Shown piece after piece: positions 1 through 37,132 of a DNA stretch of 37,132 bases. Source of the DNA: Minisyncoccota bacterium (GTDB lineage: Bacteria; Patescibacteriota; Minisyncoccia; Phycocordibacterales; UBA918). The DNA lies in the NCBI GenBank assembly GCA_018062385.1, contig JAGOSI010000003.1:1-37132 (forward strand), written 5' to 3'. The position numbers and the translations under genes were made by a program. Below the pieces are notes generated by a model. It saw only the letters and a list, made by a program, of their open reading frames with translations. It was not told the DNA's origin and searched no databases. The stretch's first letter is position 1; each line of letters begins with the position of its first letter.

Positions 1-629
1 GCACTAACTCTATACCAAGCATTCCATCCGCCGTGCATAAATGATCCATCGGTAAAGCGATCGATATTTTGCATAGCTTGAGTCAAGGTACATCGAGAAG
101 CACCGTAAGGAAAGCTAGAGCGTCCATAGTTATAACTAGCGGATATGGCTATTTGTAAATTTAAACGGAAAGGCGCACAGACAAATTGTGTGAGGAGTGG
201 ACTGCCGAGATTGGCCAAATACAAACCAGCGGCTTGATCAGCCATACGAAGGGCAAAGCCTTCCAGGTCTTGTACGAAGGCAGGGCTACCTTGAAAACCG
301 GAATTTATCCATTGCACAATCTGTCTAGTGACTTGAGAAAGAATCATTTTTGAAACCCACCAACCCATTCCGTCTAAGACAAATTCTTTAAACTTTATTG
401 CGTAATTTAAAGCTTGTGTAGCAACGGAAGCGACTGACGTAATGCCATCTTCTATGAGTTGTAAAACATTTGTAGCATTGATCATAAATTGACCGCCTGT
501 AGTAGCCAAAGCTGCTTCTGCTCTCTCTACCTTATTCCAGCTTTGTGGTACATAAACAGCTACAAACATAAAGCAAAAAGCAATTCCTAGTACAAAAAAT
601 TTCTGGATAATGATGTGAAGGCTATTCAT
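1..629 (-). CDS. Membrane/secreted protein of unknown function (3' end outside window)
   Basis: The frame is open from the ATG at 629 to the window edge (209 codons), so this is the N-terminal part of a longer protein. Residues about 10-27 (FFVLGIAFCFMFVAVYV) form a hydrophobic signal or anchor segment, and the rest reads as an exported domain with scattered hydrophobic stretches and a few Cys (CAPF, SRCT). I recognise no catalytic motif and assign no function. The start lies 3 bp after the stop of the upstream gene on the same strand and lacks a clear SD, so the two are almost certainly cotranscribed. Similar envelope protein pairs occur near secretion or pilus genes in CPR genomes, but nothing here proves that link. 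Confidence 0.75.
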   Translation of the reverse strand, partial: MNSLHIIIQKFFVLGIAFCFMFVAVYVPQSWNKVERAEAALATTGGQFMINATNVLQLIEDGITSVASVATQALNYAIKFKEFVLDGMGWWVSKMILSQVTRQIVQWINSGFQGSPAFVQDLEGFALRMADQAAGLYLANLGSPLLTQFVCAPFRLNLQIAISASYNYGRSSFPYGASRCTLTQAMQNIDRFTDGSFMHGGWNAWYRVS

Positions 630-632
630 AAA

Positions 633-1538
633 TTATGGCTTACTAATATTGGGGGCAAAATTAGCAAAAAGAGTAGCATTATCACTGGTTTGGAAAACGT
701 AGGCTGCTTTATCTAAAGCGCGATACATATTTTCCATAGCGATAGTTAGACCAACAACATCATCTTGATATCGTTTTACACGAATTAAAGCCTTAACAGG
801 ATCATTTATTAGTTCTGTTAGTCCTAATACATCATGATAAAGAGCATTGTACACATTGATTAAGTCCAAATGTTCTTTGGCAAATTCTTTAGGGACAGAT
901 ATACTGAGAGTGTCTTCTAGGGTACCTTTATACATTTTTGCAACAAGGTTTAAATCCTCAATATCTTTGTCGGTCACTTCATTATTATTGACTATGTCAA
1001 CCATAATAGTCATTTCACTCCTAGTTTTCTTGGCGGTAGCGTTATCTAAAATAGCATTAGCCACGGCATTGCCGTAATTTTTTACAGTGGTGGTGGAGCT
1101 GTCTTTAGCTAGATCAATATCTCTTATTGTGTAAATTCGATCTCTGGCCTCATTTTTAATACCATCTACAGTCTTTTTAACCAACTGCTCATCGGTAGGG
1201 CCAAAGCCATTGGCTTTGCCTGAGATATAATTTTGCATAAAATTAATCGCTACTTGACCAGTTAGAGTAGCAGGAGGAGCATAGTCAGTAATCTCACGCT
1301 TGATTACAATTGGCTCAGCTGTCAGGAATTGATCCTGCCAGTCTTCTATACCATCACTATTAGAGTCCTGTACAGCAATCAGTGTTCTCTCAGGGGCTTC
1401 TTCTATAGTGGTTAATGAAGCCTGTTGGTTAGGAGCTATTGTTTTTTCCGTCATATTGTTGACAGTATAGGCACCGGCCACTACAGCCAAGCCAATTACA
1501 AAAGCACCAATAACTCTCGAGTCGTGTTGCGGAACCAT
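633..1538 (-). CDS. Single-pass membrane-anchored protein of unknown function
   Basis: This is a 301-residue protein with one N-terminal transmembrane segment (about residues 10-27, GAFVIGLAVVAGAYTV) and a mainly helical, charged C-terminal part that should lie outside the membrane. A short stretch near residue 57 (DSNSDGIEDWQDQF) resembles a Ca-binding thrombospondin type 3-like or dockerin-like loop (DxNxDGxxDxxD), a pattern common in exported CPR proteins. No enzyme motif is visible. A TATAAT box on the minus strand (1550-1545) ends 6 nt before the ATG and there is no SD, so the mRNA is probably leaderless. It heads an operon with the truncated gene at 1-629. The function is unknown. Confidence 0.8.
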   Translation of the reverse strand: MVPQHDSRVIGAFVIGLAVVAGAYTVNNMTEKTIAPNQQASLTTIEEAPERTLIAVQDSNSDGIEDWQDQFLTAEPIVIKREITDYAPPATLTGQVAINFMQNYISGKANGFGPTDEQLVKKTVDGIKNEARDRIYTIRDIDLAKDSSTTTVKNYGNAVANAILDNATAKKTRSEMTIMVDIVNNNEVTDKDIEDLNLVAKMYKGTLEDTLSISVPKEFAKEHLDLINVYNALYHDVLGLTELINDPVKALIRVKRYQDDVVGLTIAMENMYRALDKAAYVFQTSDNATLFANFAPNISKP

Positions 1539-1544
1539 GTCATT

Positions 1545-1550
1545 ATTATA
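1545..1550 (-). promoter_or_regulatory. -10 box (TATAAT) for leaderless start at 1538
   Basis: TATAAT on the minus strand is followed by only 6 nt before the ATG. The expected transcription start coincides with the start codon. Confidence 0.6.
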
Positions 1551-1619
1551 ACAGGCTTGTGGATTGTCACTGGATAAATTTGTTTATAGCTGTGTATATA
1601 GAGTGGGTATAAGTCGAGG

Positions 1620-2450
1620 TTATTTAATATTTAATTTTTCGCACAGCTTAAGCCAGGTTTCTAGTTTTAAGTCCTCCCCTCTTATGTTTAAAGGAATGGA
1701 TAACTCGCTGAATGTTTGCTCTAAAACAGTCCGAGGATATTCTTTGCTTAAATTACTTAATAATTGTTTTCGCTTGTTCCCTAATCCTAGGTGGAGAATT
1801 TTAAAAAACAGCTCCTTTTTAAAATGAGTGAAATTATTCTGATTTATATGATAAATCGATAAAATGGCCGAATCCACTTTTGGTTTGGGGTAAAAATGTC
1901 CCCGAGCGACGTTTTTTTTGTACATTGGGTTACCAAAAACCTTAACCGATAAGGATAAAATTGATTCTTTTTCGTCTCTGGCGATTCTTTCAGCCAGCTC
2001 CTTTTGGATAAGAAAAGTTAAATTGCTTGGTTGAATTGGACTTTCTAGTAGGGTGCGCAGTAAAAAACCTGATAAATAATAAGGAATATTAGCCACTACC
2101 TTGAACCCGCAATCCTGTAAACCTAGTATTTCAGGGGTTATTTCTCTAGCATCACCATGATGAATAGTTAGCTGACCGCTTTTTAGTTCCTTTTGGAACA
2201 TCTCATTTAGAGTAGTAATAGCTCGTTCATCAGCTTCAACAGCGGTAATTATCGCGCCTCTTTCTAGCAAAACCTTAGTCAACATGCCAGTTCCGGGGCC
2301 AATTTCTAGGATAATATCACCATTTTTCACTTCTCCAGCTTCACACATCCAGTTTGGTACGACTGTGCTTGTCAAAAAATTCTGCCCCAAAGAGCGTTTA
2401 TGGATGAATTTATCTGATTTTTCTTGATTTTCTGGGGGATTTTCTCTCAT
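1620..2450 (-). CDS. rsmA: 16S rRNA dimethyladenosine transferase RsmA/KsgA
   Basis: It dimethylates the two adjacent adenosines in the helix 45 loop of 16S rRNA, using SAM, late in 30S assembly. The N-terminal signature SLGQNFLTS, the SAM-binding loop ILEIGPGTGMLTK, the acidic residue of VEADE and the catalytic VANIPYYLSG (NIPY) are all present, and the length (276 aa) is normal. The open frame extends to an ATG at 2465, but that ATG lies inside a TATAAT box (TATAATGTATG). I therefore prefer the in-frame ATG at 2450 (MRENPP), which leaves a leader of only a few nt. The gene lies downstream of pcrA but is separated from it by a strong hairpin, so it is probably a single transcript. Confidence 0.95.
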   Translation of the reverse strand: MRENPPENQEKSDKFIHKRSLGQNFLTSTVVPNWMCEAGEVKNGDIILEIGPGTGMLTKVLLERGAIITAVEADERAITTLNEMFQKELKSGQLTIHHGDAREITPEILGLQDCGFKVVANIPYYLSGFLLRTLLESPIQPSNLTFLIQKELAERIARDEKESILSLSVKVFGNPMYKKNVARGHFYPKPKVDSAILSIYHINQNNFTHFKKELFFKILHLGLGNKRKQLLSNLSKEYPRTVLEQTFSELSIPLNIRGEDLKLETWLKLCEKLNIK

Positions 2451-2497
2451 TTGGTGAGCATACATTATATGTATGTGAATTTACAAGGGGTGTGGGG

Positions 2498-2538
2498 TAA
2501 ATAAAGGGGCAAAACCGAAGGTTTTGCCCCTTTATTTA
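2498..2538 (-). terminator. Terminator of pcrA (UUCG tetraloop)
   Basis: A near-perfect stem of 19 bp lies between pcrA and rsmA. On the minus strand the loop reads C(UUCG)G, the very stable tetraloop, and AT-rich tracts lie on both sides, so it may work in both directions. Confidence 0.85.
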
Positions 2539-2561
2539 TTTAATTTCTCATCAATCTCAAG

Positions 2562-4520
2562 TTAATCCAAGAAAATCGTCGTCTCATAGCCCGAAGACCC
2601 TCCTCTACCTCCAGGATTATCACTCTCCACCAAATCAGTACTAATGTCATTCAAAAATGAAGAAGGAACATTAACTCGCTGACTACCGTAGATGGTGCGC
2701 ATGTGGGCGTAAGTTAGATGTAATTTCTTAATCGCTCTAGTTAAAGCCACATAAAACAAACGCCTCTCTTCTTCATGGTCAATTCCGGTGTCATCGAGAC
2801 GTTCGTGTGGAAATAAACCTTCTTCTAATCCACAAATAAAAACATGATTAAATTCCAAACCTTTAGAGGCATGAATAGTCATTAATCGAACGGCGTCCTG
2901 CTCCTCCTTATCTTTAAGTTCATCTTGATCACTTTGTAAGCTGGCGGTTTCTAGGAGTTGCTCAACAGCTGTATCCGGATCTAAATGATCGTATTTTTGA
3001 CCAAGGGTCACTAGTTCTCGCAGGTTTTCTAGGCGCGATAAATCATCTTCGGTGCCATTTTTCTTTAATTCAGTTTCGATTCCGGTACGCTTAATAATAA
3101 ATTTTAGTGTTTCGGACAAAGGTTTGGTGCGGGCTTCATCCGCTATATCTTGCATCATTTGATCAAAGCGACTAACCTTTTCTAGGGTTGCTCCGGTTAG
3201 TTCTGCTCGCTTCCCTTCTATCACCTTCAGCATTGTCACTTTACCAATTCCTCGAGCAGGTTCATTGATCACTCTCACTAAGTCAGCAGTACTACCAGGA
3301 TTTAAAGCTAATCGAAGATAAGATAAAACATCTTTAACTTCTTTTCGTTCGTAAAATTTTGTGCCGAGTAGTTGGTATGGTACTCCATAATTAAGAAAGG
3401 CTTCTTCTAGTACTCGAGATTGGAAATTAGTACGATATAGCACCGCGATTTCAGATGGTCTTGCTCCCTTTTCAACTAGTGACTGTGCTTTCATTGCAAT
3501 GTACTCAGCTTCGTCGTTACCAGTCATGGCTGTATACAAGCTTATTTTCTCCCCTTCTTCGTTGCTGGTGAAAACATTTTTATCAACGCGATTGCGATTT
3601 TTGGCGATTATTTCATTGGAGGCGGAAATGATGGTTTTGGTGGAACGGTAATTTTCTTCTAATAGGATGGTTTCTGAACCTGTAAATTCACGTTCAAATT
3701 GTAAGATATTTTTTATATCGGCACCACGCCAAGAATAAATATTTTGATCGATGTCACCTACTACACAGATATTTTGTTTTTCTCCGGTTAGTTGTTTGGC
3801 TATGGAAAATTGTACAGCATTAGTGTCTTGGTATTCATCTACGTGAATATAGCGGTATTTATTTTGCAGTTCTTCGCGTACAGTCGGATAGGTTTTTAAT
3901 AGATACAAAGTCTTAGCCAAAAGATCATCAAAATCCAAGGCGTGATCTTGGCGTAGTATTTCTTCATAAAATTCCCAAGTATTACCGGCGACTTGGTCTG
4001 GATAATTACTGGCACTAGCTTTGTAATCACTAATTGACTGTGCATCACCTTTAGCGCGGGAAATTTTACTTAAAATCTTCTTTGGTTCGAATTCTTTAGG
4101 GTTATAATTAGCACGTTCCATGGCGGTTTTTACCGCTCGCAAGCTGTCACTTCGATCATAAATTGTAAAATGACGAGGTAAATTAAGGGTTTCGTGATAT
4201 TGTCGCAAAATGCGTACGCCTAAAGCGTGAAAAGTGGTAACGGTCGGTAGGGAGTCTATGACAGCTCTTTCCGCGGGCGGGTATTTTTTGACCAGTGACT
4301 CGACTCTCTCCCGCATTTCCGAAGCGGCTTTATTCGTGAAAGTTACAGCTAAGATGTTGTGTGGGGCAACACCTTGATGGATTAAATGTACAATTCGATG
4401 AGTAATTACCCGAGTTTTTCCTGATCCAGCTCCGGCTAAAATAAGTAATGGTCCCTCAGTTTTGAGTACGGCTAAGCGTTGGGCTGGGTTCAAACCAGCT
4501 AAATAAGGTTGGTCATGCAT
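2562..4520 (-). CDS. pcrA: UvrD/PcrA-type superfamily 1A DNA helicase
   Basis: This is an ATP-dependent 3'-5' DNA helicase for repair and replication-fork maintenance. All SF1A motifs are seen in order: Q motif LNPAQRLAV, Walker A GAGSGKT, Walker B DEYQDTN, motif III GDIDQNIYSWRGAD, motif IV ENYRSTK, motif V IHASKGLEF and motif VI RRLFYVALTRA. At 652 aa it is shorter than PcrA of Firmicutes and ends soon after motif VI, so the usual RNA-polymerase-binding C-terminal tail is short or absent. The open frame begins at a TTG at 4538, but I prefer the ATG at 4520 (MHDQPYLAGLNPAQ) because the family starts just before the Q motif. There is no SD. It is transcribed divergently from the M23 peptidase across a 400-bp gap. 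Confidence 0.93.
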   Translation of the reverse strand: MHDQPYLAGLNPAQRLAVLKTEGPLLILAGAGSGKTRVITHRIVHLIHQGVAPHNILAVTFTNKAASEMRERVESLVKKYPPAERAVIDSLPTVTTFHALGVRILRQYHETLNLPRHFTIYDRSDSLRAVKTAMERANYNPKEFEPKKILSKISRAKGDAQSISDYKASASNYPDQVAGNTWEFYEEILRQDHALDFDDLLAKTLYLLKTYPTVREELQNKYRYIHVDEYQDTNAVQFSIAKQLTGEKQNICVVGDIDQNIYSWRGADIKNILQFEREFTGSETILLEENYRSTKTIISASNEIIAKNRNRVDKNVFTSNEEGEKISLYTAMTGNDEAEYIAMKAQSLVEKGARPSEIAVLYRTNFQSRVLEEAFLNYGVPYQLLGTKFYERKEVKDVLSYLRLALNPGSTADLVRVINEPARGIGKVTMLKVIEGKRAELTGATLEKVSRFDQMMQDIADEARTKPLSETLKFIIKRTGIETELKKNGTEDDLSRLENLRELVTLGQKYDHLDPDTAVEQLLETASLQSDQDELKDKEEQDAVRLMTIHASKGLEFNHVFICGLEEGLFPHERLDDTGIDHEEERRLFYVALTRAIKKLHLTYAHMRTIYGSQRVNVPSSFLNDISTDLVESDNPGGRGGSSGYETTIFLD

Positions 4521-4538
4521 ATAATTTGATTGGCACAA

Positions 4539-4938
4539 TACTATAACATGCCAAGTAAGCTAACTTTATTTTAAATGAATCTCACTTAGAAATGAGTAAG
4601 AAAAAATGCCATAAATACTAAAATGATTTTTACTTGTAATGTCAATAGTAATTCCTTGGCTTAAAATAAAGCCATAATAGAACAAAAAAAGTTTTTCAGA
4701 CAAATGTGCATTCGTCAATTGTCATTACTTTCCTATCTAGTAAAATTACTGACGTACCTAAATAGATTGGGTCAAGTTTTTCAGGAGAGCGTTTAGCTCT
4801 TTTTCTTTCGCAGAATTTTCCGTAGTGTCCGTATGGCGGTGAGTCCTTAAAAGATTTAGTATTCAACTTAACACAAAAGACTCTGATTCAAACTCTTATA
4901 TCTGCAACCTAGAGAATCAGACGACAAATAAAAATAAA
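4539..4938. other. 400-bp divergent intergenic region
   Basis: AT-rich spacer between pcrA (minus) and the M23 peptidase (plus), with no credible ORF. I see a small hairpin with an AGAGC/GCTCT stem followed by T residues near 4781-4805. I also see an 8-bp inverted repeat, TCTGATTC (4882-4889) and GAATCAGA (4914-4921), in the presumed 5' leader of the M23 gene. Both divergent promoters should lie here, but no -35/-10 pair stands out. Confidence 0.5.
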
Positions 4939-5955
4939 ATGAGCTCAATTTATCGAGTCTTGTTTGAATATGTAGCAATTTTAATGGTAATTGTAGTGCC
5001 TTTTTCTGTACATGCTGATCTTTTCGGAGAAAGTGCCACTAATAGTAGCCAGATCTTACCAGAAATCGAAGTATCCAACCCTGACTCCCCTTTTGAGGCA
5101 GATCTTTTGTCAGCCGCCAAGAATCCCAACCCGTTACCAAAAGCTAAAGGAGGAGCGGAAGTAGTGGTCGAAGACGGAGTTTTGGTGTCTTCTGGTCCGG
5201 TGGGGGAAGATGTAATAGCTTTGAGTCGAGTATCAACAGGTGAAATTAGTATTTATACTGTACGCGCAGGTGACACCCTCTCTCATATTGCTGATATGTA
5301 TGGTGTGACTGCCAATACTATTCTTTGGGCTAATGACTTACCACGAGCTACCAGTATTCGTGAAGGTCAAACTCTAGTTATTTTACCAATTGCCGGAGTT
5401 CGTCATATTGTGAAGAGTGGCGATACTATCAATGCAATTGCTAAGAAATATGAAGGTGATGCTGAAGAAATTTTGTCTTACAACCAGTTAGACAGTGGTA
5501 GTGATTTAGTGGCTGGTATGACGGTGGTGGTGCCTGGTGGCTCTATGCACCAAGCTCCAGTAGTGGCGACGACAAATCCTACCAAGACCTCGGGTGGAAG
5601 TTCAACTGGTGGTGCTGGTTTCACTCATCCGGCCCCAGGAGCTATAAAAACTCAAGGTATTCACGGCTACAATGCTGTTGACTTGGCTGGTGCCGTGGGT
5701 TCTTCGATTCGCGCAGCAGCTAAGGGTGAAGTGATTGTTTCGAAAAGCTCAGGTTGGAATGGTGGTTATGGTCAATATATTGTAATTAAACATTCCAACG
5801 GTACCCAGACCTTATACGCTCACCTTTCAAGCAATAGTGTTGGTGTTGGTGAGGTAGTAGGACAAGGACAAGTGATTGGAGCGATGGGTAATTCCGGTCG
5901 CTCGACTGGCTCCCATCTACACTTTGAGGTTCGTGGTGCCAAGAATCCATTTTAA
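4939..5955 (+). CDS. Secreted LysM-M23 murein endopeptidase
   Basis: This is a predicted cell-wall hydrolase or activator of the NlpD/EnvC type, acting on peptidoglycan outside the cytoplasmic membrane. An N-terminal signal peptide (about residues 1-26, ending VHA) is followed by a low-complexity linker. Two LysM repeats then follow (about residues 106-150, IYTVRAGDTLSHIADMYGV, and about 156-199, HIVKSGDTINAIAKKYEGD). The last domain is a C-terminal M23 peptidase (about 228-338). The zinc ligands of M23 are visible: H and D in GIHGYNAVDLAG and the second H of GSHLHFEV, along with the conserved YAHLS. The protein stops directly after the M23 core. It is a single gene, leftmost on the plus strand, closed by a strong terminator. 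The linker is Ser/Thr/Gly rich (TKTSGGSSTGG). Confidence 0.92.
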   Translation: MSSIYRVLFEYVAILMVIVVPFSVHADLFGESATNSSQILPEIEVSNPDSPFEADLLSAAKNPNPLPKAKGGAEVVVEDGVLVSSGPVGEDVIALSRVSTGEISIYTVRAGDTLSHIADMYGVTANTILWANDLPRATSIREGQTLVILPIAGVRHIVKSGDTINAIAKKYEGDAEEILSYNQLDSGSDLVAGMTVVVPGGSMHQAPVVATTNPTKTSGGSSTGGAGFTHPAPGAIKTQGIHGYNAVDLAGAVGSSIRAAAKGEVIVSKSSGWNGGYGQYIVIKHSNGTQTLYAHLSSNSVGVGEVVGQGQVIGAMGNSGRSTGSHLHFEVRGAKNPF

Positions 5956-5973
5956 TAAAATGTGATAGAAAAA

Positions 5974-6010
5974 ATTAAAGCCCCGAAAGCTTCGCTTTCG
6001 GGGCTTTAAT
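5974..6010 (+). terminator. Terminator of the M23 peptidase gene
   Basis: A perfect 17-bp stem with a 3-nt loop (TTC), 18 bp after the stop codon. AT-rich tracts on both sides make it potentially bidirectional. Confidence 0.85.
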
Positions 6011-6049
6011 AATTTACCCATATTTTACAAACCCATCTATCCCAATAAA

Positions 6050-6072
6050 AAACCACGCAGAATGCGTGGTTT
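6050..6072 (-). terminator. Terminator of the 96-aa ORFan
   Basis: A 10-bp stem (AAACCACGCA/TGCGTGGTTT) with a GAA loop. On the minus strand it runs into a U tract. Confidence 0.75.
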
Positions 6073-6086
6073 AAATTGAATAATTC

Positions 6087-6377
6087 TTATTTAATTATGT
6101 ATGTAAAATTTCCTTTTTCTGCGAGTCGGTAAAACTCAATTCTAAAAGTAGGGAAAACCTTCTTTAAGTCCTCGATGAGTTCTGTTAACAAGTTCTTATT
6201 ATTTGGACCATTTAAGTGCATCTTTACACTGACTGATCCGTGCTGTCTTGTTGTATCAACCCATCCTTTGTATTGTCTATATTTTCTCAGAAAATTATTT
6301 AATACCCAGTTTGCATTTTTATGTGCCCCTTTAACGCAACGATTAACCATCCTTTGATCCACTATAATTTGACCCAT
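6087..6377 (-). CDS. Small basic protein of unknown function
   Basis: A 96-residue, Lys/Arg-rich soluble protein with no family that I recognise. The C-terminal half (VSVKMHLNGPNNKNLLTELIEDLKKVFPTFRIEFYRLAEKGNFTYIIK) alternates beta-like and helical segments, suggesting a small alpha/beta fold. The start is chosen at the ATG at 6377 rather than the GTG at 6386. A strong SD (GGGGAGG) ends 8 nt before this ATG, and the GTG overlaps the SD. It is one of only a few genes here with a clear SD. A promoter with TTGCAA (6459-6454), a 16-nt spacer and TATAAA (6437-6432) gives a leader of about 45 nt. It has its own terminator, so it is monocistronic. Confidence 0.7.
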   Translation of the reverse strand: MGQIIVDQRMVNRCVKGAHKNANWVLNNFLRKYRQYKGWVDTTRQHGSVSVKMHLNGPNNKNLLTELIEDLKKVFPTFRIEFYRLAEKGNFTYIIK

Positions 6378-6431
6378 AATATGCACCTCCCCTAATCGAT
6401 AGTCAAAATGTTGAAGAACAACAAACCTAAT

Positions 6432-6459
6432 TTTATAACATTAAATTGAATTTTTGCAA
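6432..6459 (-). promoter_or_regulatory. Promoter of the 96-aa ORFan
   Basis: TTGCAA (-35) and TATAAA (-10) on the minus strand with a 16-nt spacer, about 55 bp upstream of the ATG at 6377. Confidence 0.5.
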
Positions 6460-6482
6460 TGGATTGCAGTTTGTATGTATTG

Positions 6483-7997
6483 CTACAACGCTACCCGATA
6501 CTGTAGCGCCTCTAGTACATGCTTGGTCTCAATGTTTTCCGCTTCATCAAGATCAGCAATAGTACGAGCAACTTTTAACAGACGATGATAACTGCGAGGA
6601 GAAAGATTGAGCTTTTCAGACGAGAGTTTTAAAAGGGACGATACTGCTTCGCTCAGAGTGATAAGATTGTCAATATCGCGACTGGTCATTTCAGCGTTGG
6701 TGTTGGCTGTGCTTTCTTGTAAGCGCTCCATCTGCTTCTGGCGCGCGTTGGTGATTTGGCTTCTGGCTTTGTCAGTCTCACCTTTGGTGCGCTCGAGATT
6801 GGTTAGAGTTTCGTAATCTACATGTGGTACTTCAATCCACAAATCAATTCGATCAAGGATTGGACCGGAGATCTTCCCTTTGTAGGTTTCTTGCATAGCT
6901 TTAGCTAAATTGGTGGTACCATCTTCGCTCCCGCGGTAAGGATTCATGGCAGCCACCAAAATAAAATCCGCCGGAAATATAGCCTGATTTTGAATTCGGG
7001 AAATACTCACTACTCTATCTTCTAGTGGCTGACGGAGAGCATCAAGACTTCGTCTTTCAAATTCTGGGAATTCGTCCATAAACAATACCCCTTTGTGAGC
7101 TAAAGTCACTTCTCCAGGTTTTGGCTGGCTACCTCCGCCGACAAGTGCGGTATGTGAAGCGGTGTGGTGTGGGGCACGAAAAGGTGGTCTGGTAGTGAGG
7201 GTGTGATCGGTGCTAATGGTCGAATAAATCGCTGTTACTGCCAAAGTTTCTTCTCTTGACAGTGATGGTAAAAGTCCCTGGAAAGCACGTGCGAGCATGG
7301 TTTTTCCGGTACCGGGCGGACCAACCAGAATGACATTGTGTCGCCCAGCTGCCGCGATAGTGAGCGCACGCTTGGCACTTTCCTGCCCTTTAATGTCTTC
7401 AAGCGTTACCTGTCCGTCAGTCCAATTGTCACTTTCCAAATCAGTGACAGGTTGGATTGGTAAAAGTTTGTGTTCAGCATGAGTTTTATGAACATGTCTT
7501 ATCACCTCACCTAAACTTTTGGCGGGATAAATCTCAATACCGTCAATCAAACCTGCTTCTTCGGCATTTCCCCATGGAACAATAATTTGTTTATAGCCAT
7601 TATTTTTAGCGGTCATGACAATATTCAAAACTCCGCGTACTGATCTTAGGCTACCATCCAAACCAAGTTCACCTACATAAATTGTGTCATCACTACTCTC
7701 TATTTCACCAGAGGCAATGAGATAAGCGATAGCAATCGGTAAATCAAATAATGGCCCTTCTTTCTTTAGGTCGGCGGGAGAAAGTGAAATGGTAATCTTT
7801 TGATTTTTGCTTTTTGGTGAATCGTAGCCAGAGTGTTTGATGGCGCTACTGATTCTGTCTTTTGATTCTTCAATCGCTTTACCTGCCAAACCAACAATTG
7901 AAAATGAATGCAGACCTCGCGCGAGGTCTGCTTCAATACGCACTATTGTGCCATTAAGAATATGTGGCTGGGCAGTGTGAACCAAAGCTACTGACAT
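6483..7997 (-). CDS. comM: ComM/YifB-family Mg-chelatase-like AAA+ ATPase
   Basis: This is a hexameric helicase-like ATPase. Family members such as ComM promote branch migration during natural transformation; in CPR the exact role is not shown. At 504 aa it is full length. It has an N-terminal ChlI/LonB-like fold (about residues 20-145, with SIVGLAGKAIEESKDRI and ISLSPADLKKEGPLFDLPIA). The AAA+ core follows, with Walker A GPPGTGKT (about 226-233), HHTASHTALVGGG and Walker B GVLFMDEFPEF. The C-terminal helical lid contains NLSPRSYHRLLKVARTIADL. The start is ATG 7997, with a weak AGGA about 8 nt upstream. It is the last gene of a minus-strand run after the proline-rich protein and the DksA-like gene, with a 22-bp gap to the latter. 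Confidence 0.93.
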   Translation of the reverse strand: MSVALVHTAQPHILNGTIVRIEADLARGLHSFSIVGLAGKAIEESKDRISSAIKHSGYDSPKSKNQKITISLSPADLKKEGPLFDLPIAIAYLIASGEIESSDDTIYVGELGLDGSLRSVRGVLNIVMTAKNNGYKQIIVPWGNAEEAGLIDGIEIYPAKSLGEVIRHVHKTHAEHKLLPIQPVTDLESDNWTDGQVTLEDIKGQESAKRALTIAAAGRHNVILVGPPGTGKTMLARAFQGLLPSLSREETLAVTAIYSTISTDHTLTTRPPFRAPHHTASHTALVGGGSQPKPGEVTLAHKGVLFMDEFPEFERRSLDALRQPLEDRVVSISRIQNQAIFPADFILVAAMNPYRGSEDGTTNLAKAMQETYKGKISGPILDRIDLWIEVPHVDYETLTNLERTKGETDKARSQITNARQKQMERLQESTANTNAEMTSRDIDNLITLSEAVSSLLKLSSEKLNLSPRSYHRLLKVARTIADLDEAENIETKHVLEALQYRVAL

Positions 7998-8019
7998 ATA
8001 AATCCTGAAATTGAGTTAA

Positions 8020-8394
8020 TTAAAGTGGCAATTGTCCCTCCTCTTCCATATGGGTCTTGCAGGTACGGGCGGTAGGTTTGAAATTTAGTCTGTCTTCTTC
8101 TATTGGTTCACCAGAAATTTCACAAATGCCAAAAGTGCCTGCTTCAAGCTTTGTTAAAGCTCTTTTAATATTACGATACTCAATCTCTAGGGCTGAAAGG
8201 GTTGATCCTCTCTCCTCCATGTCTTCTGCCATGTCAGCTTCGACATTGCTGTCGGCCTCAGTTAGATTTGTCTCACCAACATTTTCAATCCAGTCATCAG
8301 TTTCGGGATTGTGCACCCCAAGAGTCTTTAGTTCTTCCGTGATTTTCTCTAATTCTATTTCCAGTTTGTTTTTATATTCATTTAAGTTCAACAT
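8020..8394 (-). CDS. DksA/TraR-like protein with a degenerate zinc finger
   Basis: A 124-residue protein with an N-terminal coiled-coil region (about 1-85, rich in Glu/Lys) and a DksA/TraR-type C-terminal domain (about 88-115, FGICEISGEPIEEDRLNFKPTARTCKTH). DksA-family proteins enter the secondary channel of RNA polymerase and modulate initiation. The classical C4 finger is CxxC...CxxC. Here it is C91, S94, C112 and H115, so two of the four ligands differ and zinc binding may be lost or altered. The loop at the coiled-coil tip is acidic (EADSNVEADMAEDMEERGS), as expected for the channel-inserting tip. It starts 3 bp after the upstream gene's stop, has no SD and is followed 22 bp later by comM. 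Confidence 0.85.
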   Translation of the reverse strand: MLNLNEYKNKLEIELEKITEELKTLGVHNPETDDWIENVGETNLTEADSNVEADMAEDMEERGSTLSALEIEYRNIKRALTKLEAGTFGICEISGEPIEEDRLNFKPTARTCKTHMEEEGQLPL

Positions 8395-8397
8395 AAA

Positions 8398-10167
8398 TTA
8401 TGGTTGGATTAATTCTAATAATCTACCAAAGGCATTGCTACTCTCGGTAATAATTACGGTGTCGCGATTAACAAATCCATAAACTATTTCATCTTCTCCA
8501 TTACCACTTTTTAACACTCTCACATCCATTCCCCCAATCATACCATCAATAAATATATTTGATTCAGTACTGGTAGATAAGTCTGTTCCGAGTTTGAGGA
8601 TTAGGCTTAGATCATTCCTCATACTGGTTTCCCAGGCCAACATTCCACCTTTAGCGGTAACGCTGTCAGTATTCTTAAAGATAATAAACGGATTTTCTTG
8701 ATAAAGACTACCAAAATATATGTCAGAAATAGATTGAGTAAAATTAGTTGGTGGTTTTATTTCTAGATAATTTAGTAGATTACTTGGTTTGATTTGATCG
8801 TTATTATCTTCGCTTGTGACAAAGACGAATTGATTTATGTCAGTACTAGAATTCCGGTTTTCTAAATTGATACGATCAATCAAACTAGCCTTGGTGACCA
8901 TTGGTTGGAAAATAAGGCGAAGATCAGCATTTAAAACCCGAGAATAATTTTTTGCTTCTGGAGATTTTTCTTCAGTATTGCTACTGAATAAGCTACTTCC
9001 AACGCCTGTTATGATAAGGATTGCTAAAATTATTACGGAGATAATAAAAGACAGAGTGTTGGTGCTGGTTTGTAGCAGTAGACTCTCCCTATCTTTATGC
9101 TCTTCGTTCGTCTTTGTTATAGGGGCTCTATTTTCTGGTATTGGATCTGGTCTATCAATTGGTGGTAAAGACGGAGTTTCTACTATTGTTGGTGGCAGTG
9201 GTGCTGGCTCAATTACTTTAGGAGCTTCTATTACTGGCTCTGACTTTACTTCGGGTATAGGTTTTATGATTGGCTTAGGAGCTGGAGTTGGTATTGCTGG
9301 CTCAATTACTTTAGGAGCTGGAGTGGGTTCGGTTTTTCCTGTATTCCATCTTGAGTCGCTTTCTTGATTAGATAATTCATTAAGATTATCTACTACAATT
9401 TCTCGTTGGCTGGTATAGAAATTGGTGCGTGGTACTACCTTTACGTTTTTGATATGGCTTGCCGAATCTTCTAATAATAAGAAACCGGTCTCGGTGTTTG
9501 GTGTCCAGATAGTTTTTGTTTCTTGTTCTTTTCCCGTTACTTCCTCCTGTTGATCTTGTTTGATTTCTTCTTGAGTAAGGTTGTGTTCAGTGGGAGTTAT
9601 TTCGCTAGTTTGCCAAGCTGGTTCTTGAGTTGCTTCTCTCTGAGGTGCTGGTTCGGGTACGGTGTATTTTGGAGTCTCCTTAGGTTGAGAAGTTTGAGGT
9701 TTGGAGGTAAACCAGCTTTTAATAGTCGCTATGATTGACGGGAATAGTTTAAACCGAGCCCTTTTAGTGTCTGTGATAATAGCCCCTTGTGCTAGGGCTC
9801 TATTTTTGTCTTCGGCTACCGCCTCGCTTTTAATTGTTGTCGGCTGACCATTAGATTTTTCGGCAACGGTAATATTTTCTTTAATTACCGACTTCTTGAT
9901 TTCTTCTGATATCGGAATCGGTCTAGGAGCTGGGGTTGGTATTTCTGGTACTTTGGTCGCTGGAATTGGTTCAGAGTCTTTTTCGCCTTTATTTGTTTTT
10001 CTAATTTCTCGGTCGATTGAAGTGAGTTTGGGTGGAGTAACAACAGTTACTACTGGTGCAACAGAAACAGGCGTCTCATTTACAGTGACGCTTGTATTTC
10101 TTTCCTGATCTTTAGCAAAAGTTCTGAGACCGGATAGTTTGGTCAGAGAGGGATTTTTGTTGTCCAT
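8398..10167 (-). CDS. Proline-rich single-pass membrane protein of unknown function
   Basis: A 589-residue protein in three parts. First comes a long, disordered, presumably cytoplasmic N-terminal region (about 1-368) rich in Pro, Glu, Lys and Thr, with repeated short motifs such as PTPAPKVIEPAIPTPAPKP and VPEIPTPAPRPIP. Next is one transmembrane segment (about 372-395, LSFIISVIILAILIITGVGSSLF). Last is a C-terminal domain of about 190 residues (LRLIFQPMVTKASLIDRINLEN onward) that should face outside. I do not recognise the C-terminal domain. The start at ATG 10167 has a G-rich AGGGGGG 2 nt upstream and a GATACT box just before that. It sits between pnp (55 bp upstream) and the DksA-like gene (3 bp downstream), probably within one long operon. 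The Pro-rich repeats suggest a wall- or membrane-spanning tether. Confidence 0.75.
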   Translation of the reverse strand: MDNKNPSLTKLSGLRTFAKDQERNTSVTVNETPVSVAPVVTVVTPPKLTSIDREIRKTNKGEKDSEPIPATKVPEIPTPAPRPIPISEEIKKSVIKENITVAEKSNGQPTTIKSEAVAEDKNRALAQGAIITDTKRARFKLFPSIIATIKSWFTSKPQTSQPKETPKYTVPEPAPQREATQEPAWQTSEITPTEHNLTQEEIKQDQQEEVTGKEQETKTIWTPNTETGFLLLEDSASHIKNVKVVPRTNFYTSQREIVVDNLNELSNQESDSRWNTGKTEPTPAPKVIEPAIPTPAPKPIIKPIPEVKSEPVIEAPKVIEPAPLPPTIVETPSLPPIDRPDPIPENRAPITKTNEEHKDRESLLLQTSTNTLSFIISVIILAILIITGVGSSLFSSNTEEKSPEAKNYSRVLNADLRLIFQPMVTKASLIDRINLENRNSSTDINQFVFVTSEDNNDQIKPSNLLNYLEIKPPTNFTQSISDIYFGSLYQENPFIIFKNTDSVTAKGGMLAWETSMRNDLSLILKLGTDLSTSTESNIFIDGMIGGMDVRVLKSGNGEDEIVYGFVNRDTVIITESSNAFGRLLELIQP

Positions 10168-10222
10168 TACCCCCCTAGTATCTCATGAATTTGGAGTTTT
10201 GTGACCTATCCACCTGTGGTTT

Positions 10223-12343
10223 TTACGGTTTTTTCAGATTTCTTTTTTCCGCAAAGGTTGGATCGGCTTGTTTTATAGATAGGCCAATTTTCCCTTCTTC
10301 GATTTTACTGATTATTACTGGCACAATTTCACCAACGTTTAGAACCCCCTCTAGGTTTTCTAGTCGGAAAGGGGCAATTTCAGAGATATGAATTAAACCT
10401 TCATTAAAAGCGTCAAGTTTGGCAAAAGCTCCGAAAGTGGCGATCTTTGTGATTGTTACCTCAACTCTTTCTCCTACTTCATACCGTTTTGTTAGAGCCT
10501 TGATTCTATCGCTGGCTAGTTTGGCACTGCCGTTTTTACCAGTAATATACACGGTCCCGTTTTCCTCAATAGTGATTTCTTCTACTCCTGAATCAGCTTT
10601 GATGCTATTTATAGTTTTGCCACCGCCACCAATTACCAAGCCGATTTGTTCGGGTAGAATCTGTAGTGAAATAATTTCAGGAGCGCGCGGAGAAATTTTG
10701 GCGCGAGGTGTGGCAATGGCTCGGTTCATGGTCTCTAATATATGTATGCGAGCCACCCGAGCTTTTTCTAAAGCTTCAGTTAGAATTTGGATAGCGATAC
10801 CACCAACCTTTACATCCATTTGGATAGCGGTCACACCCATCTCTGTCCCCGCCACTTTGAAGTCCATGTCGCCAAACTCATCTTCAGGTCCTTGAATGTC
10901 GGTTAGTAAAGCATATTCTTCACCCAAGATCATAACTCCAGAGGCAATGCCAGCGACTGGTCTTGCAATCGGTACTCCCCCGTCCATCATGGCTAGAGTC
11001 GAAGCACAGACCGAACCCATAGAGCTTGAGCCATTGCTTGACATTGTTTCTGAAACCAAACGAATAGTGTAAGGAAAAATGTCTTTTGGTGGAATAACTG
11101 GTAACAAAGCTTTTTCCGCTAGAGCACCATGGCCAATCATCCGACGATTAAAGCCACCAACGCGTCCAGTCTCCCCCACTGAAAATGGTGGAAAATTGTA
11201 GTGATGCATGAAATGCTTTTTAACATCTCTCTCCTCCATGGTATCTATCATCTGTGCCGCTTCTGGTCCGCCTAAAGTGAGAGCAGAAAAAATCCGAGTG
11301 CCACCACGATAAAAGATTCCTGAACCATGTAATACTGGTGACACACCACCGGCTTGAGCATAGAGTTCGCGAACCTCATCCATATCTCGACCATCGGCTC
11401 GTTTACCGGCAATGGCACCTTTGTGTAGTTCGAGGTCGATCATCTCTTCAAAATAATGTTCAGCTATTTTTTGATCGATATCTAATCCCAATGTCTTTAA
11501 CTCGTCCATAAAAACATCTTTCAGTTCGTAGATGTGATCTTTACCAGCTTTCTTACTGAAAAGTGTGTCTTGAAGTTTTTGGGAAAAATTGGTTTTATAA
11601 AATTCGACTAAGGTTTCGGGAGTTGGAGTTTTTTCAATCACCTTTTTTTCTTTGCCTAATTCAGAAATGATTCCCAACTGCCATTTTTCTAAGTCAGCAT
11701 GAATAACTGAAGCTGTTTTTAGATTTTCAATAATTTCTTCTTCCGGTACTTCGGTCGAAGCAGTTTCAATCATGTTTATCTTCCCTCCTTTCCCGCAAGC
11801 TAATATTTCAAATTCTAATTCACCATCTGCACGGTCTTGGTAAGTGGGATTGAGAATGATTTCCCCGCCAACTTTTTTCTTAGCAATCCGTACTGCCCCA
11901 ACTGGTCCTTGCCACGGAATGTTTGATACCCCTAAAGCTAAAGAAGCTCCAATTACTCCAAGTACATCAGGGTCATCTTCTCCGACCGCTAAAACTGTTA
12001 CAACTATCTGCACATCTACCCGTAAGTGTGAAGGAAAAAGTGGGCGGATAGTGCGGTCGATAATTCGAGCAGAAAGAATCGCTTCGTCACTTGGACGACC
12101 TTCACGGCGCACAAAGCGACTGCCAAGAATTTGTCCGGCAGCATAAAACTTTTCTTCAAACTCGACTGATAATGGAAAATAAGACATTCCACTATTTACA
12201 TTCTTACCCATGACTGCCGTCACTAGAATTACAGTTTCGCCATAACTCATGATTACCGAACCATTGGCGTGAGTAGTTAGATCGTTGAACTCTGCGATTA
12301 GATTTTTACCTCCTAGTTTGGTAATGAAAATTTTCTTTTGCAT
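10223..12343 (-). CDS. pnp: Polyribonucleotide nucleotidyltransferase (PNPase)
   Basis: A phosphorolytic 3'-5' exoribonuclease and RNA degradosome enzyme, 706 aa, the standard length. Two RNase PH domains are seen: the first from LIAEFNDLTTHANGSV, and the second around DRTIRPLFPSHLR, FPPFSVGETGRVGG and the active-site segment DIQGPEDEFGDMDFKVAGT. They are joined by the all-helical linker. A KH domain follows (IGLVIGGGGKTINSIKADSG, about 590-610; the usual GPGGK reads GGGGK). An S1 domain comes last (about 630-695, GERVEVTITKIATFGAFAKLDAFNEGLIHISE). The order is rpsO, NYN protein, pnp on the minus strand, a variant of the widespread rpsO-pnp pairing, with an 11-bp gap after the NYN gene. There is no SD at ATG 12343, so translation may be coupled to the gene before. 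Confidence 0.97.
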   Translation of the reverse strand: MQKKIFITKLGGKNLIAEFNDLTTHANGSVIMSYGETVILVTAVMGKNVNSGMSYFPLSVEFEEKFYAAGQILGSRFVRREGRPSDEAILSARIIDRTIRPLFPSHLRVDVQIVVTVLAVGEDDPDVLGVIGASLALGVSNIPWQGPVGAVRIAKKKVGGEIILNPTYQDRADGELEFEILACGKGGKINMIETASTEVPEEEIIENLKTASVIHADLEKWQLGIISELGKEKKVIEKTPTPETLVEFYKTNFSQKLQDTLFSKKAGKDHIYELKDVFMDELKTLGLDIDQKIAEHYFEEMIDLELHKGAIAGKRADGRDMDEVRELYAQAGGVSPVLHGSGIFYRGGTRIFSALTLGGPEAAQMIDTMEERDVKKHFMHHYNFPPFSVGETGRVGGFNRRMIGHGALAEKALLPVIPPKDIFPYTIRLVSETMSSNGSSSMGSVCASTLAMMDGGVPIARPVAGIASGVMILGEEYALLTDIQGPEDEFGDMDFKVAGTEMGVTAIQMDVKVGGIAIQILTEALEKARVARIHILETMNRAIATPRAKISPRAPEIISLQILPEQIGLVIGGGGKTINSIKADSGVEEITIEENGTVYITGKNGSAKLASDRIKALTKRYEVGERVEVTITKIATFGAFAKLDAFNEGLIHISEIAPFRLENLEGVLNVGEIVPVIISKIEEGKIGLSIKQADPTFAEKRNLKKP

Positions 12344-12354
12344 GCGTGAATTAT

Positions 12355-12933
12355 TTAGAGATTGTCAGTATCGGTACCAACGACTTTTTTAATTTGTTTA
12401 CGTAAATTGTTTTTTCGTCTAGCTGGTTTGTAACCAATTAAAAATTCTTGCGGACTTTCATCCATGTCGATGAAGTCATCAACAGCTTCGCGAAGTCTGG
12501 CTGAAGCTGATCGGCCAAAAGTTATAGCTTCCACTTGGCAACCTTGGCACTTTAAAAATTCTACCAACGGAATAAAATCACCGTCGCCAGTTGCGAGGAT
12601 GATTGAGTCGACTTTTGTGGATAGCTTAATGGCATCGATAGCGAGACCGACATCCCAGTCAGCTTTTTTTGCGCCCCCGTAAAATATTTGCAGGTCTTTG
12701 GTTTTGATTTCAATACCCACTTTTTCCAAGGCTTCAAAAAATGCTCCCTCTTCCCCACTTTCTGTATTTACTACATACGATAAAGCTCGGATCAATTTGC
12801 GATCACCGAGAGCTGCCTTGACGACAGCTCCAAAGTTAACTTTTGATTTGTATAAATTTTTGGCGCTGTGATAAAGATTTTGGGTGTCGATTAAGATAGC
12901 AACCCTTTGATCGGGGTGACGAATTACTCTCAT
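12355..12933 (-). CDS. NYN/PIN-like ribonuclease domain protein (LabA/DUF88 family)
   Basis: A 192-residue protein of the NYN superfamily, whose members have a PIN-like fold with acidic residues that bind a divalent metal and cut RNA. Visible motifs are VAILIDTQNLYHS (first Asp), KKADWDVGLAIDAI (second acidic cluster) and ILATGDGDFIPLVEFL (third Asp pair), followed by CQVEAITFGRSASARLREAVDDFIDM. All the usual acidic positions are present, so it is probably active. The C-terminal tail is very basic (ARRKNNLRKQIKKV), fitting RNA binding. It lies between rpsO and pnp, two RNA genes, suggesting a role in RNA processing or decay with PNPase. This link is inferred. A -10-like TATAAAAT lies upstream, and a terminator separates it from rpsO. 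Confidence 0.88.
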   Translation of the reverse strand: MRVIRHPDQRVAILIDTQNLYHSAKNLYKSKVNFGAVVKAALGDRKLIRALSYVVNTESGEEGAFFEALEKVGIEIKTKDLQIFYGGAKKADWDVGLAIDAIKLSTKVDSIILATGDGDFIPLVEFLKCQGCQVEAITFGRSASARLREAVDDFIDMDESPQEFLIGYKPARRKNNLRKQIKKVVGTDTDNL

Positions 12934-13005
12934 GTTTAATTTATTTAAAATATTTTATAAAACTTCTATTTTTAAAATGCTTCTATTGACACTATAGCTT
13001 GAAAA

Positions 13006-13036
13006 ACAAAAATGCTCCAGAGAGGAGCATTTTTGT
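13006..13036 (-). terminator. Terminator directly after rpsO
   Basis: A stem of about 13 bp (core ATGCTCC/GGAGCAT, loop AGAGA) starts right after the rpsO stop codon, with a U tract on the minus strand. It should limit readthrough from rpsO into the NYN-pnp genes. Confidence 0.85.
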
Positions 13037-13303
13037 TTAGCGCTTGATACCGTGAGCTTTGATGACAGCTTGATAAGCTTTTTCATCTTTCTTCTCTAGA
13101 TACTTTAGATGCTTGCGACGATCAGCTACCATTTGTAGTAGACCACGACGAGAGTGAAAATCTTTCTTGTGCTTGCGCAAGTGATTTGAAAGTTCTTCAA
13201 TCTGACGAGTTAGTAAAGCAATCTGTGCTTCTGGCGAACCAGTGTCACTGTCGTGACGGCGGGTAGTCTTTAGGACATTCTCTTTTACTCTTTTTGATAA
13301 CAT
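13037..13303 (-). CDS. rpsO: 30S ribosomal protein S15
   Basis: The primary-binding 30S protein that binds the three-way junction of helices 20-22 in 16S rRNA. It is 88 residues long, the typical length, and colinear with the family: TRRHDSDTGSPEAQIALLTRQIEELSNHLRKHKKDFHSRRGLLQMVADRRKHLKYL, including the RNA-contacting HKKDxHSRRGL and the C-terminal helix. The conserved DTGS and the SPEAQIA-LT motif confirm it. It has a clear promoter (TTGACT, 17 nt, TATGCT at 13424-13396) and a leader of about 85 nt with a stem-loop that could be an autoregulatory S15 site. It is followed at once by a terminator, so full readthrough to pnp is unlikely. Confidence 0.98.
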   Translation of the reverse strand: MLSKRVKENVLKTTRRHDSDTGSPEAQIALLTRQIEELSNHLRKHKKDFHSRRGLLQMVADRRKHLKYLEKKDEKAYQAVIKAHGIKR

Positions 13304-13318
13304 ATATATGTGTGAAGC

Positions 13319-13363
13319 GATACCCTTGTATTAGATACGCACGTTTGTGCCTACAAGGGATAC
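13319..13363 (-). promoter_or_regulatory. Candidate S15 autoregulatory leader hairpin
   Basis: In the rpsO 5' leader, TACCCTTGTA (13321-13330) pairs with TACAAGGGATA (13352-13362, one bulged base). Inside it is a second stem GCAC/GTGC (13339-13342 and 13347-13350) with a GTTT loop on the plus strand. rpsO leaders in many bacteria bind S15 for feedback control. The placement fits, but the structure class is not identified. Confidence 0.45.
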
Positions 13364-13395
13364 GCAGTAATAACCGCGAAGGTTGGCACTACTAT

Positions 13396-13424
13396 AGCAT
13401 AGAATTTTAATAAAAGCAAGTCAA
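13396..13424 (-). promoter_or_regulatory. rpsO promoter
   Basis: TTGACT (-35, 13424-13419) and TATGCT (-10, 13401-13396) on the minus strand with an optimal 17-nt spacer, giving a leader of about 85 nt. Confidence 0.65.
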
Positions 13425-13470
13425 ACCAACAGTTCGACAGTTTGTCAAAACAGTGTTTGGGTAATCGTTG

Positions 13471-13476
13471 TATACT
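13471..13476 (+). promoter_or_regulatory. -10 box (TATACT) for the leaderless xer start
   Basis: TATACT followed by 7 nt and the ATG at 13484. There is no SD and no good -35. Confidence 0.5.
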
Positions 13477-13483
13477 ATAGGTA

Positions 13484-14401
13484 ATGAATTTAGAAGAATT
13501 GAAACGGCAATTTTTAGAGTATCTAGAAATCGAGAGGGGACGTAGTGTAAAGACAGTTGAAAATTACGATCGTTATTTGAACCGCTTTTTTACATTTGCT
13601 AAAGTAAAATTACCTAAAGATATCACTGAGGAACAGGTGCGGGAGTTCCGTCTTTATCTTAATCGCCAAGCCGGAACCAAGATTGGTGGTCGGATGGAAA
13701 CAATGAAACGACGAACTCAGAACTATTATCTTATTGCTTTACGGGCGTTTCTCAAGTTTCTCCGTAAGCGTGGTGTGGAATCTTTGTCGCCGGAACGAAT
13801 AGAATTGGCTAAAGTCCCAGAACGATCTTTGGATTTGATTTCTCCCGTGGAACTAGAGCGACTCATGAAGGCACCGGCTAAAGACTCACTTGAGGGTAAG
13901 CGTGATCGGGCAATCTTAGAACTATTGTTTTCTACCGGTCTTCGTATTTCTGAGCTGTGTTCCCTGTCAACCGACGATGTGGATCTGACGCGTGATGAAT
14001 TTTCGGTGCGTGGCAAGGGTGACAAAATCCGTGTGGTGTTTATTTCTGATGAAGCCCGGGCATCCATCAAAGAGTACTTGGCGGGTCGCAAGGATATGGA
14101 CGATGCACTTTTTGTGCGCTACGGGAAAAAGGCTCATGTTGGTGAGGATACCAGAATTACACCAAGAACCGTGCAGAGACTTTTGAAACACTATGCGGTG
14201 AAAGCGGGTATTACTCGTAAAGTTACTCCGCACGTTATTCGTCACAGCTTCGCTACCGACTTATTAAGTAATGGGGCTGATCTCCGTTCGGTACAGGCAC
14301 TTCTTGGTCATGCACATATCGGCACGACTCAAATTTATACTCATGTCACTGACGCGCACTTGCGGGCAGTTCATAAGAAGTTTCATTCAAAGCGGAAGTG
14401 A
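13484..14401 (+). CDS. xerD: XerC/D-type tyrosine recombinase
   Basis: A site-specific recombinase, most likely the chromosome dimer resolvase acting at dif. It is 305 aa, the usual Xer length. The N-terminal SAM-like DNA-binding domain covers about residues 1-100 (FLEYLEIERGRSVKTVENYDRYL). The catalytic domain carries the full set of active residues: R154 (STGLRISELCSL), K in GKGDK near 178, H250 and R253 (HVIRHSFATDL), H276 (LLGHAHIGTTQIY) and the nucleophile Y285. It is intact and presumably active. XerC and XerD cannot be told apart from sequence alone, and CPR often have a single Xer. The gene is leaderless (TATACT 7 nt before the ATG), divergent from rpsO, and followed by a small SD-preceded ORF. 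Confidence 0.93.
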   Translation: MNLEELKRQFLEYLEIERGRSVKTVENYDRYLNRFFTFAKVKLPKDITEEQVREFRLYLNRQAGTKIGGRMETMKRRTQNYYLIALRAFLKFLRKRGVESLSPERIELAKVPERSLDLISPVELERLMKAPAKDSLEGKRDRAILELLFSTGLRISELCSLSTDDVDLTRDEFSVRGKGDKIRVVFISDEARASIKEYLAGRKDMDDALFVRYGKKAHVGEDTRITPRTVQRLLKHYAVKAGITRKVTPHVIRHSFATDLLSNGADLRSVQALLGHAHIGTTQIYTHVTDAHLRAVHKKFHSKRK

Positions 14402-14431
14402 TAAATTAACCTTTAAAAGGAGCTCTTTGAG

Positions 14432-14500
14432 ATGAGTCAAATAAATGAGGTAGAAGGAAAGACTAAGATTATTCAAACTTTTACGATTAATCCAATTTAA
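14432..14500 (+). CDS. Putative 22-codon ORF with SD
   Basis: An ATG at 14432 with a good SD (AAAGGAG ending about 9 nt upstream) opens a 22-residue frame (MSQINEVEGKTKIIQTFTIN..). It ends just before the 66-codon frame at 14515. Its end overlaps the upstream extension of that second frame (open from 14491), so the two may be one small gene split by a frameshift. It is too short to recognise. Confidence 0.4.
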   Translation: MSQINEVEGKTKIIQTFTINPI

Positions 14501-14514
14501 AGCGAAATCCAGGC

Positions 14515-14715
14515 GTGGCAGATGATACTGTTTTGAAAAAGCCGGTGGTGGAGTTTTATTATAAAACCACTGTTGTTGATTGTGATAGTTGGCGAGTTAT
14601 ATGGAATGATATTCAGTTATCCAAACAACCATATCGTGAAGGTTGTGACGTAAATGAACTACTTGAAATCTATTCCTTGGCAGCTACTTTAACAGACAGT
14701 TTTCCTAAGTTTTAA
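14515..14715 (+). CDS. Small protein of unknown function, possibly the 3' part of a frameshifted gene
   Basis: A 66-residue frame from a GTG (VADDTVLKKPVVEFYYKTTVVDCDSWRVIWNDIQ...). It has no SD near the GTG and no ATG, while the preceding 22-codon frame has both an ATG and an SD but no obvious substance. Joining the two in the overlap (14491-14500) would give a normal small gene of about 90 codons. No family is recognised. The product is acidic, with several aromatic residues. A strong terminator follows 20 bp after the stop, which supports a real transcript in this direction. Whether the break is natural, programmed or a sequencing error cannot be told. Confidence 0.45.
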   Translation: MADDTVLKKPVVEFYYKTTVVDCDSWRVIWNDIQLSKQPYREGCDVNELLEIYSLAATLTDSFPKF

Positions 14716-14734
14716 AGTTATTTGAAGTGAAGGT

Positions 14735-14769
14735 AAAGCACCCGAAGCCGTAGGCTTCGGGTGCTTTTT
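14735..14769 (+). terminator. Terminator after the 66-codon ORF
   Basis: A perfect 15-bp stem (AAAGCACCCGAAGCC) with a GTA loop, followed by TTTTT. Confidence 0.85.
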
Positions 14770-14850
14770 AAATTGATAAATTAGTGGGGATAAAAATCGT
14801 GTTTATTAGTTTCAGCTACTTCATACTTAAATAGTAATTATTTTTTTTAT

Positions 14851-17424
14851 ATGACATTTATTTTATTGGTATTAGTAATCATTTTATTTTTTTCTCACTC
14901 AAAATTAAAAGATCGAGTTAGTGAATTAGAAAACAAGTTCGGGACTTCAACTTTGCCAGGATTAGTTCCGAAGGAAAATAAGTTAATCACTGAAAGTCAG
15001 ACTGTGCTATTTTCTCCTAATAAAGAGACTTCTCCTCTCGTTTCTGATCTGTCTTTGACTACTACTACAGTGGATGAGCCGTCTAGCAAAACTCCTCTCA
15101 ATAATGCTAATGTCACCTACCGACCGCAGGTGATTGGTTCTGTTCCGGCAGATGAAGTGTCGGAATTTTTTTTGGTCAGTTGGTTTAAGGAAAACACCTT
15201 AATCAAGATCGGTAGTATTATTTTCTTTTTGGGTGCGGTGTGGCTTGTGAGCTATGCTTTCATTTCCGATTGGTTGTCACCTCTATCCTTACTTTTCCTA
15301 GGTTTGATTTTGGCGGTAGTGTCTTACGCGACTGGTTATTGGCGTCGAACATTCTCCGTTTCTCAGTATGTAATTTTGACGGCCCTTGGCACAGGAATTG
15401 TCTGCGCCACTATTTTTACTGCGCAAATAATCTCAACTCTATTCACTCCATTTTTGTCATTAACACTTTTAACCATAAGTCTTCTTTATACCATGTATGT
15501 TGCTTGGCAAACTAATACAAAAAAGTTGGCGTTTGCAATTGCAATTGCGGGGTTATTGGTGCCGGTGTTGGTTGATGTGATGGCCGAACCAGTCTGGTTG
15601 CTCCTATATCTGTTTATCTTATCGGTTGGATTATTATTTGTTGGTGCCAAGATGGAACTTAGACCCGTCACCCTACTCTTGCTGATTGGTGTTATTCTCT
15701 ATCAATCAGCTTTGTACAATTCTGTTGAACCAAATCTACTTTGGTTTTTTGTGGTGATGTTTTCGATTTTGTTTTTGGTTAGTGTCACAGTTAGTTTTAT
15801 TAGGACCAAAGAAGCTAATACTCTTGATATATTAAGTTTAGCTTTAGCCAGCTTTTCATTTGTGGTGTTTGCTTCAGAGATTGCACTAAATGCTGGTCTG
15901 TCCACTTTCATTGCTTCTGCCATCATGGCTATAATTGGCTATAGTTTAGCCAATCGTGATTTTCCAATTATTATCACGGCGGTATATGTGGCCTTCACTA
16001 GTGTATTTTTGTTGATTGCGACCAGTTTTATTTTTGAAGGTTATACAGAAGTTTTAGCTTTTGTACTTGAGGTGACCACGGTGTTTATGATTGCTACTTA
16101 TCTTGGTTTACCAGAGCGGGTGGTTAGATTGATTGCTATCGGATACCTTCTGCCCCTTTTTGCTTCCCTCTCATATTTTGGAAGTTCCGCTTGGAACGAG
16201 GGGGTGTGGCATGCTGATGCGCTAGTTCTTATCGTTGTCTCGGCTTCTTTTGTCGTTAGTGCTTTATGGTTGATTCAAAAAAGAACAGTAGCGATCTATA
16301 ACTGGAGCAAACCTTTAGCTGCTATTTTTACCGGCATTAGCTTTTTTTACACTATGGGTGTGGTTGGACAATTTGCTTCAGCTCTTTTTGTGGAAGAGGT
16401 GGCAATGGTGATGACGTATGTGACCTGGGCTCTTATGTCAGTAGTTGGAGTTTATTATATGATGAAACTTAGGGCGTCAAACACTGTGCTTATACTTATG
16501 GCTTCAACCCTGATCTTCCCTTTCATGGCCAGCTTCACTTCATTTGCTTCACCACTCTTTACAAATGGAGTATTTCACATTAATGGTTTTGGTGTAGGAG
16601 TTGTCACTACTCTCTTAGTTCTTACGACTTTACTTTTCACGCAATTATTTTGCGTAGATTACAACCCAACCGTCCGTCGTTTTCTTGGGACAATGATTAT
16701 TGCCACTTTGACATATATTTTCTTAGGAGCGAGTTCCATTTATGAAATTATGTTGGGCGGTGAATTAGCCAATGTGGCCACTTACACCACCTACTTGTTT
16801 ATTCTATATGGATTGATCACTACCTTTGTATTACTTCGAACTAATACTAAATGGTTGGGAATTGCTCTTATTGCCCTCACTCTACCACTCCTATTATCAT
16901 TAAATTCTTTTGCTGTTAATGGTTGGGGTCAGGGTGATCAGGCTCAAATCCTTGGCTTATTCACTGTTATTACCATCCTTGTGCTCATAGCCCTTGGTCT
17001 TCGTCGACGTTATCATAGTGAAAATGCAGAAGCGCGAAATAAAGTTTTAGATTGGAGTAACGCCCTGCTGACTGTTGCTGGTTTGTATACAGTCGGCTAT
17101 CTCTGGTGTTTGTCACACTCAATATTGACTGGTGAAAAAGCCGTCACGCTGGCTCTCTTTGTGTACACCTTGGTTGGATTGTTCTTATACCAATATGGTC
17201 ATAAAGTTGGAAAAATTGAGTTACGCCGAGCTGGGCAATTATTGTTAGCGTTTGTAGTATTACGATTACTTTTAGTCGATGTTTGGGAGATGGAACTTTT
17301 GTGGCGTATTGTCACTTTCTTAGGGATTGGTATTTTGTTTATTGGTACAGCTTTGCTTGAGAAGCCACGTAAAGTCGAGGAAAATAAAATTGATAATTTA
17401 GAAATTACTGGAAATGAAAGATAG
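14851..17424 (+). CDS. DUF2339 polytopic membrane protein
   Basis: An 857-residue integral membrane protein with some 20 or more hydrophobic segments spread from about residue 115 to the C-terminus. It is preceded by an N-terminal helix (about 1-15), a short coiled coil (HSKLKDRVSELENKFG) and a Ser/Thr-rich linker. The segment EFFLVSWFKENTLIKIGSIIFFLGAVWLVSYAF matches the typical entry of DUF2339 proteins (ENWLGKNWLVRIGIVLLFLGVAFLLKYA-like), followed by many Leu/Phe/Val-rich spans. Function is not established for the family; a role in the envelope is likely. It is a single gene between two terminators. No SD is visible; a run of T precedes the ATG. The C-terminal tail is charged (EKPRKVEENKIDNLEITGNER). 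Confidence 0.85.
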   Translation: MTFILLVLVIILFFSHSKLKDRVSELENKFGTSTLPGLVPKENKLITESQTVLFSPNKETSPLVSDLSLTTTTVDEPSSKTPLNNANVTYRPQVIGSVPADEVSEFFLVSWFKENTLIKIGSIIFFLGAVWLVSYAFISDWLSPLSLLFLGLILAVVSYATGYWRRTFSVSQYVILTALGTGIVCATIFTAQIISTLFTPFLSLTLLTISLLYTMYVAWQTNTKKLAFAIAIAGLLVPVLVDVMAEPVWLLLYLFILSVGLLFVGAKMELRPVTLLLLIGVILYQSALYNSVEPNLLWFFVVMFSILFLVSVTVSFIRTKEANTLDILSLALASFSFVVFASEIALNAGLSTFIASAIMAIIGYSLANRDFPIIITAVYVAFTSVFLLIATSFIFEGYTEVLAFVLEVTTVFMIATYLGLPERVVRLIAIGYLLPLFASLSYFGSSAWNEGVWHADALVLIVVSASFVVSALWLIQKRTVAIYNWSKPLAAIFTGISFFYTMGVVGQFASALFVEEVAMVMTYVTWALMSVVGVYYMMKLRASNTVLILMASTLIFPFMASFTSFASPLFTNGVFHINGFGVGVVTTLLVLTTLLFTQLFCVDYNPTVRRFLGTMIIATLTYIFLGASSIYEIMLGGELANVATYTTYLFILYGLITTFVLLRTNTKWLGIALIALTLPLLLSLNSFAVNGWGQGDQAQILGLFTVITILVLIALGLRRRYHSENAEARNKVLDWSNALLTVAGLYTVGYLWCLSHSILTGEKAVTLALFVYTLVGLFLYQYGHKVGKIELRRAGQLLLAFVVLRLLLVDVWEMELLWRIVTFLGIGILFIGTALLEKPRKVEENKIDNLEITGNER

Positions 17425-17440
17425 GGTTTTGAGGTAAATT

Positions 17441-17481
17441 AAATAAAATGCCCGGCGCCTTCGGCGCCGGGCATTTTATTT
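17441..17481. terminator. Bidirectional terminator between DUF2339 and M14 genes
   Basis: A perfect 19-bp stem with a TTC loop, GC-rich core (GCCCGGCGCC) and AT tracts on both sides. It lies between convergent genes and serves both. Confidence 0.9.
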
Positions 17482-17496
17482 AATTTTACTTTGTTC

Positions 17497-18393
17497 TTAC
17501 CGATATAGCTCTATCACTGCTTCCATCCCCGCTTTATTTTTTGTCCACTCAATACTCTCGTGAGTACTTAGTTCTACGGTGATGGCCGGGATGCCAATCG
17601 ATGCTAACCAGCCTTCGGCATCACCAGTCACTGGATAAGCGTCAAAGCTTGATACGGCTTTATAGCCTGAAGCTTTAGCATAAGTATTCATTAGTTGCAT
17701 GGTTGCCGGCAGTACCCCTTCTTTACACTCAGAAGCGTAGACCGCATTGGCTTGGCTATGCCAAAAGATTACTGCTGACGGATTTTTCACTTCCACAAAT
17801 TTCTTCAGAGCCTGTGCTTCTGGTTCAGAAAAAACTGAGGTACCAGCACTTACCTTTTGGCTACGCCAAGTACTGTTTGGTTGCCATTTGCAGTCAAAGT
17901 TTCGATTCAGGTCAACCGCGTTAGCGTTGAATCTCCCTTCCCCGTTGGTAGTGTTAGTCTTAACATCAGTTGCCAAAAATCTTCCTTCTTTACCGGCTAC
18001 TTTGTAAATGCCATCAGGATTTAGTGATGGAATAATTTCCACACTCAGCCCGTCAGGAATTTTTATATTTTCAGCTAATAAATCATCAATGATTGCATAA
18101 GCCAAAAGTACACTATTCCACTCATAACCACCATGCATACCACCAACAAAAAGTAAGGTGGTGCTACCTTGTCCAAAAGTGTAACTTTCAATTGCTCGAC
18201 CTTCGACTGAAGTACCGATAATTTGCGGGTTGGCTGGTTTTGGTACTTCAGTTGACCTTATGTCATCTGGCTTTATTTCATCAGCTAATTGGTCATCAGT
18301 TTTTTTAGTTAGTAAGTGTAGAGTAATTACTAAAGCTGTGGTCAAAATTATGACCACAGCTATTAGTAAAGAAATTTTCTTTTTCTTTGTCAT
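17497..18393 (-). CDS. Membrane-anchored M14 zinc carboxypeptidase
   Basis: A 298-residue protein with an N-terminal transmembrane anchor (about 8-29) and an M14 peptidase domain (about 58-298). M14 enzymes cleave C-terminal or peptidoglycan-peptide bonds; murein tripeptide amidase is one example. Seen here are H87 and E91 in GGMHGGYEWN (one residue more than the usual HxxE), the substrate-binding LNRNF (about 162-166), the third metal ligand H212 in FWHSQ, and E274 in ITVELSTHE, which fits the catalytic Glu. It therefore looks catalytically competent. Its start overlaps the stop of the paralogue upstream by one base (TAATG), so translation is likely coupled. No SD is seen. The substrate is unknown; a role in wall-peptide trimming is an inference. 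Confidence 0.88.
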   Translation of the reverse strand: MTKKKKISLLIAVVIILTTALVITLHLLTKKTDDQLADEIKPDDIRSTEVPKPANPQIIGTSVEGRAIESYTFGQGSTTLLFVGGMHGGYEWNSVLLAYAIIDDLLAENIKIPDGLSVEIIPSLNPDGIYKVAGKEGRFLATDVKTNTTNGEGRFNANAVDLNRNFDCKWQPNSTWRSQKVSAGTSVFSEPEAQALKKFVEVKNPSAVIFWHSQANAVYASECKEGVLPATMQLMNTYAKASGYKAVSSFDAYPVTGDAEGWLASIGIPAITVELSTHESIEWTKNKAGMEAVIELYR

Positions 18394-19316
18394 TATTTAG
18401 CGTAATACTTAAGAATGGCTTCGATACCAGCTTGGTTTTTTGTCCATTCAGTTTGATTGTGGGTAGTTAGAAGGACACTAATAGCCGGAATATTTTGACT
18501 AGCAAACCAATTCACCATATCACCGGTAATTTCATAGTGATCAAAGTTTTGTTCGGCTTTATAGCCAGAAGCTTTAGCGTAAAGATCGGTAAGGGTTTGA
18601 GTTTCTGGTAAAATCCCCTTCTTACAATTTGATGCGTAAACAGAACCCTCGGCACTATACCAAGTGATCACTGCTGTTGGACTATTGGCTGTTACATAAT
18701 TTCGAATAGCTTGGCTTTCTGGTTCAGAAAAAACTGTCTTACCGCCACTAACGTCACGACTTTGCCAGGTACCAACTGATTGCCACTCACAGTCAAAATT
18801 ACGATTTAAGTCTACGTTGTTAGAATTGAATCTTCCTTCAGTTTGTACGGCAGTTGATTTGTTTACATCTGAAACCGCAAAGCGTTCAGTTGTGCCGGTC
18901 ACCTTCTTTAACCCATCAGGATTTAAAACCGGAATCACTGTTACAGTTACATCTTCTGGTACTATACTTGGATTTTTCTTTAGCCAGTCAATCATTTCAA
19001 AAGCTACTTGTGCTGTATTCCAAGAATAGCCACCATGGATACCACCGATAAACATCACTTCCTTTTCCCCGTCACCAAAATGATAAGCCTTTATATCATT
19101 TCCAGATACTGATTTACCAATAGTGCTTTCTGGGCCACGCACGGTTTCGGTGGTAGTAGCTACATTTTCTTCAGAAATATTTTCGGTGGTAGTAGCTGGT
19201 AGTTCAACGATCTCTTCCTCTTTGTTATAAGATGGTCCACTTTGAGTAAAATAATAAACTGCACCTCCAACTAATAAAACTCCTACTAAAGCAATTAAAA
19301 AATATTTTGTATTCAT
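18393..19316 (-). CDS. M14 peptidase paralogue, probably catalytically inactive
   Basis: A 307-residue paralogue of the next gene downstream, with the same layout: N-terminal anchor (about 5-24), an acidic Thr/Glu-rich linker and an M14 fold (GGIHGGYSWN, PVLNPDGLKKV, VDLNRNFDCEW, FSEPESQAI). Compared with its neighbour, three key positions differ. The metal ligand Glu is S98, the metal ligand His is Y220 (TWYSAEG) and the catalytic Glu is L282 (ISVLLTTHN). H94, NRNF and the Cys pair (DCEW, SNCK) are kept. It probably keeps the fold and peptide binding but not hydrolysis. A TACAAT box ends 8 nt before the ATG, so the two-gene mRNA is likely leaderless. It is the first gene of the pair. Confidence 0.87.
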   Translation of the reverse strand: MNTKYFLIALVGVLLVGGAVYYFTQSGPSYNKEEEIVELPATTTENISEENVATTTETVRGPESTIGKSVSGNDIKAYHFGDGEKEVMFIGGIHGGYSWNTAQVAFEMIDWLKKNPSIVPEDVTVTVIPVLNPDGLKKVTGTTERFAVSDVNKSTAVQTEGRFNSNNVDLNRNFDCEWQSVGTWQSRDVSGGKTVFSEPESQAIRNYVTANSPTAVITWYSAEGSVYASNCKKGILPETQTLTDLYAKASGYKAEQNFDHYEITGDMVNWFASQNIPAISVLLTTHNQTEWTKNQAGIEAILKYYAK

Positions 19317-19324
19317 ACTTATAT

Positions 19325-19330
19325 ATTGTA
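19325..19330 (-). promoter_or_regulatory. -10 box (TACAAT) for the M14 operon
   Basis: TACAAT on the minus strand, 8 nt before the ATG at 19316. No SD is present. Confidence 0.5.
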
Positions 19331-19370
19331 TGCCATATGCTATAGGTTGGCTACCTCTCTATTTAAAATT

Positions 19371-19413
19371 AAAAAATGAATCATTCCTAATAAAATGGAA
19401 TGATTCATTTTTT
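19371..19413 (-). terminator. Terminator of the Clp ATPase gene
   Basis: A perfect 17-bp stem (AAAAAATGAATCATTCC) with a 9-nt loop, located 10 bp after the Clp stop codon. Confidence 0.8.
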
Positions 19414-19423
19414 AAAATTTATT

Positions 19424-21859
19424 TTACCCAACCGCTAGTTCTTCTGGTGAAAAATCAGCTTTGGTAAGAGTGATGGTATCACCAATCTGTGCTTCTCCAC
19501 TGATCATCTTTTGGGCCACTTTTTCTTCTACAATGTTTTGCAATACTCTTTGCATTGGTCTCGCTCCAAATTGTGGATCGTAGCCTTTTTCAACTAAGAT
19601 ATCCATTAGGTCTCGGGTGATTGTTAATTCAAAACCACGTTCTCTAATCCTTTCATACAAACCTTTGAGCATTAAGCCAGCAATCTGTCCTTGTTCCTCA
19701 AGCTTAAGTGGCTCAAAGATAATTGTGTTGTCAAAGCGGTTGAGAAGCTCCGGTCGATAAATTCCCTCTTTGACAATATGGTCGATAATTTCTTGATTCA
19801 GTGTAGCTAAGTCTTGGCGTTGTTCAATGGTACGGAGAATGAGTTGACTGCCTGCGTTTGAAGTAGCAATAATGATAGTATTTCTAGCATTCACCTTGTC
19901 GCCTCTTGCGTCGGTAAATACTCCTTCATCTAAAATCTGCAAGAAAATATCATGTACGGCACGAGAACCCTTTTCAAACTCATCAAGTAGTAGTACGGAG
20001 TATGGGTGTTCGCGAAGCATGTCAGATAAGACACCTGACTCCACACCGTTACCGATCAATCGTATCAGAGCATCGTTACCACTAAATTCTGACATATCAA
20101 TGCGGTGCATTTTTCTCTCATCGCCAAAGAAGATGAAAGCTAAAGCTTTAGCGGTTTCGGTTTTTCCAACACCAGTGGGACCAAGGAAAAGGAATGATCC
20201 GATTGGCTTGTCGGTCGATTGAATACCGGCTCGAGCGCGACGCATGGTGCCGGCAATGGCATCAAGAGCGTGTTGTTGACCAATTACTCTTTCGTGTAGT
20301 CGACTTTCTAGGTTAAGCAGAAGTGCGCGCTCATCTTCATTAATTGGTCCGGTTGGGATGCCGGTTTTTTCACTGACGATTTGGTGTACATAATTAGGTG
20401 TTATAACACCAACTCCAGCTTGATTGGCTCTTGTGGCGATATCGATTAATAATTCAATGGCCTTGTCGGGCATTACTCCTTCTACCAAGTAGCGATCAGC
20501 AGCTTCGGTAATGGTTTTTATCGAGGCGTAAGTAAATAAAGTTTGGTAACGGTTTTCATTTTGTAAAGCGATACCCTGCAGTACTCTGATAGTGCTACTT
20601 AAATCTGGTTCATCAATTAGTACTTCTGCAAAACGTCTCGCAAAGCCACCTAAGGGTTCAAGAAAAGTATGATAAGCACCTGGTGTATCGGTAGCAACCA
20701 CATGAAGAGACGGAGTGGCTAAATAAGGATCTAGTAATTCTGGGATGAAAACACCCATAGCTTCAGCTTCGCGAACAAAAGTGCTGAGGTTTTCAATTAC
20801 CATAATTATATTTCCAGCTTTAATAGCTTCGTTAAAGAGTGAGATCAAAGTAAGTTCCAGTGCTTGTTTATCACGATGAGTAGCGAAAAGACGATTTGTA
20901 TCCAGTAAGATCATTTGTTGGTTTTCGACCGGACTAAGTGACTTACCGGTTTTCATACGACGATCAATTTCCATCAATAAGTCGATAGTTCCAACTCCCG
21001 CATCGCCGATAACTAATACATTTGAAGCTTTGGCTCGAGCTAGAGCTACTTCAATTTCTGCAATCTTCTCTTCTTTAAAAGCAGAATTACTTTGCGTGAG
21101 AGTAGAGAAGATCGCACTAGTTCTAATGTCACGAGAAAATTTTTGCAAAATGTAAGCTGTGCCATACGCCCAGTCACGTCCAATACCTTGGACTTTGGCT
21201 AAATTATCCTTACTCCACCAGCGTCCCTTACGCTTTTCTTGGAAGTGAGAATTCATTACCCATTCTAAGGCACCAATGAAAACATTTTCGGTAATGCCCT
21301 GCTCCTTTAACATGAGTGCAAAGGTGCTGTCTTGTTGCAAAATGTAACGACCTAAAAGAATCATAGTAAAGATTTTATCTTCTGGTACCGGGATCATATT
21401 GGTATTGATGCGAGTGCGATTGCTACGAAAGAAGGCGTCTAAAATATTTGGATCAACTCCCGCCCTAAGTAAGACGACAGTGCCTAGACGAGAAGTGCAA
21501 AAGGCTTTAGTTACATCAGCTTCACCTCTATTCACAGCCTCGGCCACTTCATATGTGACCCCTGAAATTTTTTGGTCATCAATACCAATAATAGAGTTTA
21601 GACCATAGAAGTAATAGCTGTTGTGGTAGCTAAATAAAAGAATTTGTTCAATCCATAATCCGGTAAAAATTAAACAGATACCAAATAGTGGTGCACTAAA
21701 ACCTAATTCAAAAAAATACAAAATTGTACCAGTGCTACCGCTAAGTAAAGCAACGGAAAAGAATAAGACTCGCAAACGACTAAGAATACGTCTCGGTAAA
21801 ATTTTTACTAAAGTCAGCACAGGCGCGTATCTCTTGATGTCTTCGTAAATTGTGTACAT
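19424..21859 (-). CDS. Membrane-anchored ClpC-like AAA+ protein with degenerate first ATPase domain
   Basis: An 811-residue Hsp100/Clp protein. Two adjacent hydrophobic segments (about 30-50 and 56-76) anchor it to the membrane, which is unusual for ClpC. A Clp-N-like region follows (about 100-240). The first AAA module has lost its nucleotide motifs: Walker A reads GDAGVGTI (285-292, Lys replaced by Thr) and Walker B reads IIMVIEN. The second module is intact: Walker A GPTGVGKT (about 560-567), Walker B VLLLDEFEK, sensor ATSNAGS, then RPELLNRFDNTIIF and GARPMQRVL. I see no IGF/LGF-type ClpP-docking tripeptide between the sensor and YRPELL, so it may act as an unfoldase or disaggregase without ClpP. 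It follows a small membrane-protein gene after 13 bp. Confidence 0.9.
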   Translation of the reverse strand: MYTIYEDIKRYAPVLTLVKILPRRILSRLRVLFFSVALLSGSTGTILYFFELGFSAPLFGICLIFTGLWIEQILLFSYHNSYYFYGLNSIIGIDDQKISGVTYEVAEAVNRGEADVTKAFCTSRLGTVVLLRAGVDPNILDAFFRSNRTRINTNMIPVPEDKIFTMILLGRYILQQDSTFALMLKEQGITENVFIGALEWVMNSHFQEKRKGRWWSKDNLAKVQGIGRDWAYGTAYILQKFSRDIRTSAIFSTLTQSNSAFKEEKIAEIEVALARAKASNVLVIGDAGVGTIDLLMEIDRRMKTGKSLSPVENQQMILLDTNRLFATHRDKQALELTLISLFNEAIKAGNIIMVIENLSTFVREAEAMGVFIPELLDPYLATPSLHVVATDTPGAYHTFLEPLGGFARRFAEVLIDEPDLSSTIRVLQGIALQNENRYQTLFTYASIKTITEAADRYLVEGVMPDKAIELLIDIATRANQAGVGVITPNYVHQIVSEKTGIPTGPINEDERALLLNLESRLHERVIGQQHALDAIAGTMRRARAGIQSTDKPIGSFLFLGPTGVGKTETAKALAFIFFGDERKMHRIDMSEFSGNDALIRLIGNGVESGVLSDMLREHPYSVLLLDEFEKGSRAVHDIFLQILDEGVFTDARGDKVNARNTIIIATSNAGSQLILRTIEQRQDLATLNQEIIDHIVKEGIYRPELLNRFDNTIIFEPLKLEEQGQIAGLMLKGLYERIRERGFELTITRDLMDILVEKGYDPQFGARPMQRVLQNIVEEKVAQKMISGEAQIGDTITLTKADFSPEELAVG

Positions 21860-21872
21860 ATATTATGTATGA

Positions 21873-22262
21873 TTAAGAAAACATTAAAACTACTCCATAC
21901 ACTAAAGATCCAATCATAAAAGCAGGAGCTAAAAGCCAAAAAGTATAGACGACAAGCAAAAAGATTAATAAAGCTGTAAGGGTAAAAATACCAACGATTA
22001 TTATGACGCTACGCAAAATAAAGCCGATAATACGAGAGAATAGACCAATAATCACTACGCCAGCAATATCTTCAAAATCAAATGACTTTCTTCTCTCCTC
22101 GACAATTCTTTTCCAAGGTGAAAACAAAGAACGAAATAATTGGGGAATGGAGAAGAAGTTTACAATAAACCAAAAGAAATTGGTCCAAACATGGAAAATT
22201 TCTAAGAAGGCTTGAGTGTAATGCCAGAGCAAATAATGATGCAAAATTGAAACAAAGAGCAT
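21873..22262 (-). CDS. Small polytopic membrane protein, partner of the Clp ATPase
   Basis: A 129-residue hydrophobic protein with about three membrane spans: an aromatic-rich N-terminal span (LLWHYTQAFLEIFHVWTNFFWFIVNFF), and two further spans in the C-terminal half (IAGVVIIGLFSRIIGFILRSVIIIVGIF and LTALLIFLLVVYTFWLLAPAFMIG). A basic, charged loop lies between them (SPWKRIVEERRKSFDFED). No family is recognised. It is directly upstream of, and cotranscribed with, the membrane-anchored Clp protein, so it may be its membrane partner or adaptor (inference). The promoter has TATACT ending 9 nt before ATG 22262; no SD, hence likely leaderless. Confidence 0.8.
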   Translation of the reverse strand: MLFVSILHHYLLWHYTQAFLEIFHVWTNFFWFIVNFFSIPQLFRSLFSPWKRIVEERRKSFDFEDIAGVVIIGLFSRIIGFILRSVIIIVGIFTLTALLIFLLVVYTFWLLAPAFMIGSLVYGVVLMFS

Positions 22263-22271
22263 AACATCTTA

Positions 22272-22277
22272 AGTATA
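22272..22277 (-). promoter_or_regulatory. -10 box (TATACT) for the membrane protein-Clp operon
   Basis: TATACT on the minus strand, 9 nt before the ATG at 22262. No SD. Confidence 0.5.
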
Positions 22278-22308
22278 CATGTGGAGAATGATTTAGACTG
22301 AAACTAAT

Positions 22309-22346
22309 AAACAGAAAGACCACCAATATTGGTGGTCTTTCTGTTT
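22309..22346 (-). terminator. Terminator of cspA
   Basis: A 38-bp perfect palindrome centred on AATATT (core GACCACCA/TGGTGGTC), immediately downstream of cspA. Confidence 0.75.
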
Positions 22347-22359
22347 TTATGGTTTTGGA

Positions 22360-22557
22360 CTACGCGCGACGTACGTTTGCTGCAGCTGGACCTTTTGGAC
22401 CTTGCTCAACATCGAAAGTTACTTTCTCACCTTCTTGTAGATCATCGAAAGCGATTTCTACAAGTGATTGTGCATGGAAGAAAACATCCTTCTCTCCGTT
22501 ATCTGGCTTGATAAAACCATAGCCGTTATCGCGTTTGCGAACAATTGTTCCTGTCAT
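22360..22557 (-). CDS. cspA: CspA-family cold-shock protein
   Basis: A 65-residue single cold-shock domain that binds single-stranded RNA and DNA and melts RNA structure. RNP1 is NGYGFIKP and RNP2 is DVFFHAQSL; the EGEKVTFDVEQGPKGPAAANV end is typical of the family. The length is normal. The start ATG 22557 has no SD; the upstream 190 bp to the next gene (minus strand) is AT-rich and could hold the long leader often found in cspA genes. A hairpin at 22704-22744 lies at the far end of this gap and belongs to the upstream gene. Bacterial Csp function is well established; cold regulation here is not shown by the sequence. Confidence 0.95.
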   Translation of the reverse strand: MTGTIVRKRDNGYGFIKPDNGEKDVFFHAQSLVEIAFDDLQEGEKVTFDVEQGPKGPAAANVRRA

Positions 22558-22703
22558 TGAATTTTTATTTATATTTGATTAACCACAAAACGTCACTTCA
22601 CCTGATCATTTGCACCTTGCTTCAGAGGAGCTGGTTTCGCTATGACTATTAAATCATAATTACATATAAACACAAGGGCTTGCGTCTTGATGTGTGTTTT
22701 CTG

Positions 22704-22744
22704 ATCATAAACGGGCGGAAGCTTCGCTTCCGCCCGTTTATGAT
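22704..22744 (-). terminator. Terminator of the DUF4870 gene
   Basis: A perfect 19-bp stem with a TTC loop and GC-rich core (CGGGCGGAAGC), 9 bp after the DUF4870 stop. Confidence 0.85.
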
Positions 22745-22752
22745 TTCTCACA

Positions 22753-23169
22753 TTAGATCTTGATTTTCTCTGCCCAGGCACCAGTTACAGGTACTTTTAC
22801 CTCTTTCATTTTTAAGGCATTCAAAATACCAATAATAGAAAGAACTAGTAATCCGATATTAATTAATCCAGTAATCGGAGCTAGGAGACCAAAACTCATC
22901 ATAGTTATAAACATGATCACAATTTCTAAACCAAAAAGAACTAGTCCCTGCTTAACATGAAACATTATAAAAGGATCTTCTTTCTTTGTAAGAAACGGAA
23001 TTAAAACTAAAGGTCCAACATATGACAAAGAAGCCATAATGGTTGTTTCGTTAAAGGTATAGTCACTTTCCTTTTCCTTATTCTCAGATTGAGTTGGTTG
23101 GGCTGGATTTGTTATTTCAGTAGAAGTTGGTGAGGTTTGATTATTTTGTTCATTTGAGTTGGTATCCAT
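22753..23169 (-). CDS. DUF4870/Tic20-like small membrane protein
   Basis: A 138-residue protein. The N-terminal 40 residues are polar and low complexity (Asn, Gln, Ser, Thr, Glu). Three hydrophobic segments follow: IMASLSYVGPLVLIPFLT, the FHVKQGLVLFGLEIVIMFITMMSFGLL region, and ITGLINIGLLVLSIIGILNALK. The FHVKQGLVLF motif and overall layout match DUF4870 (Tic20-like) proteins, whose function in bacteria is unknown. It is monocistronic with its own terminator. A TATAAA-like box ends about 9 nt before ATG 23169, and no SD is present, so the mRNA may be leaderless. Confidence 0.82.
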   Translation of the reverse strand: MDTNSNEQNNQTSPTSTEITNPAQPTQSENKEKESDYTFNETTIMASLSYVGPLVLIPFLTKKEDPFIMFHVKQGLVLFGLEIVIMFITMMSFGLLAPITGLINIGLLVLSIIGILNALKMKEVKVPVTGAWAEKIKI

Positions 23170-23269
23170 ATGAAAAATTTATAGTTACTTAGTATAAATA
23201 TATTGTAGACCTGTCTGTCATATGTGGCAAGGAAAACCATCTAATTAACAGTTATTAACTACCATAGAG

Positions 23270-23275
23270 TATACT
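23270..23275 (+). promoter_or_regulatory. -10 box (TATACT) for exoA
   Basis: TATACT 8 nt before the ATG at 23284. No SD. Confidence 0.5.
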
Positions 23276-23283
23276 AAACTGAT

Positions 23284-24075
23284 ATGAAGATATTTTCTTG
23301 GAATGTGAATGGAATTCGTGCTGTTTACAAAAAAGGTGCATTACAGAGCTTTATTAAGAATTACGAACCAGACATTCTTTGTTTGCAGGAAACTAAAGCA
23401 TCAAAGGATCAGGTAGAAGTTGATTTAGAAGATTATGAGGAATATTGGTGTTCGGCTGAACGAAAAGGATATTCAGGAACGGCTATTTTTACTAAGGAGA
23501 GTCCAGTTAATGTTTATTATGGTCTACCAAATCACATTACCGAAAAATTTACACTTAGTGATGAATATGGCGATACAAATAACGAAGGTCGAACTCTAAC
23601 TCTTGAATTCGAAGGTTTTTTTGTGGTTTCAGTTTATACACCAAACGCTAAAGATGATTTGTCGCGTTTATCAGCCAGGCAGGCCTGGGATAAAGCCTTT
23701 CTTGCCTATATGAGTGAACTAAAAAAAAGTAAACCAGTAATTTTTGGTGGCGATTTAAATGTGGCGCATACTGAAATTGACTTAGCTCGTCCCAAGGAAA
23801 ATAAAGGTAAAAAAGGTTTTACCGATGAGGAACGAAATGGGTTTGATGAAATTATAAAAGCTGGTTTTGTTGATACATTGCGTTTATTTGAAAAAGGTTC
23901 TGGGCTCTACACCTGGTGGTCACATTTTGGTGGTGCTCGCGAAAGAAACGTGGGTTGGAGAATTGATTATTTTTTAGTGAGTGAAGAAATGGTACCGCTT
24001 GTTAAGTATGCTCGTATACACCCTGAGGTAATGGGATCAGATCACTGCCCCGTTTCAATTGAGTTGATGTTGTAA
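23284..24075 (+). CDS. exoA: Exodeoxyribonuclease III / AP endonuclease
   Basis: A 263-residue member of the EEP family (ExoIII/ExoA/Xth). It nicks DNA at abasic sites in base-excision repair and has 3'-5' exonuclease and 3'-phosphatase activity. Catalytic motifs run in order: FSWNVNGIRA (N7), LCLQETKAS (metal-binding E36), SVYTPNA, FGGDLNVAHTEIDL (Asp and Asn of the active site), GWRIDYFLVS and the C-terminal SDHCPVSIEL with the catalytic His. Length and domain are standard. It is a single leaderless plus-strand gene, upstream of a noncoding region that has DnaA-like boxes. It is the only plus-strand gene between the DUF2339 gene and cca. Confidence 0.96.
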   Translation: MKIFSWNVNGIRAVYKKGALQSFIKNYEPDILCLQETKASKDQVEVDLEDYEEYWCSAERKGYSGTAIFTKESPVNVYYGLPNHITEKFTLSDEYGDTNNEGRTLTLEFEGFFVVSVYTPNAKDDLSRLSARQAWDKAFLAYMSELKKSKPVIFGGDLNVAHTEIDLARPKENKGKKGFTDEERNGFDEIIKAGFVDTLRLFEKGSGLYTWWSHFGGARERNVGWRIDYFLVSEEMVPLVKYARIHPEVMGSDHCPVSIELML

Positions 24076-24096
24076 AACGCCTTAAAATATAAGCTT

Positions 24097-24134
24097 TAAT
24101 TCGTAATGTCCTTTATAAAGGACATTACGAATTA
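24097..24134. repeat. 38-bp perfect palindrome
   Basis: A perfect inverted repeat centred on CTTTATAAAG. It contains the 9-mer TAAAGGACA on both strands and sits directly beside the DnaA-like boxes. It might also end exoA transcripts, but the T tract is poor. Confidence 0.7.
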
Positions 24135-24135
24135 C

Positions 24136-24171
24136 TTTTCCACAGTTATACACACTCATGTCCTTTACACA
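24136..24171 (+). other. DnaA-box-like cluster A (candidate origin element)
   Basis: TTTTCCACA (24136-24144) and TTATACACA (24146-24154) fit TTWTNCACA exactly; CTTTACACA (24163-24171) fits 8 of 9. All are on the plus strand. The cluster shares 13 nt (CTTTTCCACAGTT) with cluster B in opposite orientation. Confidence 0.55.
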
Positions 24172-24187
24172 CATCTGTAAAGGACAT
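24158..24187. repeat. Inverted repeat beside the DnaA-like boxes
   Basis: ATGTCCTTTAC (24158-24168) and GTAAAGGACAT (24177-24187) with an 8-nt loop. The arms repeat the TAAAGGACA 9-mer found in the 38-bp palindrome and in cluster B. Confidence 0.65.
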
Positions 24188-24521
24188 AGTATATATGCAG
24201 GCCCAGAGAGGGCGAGCAGGAATCCCTAGAGTTCTCCGCTGAAATAATTCAGATGAGAACCCTAGGGATACCCCTTAAAGAGTTCATTCTAAAAACAATT
24301 GAGTATTACCTCCAAAAAACTCAAAAAATAACGTTCATAACAATCCCACCCTATAAGAGAAGTCTCCTTACCCTAGATCATGAAGAATTTCTTCACGAAA
24401 GATGTGTAAGTGAAAATGATTTCTCGAAAACAACGTAGAGCTTTGGTCTAGGTTAGCTAAAACATTTAAATAGCGCCAATTTGGGTACAATACCCACCAA
24501 ATATAAAGCTCAAATTTAATC

Positions 24522-24580
24522 AAAGGCCTGAGGGCATCGGTAGCGAAACAGTTTCGCTCACGATTCCCCCAGGCCTTTTT
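24522..24580 (+). terminator. Composite hairpin terminator of an unknown transcript
   Basis: An outer stem AAAGGCCTG/CAGGCCTTT is followed by TTTT. Inside are GGG/CCC, ATCG/CGAT and a perfect inner stem AGCGAAAC/GTTTCGCT. A possible -10, TACAAT (24486-24491), lies about 35 bp upstream, so a short RNA could start there. Confidence 0.65.
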
Positions 24581-24641
24581 TATTTGTTTAATTTTTCCTA
24601 AATGTATTTGTCTACCAAGGTTGTGTCTTTTAGATTAATTT

Positions 24642-24673
24642 AAAAAATAAGCTCATTTCTGAGCTTATTTTTT
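24642..24673 (-). terminator. Terminator of cca
   Basis: A perfect 14-bp stem (AAAAAATAAGCTCA) with a 4-nt loop. It overlaps the stop codon of cca and gives a U tract on the minus strand. Confidence 0.8.
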
Positions 24674-26141
24674 AAACATTATGTTCCCTAGCTATCTCCC
24701 TTAATGCTTCTGCTTCCTCCTCTGCCTGCTTCTCCTTTCCAGCTTCAGCTAAAGCTTCAAGTTCTGCGTCGGGTAGTTTGAACAGCTCCAAAACCCGTGT
24801 CTCCAAGTATTTTTCTGTGTTTTTGGTGGGATCTACCAAAACTTCTTCTAAAAGCGCGTGCAGGGCAAAACCAAGCCTTTTACTAGGCTTCTCGTTGGTG
24901 AGTTCTATCACTCGATTGCCATTTATCTTCAGCATTTTTACGGAAATCGGATCACGTAAAGCCTCGTCCACCATAGCCTTGTATTTTCGAAAGCGAAATG
25001 GCTGTTCCTTTGGTCTGCCGGTGCCAACACGGTCACAAACTCTAAGATTTAGGAGGTTTTGAATTTGATCTTCCCCGATTCTGACAATAGTTCTTCGTAC
25101 CGCTGAAAGAGTGATTTCATCTGGATCGGAGAAAAACATATGCCAACGTACCAATTTTTCAATAATTTCTGAAGCTTCGCGGGGATATTTCAAGCGGGTA
25201 AGGATTTTTTTGGTCATTTTGGCTCCGACTACTTCATGGCCAAAGAAAGTGTAATGTTTATTTTTCCCTCCGGTTCTGCGAGTGATAGGTTTACCAATGT
25301 CGTGTAGTAAAGCTGCTAAACGCATTTCAGTGGAAAATTCTTTATCGGCGGCAGCCTGCATGGTGCGTAAAAGGTGTTCATAAACATCATAGGCATGAAT
25401 ACCACCCTGTTCACAACCAATAGAAGCCTTTAGTTCGGGAATAATATATTCAAGCAAAGCTAGTTTTTCTAGGAAAATAATCCCTTGCATAGGGTTTTTT
25501 GAGTCAATTATCCTAATAAACTCAATGCAAATTCTTTCGATGGCTATTTTCTGTAAAAGCTCAGAATTTCTGACAATTCCAGCAATAGTTTCTCCTTCTA
25601 TTACAAAATCAAGTTCTGTAGCTAAACGAACAGCGCGCATCATACGCAAGGCGTCTTCGCCAAAGCGCTGATCAGGATTACCGACAGTTTTTAAACGTTT
25701 GGCTTCTAGATCTTCCAATCCTCCATATAAATCAACGATTTTTTCATCTTTAATCCGAAAAGCAATAGCATTAACGGTAAAGTCGCGCCTAGCCAAATCC
25801 TCTTCCAAAGAAACACCAAAGGTGACTTTATCGGGGCGTCTAGCATCGCTATAGCCATCTTCGCTACGATAAGGAGTGATTTCTACTACTTTTAAAGTTT
25901 CGTCACTCTCCTCTTCATTTTTCACCCCTACGGTTCCATATTCATTGTTGCAAAAACTGTCAGGAAATAAATCTTGAATTTGGTCGGGATTGGCGTTGGT
26001 TGTGAAGTCCCAGTCTTTTGGTGCACGTTTAAGTAATAGATCACGCACACAGCCACCTATCAAATAAGCCTCAAAACCAGCTTTTTCTAAAGTTTCGGCA
26101 ATATTTCTGACTGACAGTGGAATCTCATTAGTTTTAATCAT
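24672..26141 (-). CDS. cca: CCA tRNA nucleotidyltransferase with HD domain
   Basis: It adds or repairs the 3' CCA of tRNAs. All four tRNA genes in the window lack an encoded CCA, so the enzyme is needed for maturation. The nucleotidyltransferase head carries AYLIGGCVRDLLLKRAPKDWDFTTNA (catalytic DxD as DWD) and ARRDFTVNAIAFR. The RNA-binding helices follow (RFGEDALRMMRAVRLATEL). An HD domain is present (AALLHDIGKPITR, FFGHEVVGAKM), as in the E. coli type. The open frame runs back to 26285, but its first 24 codons are antisense to tRNA-Arg. I therefore start at ATG 26141 (MIKTNEIPLSVRNIAETLEKAGF), giving 489 aa. The tail is acidic and Ala/Glu rich. Confidence 0.95.
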   Translation of the reverse strand: MIKTNEIPLSVRNIAETLEKAGFEAYLIGGCVRDLLLKRAPKDWDFTTNANPDQIQDLFPDSFCNNEYGTVGVKNEEESDETLKVVEITPYRSEDGYSDARRPDKVTFGVSLEEDLARRDFTVNAIAFRIKDEKIVDLYGGLEDLEAKRLKTVGNPDQRFGEDALRMMRAVRLATELDFVIEGETIAGIVRNSELLQKIAIERICIEFIRIIDSKNPMQGIIFLEKLALLEYIIPELKASIGCEQGGIHAYDVYEHLLRTMQAAADKEFSTEMRLAALLHDIGKPITRRTGGKNKHYTFFGHEVVGAKMTKKILTRLKYPREASEIIEKLVRWHMFFSDPDEITLSAVRRTIVRIGEDQIQNLLNLRVCDRVGTGRPKEQPFRFRKYKAMVDEALRDPISVKMLKINGNRVIELTNEKPSKRLGFALHALLEEVLVDPTKNTEKYLETRVLELFKLPDAELEALAEAGKEKQAEEEAEALREIAREHNV

Positions 26142-26212
26142 GATGGCTATTGTAACAGAAAATCGTTGCTTTTTCGTGTATTTAACGTATGATATTTTTC
26201 GTTGGAAGCAAA

Positions 26213-26284
26213 GCACCTGTGGTGAAATGGATATCATTACTGACTTCGGATCAGTCGTTCCAGGTTCGAGTCCTGGCAGGTGCA
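26213..26284 (+). tRNA. tRNA-Arg (anticodon TCG)
   Basis: A full cloverleaf: acceptor GCACCTG/CAGGTGC, anticodon stem ACTGA/TCAGT with loop CTTCGGA (anticodon TCG, reading CGN), and T arm CCAGGTTCGAGTCCTGG. The discriminator is A and no CCA is encoded. It is followed by a long hairpin. Confidence 0.93.
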
Positions 26285-26288
26285 CATA

Positions 26289-26330
26289 AAAATATTAAAA
26301 ATCAGCTTAAATGCTGGTTTTTAATATTTT
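26289..26330 (+). terminator. Terminator of tRNA-Arg
   Basis: An 18-bp stem (one G-T pair) with a 6-nt loop, starting 5 bp after the tRNA, with AT tracts on both sides. Confidence 0.75.
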
Positions 26331-26400
26331 AGTCCATTTTATTTTTAATAAGTTATCCCAAATTATTTTTTTATCTCAAAAATGAACAATCGTCATAGTA

Positions 26401-26406
26401 TATAAT
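26401..26406 (+). promoter_or_regulatory. -10 box (TATAAT) of the HTH/LAGLIDADG-like gene
   Basis: TATAAT 14 nt before the ATG at 26421, giving a leader of only about 8 nt. No SD. Confidence 0.45.
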
Positions 26407-26420
26407 ATACAGACTTTGAT

Positions 26421-27104
26421 ATGTCACTTTCACGTGGAACTTATAAAAAAGAAGCTTATGAGCAAGCTGTCGCCTTTAGAAAACGCGGTTTTACCTATAC
26501 GGAAATAGCTAAAATTTGCGATGTTTCGCGTGGCACAATCTCAAATTGGCTTGCTAAAGAAGACTTTTCTAAACAGATAGCTAAAAATAATAAAGAGAGG
26601 GCCTACAAGGATAATGTGGGGCGAATAAAACTAGTAAATAAGGCTAGAAACGCTGAAAGAAATACCCAATACAAAGAAATTTTGCGTTTAGCAGAAACAG
26701 AATACAAACATTACCGGTCAAATCCCCTATTTGTCGCTGGATTAATGCTTTATGCGAATGTTGGTGATAAAAAGCACGGTAATTTGGTAAGAATTACCAA
26801 TAATCAACCAGAACTGCATAAGATATTCATTAAGTTTGCAATTGAATATCTTGGTGTTCAAAAAACTAACCTCCACTTTTGGTTGTTGCTCTATCCGGAG
26901 CATGATGAGATAAAGTGTATGAAACACTGGAGTCGTAAAATAAACTTGAATGTTGGACAGTTTTACAAGAATCAGGTGGTTATCGGACGTAGTAACAAGC
27001 AAACGTTGCATTTTGGTGTCGGTAATACTATAATCGGCAATACCCTTTTAAAAAAGAAGCTGATTCACTGGGTAGAATTACAGACAAAAGATTTACAAAA
27101 ATAA
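26421..27104 (+). CDS. HTH plus LAGLIDADG-like domain protein
   Basis: A 227-residue protein. The N-terminal helix-turn-helix is clear (about 13-48, FRKRGFTYTEIAKICDVSRGTISNWLAKE). A basic helical linker follows. The C-terminal half (about 90-225: FVAGLMLYANVGDKK, RITNNQPELHKIFIKFAIEYLGV, then GNTIIGNTLLKKKLIHWVELQ) resembles the LAGLIDADG-like fold of the HTH proteins common in CPR and archaea. In those the first motif usually reads like GLYWGEG with an acidic residue; here it is LYANVG, so nuclease activity is doubtful. The gene lies between two tRNA genes, with its stop only 2 bp before tRNA-Gly. A DNA-binding regulator or decayed homing-type nuclease is most likely. Confidence 0.7.
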   Translation: MSLSRGTYKKEAYEQAVAFRKRGFTYTEIAKICDVSRGTISNWLAKEDFSKQIAKNNKERAYKDNVGRIKLVNKARNAERNTQYKEILRLAETEYKHYRSNPLFVAGLMLYANVGDKKHGNLVRITNNQPELHKIFIKFAIEYLGVQKTNLHFWLLLYPEHDEIKCMKHWSRKINLNVGQFYKNQVVIGRSNKQTLHFGVGNTIIGNTLLKKKLIHWVELQTKDLQK

Positions 27105-27106
27105 TT

Positions 27107-27177
27107 GCGGCCATGGTTAAGTGGTATAATGAGTCCTTGCCAAGGATTAGTCGGGAGTTCGATTCTCCCTGGCCGCA
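27107..27177 (+). tRNA. tRNA-Gly (anticodon GCC)
   Basis: Acceptor GCGGCCA/TGGCCGC, anticodon stem AGTCC/GGATT with loop TTGCCAA (anticodon GCC), T arm GGGAGTTCGATTCTCCC. The discriminator is A and no CCA is encoded. It starts 2 bp after the stop of the HTH gene. Confidence 0.93.
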
Positions 27178-27181
27178 CAAA

Positions 27182-27217
27182 ACAAAAATAGCAAAGCGCA
27201 AGCTTTGCTATTTTTGT
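27182..27217 (+). terminator. Terminator of tRNA-Gly(GCC)
   Basis: A perfect 16-bp stem (core AGCAAAGC/GCTTTGCT) with a GCAA tetraloop, followed by a T-rich stretch. Confidence 0.85.
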
Positions 27218-27290
27218 GTGTATTCAGGGAAAAATAATAACACCCTGCGCTAGTTCAAGAATTCAACCATCTGTCTTTAAGGAAATTTAT

Positions 27291-27329
27291 TGTGGAAAAC
27301 TGTGGAAAAGACAGTGTATAGGTGGATAA
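27291..27329 (-). other. DnaA-box-like cluster B (candidate oriC)
   Basis: Four boxes in one direction, read on the plus strand as the complement of TTWTNCACA: TGTGGAAAA (27291-27299), TGTGGAAAA (27301-27309), AGTGTATAG (27313-27321, weak) and GGTGGATAA (27321-27329, 8 of 9 to TGTGGATAA). Spacing is 8-12 bp, near one helical turn. An AT-rich stretch (27330-27390) follows, and TAAAGGACA lies at 27327-27335. Confidence 0.6.
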
Positions 27330-27392
27330 AGGACAGTAAATATATAGGACAAAATCTAAAATAAGCTTATAATGCTAGTTATTCAAAAATGG

Positions 27393-27408
27393 TGTACCAC
27401 GTGAAACG
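27393..27408 (+). other. parS-like site 1
   Basis: TGTACCACGTGAAACG matches 13 of 16 bases of the ParB site TGTTTCACGTGAAACA. Confidence 0.6.
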
Positions 27409-27419
27409 TTTAAATCCCC

Positions 27420-27435
27420 TGTTTCATGTGAAATG
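27420..27435 (+). other. parS-like site 2
   Basis: TGTTTCATGTGAAATG matches 13 of 16 bases of the parS consensus. It is 27 bp from site 1, in the promoter region of yraN. Confidence 0.6.
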
Positions 27436-27450
27436 AACAGTTTCGAATAG

Positions 27451-27456
27451 TATAAT
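27451..27456 (+). promoter_or_regulatory. -10 box (TATAAT) for yraN
   Basis: TATAAT 7 nt before the GTG start at 27464, so the transcript is likely leaderless. parS-like site 2 lies where the -35 would be. Confidence 0.55.
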
Positions 27457-27463
27457 ATGACTT

Positions 27464-27877
27464 GTGCAGGAAAAATCAGCAAATAAAGCAAGAAATAAAG
27501 AAATTGGTAAAATCGGTGAAGATATTGCTGAAACTTATTTAAAGAAGAAGGGTTTTAAAATTTTGTCTAGGAATTACCTTAAAAAATGGGGTGAAATTGA
27601 TATCGTTACACATAGAACCAGCAAAATTCATTTTGTAGAGGTAAAAACTGTTTCATATGAAACTAAATTTGAATTAGATCAGGCGGTTACACGTAGAACT
27701 TGGCGTCCAGAGGAAAATGTACATGCTTTCAAGCTTAAAAAGCTTTACCGAACCATTGAATCCTGGTTGATGGAAAATAACTGTGATTTAGATTGGCAAA
27801 TTGATGTTGTGGCAGTAAGAATTGTGCCACGTGAAAAGTATGCTACGGCCAAATATATCCCAAATGTTATTCTCTAA
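27464..27877 (+). CDS. yraN: YraN/UPF0102 nuclease-like protein
   Basis: A 137-residue protein of the UPF0102 family, with a PD-(D/E)xK-like fold related to Holliday-junction resolvases. Visible are GKIGEDIAETYLKKKGFKILSRNYLKKWGEIDIVTH (E, then GEID) and the HFVEVKTVS motif (ExK), which complete the predicted nuclease site. The biochemical role is not settled. The start is the GTG at 27464: the only nearby ATG is out of frame, and TATAAT ends 7 nt upstream, so a leaderless GTG mRNA is likely. Two parS-like sequences lie inside the coding region (27649-27664 and 27823-27838), which is unusual and suggests the coding sequence doubles as centromere DNA. Confidence 0.88.
   Translation: MQEKSANKARNKEIGKIGEDIAETYLKKKGFKILSRNYLKKWGEIDIVTHRTSKIHFVEVKTVSYETKFELDQAVTRRTWRPEENVHAFKLKKLYRTIESWLMENNCDLDWQIDVVAVRIVPREKYATAKYIPNVIL
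27649..27664 (+). other. parS-like site 3 (inside yraN)
   Basis: TGTTTCATATGAAACT matches 13 of 16 bases of parS, with a perfect GTTTCATATGAAAC palindrome. Confidence 0.5.
27823..27838 (+). other. parS-like site 4 (inside yraN)
   Basis: TGTGCCACGTGAAAAG matches 12 of 16 bases of parS, with an intact CACGTG core. It is weaker than the others. Confidence 0.4.
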
Positions 27878-27955
27878 GGATTTAGTCAAAGTAAAAGATA
27901 ATGGTTATACCTCTAGTGTCACGTATTACTAGTTCTACGTGCAACAACTACTATG

Positions 27956-27971
27956 TGTATCACGTGAAACA
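27956..27971 (+). other. parS-like site 5 (best match)
   Basis: TGTATCACGTGAAACA matches 15 of 16 bases of TGTTTCACGTGAAACA and lies in intergenic DNA after yraN. Confidence 0.75.
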
Positions 27972-27981
27972 AAAAAATTTA

Positions 27982-27997
27982 TATTTCACATGGAACC
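27982..27997 (+). other. parS-like site 6
   Basis: TATTTCACATGGAACC matches 12 of 16 bases of parS. It starts 10 bp after site 5. Confidence 0.4.
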
Positions 27998-28014
27998 TGA
28001 TATTTAAATTTATA

Positions 28015-28049
28015 TATAAAAATCCTTACAACGTGTAAGGATTTTTATA
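28015..28049 (-). terminator. Terminator of tRNA-Pro, probably bidirectional
   Basis: A 15-bp stem (core AAAAATCCTTAC/GTAAGGATTTTT) with a 5-nt loop, between convergent yraN and tRNA-Pro. Confidence 0.8.
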
Positions 28050-28065
28050 TTAAGTAAATTTTTTG

Positions 28066-28136
28066 TCGGGGAGCCGGGAATCGGACCCGGGCCTCACGGT
28101 CCCAAACCGCGTACACTACCACTATGCTACACCCCG
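28066..28136 (-). tRNA. tRNA-Pro (anticodon TGG) with unusual T loop
   Basis: On the minus strand: 5' acceptor CGGGGTG pairs with CTCCCCG except for one T-T mismatch. The anticodon stem is CGCGG/CCGTG with loop TTTGGGA (anticodon TGG). The T stem is CCGGG/CCCGG with loop TCCGATT, so position 55, normally U (pseudouridine), is C. The discriminator is A and no CCA is encoded. The fold is otherwise normal. Confidence 0.88.
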
Positions 28137-28268
28137 CTTAAAAATGTTTTACATTTTCTTACAGAAAATATGAAAATTTCTGTCCAGCGATAATAACATT
28201 GATTTTTAAAAAAAGCGAGACTGATTTGATTATAATTGAAATTAGTTTTCATTAAAAATATTGAATGA

Positions 28269-28274
28269 TATAAT
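28269..28274 (+). promoter_or_regulatory. -10 box (TATAAT) setting the start at 28282
   Basis: TATAAT, 7 nt, ATG at 28282. The upstream ATG at 28273 and TTG at 28261 overlap or precede the box, so they cannot be the starts. Confidence 0.55.
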
Positions 28275-28281
28275 GGTAAAT

Positions 28282-28734
28282 ATGAATTTTGAGACTGGAA
28301 CTGCAAATACTGCTAGGGTTCATGAAATGCATGAGAATTTTAAAGGGTTAGAGCCTGTTATTACTGAGGGTGAACTTTATCAATATGCAGAACGAGTTTA
28401 TGAATTAAAGCCTTTAGTTGATAGTCTTATAGGATATGCTGAACGATATGCTGATGATGTTTGGTTGATGCATGAAATGCTTAGTAATGGAGCATTAGAT
28501 ACAGAAGAGGGTATTGAAGAATACGCTAGCATGGATGGTGCGCGCACTCTCCTACATAATGCATTGATCGATAGTATAGCTATATTGTCGCGAGCTTTAG
28601 CAAGAAACGGACTTGATAATGAGTGGGTGAGGGAATTAACCGACGGAGTAAATCTCAATCGAGCGGCTTGCGGTTCTTTCGCTCTTGTGTTAGTGTATCA
28701 CCGGTATCTTGACAATATAGGAAAAGTGTCATGA
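28282..28734 (+). CDS. Helical protein of unknown function
   Basis: A 150-residue soluble, acidic and mainly helical protein (MNFETGTANTARVHEMHENF...). No family is recognised. Position of the -10 box (28269-28274) shows that translation starts at ATG 28282, although the open frame extends back to 28261. The TGA stop overlaps the ATG of the next small gene (ATGA at 28731-28734), so the two are translationally coupled. It contains several Tyr and one Cys, with no signal peptide or membrane segment. Location next to the candidate origin might be chance. Confidence 0.72.
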   Translation: MNFETGTANTARVHEMHENFKGLEPVITEGELYQYAERVYELKPLVDSLIGYAERYADDVWLMHEMLSNGALDTEEGIEEYASMDGARTLLHNALIDSIAILSRALARNGLDNEWVRELTDGVNLNRAACGSFALVLVYHRYLDNIGKVS

Positions 28735-28913
28735 ATAATGAATTAGATAAATATCAGAAGAAGTTAGTACTTGAGCATGCTAGATTGGCTGTAAAGTTTT
28801 CTAAGGATGACAGTGTGGCAAAAAGATTGGCTGAAATTGAAGTAGAGTTAAAGATGAGCCCGAAAGAGATCGCTACTATCGTTTTGGCTATATACAAGCA
28901 AACCTACAAATAA
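28731..28913 (+). CDS. Small helical protein of unknown function
   Basis: A 60-residue charged protein (MNNELDKYQKKLVLEHARLAVKFSKDDSVAKRLAEIE...) predicted to be two or three helices, coupled to the previous gene by an ATGA overlap. No known domain. The end of the operon is marked by a hairpin terminator at 28935. Small size and coupling suggest it may bind its neighbour, as in toxin-antitoxin or regulator pairs, but no signature supports this. Confidence 0.65.
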   Translation: MNNELDKYQKKLVLEHARLAVKFSKDDSVAKRLAEIEVELKMSPKEIATIVLAIYKQTYK

Positions 28914-28934
28914 ATTTATTTATTGTTACTAACA

Positions 28935-28965
28935 GCACTCGGCATTAATTTGTCGAGTGTTTTTT
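28935..28965 (+). terminator. Terminator of the two-gene ORFan operon
   Basis: A short stem (CACTCG/CGAGTG) with a 12-nt loop, followed by TTTTTT. Confidence 0.7.
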
Positions 28966-29020
28966 AATGTGTTTATATTTGCTTTGCAAAACGGTTTTTA
29001 TAGGGCATTATGTTGTTTCA

Positions 29021-29947
29021 ATGATTACTTACTACTTTCGAACTTTAAAAGATGAGACTCTTAAAGAGATTTCCGAACCCAGAACAGGGGTGTGGGCGCA
29101 TGTAGTGGATCCAAATGAGGAGGAAATGACCAAATTGGTTGAGCTTTTTAAACTTGACGAGGATATAATCAAGGATGCTACAGACTTCTATGAGGTTCCA
29201 CGCATGGAAAAGTCTGATGGTTCGACTTATTATTTTACTCGTTATCCCTACAACGACCAACAACAAGGAAATGCTACAGCTCCAATTCTAATAATAATAG
29301 GGGAGAGTTTCGTGGTCACTATTGCCGTTAAAGAAGTGCCACAGTTTAGGAAATTTTTCACGAGTGAAAGACCGATTGTTACCACTCAAAAGGCTAAATT
29401 CTTCATCCAGATCATGAGTATCTTCACCAGATCGTTTGATCGTGAACTCCGGCGCTTTCAAAAGGCGGTAAATAAGGACAGAATCCGCTTGCGGAGCATC
29501 GGCCCTAAGGATATTGAGCGTCTGGTCGGATATGAAACTAAGCTTAACGGTATGGTTGATGCCCTGATTCCTACCAATATTTGGCTACAAAAAGTAACTC
29601 ACGCTAGTGGGCAGATTCAGATGTATAGCGAAGATGTGGAAATGATGGAAGACTTAGTGATTGCTAATGGGCAGGTGGTAAATTCTGCTCGGTCGGTTTT
29701 GACTACGATTCAAAACATTCGTGGAGCCATTGAGGCAATTATGACCAGTCGTTTAAACAATGCCTTAAGAATACTTACGGTTTTGACCATATTACTCACA
29801 GTCCCGTTAGTGATAGCTTCACTTTATGGTATGAATGTGGACTTGCCAATGCAAGAAAATCCCAACGCATTTTTCTTTATTTTAACCTTCAGTGTTATTC
29901 TTCTGGTATCTTTAGTGGCTTTTTTCCGCAAAAATGACTGGCTTTAA
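29021..29947 (+). CDS. corA: CorA-family divalent cation transporter
   Basis: A 308-residue CorA/MIT channel for Mg2+ or other divalent ions in the cytoplasmic membrane. It has a large cytoplasmic N-terminal domain (MITYYFRTLKDETLKEI...WAHVVDPNEEEMTKLVELFKLDEDIIKDA), a long helix and two C-terminal membrane segments. The first ends in the signature YGMN (VIASLYGMNVDLP); the second is FFFILTFSVILLVSLVAFF, then a basic RKNDWL tail. The open frame starts at 28967, but I choose ATG 29021 because the extra 18 residues (MCLYLLCKTVFIGHYVVS) do not fit the family and overlap a possible promoter (TTGCAA ... TATGTT). The stop is 1 bp before the next ATG, so it forms an operon with the hydrolase. Confidence 0.92.
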   Translation: MITYYFRTLKDETLKEISEPRTGVWAHVVDPNEEEMTKLVELFKLDEDIIKDATDFYEVPRMEKSDGSTYYFTRYPYNDQQQGNATAPILIIIGESFVVTIAVKEVPQFRKFFTSERPIVTTQKAKFFIQIMSIFTRSFDRELRRFQKAVNKDRIRLRSIGPKDIERLVGYETKLNGMVDALIPTNIWLQKVTHASGQIQMYSEDVEMMEDLVIANGQVVNSARSVLTTIQNIRGAIEAIMTSRLNNALRILTVLTILLTVPLVIASLYGMNVDLPMQENPNAFFFILTFSVILLVSLVAFFRKNDWL

Positions 29948-29948
29948 T

Positions 29949-30560
29949 ATGAAAAAACAAGTTTTATATATTCATGGTGGGGATTCTTTTGGTAAGTATG
30001 AGGATTTTTTACAGGATTTACTCACTAAAACAGTCAGAGATCCTTTTGGTATTGAAAGAAAATCTATTTGGGCGGAGAGTTTTAGAGAAAGTCTAGGTGA
30101 TTTTGAAGTTTTAATGCCTAAAATGCCAAATAGTCAAAATGCACAGTATGAAGAATGGAAGGTTTGGTTTGAACGATATTTTGAATTCTTACGTGACGAT
30201 GTGGTGCTGGTAGGTTGGTCTTTGGGCGGGATGTTTTTAGCTAAGTACTTAAGTGAGGAAAAGTTTCCAGTTAAAATCAAGGCCGTTTACTTGCTTGGGG
30301 CACCAAGTGGAGAATTTACTGATGAATCGGGTAATGATTGTGTCAGTTTCAAATTTTCAATGGAAAATTTAGCCAATCTCACTAGACAAGCAGAAGAAGT
30401 TAATGTGTGGCACTCGAAAGATGATTTTATCGTGCCTTTTGAAGAGTTTGATTTGTATAAAAAGTTTGCACCAGAGGCAAAATTTGTAGCTTTTGTTGAT
30501 AAAAATCATTTTTTAATTCCCGAATTCCCAGAATTGATCGATTCGATCAAAAGTATTTAA
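29949..30560 (+). CDS. RBBP9/YdeN-like alpha/beta hydrolase
   Basis: A 203-residue serine hydrolase of the RBBP9/YdeN type. The N-terminal strand carries YIHGG, the nucleophile elbow is VLVGWSLGGMFLA (Ser in GWSLG), and an Asp (HSKDDFIVPFEEF) and a His (VDKNHFLI) complete a plausible catalytic triad. The substrate is unknown. The frame opens upstream at 29934, within corA; I choose ATG 29949 (MKKQVLYIHGG), which lies 1 bp after the CorA stop. Expression probably depends on coupling, as there is no SD. No terminator is seen after it; the sigma-factor promoter follows about 60 bp on. Confidence 0.85.
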   Translation: MKKQVLYIHGGDSFGKYEDFLQDLLTKTVRDPFGIERKSIWAESFRESLGDFEVLMPKMPNSQNAQYEEWKVWFERYFEFLRDDVVLVGWSLGGMFLAKYLSEEKFPVKIKAVYLLGAPSGEFTDESGNDCVSFKFSMENLANLTRQAEEVNVWHSKDDFIVPFEEFDLYKKFAPEAKFVAFVDKNHFLIPEFPELIDSIKSI

Positions 30561-30618
30561 AATAAACTTATTTACAGTTAAAGCTTAGTAAGAATTAGGG
30601 TGCGAACACGTCTACTAG

Positions 30619-30624
30619 TATAAT
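30619..30624 (+). promoter_or_regulatory. -10 box (TATAAT) of the sigma-factor operon
   Basis: TATAAT 9 nt before the ATG at 30634, so the leader is almost absent. No good -35 is seen. Confidence 0.5.
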
Positions 30625-30633
30625 GGTCTTTAC

Positions 30634-31227
30634 ATGGCGAGCGGAAAACGGACAGAAGAAAAAATAGAAAGCCACGAGGATCGTTTTTTGAAAGCTTTCG
30701 AGGACTACAACGACGCCCTTTTTCGTCATGCGGTAATTCGCGTGAGTGATCGGGAAAAAGCGATTGATATTGTTCATGACACTTTTACCAAAGTCTGGTC
30801 ATATATCAGATCCGGTCACGAAATAGATTCTTATCGATCGTTTTTATACAAAGTGCTCAATAATTTGATTATTGACAGTTATCGGAAGCAAAGAGAAGTG
30901 TCGCTTGATGCTTTATTTGAAATTGATGGTGTGGATGAGGGTTCGTTTGCGGATTTGTCGGAGAATTCTGTTGAAGCTCTGGCGGCTACGATTGATGGAC
31001 GCAAAGCCTTTGAACTTCTAAAAGAATTGCCTGATGTTTACCGTGAAGTCCTAACTTTCCGTTTCGTAGATGGTCTAGGACCAAAAGAGATCAGTGATTT
31101 GACGGAAGAAACAGAGAATGTGGTTTCGGTTAGAATTCATCGTGCACTAAAAATGTTGCGGGATAAAATGGAGTTAGAGGTAAAAAAGGCTGAAAAGAAA
31201 CGGAAAAATAACAATGAAAAGATTTAG
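30634..31227 (+). CDS. ECF-like sigma-70 family RNA polymerase sigma factor
   Basis: A 197-residue sigma factor with only regions 2 and 4, hence extracytoplasmic-function type. Region 2: YNDALFRHAVIRVSDREKAIDIVHDTFTKVW, then YRSFLYKVLNNLIIDSYRKQ (promoter -10 contact). Region 4: LLKELPDVYREVLTFRFVDGLGPKEISDLTEETENVVSVRIHRALKMLRDKM (HTH, -35 contact). The C-terminal tail is basic. The gene overlaps the next one by 14 nt, so their translation is linked. In many bacteria such a sigma is followed by a membrane anti-sigma; the next gene is a single-pass membrane protein, which fits that arrangement, although it lacks a recognisable anti-sigma domain. Its regulon is unknown. Confidence 0.9.
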   Translation: MASGKRTEEKIESHEDRFLKAFEDYNDALFRHAVIRVSDREKAIDIVHDTFTKVWSYIRSGHEIDSYRSFLYKVLNNLIIDSYRKQREVSLDALFEIDGVDEGSFADLSENSVEALAATIDGRKAFELLKELPDVYREVLTFRFVDGLGPKEISDLTEETENVVSVRIHRALKMLRDKMELEVKKAEKKRKNNNEKI

Positions 31228-32587
31228 TGAACAACTACATAAGAAGTCAGAGTCCATTTCTTTAAGGGTGGATGAAAAAAACGCTTTGCGAGAGCGGTTG
31301 GTTTCTTATATGGAATATCATCCTTTGCCGTCCAGTATGAAGACAGCTAAATCAATTACTGATCCGGCCTTGGCAGACCCAGTGATTAGAGTAGTTGATT
31401 TAAATAGTTTGAAATTTTGGCAGTGGTCGGGAGTGACTATGGCGGTTTTGCTTCTTGTTGTGCCTTATGTGGCAGAAAAATCCGTACCGGGCGATATGCT
31501 TTATGCGGTAAAGGTTAATTTTAATGAAGAAGTTCGTGGTGGTTTGGTTCTCAATTCCTATGATAAGGTGGTGTGGGAGACCGAGCGTTTAAATCGTAGA
31601 ATTGCCGAGGCTCGTCTTTTGGCTAGTGAAGGAAAAATGACTGAGGAATTGGAAAATAGTGTGACAGAGGCAGTTCGGGTGCATGGAGAAAATGCTAAAA
31701 AGGAAATTGAAGAATTAAAACAGACGGACGAGGGTGAAGCGATGCTGGCTTCAATTCAGTTTGATACAACAATCTCTGTACAGTCATCAGCTTTACGTAG
31801 CGATATACAAGCCAGCTCTTCTGACAGCGTGATGGCGGTGCGAATTGTCGATGTTTTAGCAGCTACTCAAGGTAATAATGATTCGGGAATAAATATTTTA
31901 CCTTCACGGGAGCGTTTGGTGGGTAGAGTAGAAGCTGAGACAACAAGAGCGCATGAACTACTTAATAGTATCGAAGGTCATGCTACTGTGTCTGAACGTT
32001 CAGATATTAAGCGACGTCTCGAAGACATTGGTCGTAAAACGGAAATCGCCTTGCAGACTTTTGAATCCTCTGAGGATGAGGCTCAGAAGCAGATGTTGGA
32101 AGTGTTGCAAAGTACACAAAAATTGATCGTTTTTATGACTAATATTGATGTAAGGTCTTCTCTTACTGTCGATCAAGTGGTTCCGGTAACTTTAACTCAT
32201 GAAGAACGAGTGGAGGCAGTGAATAAACAAATCCAGGAGACTAACACTTTAATTGAGCGTACAAAAGTGGCCTTGACCGCTACTACTTCAGCTGAGGTGG
32301 GGGAAAAGGTGAGTAAGGCTATTAATGAAAGTGAGAATGAGCTAAAGGAGGAAGTGGTTCCGTCTCTGCAAAGCAATAATTTTGATTTGCCAAGTATTGA
32401 AACTAAAGTCAAGTCATTATATGACTTGGTTAGGGATTCTAGAAATTTAATCGGGGTACGTGATATGGATCTCGATGCTCTGATTAAGCAAAGAGAAACA
32501 GAGACAGTGACAGCAACTACCACCATTTTGTTACCAGACACCAGTACTAGTACTGACACTGTAACAAGTACAGACTTAGAGGTTTGA
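31214..32587 (+). CDS. DUF5667 single-pass membrane protein, possible anti-sigma factor
   Basis: A 457-residue protein with a cytoplasmic N-terminus (about 1-69), one membrane span (about 70-87, WQWSGVTMAVLLLVVPYVA) and a large outer region. Just after the span is the DUF5667 signature VPGDMLYAVKVNFNEEVRGG (about 91-110; the pattern PGDxLYxVK). A long helical, coiled-coil-like region and a Thr/Ser-rich tail follow (TATTTILLPDTSTSTDTVTS). The function of DUF5667 is not established. The 14-nt overlap with the ECF sigma gene and the topology suggest it controls that sigma factor, with the N-terminus binding it. This is inferred. It ends 17 bp before a strong new promoter. Confidence 0.8.
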   Translation: MKRFSEQLHKKSESISLRVDEKNALRERLVSYMEYHPLPSSMKTAKSITDPALADPVIRVVDLNSLKFWQWSGVTMAVLLLVVPYVAEKSVPGDMLYAVKVNFNEEVRGGLVLNSYDKVVWETERLNRRIAEARLLASEGKMTEELENSVTEAVRVHGENAKKEIEELKQTDEGEAMLASIQFDTTISVQSSALRSDIQASSSDSVMAVRIVDVLAATQGNNDSGINILPSRERLVGRVEAETTRAHELLNSIEGHATVSERSDIKRRLEDIGRKTEIALQTFESSEDEAQKQMLEVLQSTQKLIVFMTNIDVRSSLTVDQVVPVTLTHEERVEAVNKQIQETNTLIERTKVALTATTSAEVGEKVSKAINESENELKEEVVPSLQSNNFDLPSIETKVKSLYDLVRDSRNLIGVRDMDLDALIKQRETETVTATTTILLPDTSTSTDTVTSTDLEV

Positions 32588-32611
32588 CATTAAAATAAAG
32601 GCAACTATACT
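32584..32611 (+). promoter_or_regulatory. Consensus promoter P1
   Basis: TTGACA (32584-32589), 16-nt spacer, TATACT (32606-32611), and an ATG 7 nt later. It is one of only two consensus TTGACA promoters I found, and it matches P2 at 33598 in both boxes and much of the spacer. Confidence 0.75.
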
Positions 32612-32618
32612 TAGACTT

Positions 32619-32708
32619 ATGAATAAAACTGCAACCAGATCAGTCAAAAATACTTTTAAGTTTTTTTGGTTTTATACTGCCACGGCGGGTCGGTTGTTGT
32701 TTAAGTAG
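32619..32708 (+). CDS. Tiny leaderless ORF (29 aa), possible leader peptide
   Basis: ATG 32619 lies 7 nt after the -10 box of P1, so a leaderless mRNA would start at this codon. It encodes 29 residues (MNKTATRSVKNTFKFFWFYT...) that are basic with an aromatic core, ending in LLFK. The frame ends 20 nt before a strong terminator hairpin. Layout (promoter, tiny ORF, hairpin, SD gene) is that of an attenuation leader. It could also be a short RNA that happens to have an open frame. A second, similar unit is at 33632. Confidence 0.5.
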   Translation: MNKTATRSVKNTFKFFWFYTATAGRLLFK

Positions 32709-32727
32709 TTGATACTTAAAAAGTAAA

Positions 32728-32759
32728 CAAAACCGGCCAAGTGGCCGGTTTTGTTTTTT
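32728..32759 (+). terminator. Terminator/attenuator of the P1 transcript
   Basis: A perfect 12-bp stem (CAAAACCGGCCA/TGGCCGGTTTTG) with a 2-nt loop, followed by TTTTTT. The T run is also the first part of the next inverted repeat. Confidence 0.85.
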
Positions 32760-32815
32760 ATGTGGCGGGAATAATATTTTTTGCATAAAAAATATTATTC
32801 CCGCCACATAAAAAA
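32754..32815. repeat. 29-bp perfect inverted repeat
   Basis: Two 29-bp arms (32754-32782 and 32787-32815) with a 4-nt loop (GCAT). Each arm has a GGCGGG core in an AT-rich setting, and the repeat directly abuts the P1 terminator. A T tract leaves it on both strands. It might be a second terminator or a miniature repeat element; I saw no other copy here. Confidence 0.8.
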
Positions 32816-32884
32816 CAGTGTGCGGTAAACACTTGCTCGAAAGAGAAGAAGTGGTTAAATTTTGTTCTTTCAAGGAGAAAATAT

Positions 32885-33517
32885 ATGTTGTCAAAAAAAA
32901 CTAGCTCTCAGGAATTGGTAGGTGATAATTTAGGTCCAATTATAGATTTAGAATTTACTTTATTCAAAGTATATTATTCTAGGCAGTTGATAGAATCGAT
33001 TTATTCTTTATGTAAAGATTTAAGTGATAGATTGGCAATTGAGGGAGTGAAAGATAGCTACCGTCTAGATTTTATAGGTTTAGATAAAGATCTGTTGTTA
33101 TTATTAAATGATAGTAATACTAGTAGTTTAAAAATAATTCAGGAACTAAAAAAACGGTTGATTGATTTTGAAAGCCCGTTTTTGGTTAATGGTCATTTAG
33201 AATTGATTGAATCAAAAAATATCTACATCGGTAGCAGTGCTTGTTATATTTGTAGCTCTAGTGTATATACATCTTTCAGTAAGAAAGAAGGACAACATCA
33301 GCGTTTACAAAGAATCAATCCTTTGTCTTTACCTAGTATCTATAATACAGATAACAATACTTTGTATTATATGGTGGATCGGGTAGTTATTGATAAGTAT
33401 AGAAGTGGGGAGGTGTATTTCACGGGTACTCGTTACTTTGTAAGTAATAATGAGTATTCAGTTTCACACTTAACAGATTATCAAAAAACGCTTAAGGCGG
33501 AAATCCAGAAAGATTAG
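32885..33517 (+). CDS. ORFan of unknown function (210 aa)
   Basis: A 210-residue soluble protein with no family that I recognise (MLSKKTSSQELVGDNLGPII...). It is rich in Ser, Tyr, Ile and Leu. A short stretch SSACYICSSS contains two Cys (CxxC), but no clear metal site. A clear SD (AAGGAG) ends 8 nt before the ATG, unlike the core genes here. No strong promoter lies between the inverted repeat and the SD (only a weak TTGCTC/TTAAAT), so it may be expressed by readthrough from P1. A terminator hairpin follows. Base use is AT-rich compared with core genes, hinting at recent acquisition. Confidence 0.72.
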   Translation: MLSKKTSSQELVGDNLGPIIDLEFTLFKVYYSRQLIESIYSLCKDLSDRLAIEGVKDSYRLDFIGLDKDLLLLLNDSNTSSLKIIQELKKRLIDFESPFLVNGHLELIESKNIYIGSSACYICSSSVYTSFSKKEGQHQRLQRINPLSLPSIYNTDNNTLYYMVDRVVIDKYRSGEVYFTGTRYFVSNNEYSVSHLTDYQKTLKAEIQKD

Positions 33518-33544
33518 TGATTTTGAAGCAAATATTTAAAAATG

Positions 33545-33581
33545 AGGGATCTAGCAAATTTGTTAGATCCCTTTTCTTTTT
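33545..33581 (+). terminator. Terminator of the 210-aa ORFan
   Basis: A 14-bp stem (core GGGATCTAGC/GTTAGATCCC with one wobble), followed by TTTTCTTTTT. Confidence 0.8.
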
Positions 33582-33597
33582 AGTGGTGGATAGCGAT

Positions 33598-33625
33598 TTG
33601 ACATAAAAATAAACAAGCATATACT
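33598..33625 (+). promoter_or_regulatory. Consensus promoter P2
   Basis: TTGACA (33598-33603), 16-nt spacer, TATACT (33620-33625), with an ATG 6 nt later. Spacer composition (AAAATAAA) resembles P1. Confidence 0.75.
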
Positions 33626-33631
33626 TTAAAT

Positions 33632-33736
33632 ATGCATAGTAATGTAGCTACAATTTCTTGCGAAGCCTCAAAGCAAATGATTGCTGCCGTGCTCTTTTGG
33701 ATTCTAAGCTACACAAGCTGGTCGGTTGGCATGTAG
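33632..33736 (+). CDS. Tiny leaderless ORF (34 aa), possible leader peptide
   Basis: ATG 33632 sits 6 nt after the -10 box of P2, which would make a leaderless mRNA. It encodes 34 residues (MHSNVATISCEASKQMIAAV...) ending in a hydrophobic segment (LFWILSYTSWSVGM). Both this and the 29-aa ORF carry an FW..YT-like stretch, but overall similarity is low. The frame is followed by a perfect hairpin 16 nt after the stop. The arrangement repeats that of P1. A short hydrophobic peptide, as in type I toxins, or an RNA-only product are alternatives. Confidence 0.5.
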   Translation: MHSNVATISCEASKQMIAAVLFWILSYTSWSVGM

Positions 33737-33751
33737 GTAGCAGAAAAGAAG

Positions 33752-33787
33752 ATAAAACAAGACCGACAAATGTCGGTCTTGTTTTAT
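33752..33787 (+). terminator. Terminator/attenuator of the P2 transcript
   Basis: A perfect 17-bp stem (core AAGACCGACA/TGTCGGTCTT) with a 2-nt AA loop, ending in TTTTAT. Confidence 0.85.
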
Positions 33788-33794
33788 TATCATA

Positions 33795-33874
33795 GTCTGA
33801 TAAGAGGTGAAAAAACTTCTTATCAGTCTGGGATAAAATCCAAGATTGAAATGCTTACCAGAGATGGTAAGAGG
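33795..33874 (+). promoter_or_regulatory. Structured leader of the 76-aa ORFan
   Basis: Two hairpins upstream of the SD: CTGATAAGAGG/CTTCTTATCAG (one mismatch; about 33799-33827), and CTTACCA/TGGTAAG with a GAGA loop (about 33854-33871). No promoter is evident between the P2 terminator and the SD. Confidence 0.45.
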
Positions 33875-33910
33875 GATAGTTCTTAAAACTCAACAAGAAG
33901 GAGAGTTAAA

Positions 33911-34141
33911 ATGTCACAAGGTACAGACGGTGGCCTATTATTGGGCCTAATATTTCTAGCTAGGAATAAATTCAACAGTTTATCTAGATTTATCCGTTTT
34001 AAATGCAGAGGTACTTATTTAAGCAGAGAACAAATAAGAGCTAATTTAGAGAGAGTAGATCAGAATTTGAGTAAGAAGGATCCAGCAAGTGGAAGTGATG
34101 GTAGGCATGATCATTACATAATACAAAAAACAAACAAATAG
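33911..34141 (+). CDS. Small basic ORFan (76 aa)
   Basis: A 76-residue basic protein (MSQGTDGGLLLGLIFLARNKFNSLSRFIRFKCRGTYLSREQI...) with a short hydrophobic segment (about 8-17) too short for a sure membrane span. It has an Arg/Lys-rich middle and a polar C-terminus. No family is recognised. The SD AAGGAG ends 9 nt before the ATG. It lies downstream of the P2 hairpin and a structured leader, in the same relation as the 210-aa ORFan to P1. A hairpin terminator follows. Confidence 0.65.
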   Translation: MSQGTDGGLLLGLIFLARNKFNSLSRFIRFKCRGTYLSREQIRANLERVDQNLSKKDPASGSDGRHDHYIIQKTNK

Positions 34142-34157
34142 TTGATCTGTTTTTACA

Positions 34158-34189
34158 AAAACCCTACTCCGGTAGGGTTTTCTTTTTTT
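34158..34189 (+). terminator. Terminator of the 76-aa ORFan
   Basis: A perfect 10-bp stem (AAAACCCTAC/GTAGGGTTTT) with a UCCG tetraloop, followed by CTTTTTTT. Confidence 0.85.
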
Positions 34190-34212
34190 GTTCAGTGATT
34201 TTAGTAGATATA

Positions 34213-34251
34213 GAAAGGTCGCAATTTGCTGAAAGCAAATTGCGACCTTTC
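34213..34251. repeat. 18-bp perfect inverted repeat
   Basis: GAAAGGTCGCAATTTGCT and its complement with a 3-nt GAA loop. It lies between convergent genes; the T tract is weak in both directions. Confidence 0.75.
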
Positions 34252-34280
34252 ATAAATACTGATCAGCATTTAAAGAACTA

Positions 34281-34314
34281 TATTTCAAAGTTAACATTCA
34301 ATAACTTTGAAATA
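34281..34314. repeat. 13-bp inverted repeat, possible protease terminator
   Basis: TATTTCAAAGTTA (34281-34293) and TAACTTTGAAATA (34302-34314) with an 8-nt loop. It is the first hairpin downstream of the minus-strand protease gene. Confidence 0.6.
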
Positions 34315-34359
34315 GTATGTTAACCTTTGTGGCTGTAAATACCAAATCCTGTTTGTGAA

Positions 34360-35451
34360 TTAGTTTTGTAGCTCGATTGATAGTAATTCCACTAAGAATG
34401 GGACCAGTGTTTCCGTAAAAACTTGTGAACGTTTCTCAATATTACCACTTAAATTATTGTTCAAAGAAAAGCCAGTTTCCTCTTTTATAGTGCGGTCAAT
34501 GTGCGATAAGGTAATAGCTCGCAAACTGCCTGGTCCATCAGTCTCGTCATCCCCGCGGGTGACAATCATGCCTACGACTTGTCCATTGCTGGTCACAATC
34601 GGTCCACCAGATGAACCTTCTGCCCCCACATTGCTACCTTTGATGGAGAATACATCAGCGTAGTTTGAACCGAAGGTATAAAGATCGGAGATAGAAGTGG
34701 TCGCTGATCTTGGTAGTAGTGGGGTATTGGCGCCGTTCTTGATTAAATCGGTGGCCGGATAGCCAGAGGCTCTAACCTCATTGCCTTTGATGGTAACTGG
34801 TAGAAAGTCAGTATTAATTTCTAGAGCTGGAAAGTAAGCGGGTAGTGGGGTACGGGTTACAGAATTGCTAACATACAAAAGTGCATAATCACGCTCCCCG
34901 GTGCCTGACGGAGCTTTATCGTCGATGAGCGAAGCGTTTTTTTGTACCCAAGTTGGTGGAATGTAGAGAAGTTCAGCTTGGTATTCAGCTTTGGCTGGAT
35001 TGCCGGTTCGAACTAAGCATTCTGCCTCACCTAGTAGCTCAGTTTTCTCGAGAAGTAAATACTGGGCAACATGGGCATTGGTGAGGATTACACCATTACT
35101 ATGAACAAAGAATCCGGTGCCGGTAGTGGTGCGGATGGTGGTGGGTGTCGAGAAGGTGCAGAAAATATTAACGATAGCTAATAGCGGATCTTGAATGGTG
35201 CGATTCAGGCTGGACTCTACCACTGAAGCTTTCTGGTAGTCTTTATTTTTTAGTAGGATATCTGGGATTGTGTCTGCACTAAAGATACTGGGCAGGGAAG
35301 ATAGGATAGATACTTTTTCTTCCTGTGATTTCTCAATCGAGATTGTGCTTGGTTCAGGAGTGAAAAAAGATTCGATTTCCAAAGCCAAAAAATTGGTAAA
35401 AGCCAAATAGCTGGCAACAATAGTCACCAATATATCGGTAATGAATTGCAT
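34360..35451 (-). CDS. Membrane-tethered trypsin-like serine protease
   Basis: A 363-residue S1-family protease with one N-terminal membrane anchor (about 5-26, TDILVTIVASYLAFTNFLALEI) and the protease outside the cytoplasm. The catalytic triad is visible: H127 in ILTNAHVAQ, D188 in GERDYALLYV and S281 in GAEGSSGGPIV. The first beta-barrel starts at GTGFFVHSNGVIL. No PDZ domain follows, unlike DegP/HtrA; the C-terminal region (about 310-363) is helical. A role in envelope protein quality control is likely (inferred). Promoter TATACT (35464-35459) ends 7 nt before ATG 35451, with no SD, so the mRNA is leaderless. It is one of two minus-strand genes right of the candidate origin. Confidence 0.9.
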   Translation of the reverse strand: MQFITDILVTIVASYLAFTNFLALEIESFFTPEPSTISIEKSQEEKVSILSSLPSIFSADTIPDILLKNKDYQKASVVESSLNRTIQDPLLAIVNIFCTFSTPTTIRTTTGTGFFVHSNGVILTNAHVAQYLLLEKTELLGEAECLVRTGNPAKAEYQAELLYIPPTWVQKNASLIDDKAPSGTGERDYALLYVSNSVTRTPLPAYFPALEINTDFLPVTIKGNEVRASGYPATDLIKNGANTPLLPRSATTSISDLYTFGSNYADVFSIKGSNVGAEGSSGGPIVTSNGQVVGMIVTRGDDETDGPGSLRAITLSHIDRTIKEETGFSLNNNLSGNIEKRSQVFTETLVPFLVELLSIELQN

Positions 35452-35458
35452 AAAGCAC

Positions 35459-35464
35459 AGTATA
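35459..35464 (-). promoter_or_regulatory. -10 box (TATACT) of the protease gene
   Basis: TATACT on the minus strand, 7 nt before the ATG at 35451. No SD. Confidence 0.55.
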
Positions 35465-35551
35465 GCAGGTTTGTGGAAATTTTAGGATAAAAGTGTTACA
35501 CTTTGGCATCCAAAAGTGTTGAGGTCTAAAATCACTTTTGTTAAATATTTC

Positions 35552-35622
35552 GCGGGTGTGGTTTAGTGGTAAAACGACTGCCTTCCAAGCAGTAGTCGGG
35601 GGTTCGATTCCTCTCACCCGCA
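35552..35622 (+). tRNA. tRNA-Gly (anticodon TCC)
   Basis: Acceptor GCGGGTG/CACCCGC, anticodon stem ACTGC/GCAGT with loop CTTCCAA (anticodon TCC), and T loop TTCGATT. The T stem has mismatches. The discriminator is A and no CCA is encoded. Its 3' end is repeated downstream. Confidence 0.92.
35603..35617 (+). repeat. 15-nt direct repeat in the tRNA-Gly 3' end (left copy)
   Basis: TTCGATTCCTCTCAC in the tRNA is repeated exactly at 35787-35801. An inverted 11-nt copy (GAGGAATCGAA) lies at 35709-35719. This could be an attachment-site-like relic. Confidence 0.6.
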
Positions 35623-35639
35623 CAGCCAACATGAAAAGC
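35620..35639 (+). repeat. 20-nt direct repeat flanking the Nudix gene (left copy)
   Basis: GCACAGCCAACATGAAAAGC, starting in the tRNA acceptor. It is 19/20 identical to 36395-36414. Both copies run into a terminator hairpin. Confidence 0.65.
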
Positions 35640-35662
35640 CCACCCTTCGGGGTGGCTTTTCT
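35634..35662 (+). terminator. Terminator of tRNA-Gly(TCC)
   Basis: AAAAGCC/GGCTTTT with a bulged C, then ACCC/GGGT closed by a C(UUCG)G tetraloop, followed by TTTTCT. Confidence 0.8.
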
Positions 35663-35946
35663 GTTGTTGCTGTGCGGAGTGAAGAAACATGCTGGGAGCA
35701 TGTTTCGTGAGGAATCGAAGCTCGATTGAGCTGGGTTATGAGCGAAGCGAAATAATCCAGCCAATTGGGGTACTGAAACTGTAAGTTTCGATTCCTCTCA
35801 CTTACCTATGATAAATATCATTAATTGTTCAAATTCAAATTAATATTATACATAACTTGCCCGTTTCAAATTTTTGAGTAAACTAGCCTTCATGCAGAGC
35901 CGGAGGCGCAGCGTCTTGGTACCTATTAAAAACATAAAATATATTT
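35663..35946. other. Structured spacer between tRNA-Gly and the Nudix gene
   Basis: No gene is seen. It holds a perfect 10-bp hairpin (GAAACATGCT/AGCATGTTTC, about 35683-35706) and a second one (GCTGGGTTAT/ATAATCCAGC, about 35729-35762, one wobble). The right copy of the tRNA 3' repeat is at 35787-35801. The remaining bases to 35946 are AT-rich. Confidence 0.5.
35787..35801 (+). repeat. 15-nt direct repeat of the tRNA-Gly 3' end (right copy)
   Basis: TTCGATTCCTCTCAC, identical to 35603-35617. Its flanks GTAAG/CTTAC could form a stem, resembling a tRNA T arm. Confidence 0.6.
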
Positions 35947-36369
35947 ATGAGTCAAATACCAAATTGTTTTTACCGTGTCAGTGTTAAAGCTTTAGTTCTA
36001 AACGAGACAAAAGATAAATTTTTACTCTGTAAAGAGGAGGGAGGGAGATGGGAACTACCTGGCGGCGGTTTGGATTGGGACATTACACCTCAAGAAGATT
36101 TACCTAGAGAATTAATGGAAGAAATGGGGCTGAAAGCAGTTTACATAGCAAACAACCCTAGCTACTTCATAACTGGCAGGAGTACAAACCACCCCGAAAT
36201 AAGGATCGCTAATGTTTTGTATGAAACTAAATTAGAGCATTTAAATTTCACACCTTCAGATGAATGTATTGAAATACGCTTTGTTAATAAAGATGATGTT
36301 GAGGGCATGGAGCTTTTTGATGGACCTAAAAAACTTTTAGGAATGTTTGATCCTGCAAATCATCAATAA
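35947..36369 (+). CDS. Nudix hydrolase
   Basis: A 140-residue Nudix-fold protein, expected to hydrolyse a nucleoside diphosphate linked to another group; the substrate cannot be told. The Nudix box reads GGLDWDITPQEDLPRELMEE followed by MGL: RELMEEMG keeps the catalytic/metal-binding REUxEE core, but the first Glu of the GX5E part is Ile. An N-terminal strand (VSVKALVLNETKDKFLLCKEEGGRWELPGG) and FDGPKKLLG near the end are typical. There is no SD; an AT-rich ATAAAAT lies 6 nt before the ATG. It lies between two 20-nt direct repeats, between tRNA-Gly and the CsoR gene, so it may be a later insertion. Confidence 0.88.
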   Translation: MSQIPNCFYRVSVKALVLNETKDKFLLCKEEGGRWELPGGGLDWDITPQEDLPRELMEEMGLKAVYIANNPSYFITGRSTNHPEIRIANVLYETKLEHLNFTPSDECIEIRFVNKDDVEGMELFDGPKKLLGMFDPANHQ

Positions 36370-36394
36370 AAGTTCTAACATCGTCCCACAAGGT

Positions 36395-36414
36395 GCACAG
36401 TCAACATGAAAAGC
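36395..36414 (+). repeat. 20-nt direct repeat flanking the Nudix gene (right copy)
   Basis: GCACAGTCAACATGAAAAGC, 19/20 identical to 35620-35639. Confidence 0.65.
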
Positions 36415-36437
36415 TGTCCCGAAAGGACGGCTTTTTT
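36409..36437 (+). terminator. Terminator of the Nudix gene
   Basis: AAAAGC/GCTTTT plus GTCC/GGAC with a short A-rich loop (CGAAA), followed by TTTTTT. Confidence 0.75.
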
Positions 36438-36499
36438 GTTGTATTTGTGCAACATGAAAGAACATATTTCGAGAGCAATTGAGCCAGAATATGTAAAGT

Positions 36500-36527
36500 T
36501 TGCATACCCCCCTAGGTATGTTACACT
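36500..36527 (+). promoter_or_regulatory. csoR promoter with operator-like palindrome
   Basis: TTGCAT (36500-36505), 16-nt spacer, TACACT (36522-36527). The palindrome CATACC (36503-36508) / GGTATG (36515-36520) with a C-rich centre (CCCCTA) overlaps the -35 and spacer. It resembles CsoR-family operators, so autorepression is likely. Confidence 0.65.
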
Positions 36528-36534
36528 AGTACAT

Positions 36535-36786
36535 ATGCAACCAGATAAACAAAATTTAATTCACCACATTAGTCGTCTTGAGGGGCAGTTGGCATCAATT
36601 AAGAAAGAGTTAATTGCTACAGAATCAGACTGTGAAAAAGCGGCACTTACTCTTAAAGCTGCTTCGCGTTCATTTTCAACTTTACGAATGTCCTTCGTAT
36701 CTTGTTTTCTAGAACATAAATATTTTTCTAAAAAACCAGATTCTGACTCTACATACAAAGCTCTTATACAAGTAATAAATGCTTAA
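36535..36786 (+). CDS. CsoR/CstR-family metal- or persulfide-sensing repressor
   Basis: An 83-residue DUF156-family repressor (CsoR, RcnR, FrmR, CstR type). The family core LIHHISRLEGQLASIKKELI and the helix with the sensor Cys are clear. Sensing residues by position are C33, C57 and H61. CsoR uses Cys-His-Cys at similar spacing, while CstR uses two Cys. Here C57 takes the place near the usual His and H61 that of the second Cys, so the ligand set differs. The open frame starts at 36406, but the correct start is ATG 36535: TACACT lies 7 nt before it, and the extra 43 residues contain a terminator. The next gene is a rhodanese 3 bp on, favouring sulfur (persulfide) sensing over copper. Confidence 0.85.
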   Translation: MQPDKQNLIHHISRLEGQLASIKKELIATESDCEKAALTLKAASRSFSTLRMSFVSCFLEHKYFSKKPDSDSTYKALIQVINA

Positions 36787-36789
36787 ACT

Positions 36790-37132
36790 ATGAAACATAT
36801 TTCAATTAATGCTTTTAAAGAGGTAATAGAAAGCGAAGCTAATAACTCAACTGTTGATTTTATAAATGTCTGTACACCAGCTGAATACAAAGAGAAGCAC
36901 ATAAAGGGTGTAAGAAGTGTTCCGCTTGATATTATTCATACCCGAATTGGTGAGTTTAATAAAAAGAAAACTGTCTACATTCATTGCCGTTCTGGAAACA
37001 GAGGTCGGCAAGCAATTGAAAAACTTCAGGATCTTGGAGTGACAGCTGAGCTGGTGAATGTTGAAGGGGGTCTTTTGGCGTGGGAGGAGGCAGGTTTTCA
37101 AACCGAAACTAATGTTAGTACCAACCGTATTC
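36790..37132 (+). CDS. Rhodanese-domain sulfurtransferase (3' end outside window)
   Basis: The frame is open from ATG 36790 to the window edge (114 codons). It is a single rhodanese domain so far: DFINVCTPAEYKEKHIKGVRSVPLD (substrate-entry region with AEYxxxHIxGA-like motif), then the active-site loop YIHCRSGNRGRQA (catalytic Cys in CRSGNR) and NVEGGLLAWEEAGF. It transfers sulfane sulfur through a Cys persulfide. It starts 3 bp after the CsoR-family stop, so both are under the same operator. More domains may follow beyond the edge, as in CstA-type fusions. The pair is a probable persulfide response operon. Confidence 0.88.
   Translation, partial: MKHISINAFKEVIESEANNSTVDFINVCTPAEYKEKHIKGVRSVPLDIIHTRIGEFNKKKTVYIHCRSGNRGRQAIEKLQDLGVTAELVNVEGGLLAWEEAGFQTETNVSTNRI

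Follow-up and report, generated by a model that had tools for sequence, protein, structure and literature searches.

The window that we analysed is a 37,132-nucleotide stretch of contig JAGOSI010000003.1 from a Kaiserbacterium (Candidatus Kaiserbacteria, Paceibacteria). A sequence-only reading of the window had reported two opposed clusters of DnaA boxes with a common core, several copies of a 9-mer and a 38-bp palindrome, and all of these features were found again. Cluster A lies in the intergenic region between the convergent protein genes xth and cca, and cluster B lies upstream of yraN. Between them are cca, two tRNA genes and a gene for a helix-turn-helix (HTH) protein. The core AACTGTGGAAAAG is at 27298 on the plus strand, with its reverse complement at 24135. 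The 9-mer TAAAGGACA, referred to here as the T box, is at 24116, 24178 and 27327 on the plus strand and at 24107 and 24159 on the minus strand. See Table 1 for the layout of the region.

Table 1. Features of the cca–yraN region, in window coordinates.
Feature	Position	Strand	Remarks
xth (ExoIII family)	23284..24075	+	PF03372 and synteny; convergent with cca; left edge of cluster A
T-box pair TGTCCTTTA|TAAAGGACA	24107..24124	.	Core of perfect 38-bp palindrome 24097–24134
DnaA box A1, TTTTCCACA	24136..24144	+	1 mismatch; exact TTATCCACA at same place in several relatives
DnaA box A2, TTATACACA	24146..24154	+	1 mismatch; T box starts after 4 bp
T box, cluster A	24159..24167	-	
T box, cluster A	24178..24186	+	10-bp gap to preceding T box; followed by -10-like TAGTATAT
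Non-coding RNA gene	24199..24585	+	Conserved, with terminator; downstream of cluster A; convergent with cca
cca (tRNA nucleotidyltransferase), spacer gene	24672..26141	-	PF01743, PF12627, PF01966 (Pfam); relatives syntenic
tRNA-Arg(tcg), spacer	26213..26285	+	
HTH protein gene, spacer	26421..27104	+	PF13384; kept here in genus and some other families
tRNA-Gly(gcc), spacer	27107..27178	+	
Two DnaA boxes, cluster B, TGTGGAAAA twice	27291..27309	-	1 mismatch each; exact TGTGGATAA here in many relatives
Composite element GGTGGATAAAGGACA	27321..27335	.	DnaA box and T box with TAA in common
A+T-rich stretch	27336..27463	.	Candidate unwinding element; 71% A+T vs 61% for window
Two parS-like sites	27393..27435	.	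3 mismatches each to TGTTTCACGTGAAACA
yraN/UPF0102 gene, cluster B marker	27464..27877	+	PF02021
parS-like site	27649..27664	.	3 mismatches
parS-like site TGTATCACGTGAAACA	27956..27971	.	1 mismatch

A genome-wide count of the 9-mer and its clustering had been proposed beforehand as a check, and the copies are not spread at the chance rate. The T box shows no genome-wide excess (11 copies, and 11 for the reversed-sequence control), so its unusual aspect is its clustering, with 5 of the 11 copies inside 3.2 kb of the 829-kb genome. In 200 dinucleotide shuffles of the window, the mean was 0.59 copies and the maximum 2 per 3.3 kb, compared to the 5 observed; no shuffle reached 3. Conservation in relatives had likewise been set in advance as a test, and relatives keep both clusters and the 9-mer rather than one cluster only. 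A T box is present within 1.6 kb 3' of cca in 65 of the 70 species with enough flanking sequence (control 9-mer, 1/70), and in 40 of the 70 a DnaA-box match lies within 60 bp of it. On the 5' side of cca, a T box was found in 39 of 53 species (control, 4/53). A census of 25 genomes gave 287 T sites, 119 of them within 8 kb of cca vs 2.6 expected. One relative (G025) has no exact T box adjoining its clusters. The equal genome-wide counts and the single mismatch in every DnaA box of the window are what short motifs and weak boxes clustered by chance would give, but the shuffles and the conservation rule such a coincidence out, and we assign it a negligible probability.

Within the present genome, the DnaA boxes are weak evidence, since no exact TTATCCACA occurs among those of the window and 16 one-mismatch matches are found across it. 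Relatives have exact TTATCCACA at the same places in clusters A and B. The gaps between DnaA box and T box are 4–5 or 14–15 bp, conserved and helically phased, and those between T boxes are 0 or 10 bp, with 10 bp the commonest (15 of 29 pairs). In cluster B of most relatives, the T box is fused with a DnaA box: of 30 relatives, 22 have the composite G[GT]ATAA[AG][AG]GACA in the 700 bp upstream of yraN, and none has its reversed control there.

GC skew was examined in seven genomes. In four of them (G025, G001, G019 and G018), the skew reaches its minimum or changes sign at the locus and not at dnaA, which is ~30–40 kb off. These four include the sole single-contig genome of closed size (G025). 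Of the other three, two show broad flat minima over or beside the locus, and one is ambiguous. The skew of G038 is flat across 64–116 kb, and the flat minimum of G026 (156–180 kb) begins ~10 kb left of the locus. In G002, the lowest skew is near dnaA (128–133 kb), and the locus shows a local minimum only. When on the same contig, dnaA of relatives is usually ~30–50 kb from the locus (8 kb in G037); dnaA of the present genome is on another contig. Of 30 genomes, 20 have sites of the parS type with at most 2 mismatches in the 700 bp upstream of yraN, and ~210 kb of sequence elsewhere has none. The combination of cluster B, yraN, parS and T box also occurs in another order (L327). We rejected an origin at dnaA, as the promoters of dnaA carry DnaA boxes but lacked T boxes in the 20 genomes covered, and the skew disagrees in all but G002. 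From these comparisons, the assignment of the cca–yraN region as the probable oriC is well supported. The earlier suggestion of a split origin flanking cca rather than dnaA thus gains support from the conservation of both clusters, the skew minima, the parS cluster and the phased spacing.

Bipartite origins often have parS close by. The bipartite oriC of Bacillus subtilis and Helicobacter pylori consists of two DnaA-box clusters around a spacer gene, usually dnaA, and spans up to ~2 kb; it sits at the GC-skew minimum and has a DNA unwinding element in one half (PMC4285127). The Kaiserbacterium locus has two such subregions with a spacer gene between them, an A+T-rich stretch beside one, a position at the skew minimum and parS nearby. 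However, its spacer is cca with tRNAs and the HTH gene, its spacing is 3.1 kb (roughly 2–10 kb in relatives), and it has an additional interleaved 9-mer system. A dnaA spacer is not an exclusive criterion, as the review itself says "usually" (PMC4285127).

The palindrome had been proposed as the site of an unknown initiator. Several relatives lack an exact palindrome, and palindromic arms, where present, vary in sequence between species, so the unit is the 9-mer half-site and not the palindrome; the 18-bp core is identical in G003, G015, G016, G018 and G019, while the outer arms differ. The idea of a dedicated binder persists in altered form, with a putative winged-helix protein encoded elsewhere as the likely candidate. 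Its previously uncharacterised gene is the second strong concentration of T sites, with 50 sites within 200 bp vs 0.18 expected in the 25 genomes, and the association was repeated in genomes left out of the gene's discovery, with TAA[ACT]GGACA variants in other families. The gene, which often adjoins ftsK, has T boxes both in its leader and in the codons for the linker. These sites do not share one reading frame (KGH, IKD); they lie outside the conserved domains, and some are found at the start codon. Therefore, selection looks to be at the DNA level, and coding coincidence can be dismissed. Several genus members have the gene without a T box, and G001 has no detectable homolog.

In the predicted fold, an N-terminal four-helix bundle resembling S23/Avd is connected by a flexible linker to a winged helix. 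The bundle model (pLDDT ~95 in the domain) aligns with the S23/Avd structures PDB 2rld, 2gsc, 4dwl and 8ub8 at VIA Z scores of 15–16 and an rmsd of 1.6–2.2; the Foldseek E value to 2gsc is 6e-4, and the VIA Z score to 2rld is 16.1. A difference from S23/Avd proteins is the winged helix attached to the bundle, and none of 29 family members matched the S23/Avd Pfam families at E 0.01. A search for a known name returned generic HTH matches only. The link between this protein and the T box is strong but correlative. A putatively autoregulated protein of bundle, linker and winged helix is, on present comparisons, the most likely binder of the T boxes.

At a genuine oriC, the T box could instead be bound by the spacer HTH protein or, as a variant DnaA box, by DnaA. 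The HTH protein has a confident AF2 model (mean pLDDT 92), with no clear match in a PDB fold search. The genus, along with G037, G127 and G203, keeps its gene between the clusters; in many order relatives with T boxes, no HTH gene could be detected at the locus. As for DnaA, TAAAGGACA and TTATCCACA are identical at 5 of 9 bases and have TAA in common in the composite element, but in a set of 20 genomes the region upstream of dnaA, where DnaA boxes are present, had no T box. Neither candidate accounts for the T boxes found at the winged-helix gene in most genomes, and as variants in other families. We consider either binder unlikely.

In the genus, a T pair precedes the -10-like box of the non-coding RNA at fixed spacing and in a conserved promoter-like context, and some T boxes may thus be plain operators. 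The RNA had no Rfam family at the gathering threshold, sub-threshold matches look like chance, and ARAGORN detected no tmRNA. In G032, G036 and G038, T pairs also separate valS from genes for secreted proteins, and many genomes have DnaA boxes 70–150 bp upstream of dnaA. Together with the skew of G002, these observations would suit a winged-helix protein with a small regulon (non-coding RNA, yraN, the protein's own gene and the valS/S-layer region) alongside DnaA-controlled promoters, with the true origin at dnaA or elsewhere. However, this would place operators in cluster A, between convergent protein genes, and it does not agree with the skew minima at cca rather than dnaA, the parS clusters at B, the phasing of T boxes with DnaA boxes or the lack of T boxes at dnaA. 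We regard it as improbable.

We favor, at a probability of roughly 0.77, a bipartite oriC under the control of DnaA and an autoregulated, T-box-binding winged-helix protein. Clusters A and B would be its halves, each bound by DnaA, with parS beside B and the A+T-rich stretch as a candidate for unwinding. The lineage-specific T boxes, interspersed among the DnaA boxes at constant helical phase and overlapping one of them, would be bound by the winged-helix protein, which would also control its own gene. CtrA of Caulobacter, Spo0A of Bacillus and HP1021 of H. pylori bind origins and also regulate genes; the origin bound by HP1021 is bipartite, with sites in each half (PMC4285127). Like their sites, the T boxes are short, dedicated and adjoin or overlap DnaA boxes. 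Those proteins are response regulators, whereas the candidate is a predicted four-helix bundle with a DeoR-like winged helix, without a receiver domain among its Pfam/NCBIfam matches, and the sites also lie in the body of its own gene. By analogy, it may compete or cooperate with DnaA, and either direction of control would set the timing of replication start. If the bundle oligomerises, it could grip several T boxes and connect A with B. More tentatively, and with considerable doubt, the protein may be a dedicated Paceibacteria co-initiator that oligomerises on the T boxes of both halves, bridges them and controls DnaA loading; it would then be a replication-initiation factor without a known counterpart in cultured bacteria.

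The start and timing of replication in the ultra-small, mostly uncultured Patescibacteria are almost undescribed. Our literature search found placement by skew only and no defined origin sequence for Patescibacteria, nothing on oriC of Kaiserbacteria or Parcubacteria, and no link between TAAAGGACA and an origin among the matches listed. For the CPR Peribacteria, GC skew was used to locate an origin that has short repeats and sequences like DnaA boxes close by (PMC4736985); a conserved non-DnaA motif, split clusters and a binding protein are not named in the part of that account available to us. What is new here is a T box phased with DnaA boxes and with its own copies and concentrated at the winged-helix gene. 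A motif at the origin that recurs at the gene of a DNA-binding protein points to an undescribed replication regulator. For dozens of species, the locus supplies the coordinates of a concrete candidate origin away from dnaA, and it yields a testable pairing of a protein family with a site of nine bases. Growth-rate estimates from metagenomes should profit from better origin placement, and the locus offers a way into the study of cell-cycle control across a large bacterial radiation.

T pairs within umuC-like genes (G002, G007 and G009) were discarded as coincidental, as they are in-frame KDI codons. In order relatives, lone T sites within cca likewise look to be of coding origin.

The two DnaA-box clusters that flank cca in opposite orientation, and the 9-mer TAAAGGACA (hereafter the T box), were rechecked on the window and lie where the sequence-only reading had placed them. 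The T box occurs five times across this locus, compared with at most two copies per 3.3 kb in shuffled windows. Its whole-genome count of 11 equals that of a reversed-sequence control (11); therefore, the signal is one of clustering rather than abundance. The source assembly comprises 829 kb in 71 contigs, with dnaA on a different contig. The nearest named records are Ca. Kaiserbacteria/Paceibacterota MAGs, and cca best matches Parcubacteria bacterium OLB19 (91%). Every DnaA box here is one mismatch from the consensus TTATCCACA, which taken alone is weak evidence. Along the window, xth> is followed in turn by cluster A, <cca, tRNA-Arg>, the HTH gene>, tRNA-Gly>, cluster B, and yraN>. The HTH gene in the spacer is kept in the genus and some other families; the AlphaFold 2 model of its product is confident, with no clear PDB match.

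Both clusters are conserved. The arrangement of xth, cluster A, cca, cluster B, and yraN was found repeatedly in a set of 36 genus and order relatives. In a second collection of 80 species loci, part of whose species overlap with those relatives, 65 of the 70 species with enough flank carry a T box no more than 1.6 kb from the 3′ end of cca (reversed control, 1), accompanied by a DnaA-box match within 60 bp in 40 of the 70. On the other side of cca, 39/53 species have a T box within 6 kb (control, 4). The strict pattern DnaA box-N0-8-TGTCCTTTA was present in 10/41 sampled genomes of the order and 1/343 genomes from the other orders of the class. The cluster-B half may predate the order, since in a genome of another order (G074) yraN is likewise accompanied by DnaA boxes, a T box, and parS.

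GC skew changes sign or reaches its cumulative minimum at the cca locus in four genomes (G025, G001, G019, and G018), where dnaA lies about 30–40 kb off and not at the skew minimum. The best case is G025, a single 981-kb contig with a sign change within 73–93 kb, the locus near 83 kb, and a second inflection near 485–534 kb, about half a genome away; exact T boxes are absent at its clusters. In G026, a flat minimum at 156–180 kb takes in the locus (166–172 kb), with the lowest bin ~10 kb to the left. Skew is flat across 64–116 kb around the locus in G038; in G002, the minimum at the locus is local, that near dnaA being slightly lower. In 20/30 genomes, the 700 bp preceding yraN contain a parS site (up to two mismatches); about 210 kb of sequence from elsewhere yielded none. 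Near yraN, the window itself has four parS-like sites, one with a single mismatch. Conservation, skew, and parS thus bear out the proposed bipartite origin, and we consider the locus a real, conserved oriC with cca in its spacer (probability of oriC identity about 0.9). About 100 bp upstream of dnaA, the window's genome has a pair of DnaA boxes, likewise seen in relatives, that is free of T boxes and looks like DnaA autoregulation.

T boxes are phased with DnaA boxes. The two lie 4–5 or 14–15 bp apart and inverted T pairs 0 or 10 bp apart, in steps of about one helical turn. At cluster B they overlap in TAA to form a composite, G[GT]ATAA[AG][AG]GACA, found in 22/30 relatives (control, 0) and commonly as TAAAAGACA in the order. 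With TAA common to both, DnaA and the protein that binds the T box are probably in contact or mutually exclusive at this element.

T boxes outside the origin pointed to one gene, adjoining ftsK in the order relatives inspected, that encodes a predicted winged-helix protein of about 230–310 aa. A census of 25 genomes gave 287 T sites: 119 fall no more than 8 kb from cca, against 2.6 expected, and 50 no more than 200 bp from the winged-helix gene, against 0.18 expected, or 24 once the 8 genomes used to find this gene are removed. The link recurs outside that discovery set, other orders included, where variants TAACGGACA and TAATGGACA gather at the gene (L305, L307, and L320), a possible co-variation of motif and protein. 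Within the gene, T sites fall in a poorly conserved linker in differing frames (KGH/KGQ and IKD), with more around the start codon, a pattern indicative of selection on the DNA itself and of autoregulation. Several genus members lack an exact T box at the gene; in the window's genome it is broken by a contig end. Homologs occur in 39/40 relatives (none detected in G001) and, at E 0.001, in 111/188 genomes of the class, where weak matches may be other HTH proteins; in a phylum sample outside the class, matches span the HTH part alone. By association, this protein is likely the T-box binder.

In an AlphaFold 2 model of a relative's protein, a disordered linker joins a four-helix bundle (residues 32–142, pLDDT about 95) to a winged helix (200–268, pLDDT about 94), the latter matching many winged helices. 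The bundle resembles S23/Avd proteins (2rld, Z score 16.1, R.M.S.D. 1.6 over 107 aligned; Avd chain 8ub8_C, Z score 15.8). Avd-type bundles oligomerize, which suggests multivalent binding.

All evidence for the origin and T-box system is computational. In the mechanism we propose, DnaA would bind both clusters and unwind B on its A+T-rich side. The T-box protein would occupy the same helical face, sit over DnaA's own site at the composite, and tune DnaA assembly so as either to promote or to restrain initiation; it may also bridge the origin halves and feed back on its own gene. We think it fairly likely that this system is tied to oriC and previously undescribed (open-access full texts searched); possibly it is a new kind of initiation factor.

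Part of the T boxes are probably promoter operators. Others lie upstream of valS or adjoin large secreted-protein genes (G038, G032, and G036), which suggests a small regulon beyond the origin. A conserved non-coding RNA, with no Rfam family, adjoins the origin, and its terminator precedes cca. Its 5′ hairpin AGGCCCAGAGAGGGC is invariant. A further hairpin carries ACCUCCAA, with an anti-Shine-Dalgarno-like CCUCC, as its loop in nearly all cases, over stems that vary among species yet pair, with modest per-genome support.

Coordinates of the features discussed (window unless another contig or retrieved locus is named)
Feature	Sequence	Position	Strand
T boxes, five copies	window	24107-27335	
Cluster A (xth/cca intergenic)	window	24136-24171	
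Non-coding RNA	window	24199-24585	+
HTH gene	window	26421-27104	
Cluster B (upstream of yraN)	window	27291-27329	
parS-like sites	window	27393-27971	
Winged-helix gene, broken	G000:C5	11889-12366	
T box at winged-helix gene	G000:C5	11877	
DnaA-box pair upstream of dnaA	L001 (G000:C31)	1000-1019	
DnaA boxes, T box, and parS at yraN	L327 (G074)	129-1035	
T boxes at valS/secreted-protein genes	L069	5149-5218	
T boxes at valS/secreted-protein genes	L077	5272-5303	
T boxes at valS/secreted-protein genes	L264	3176
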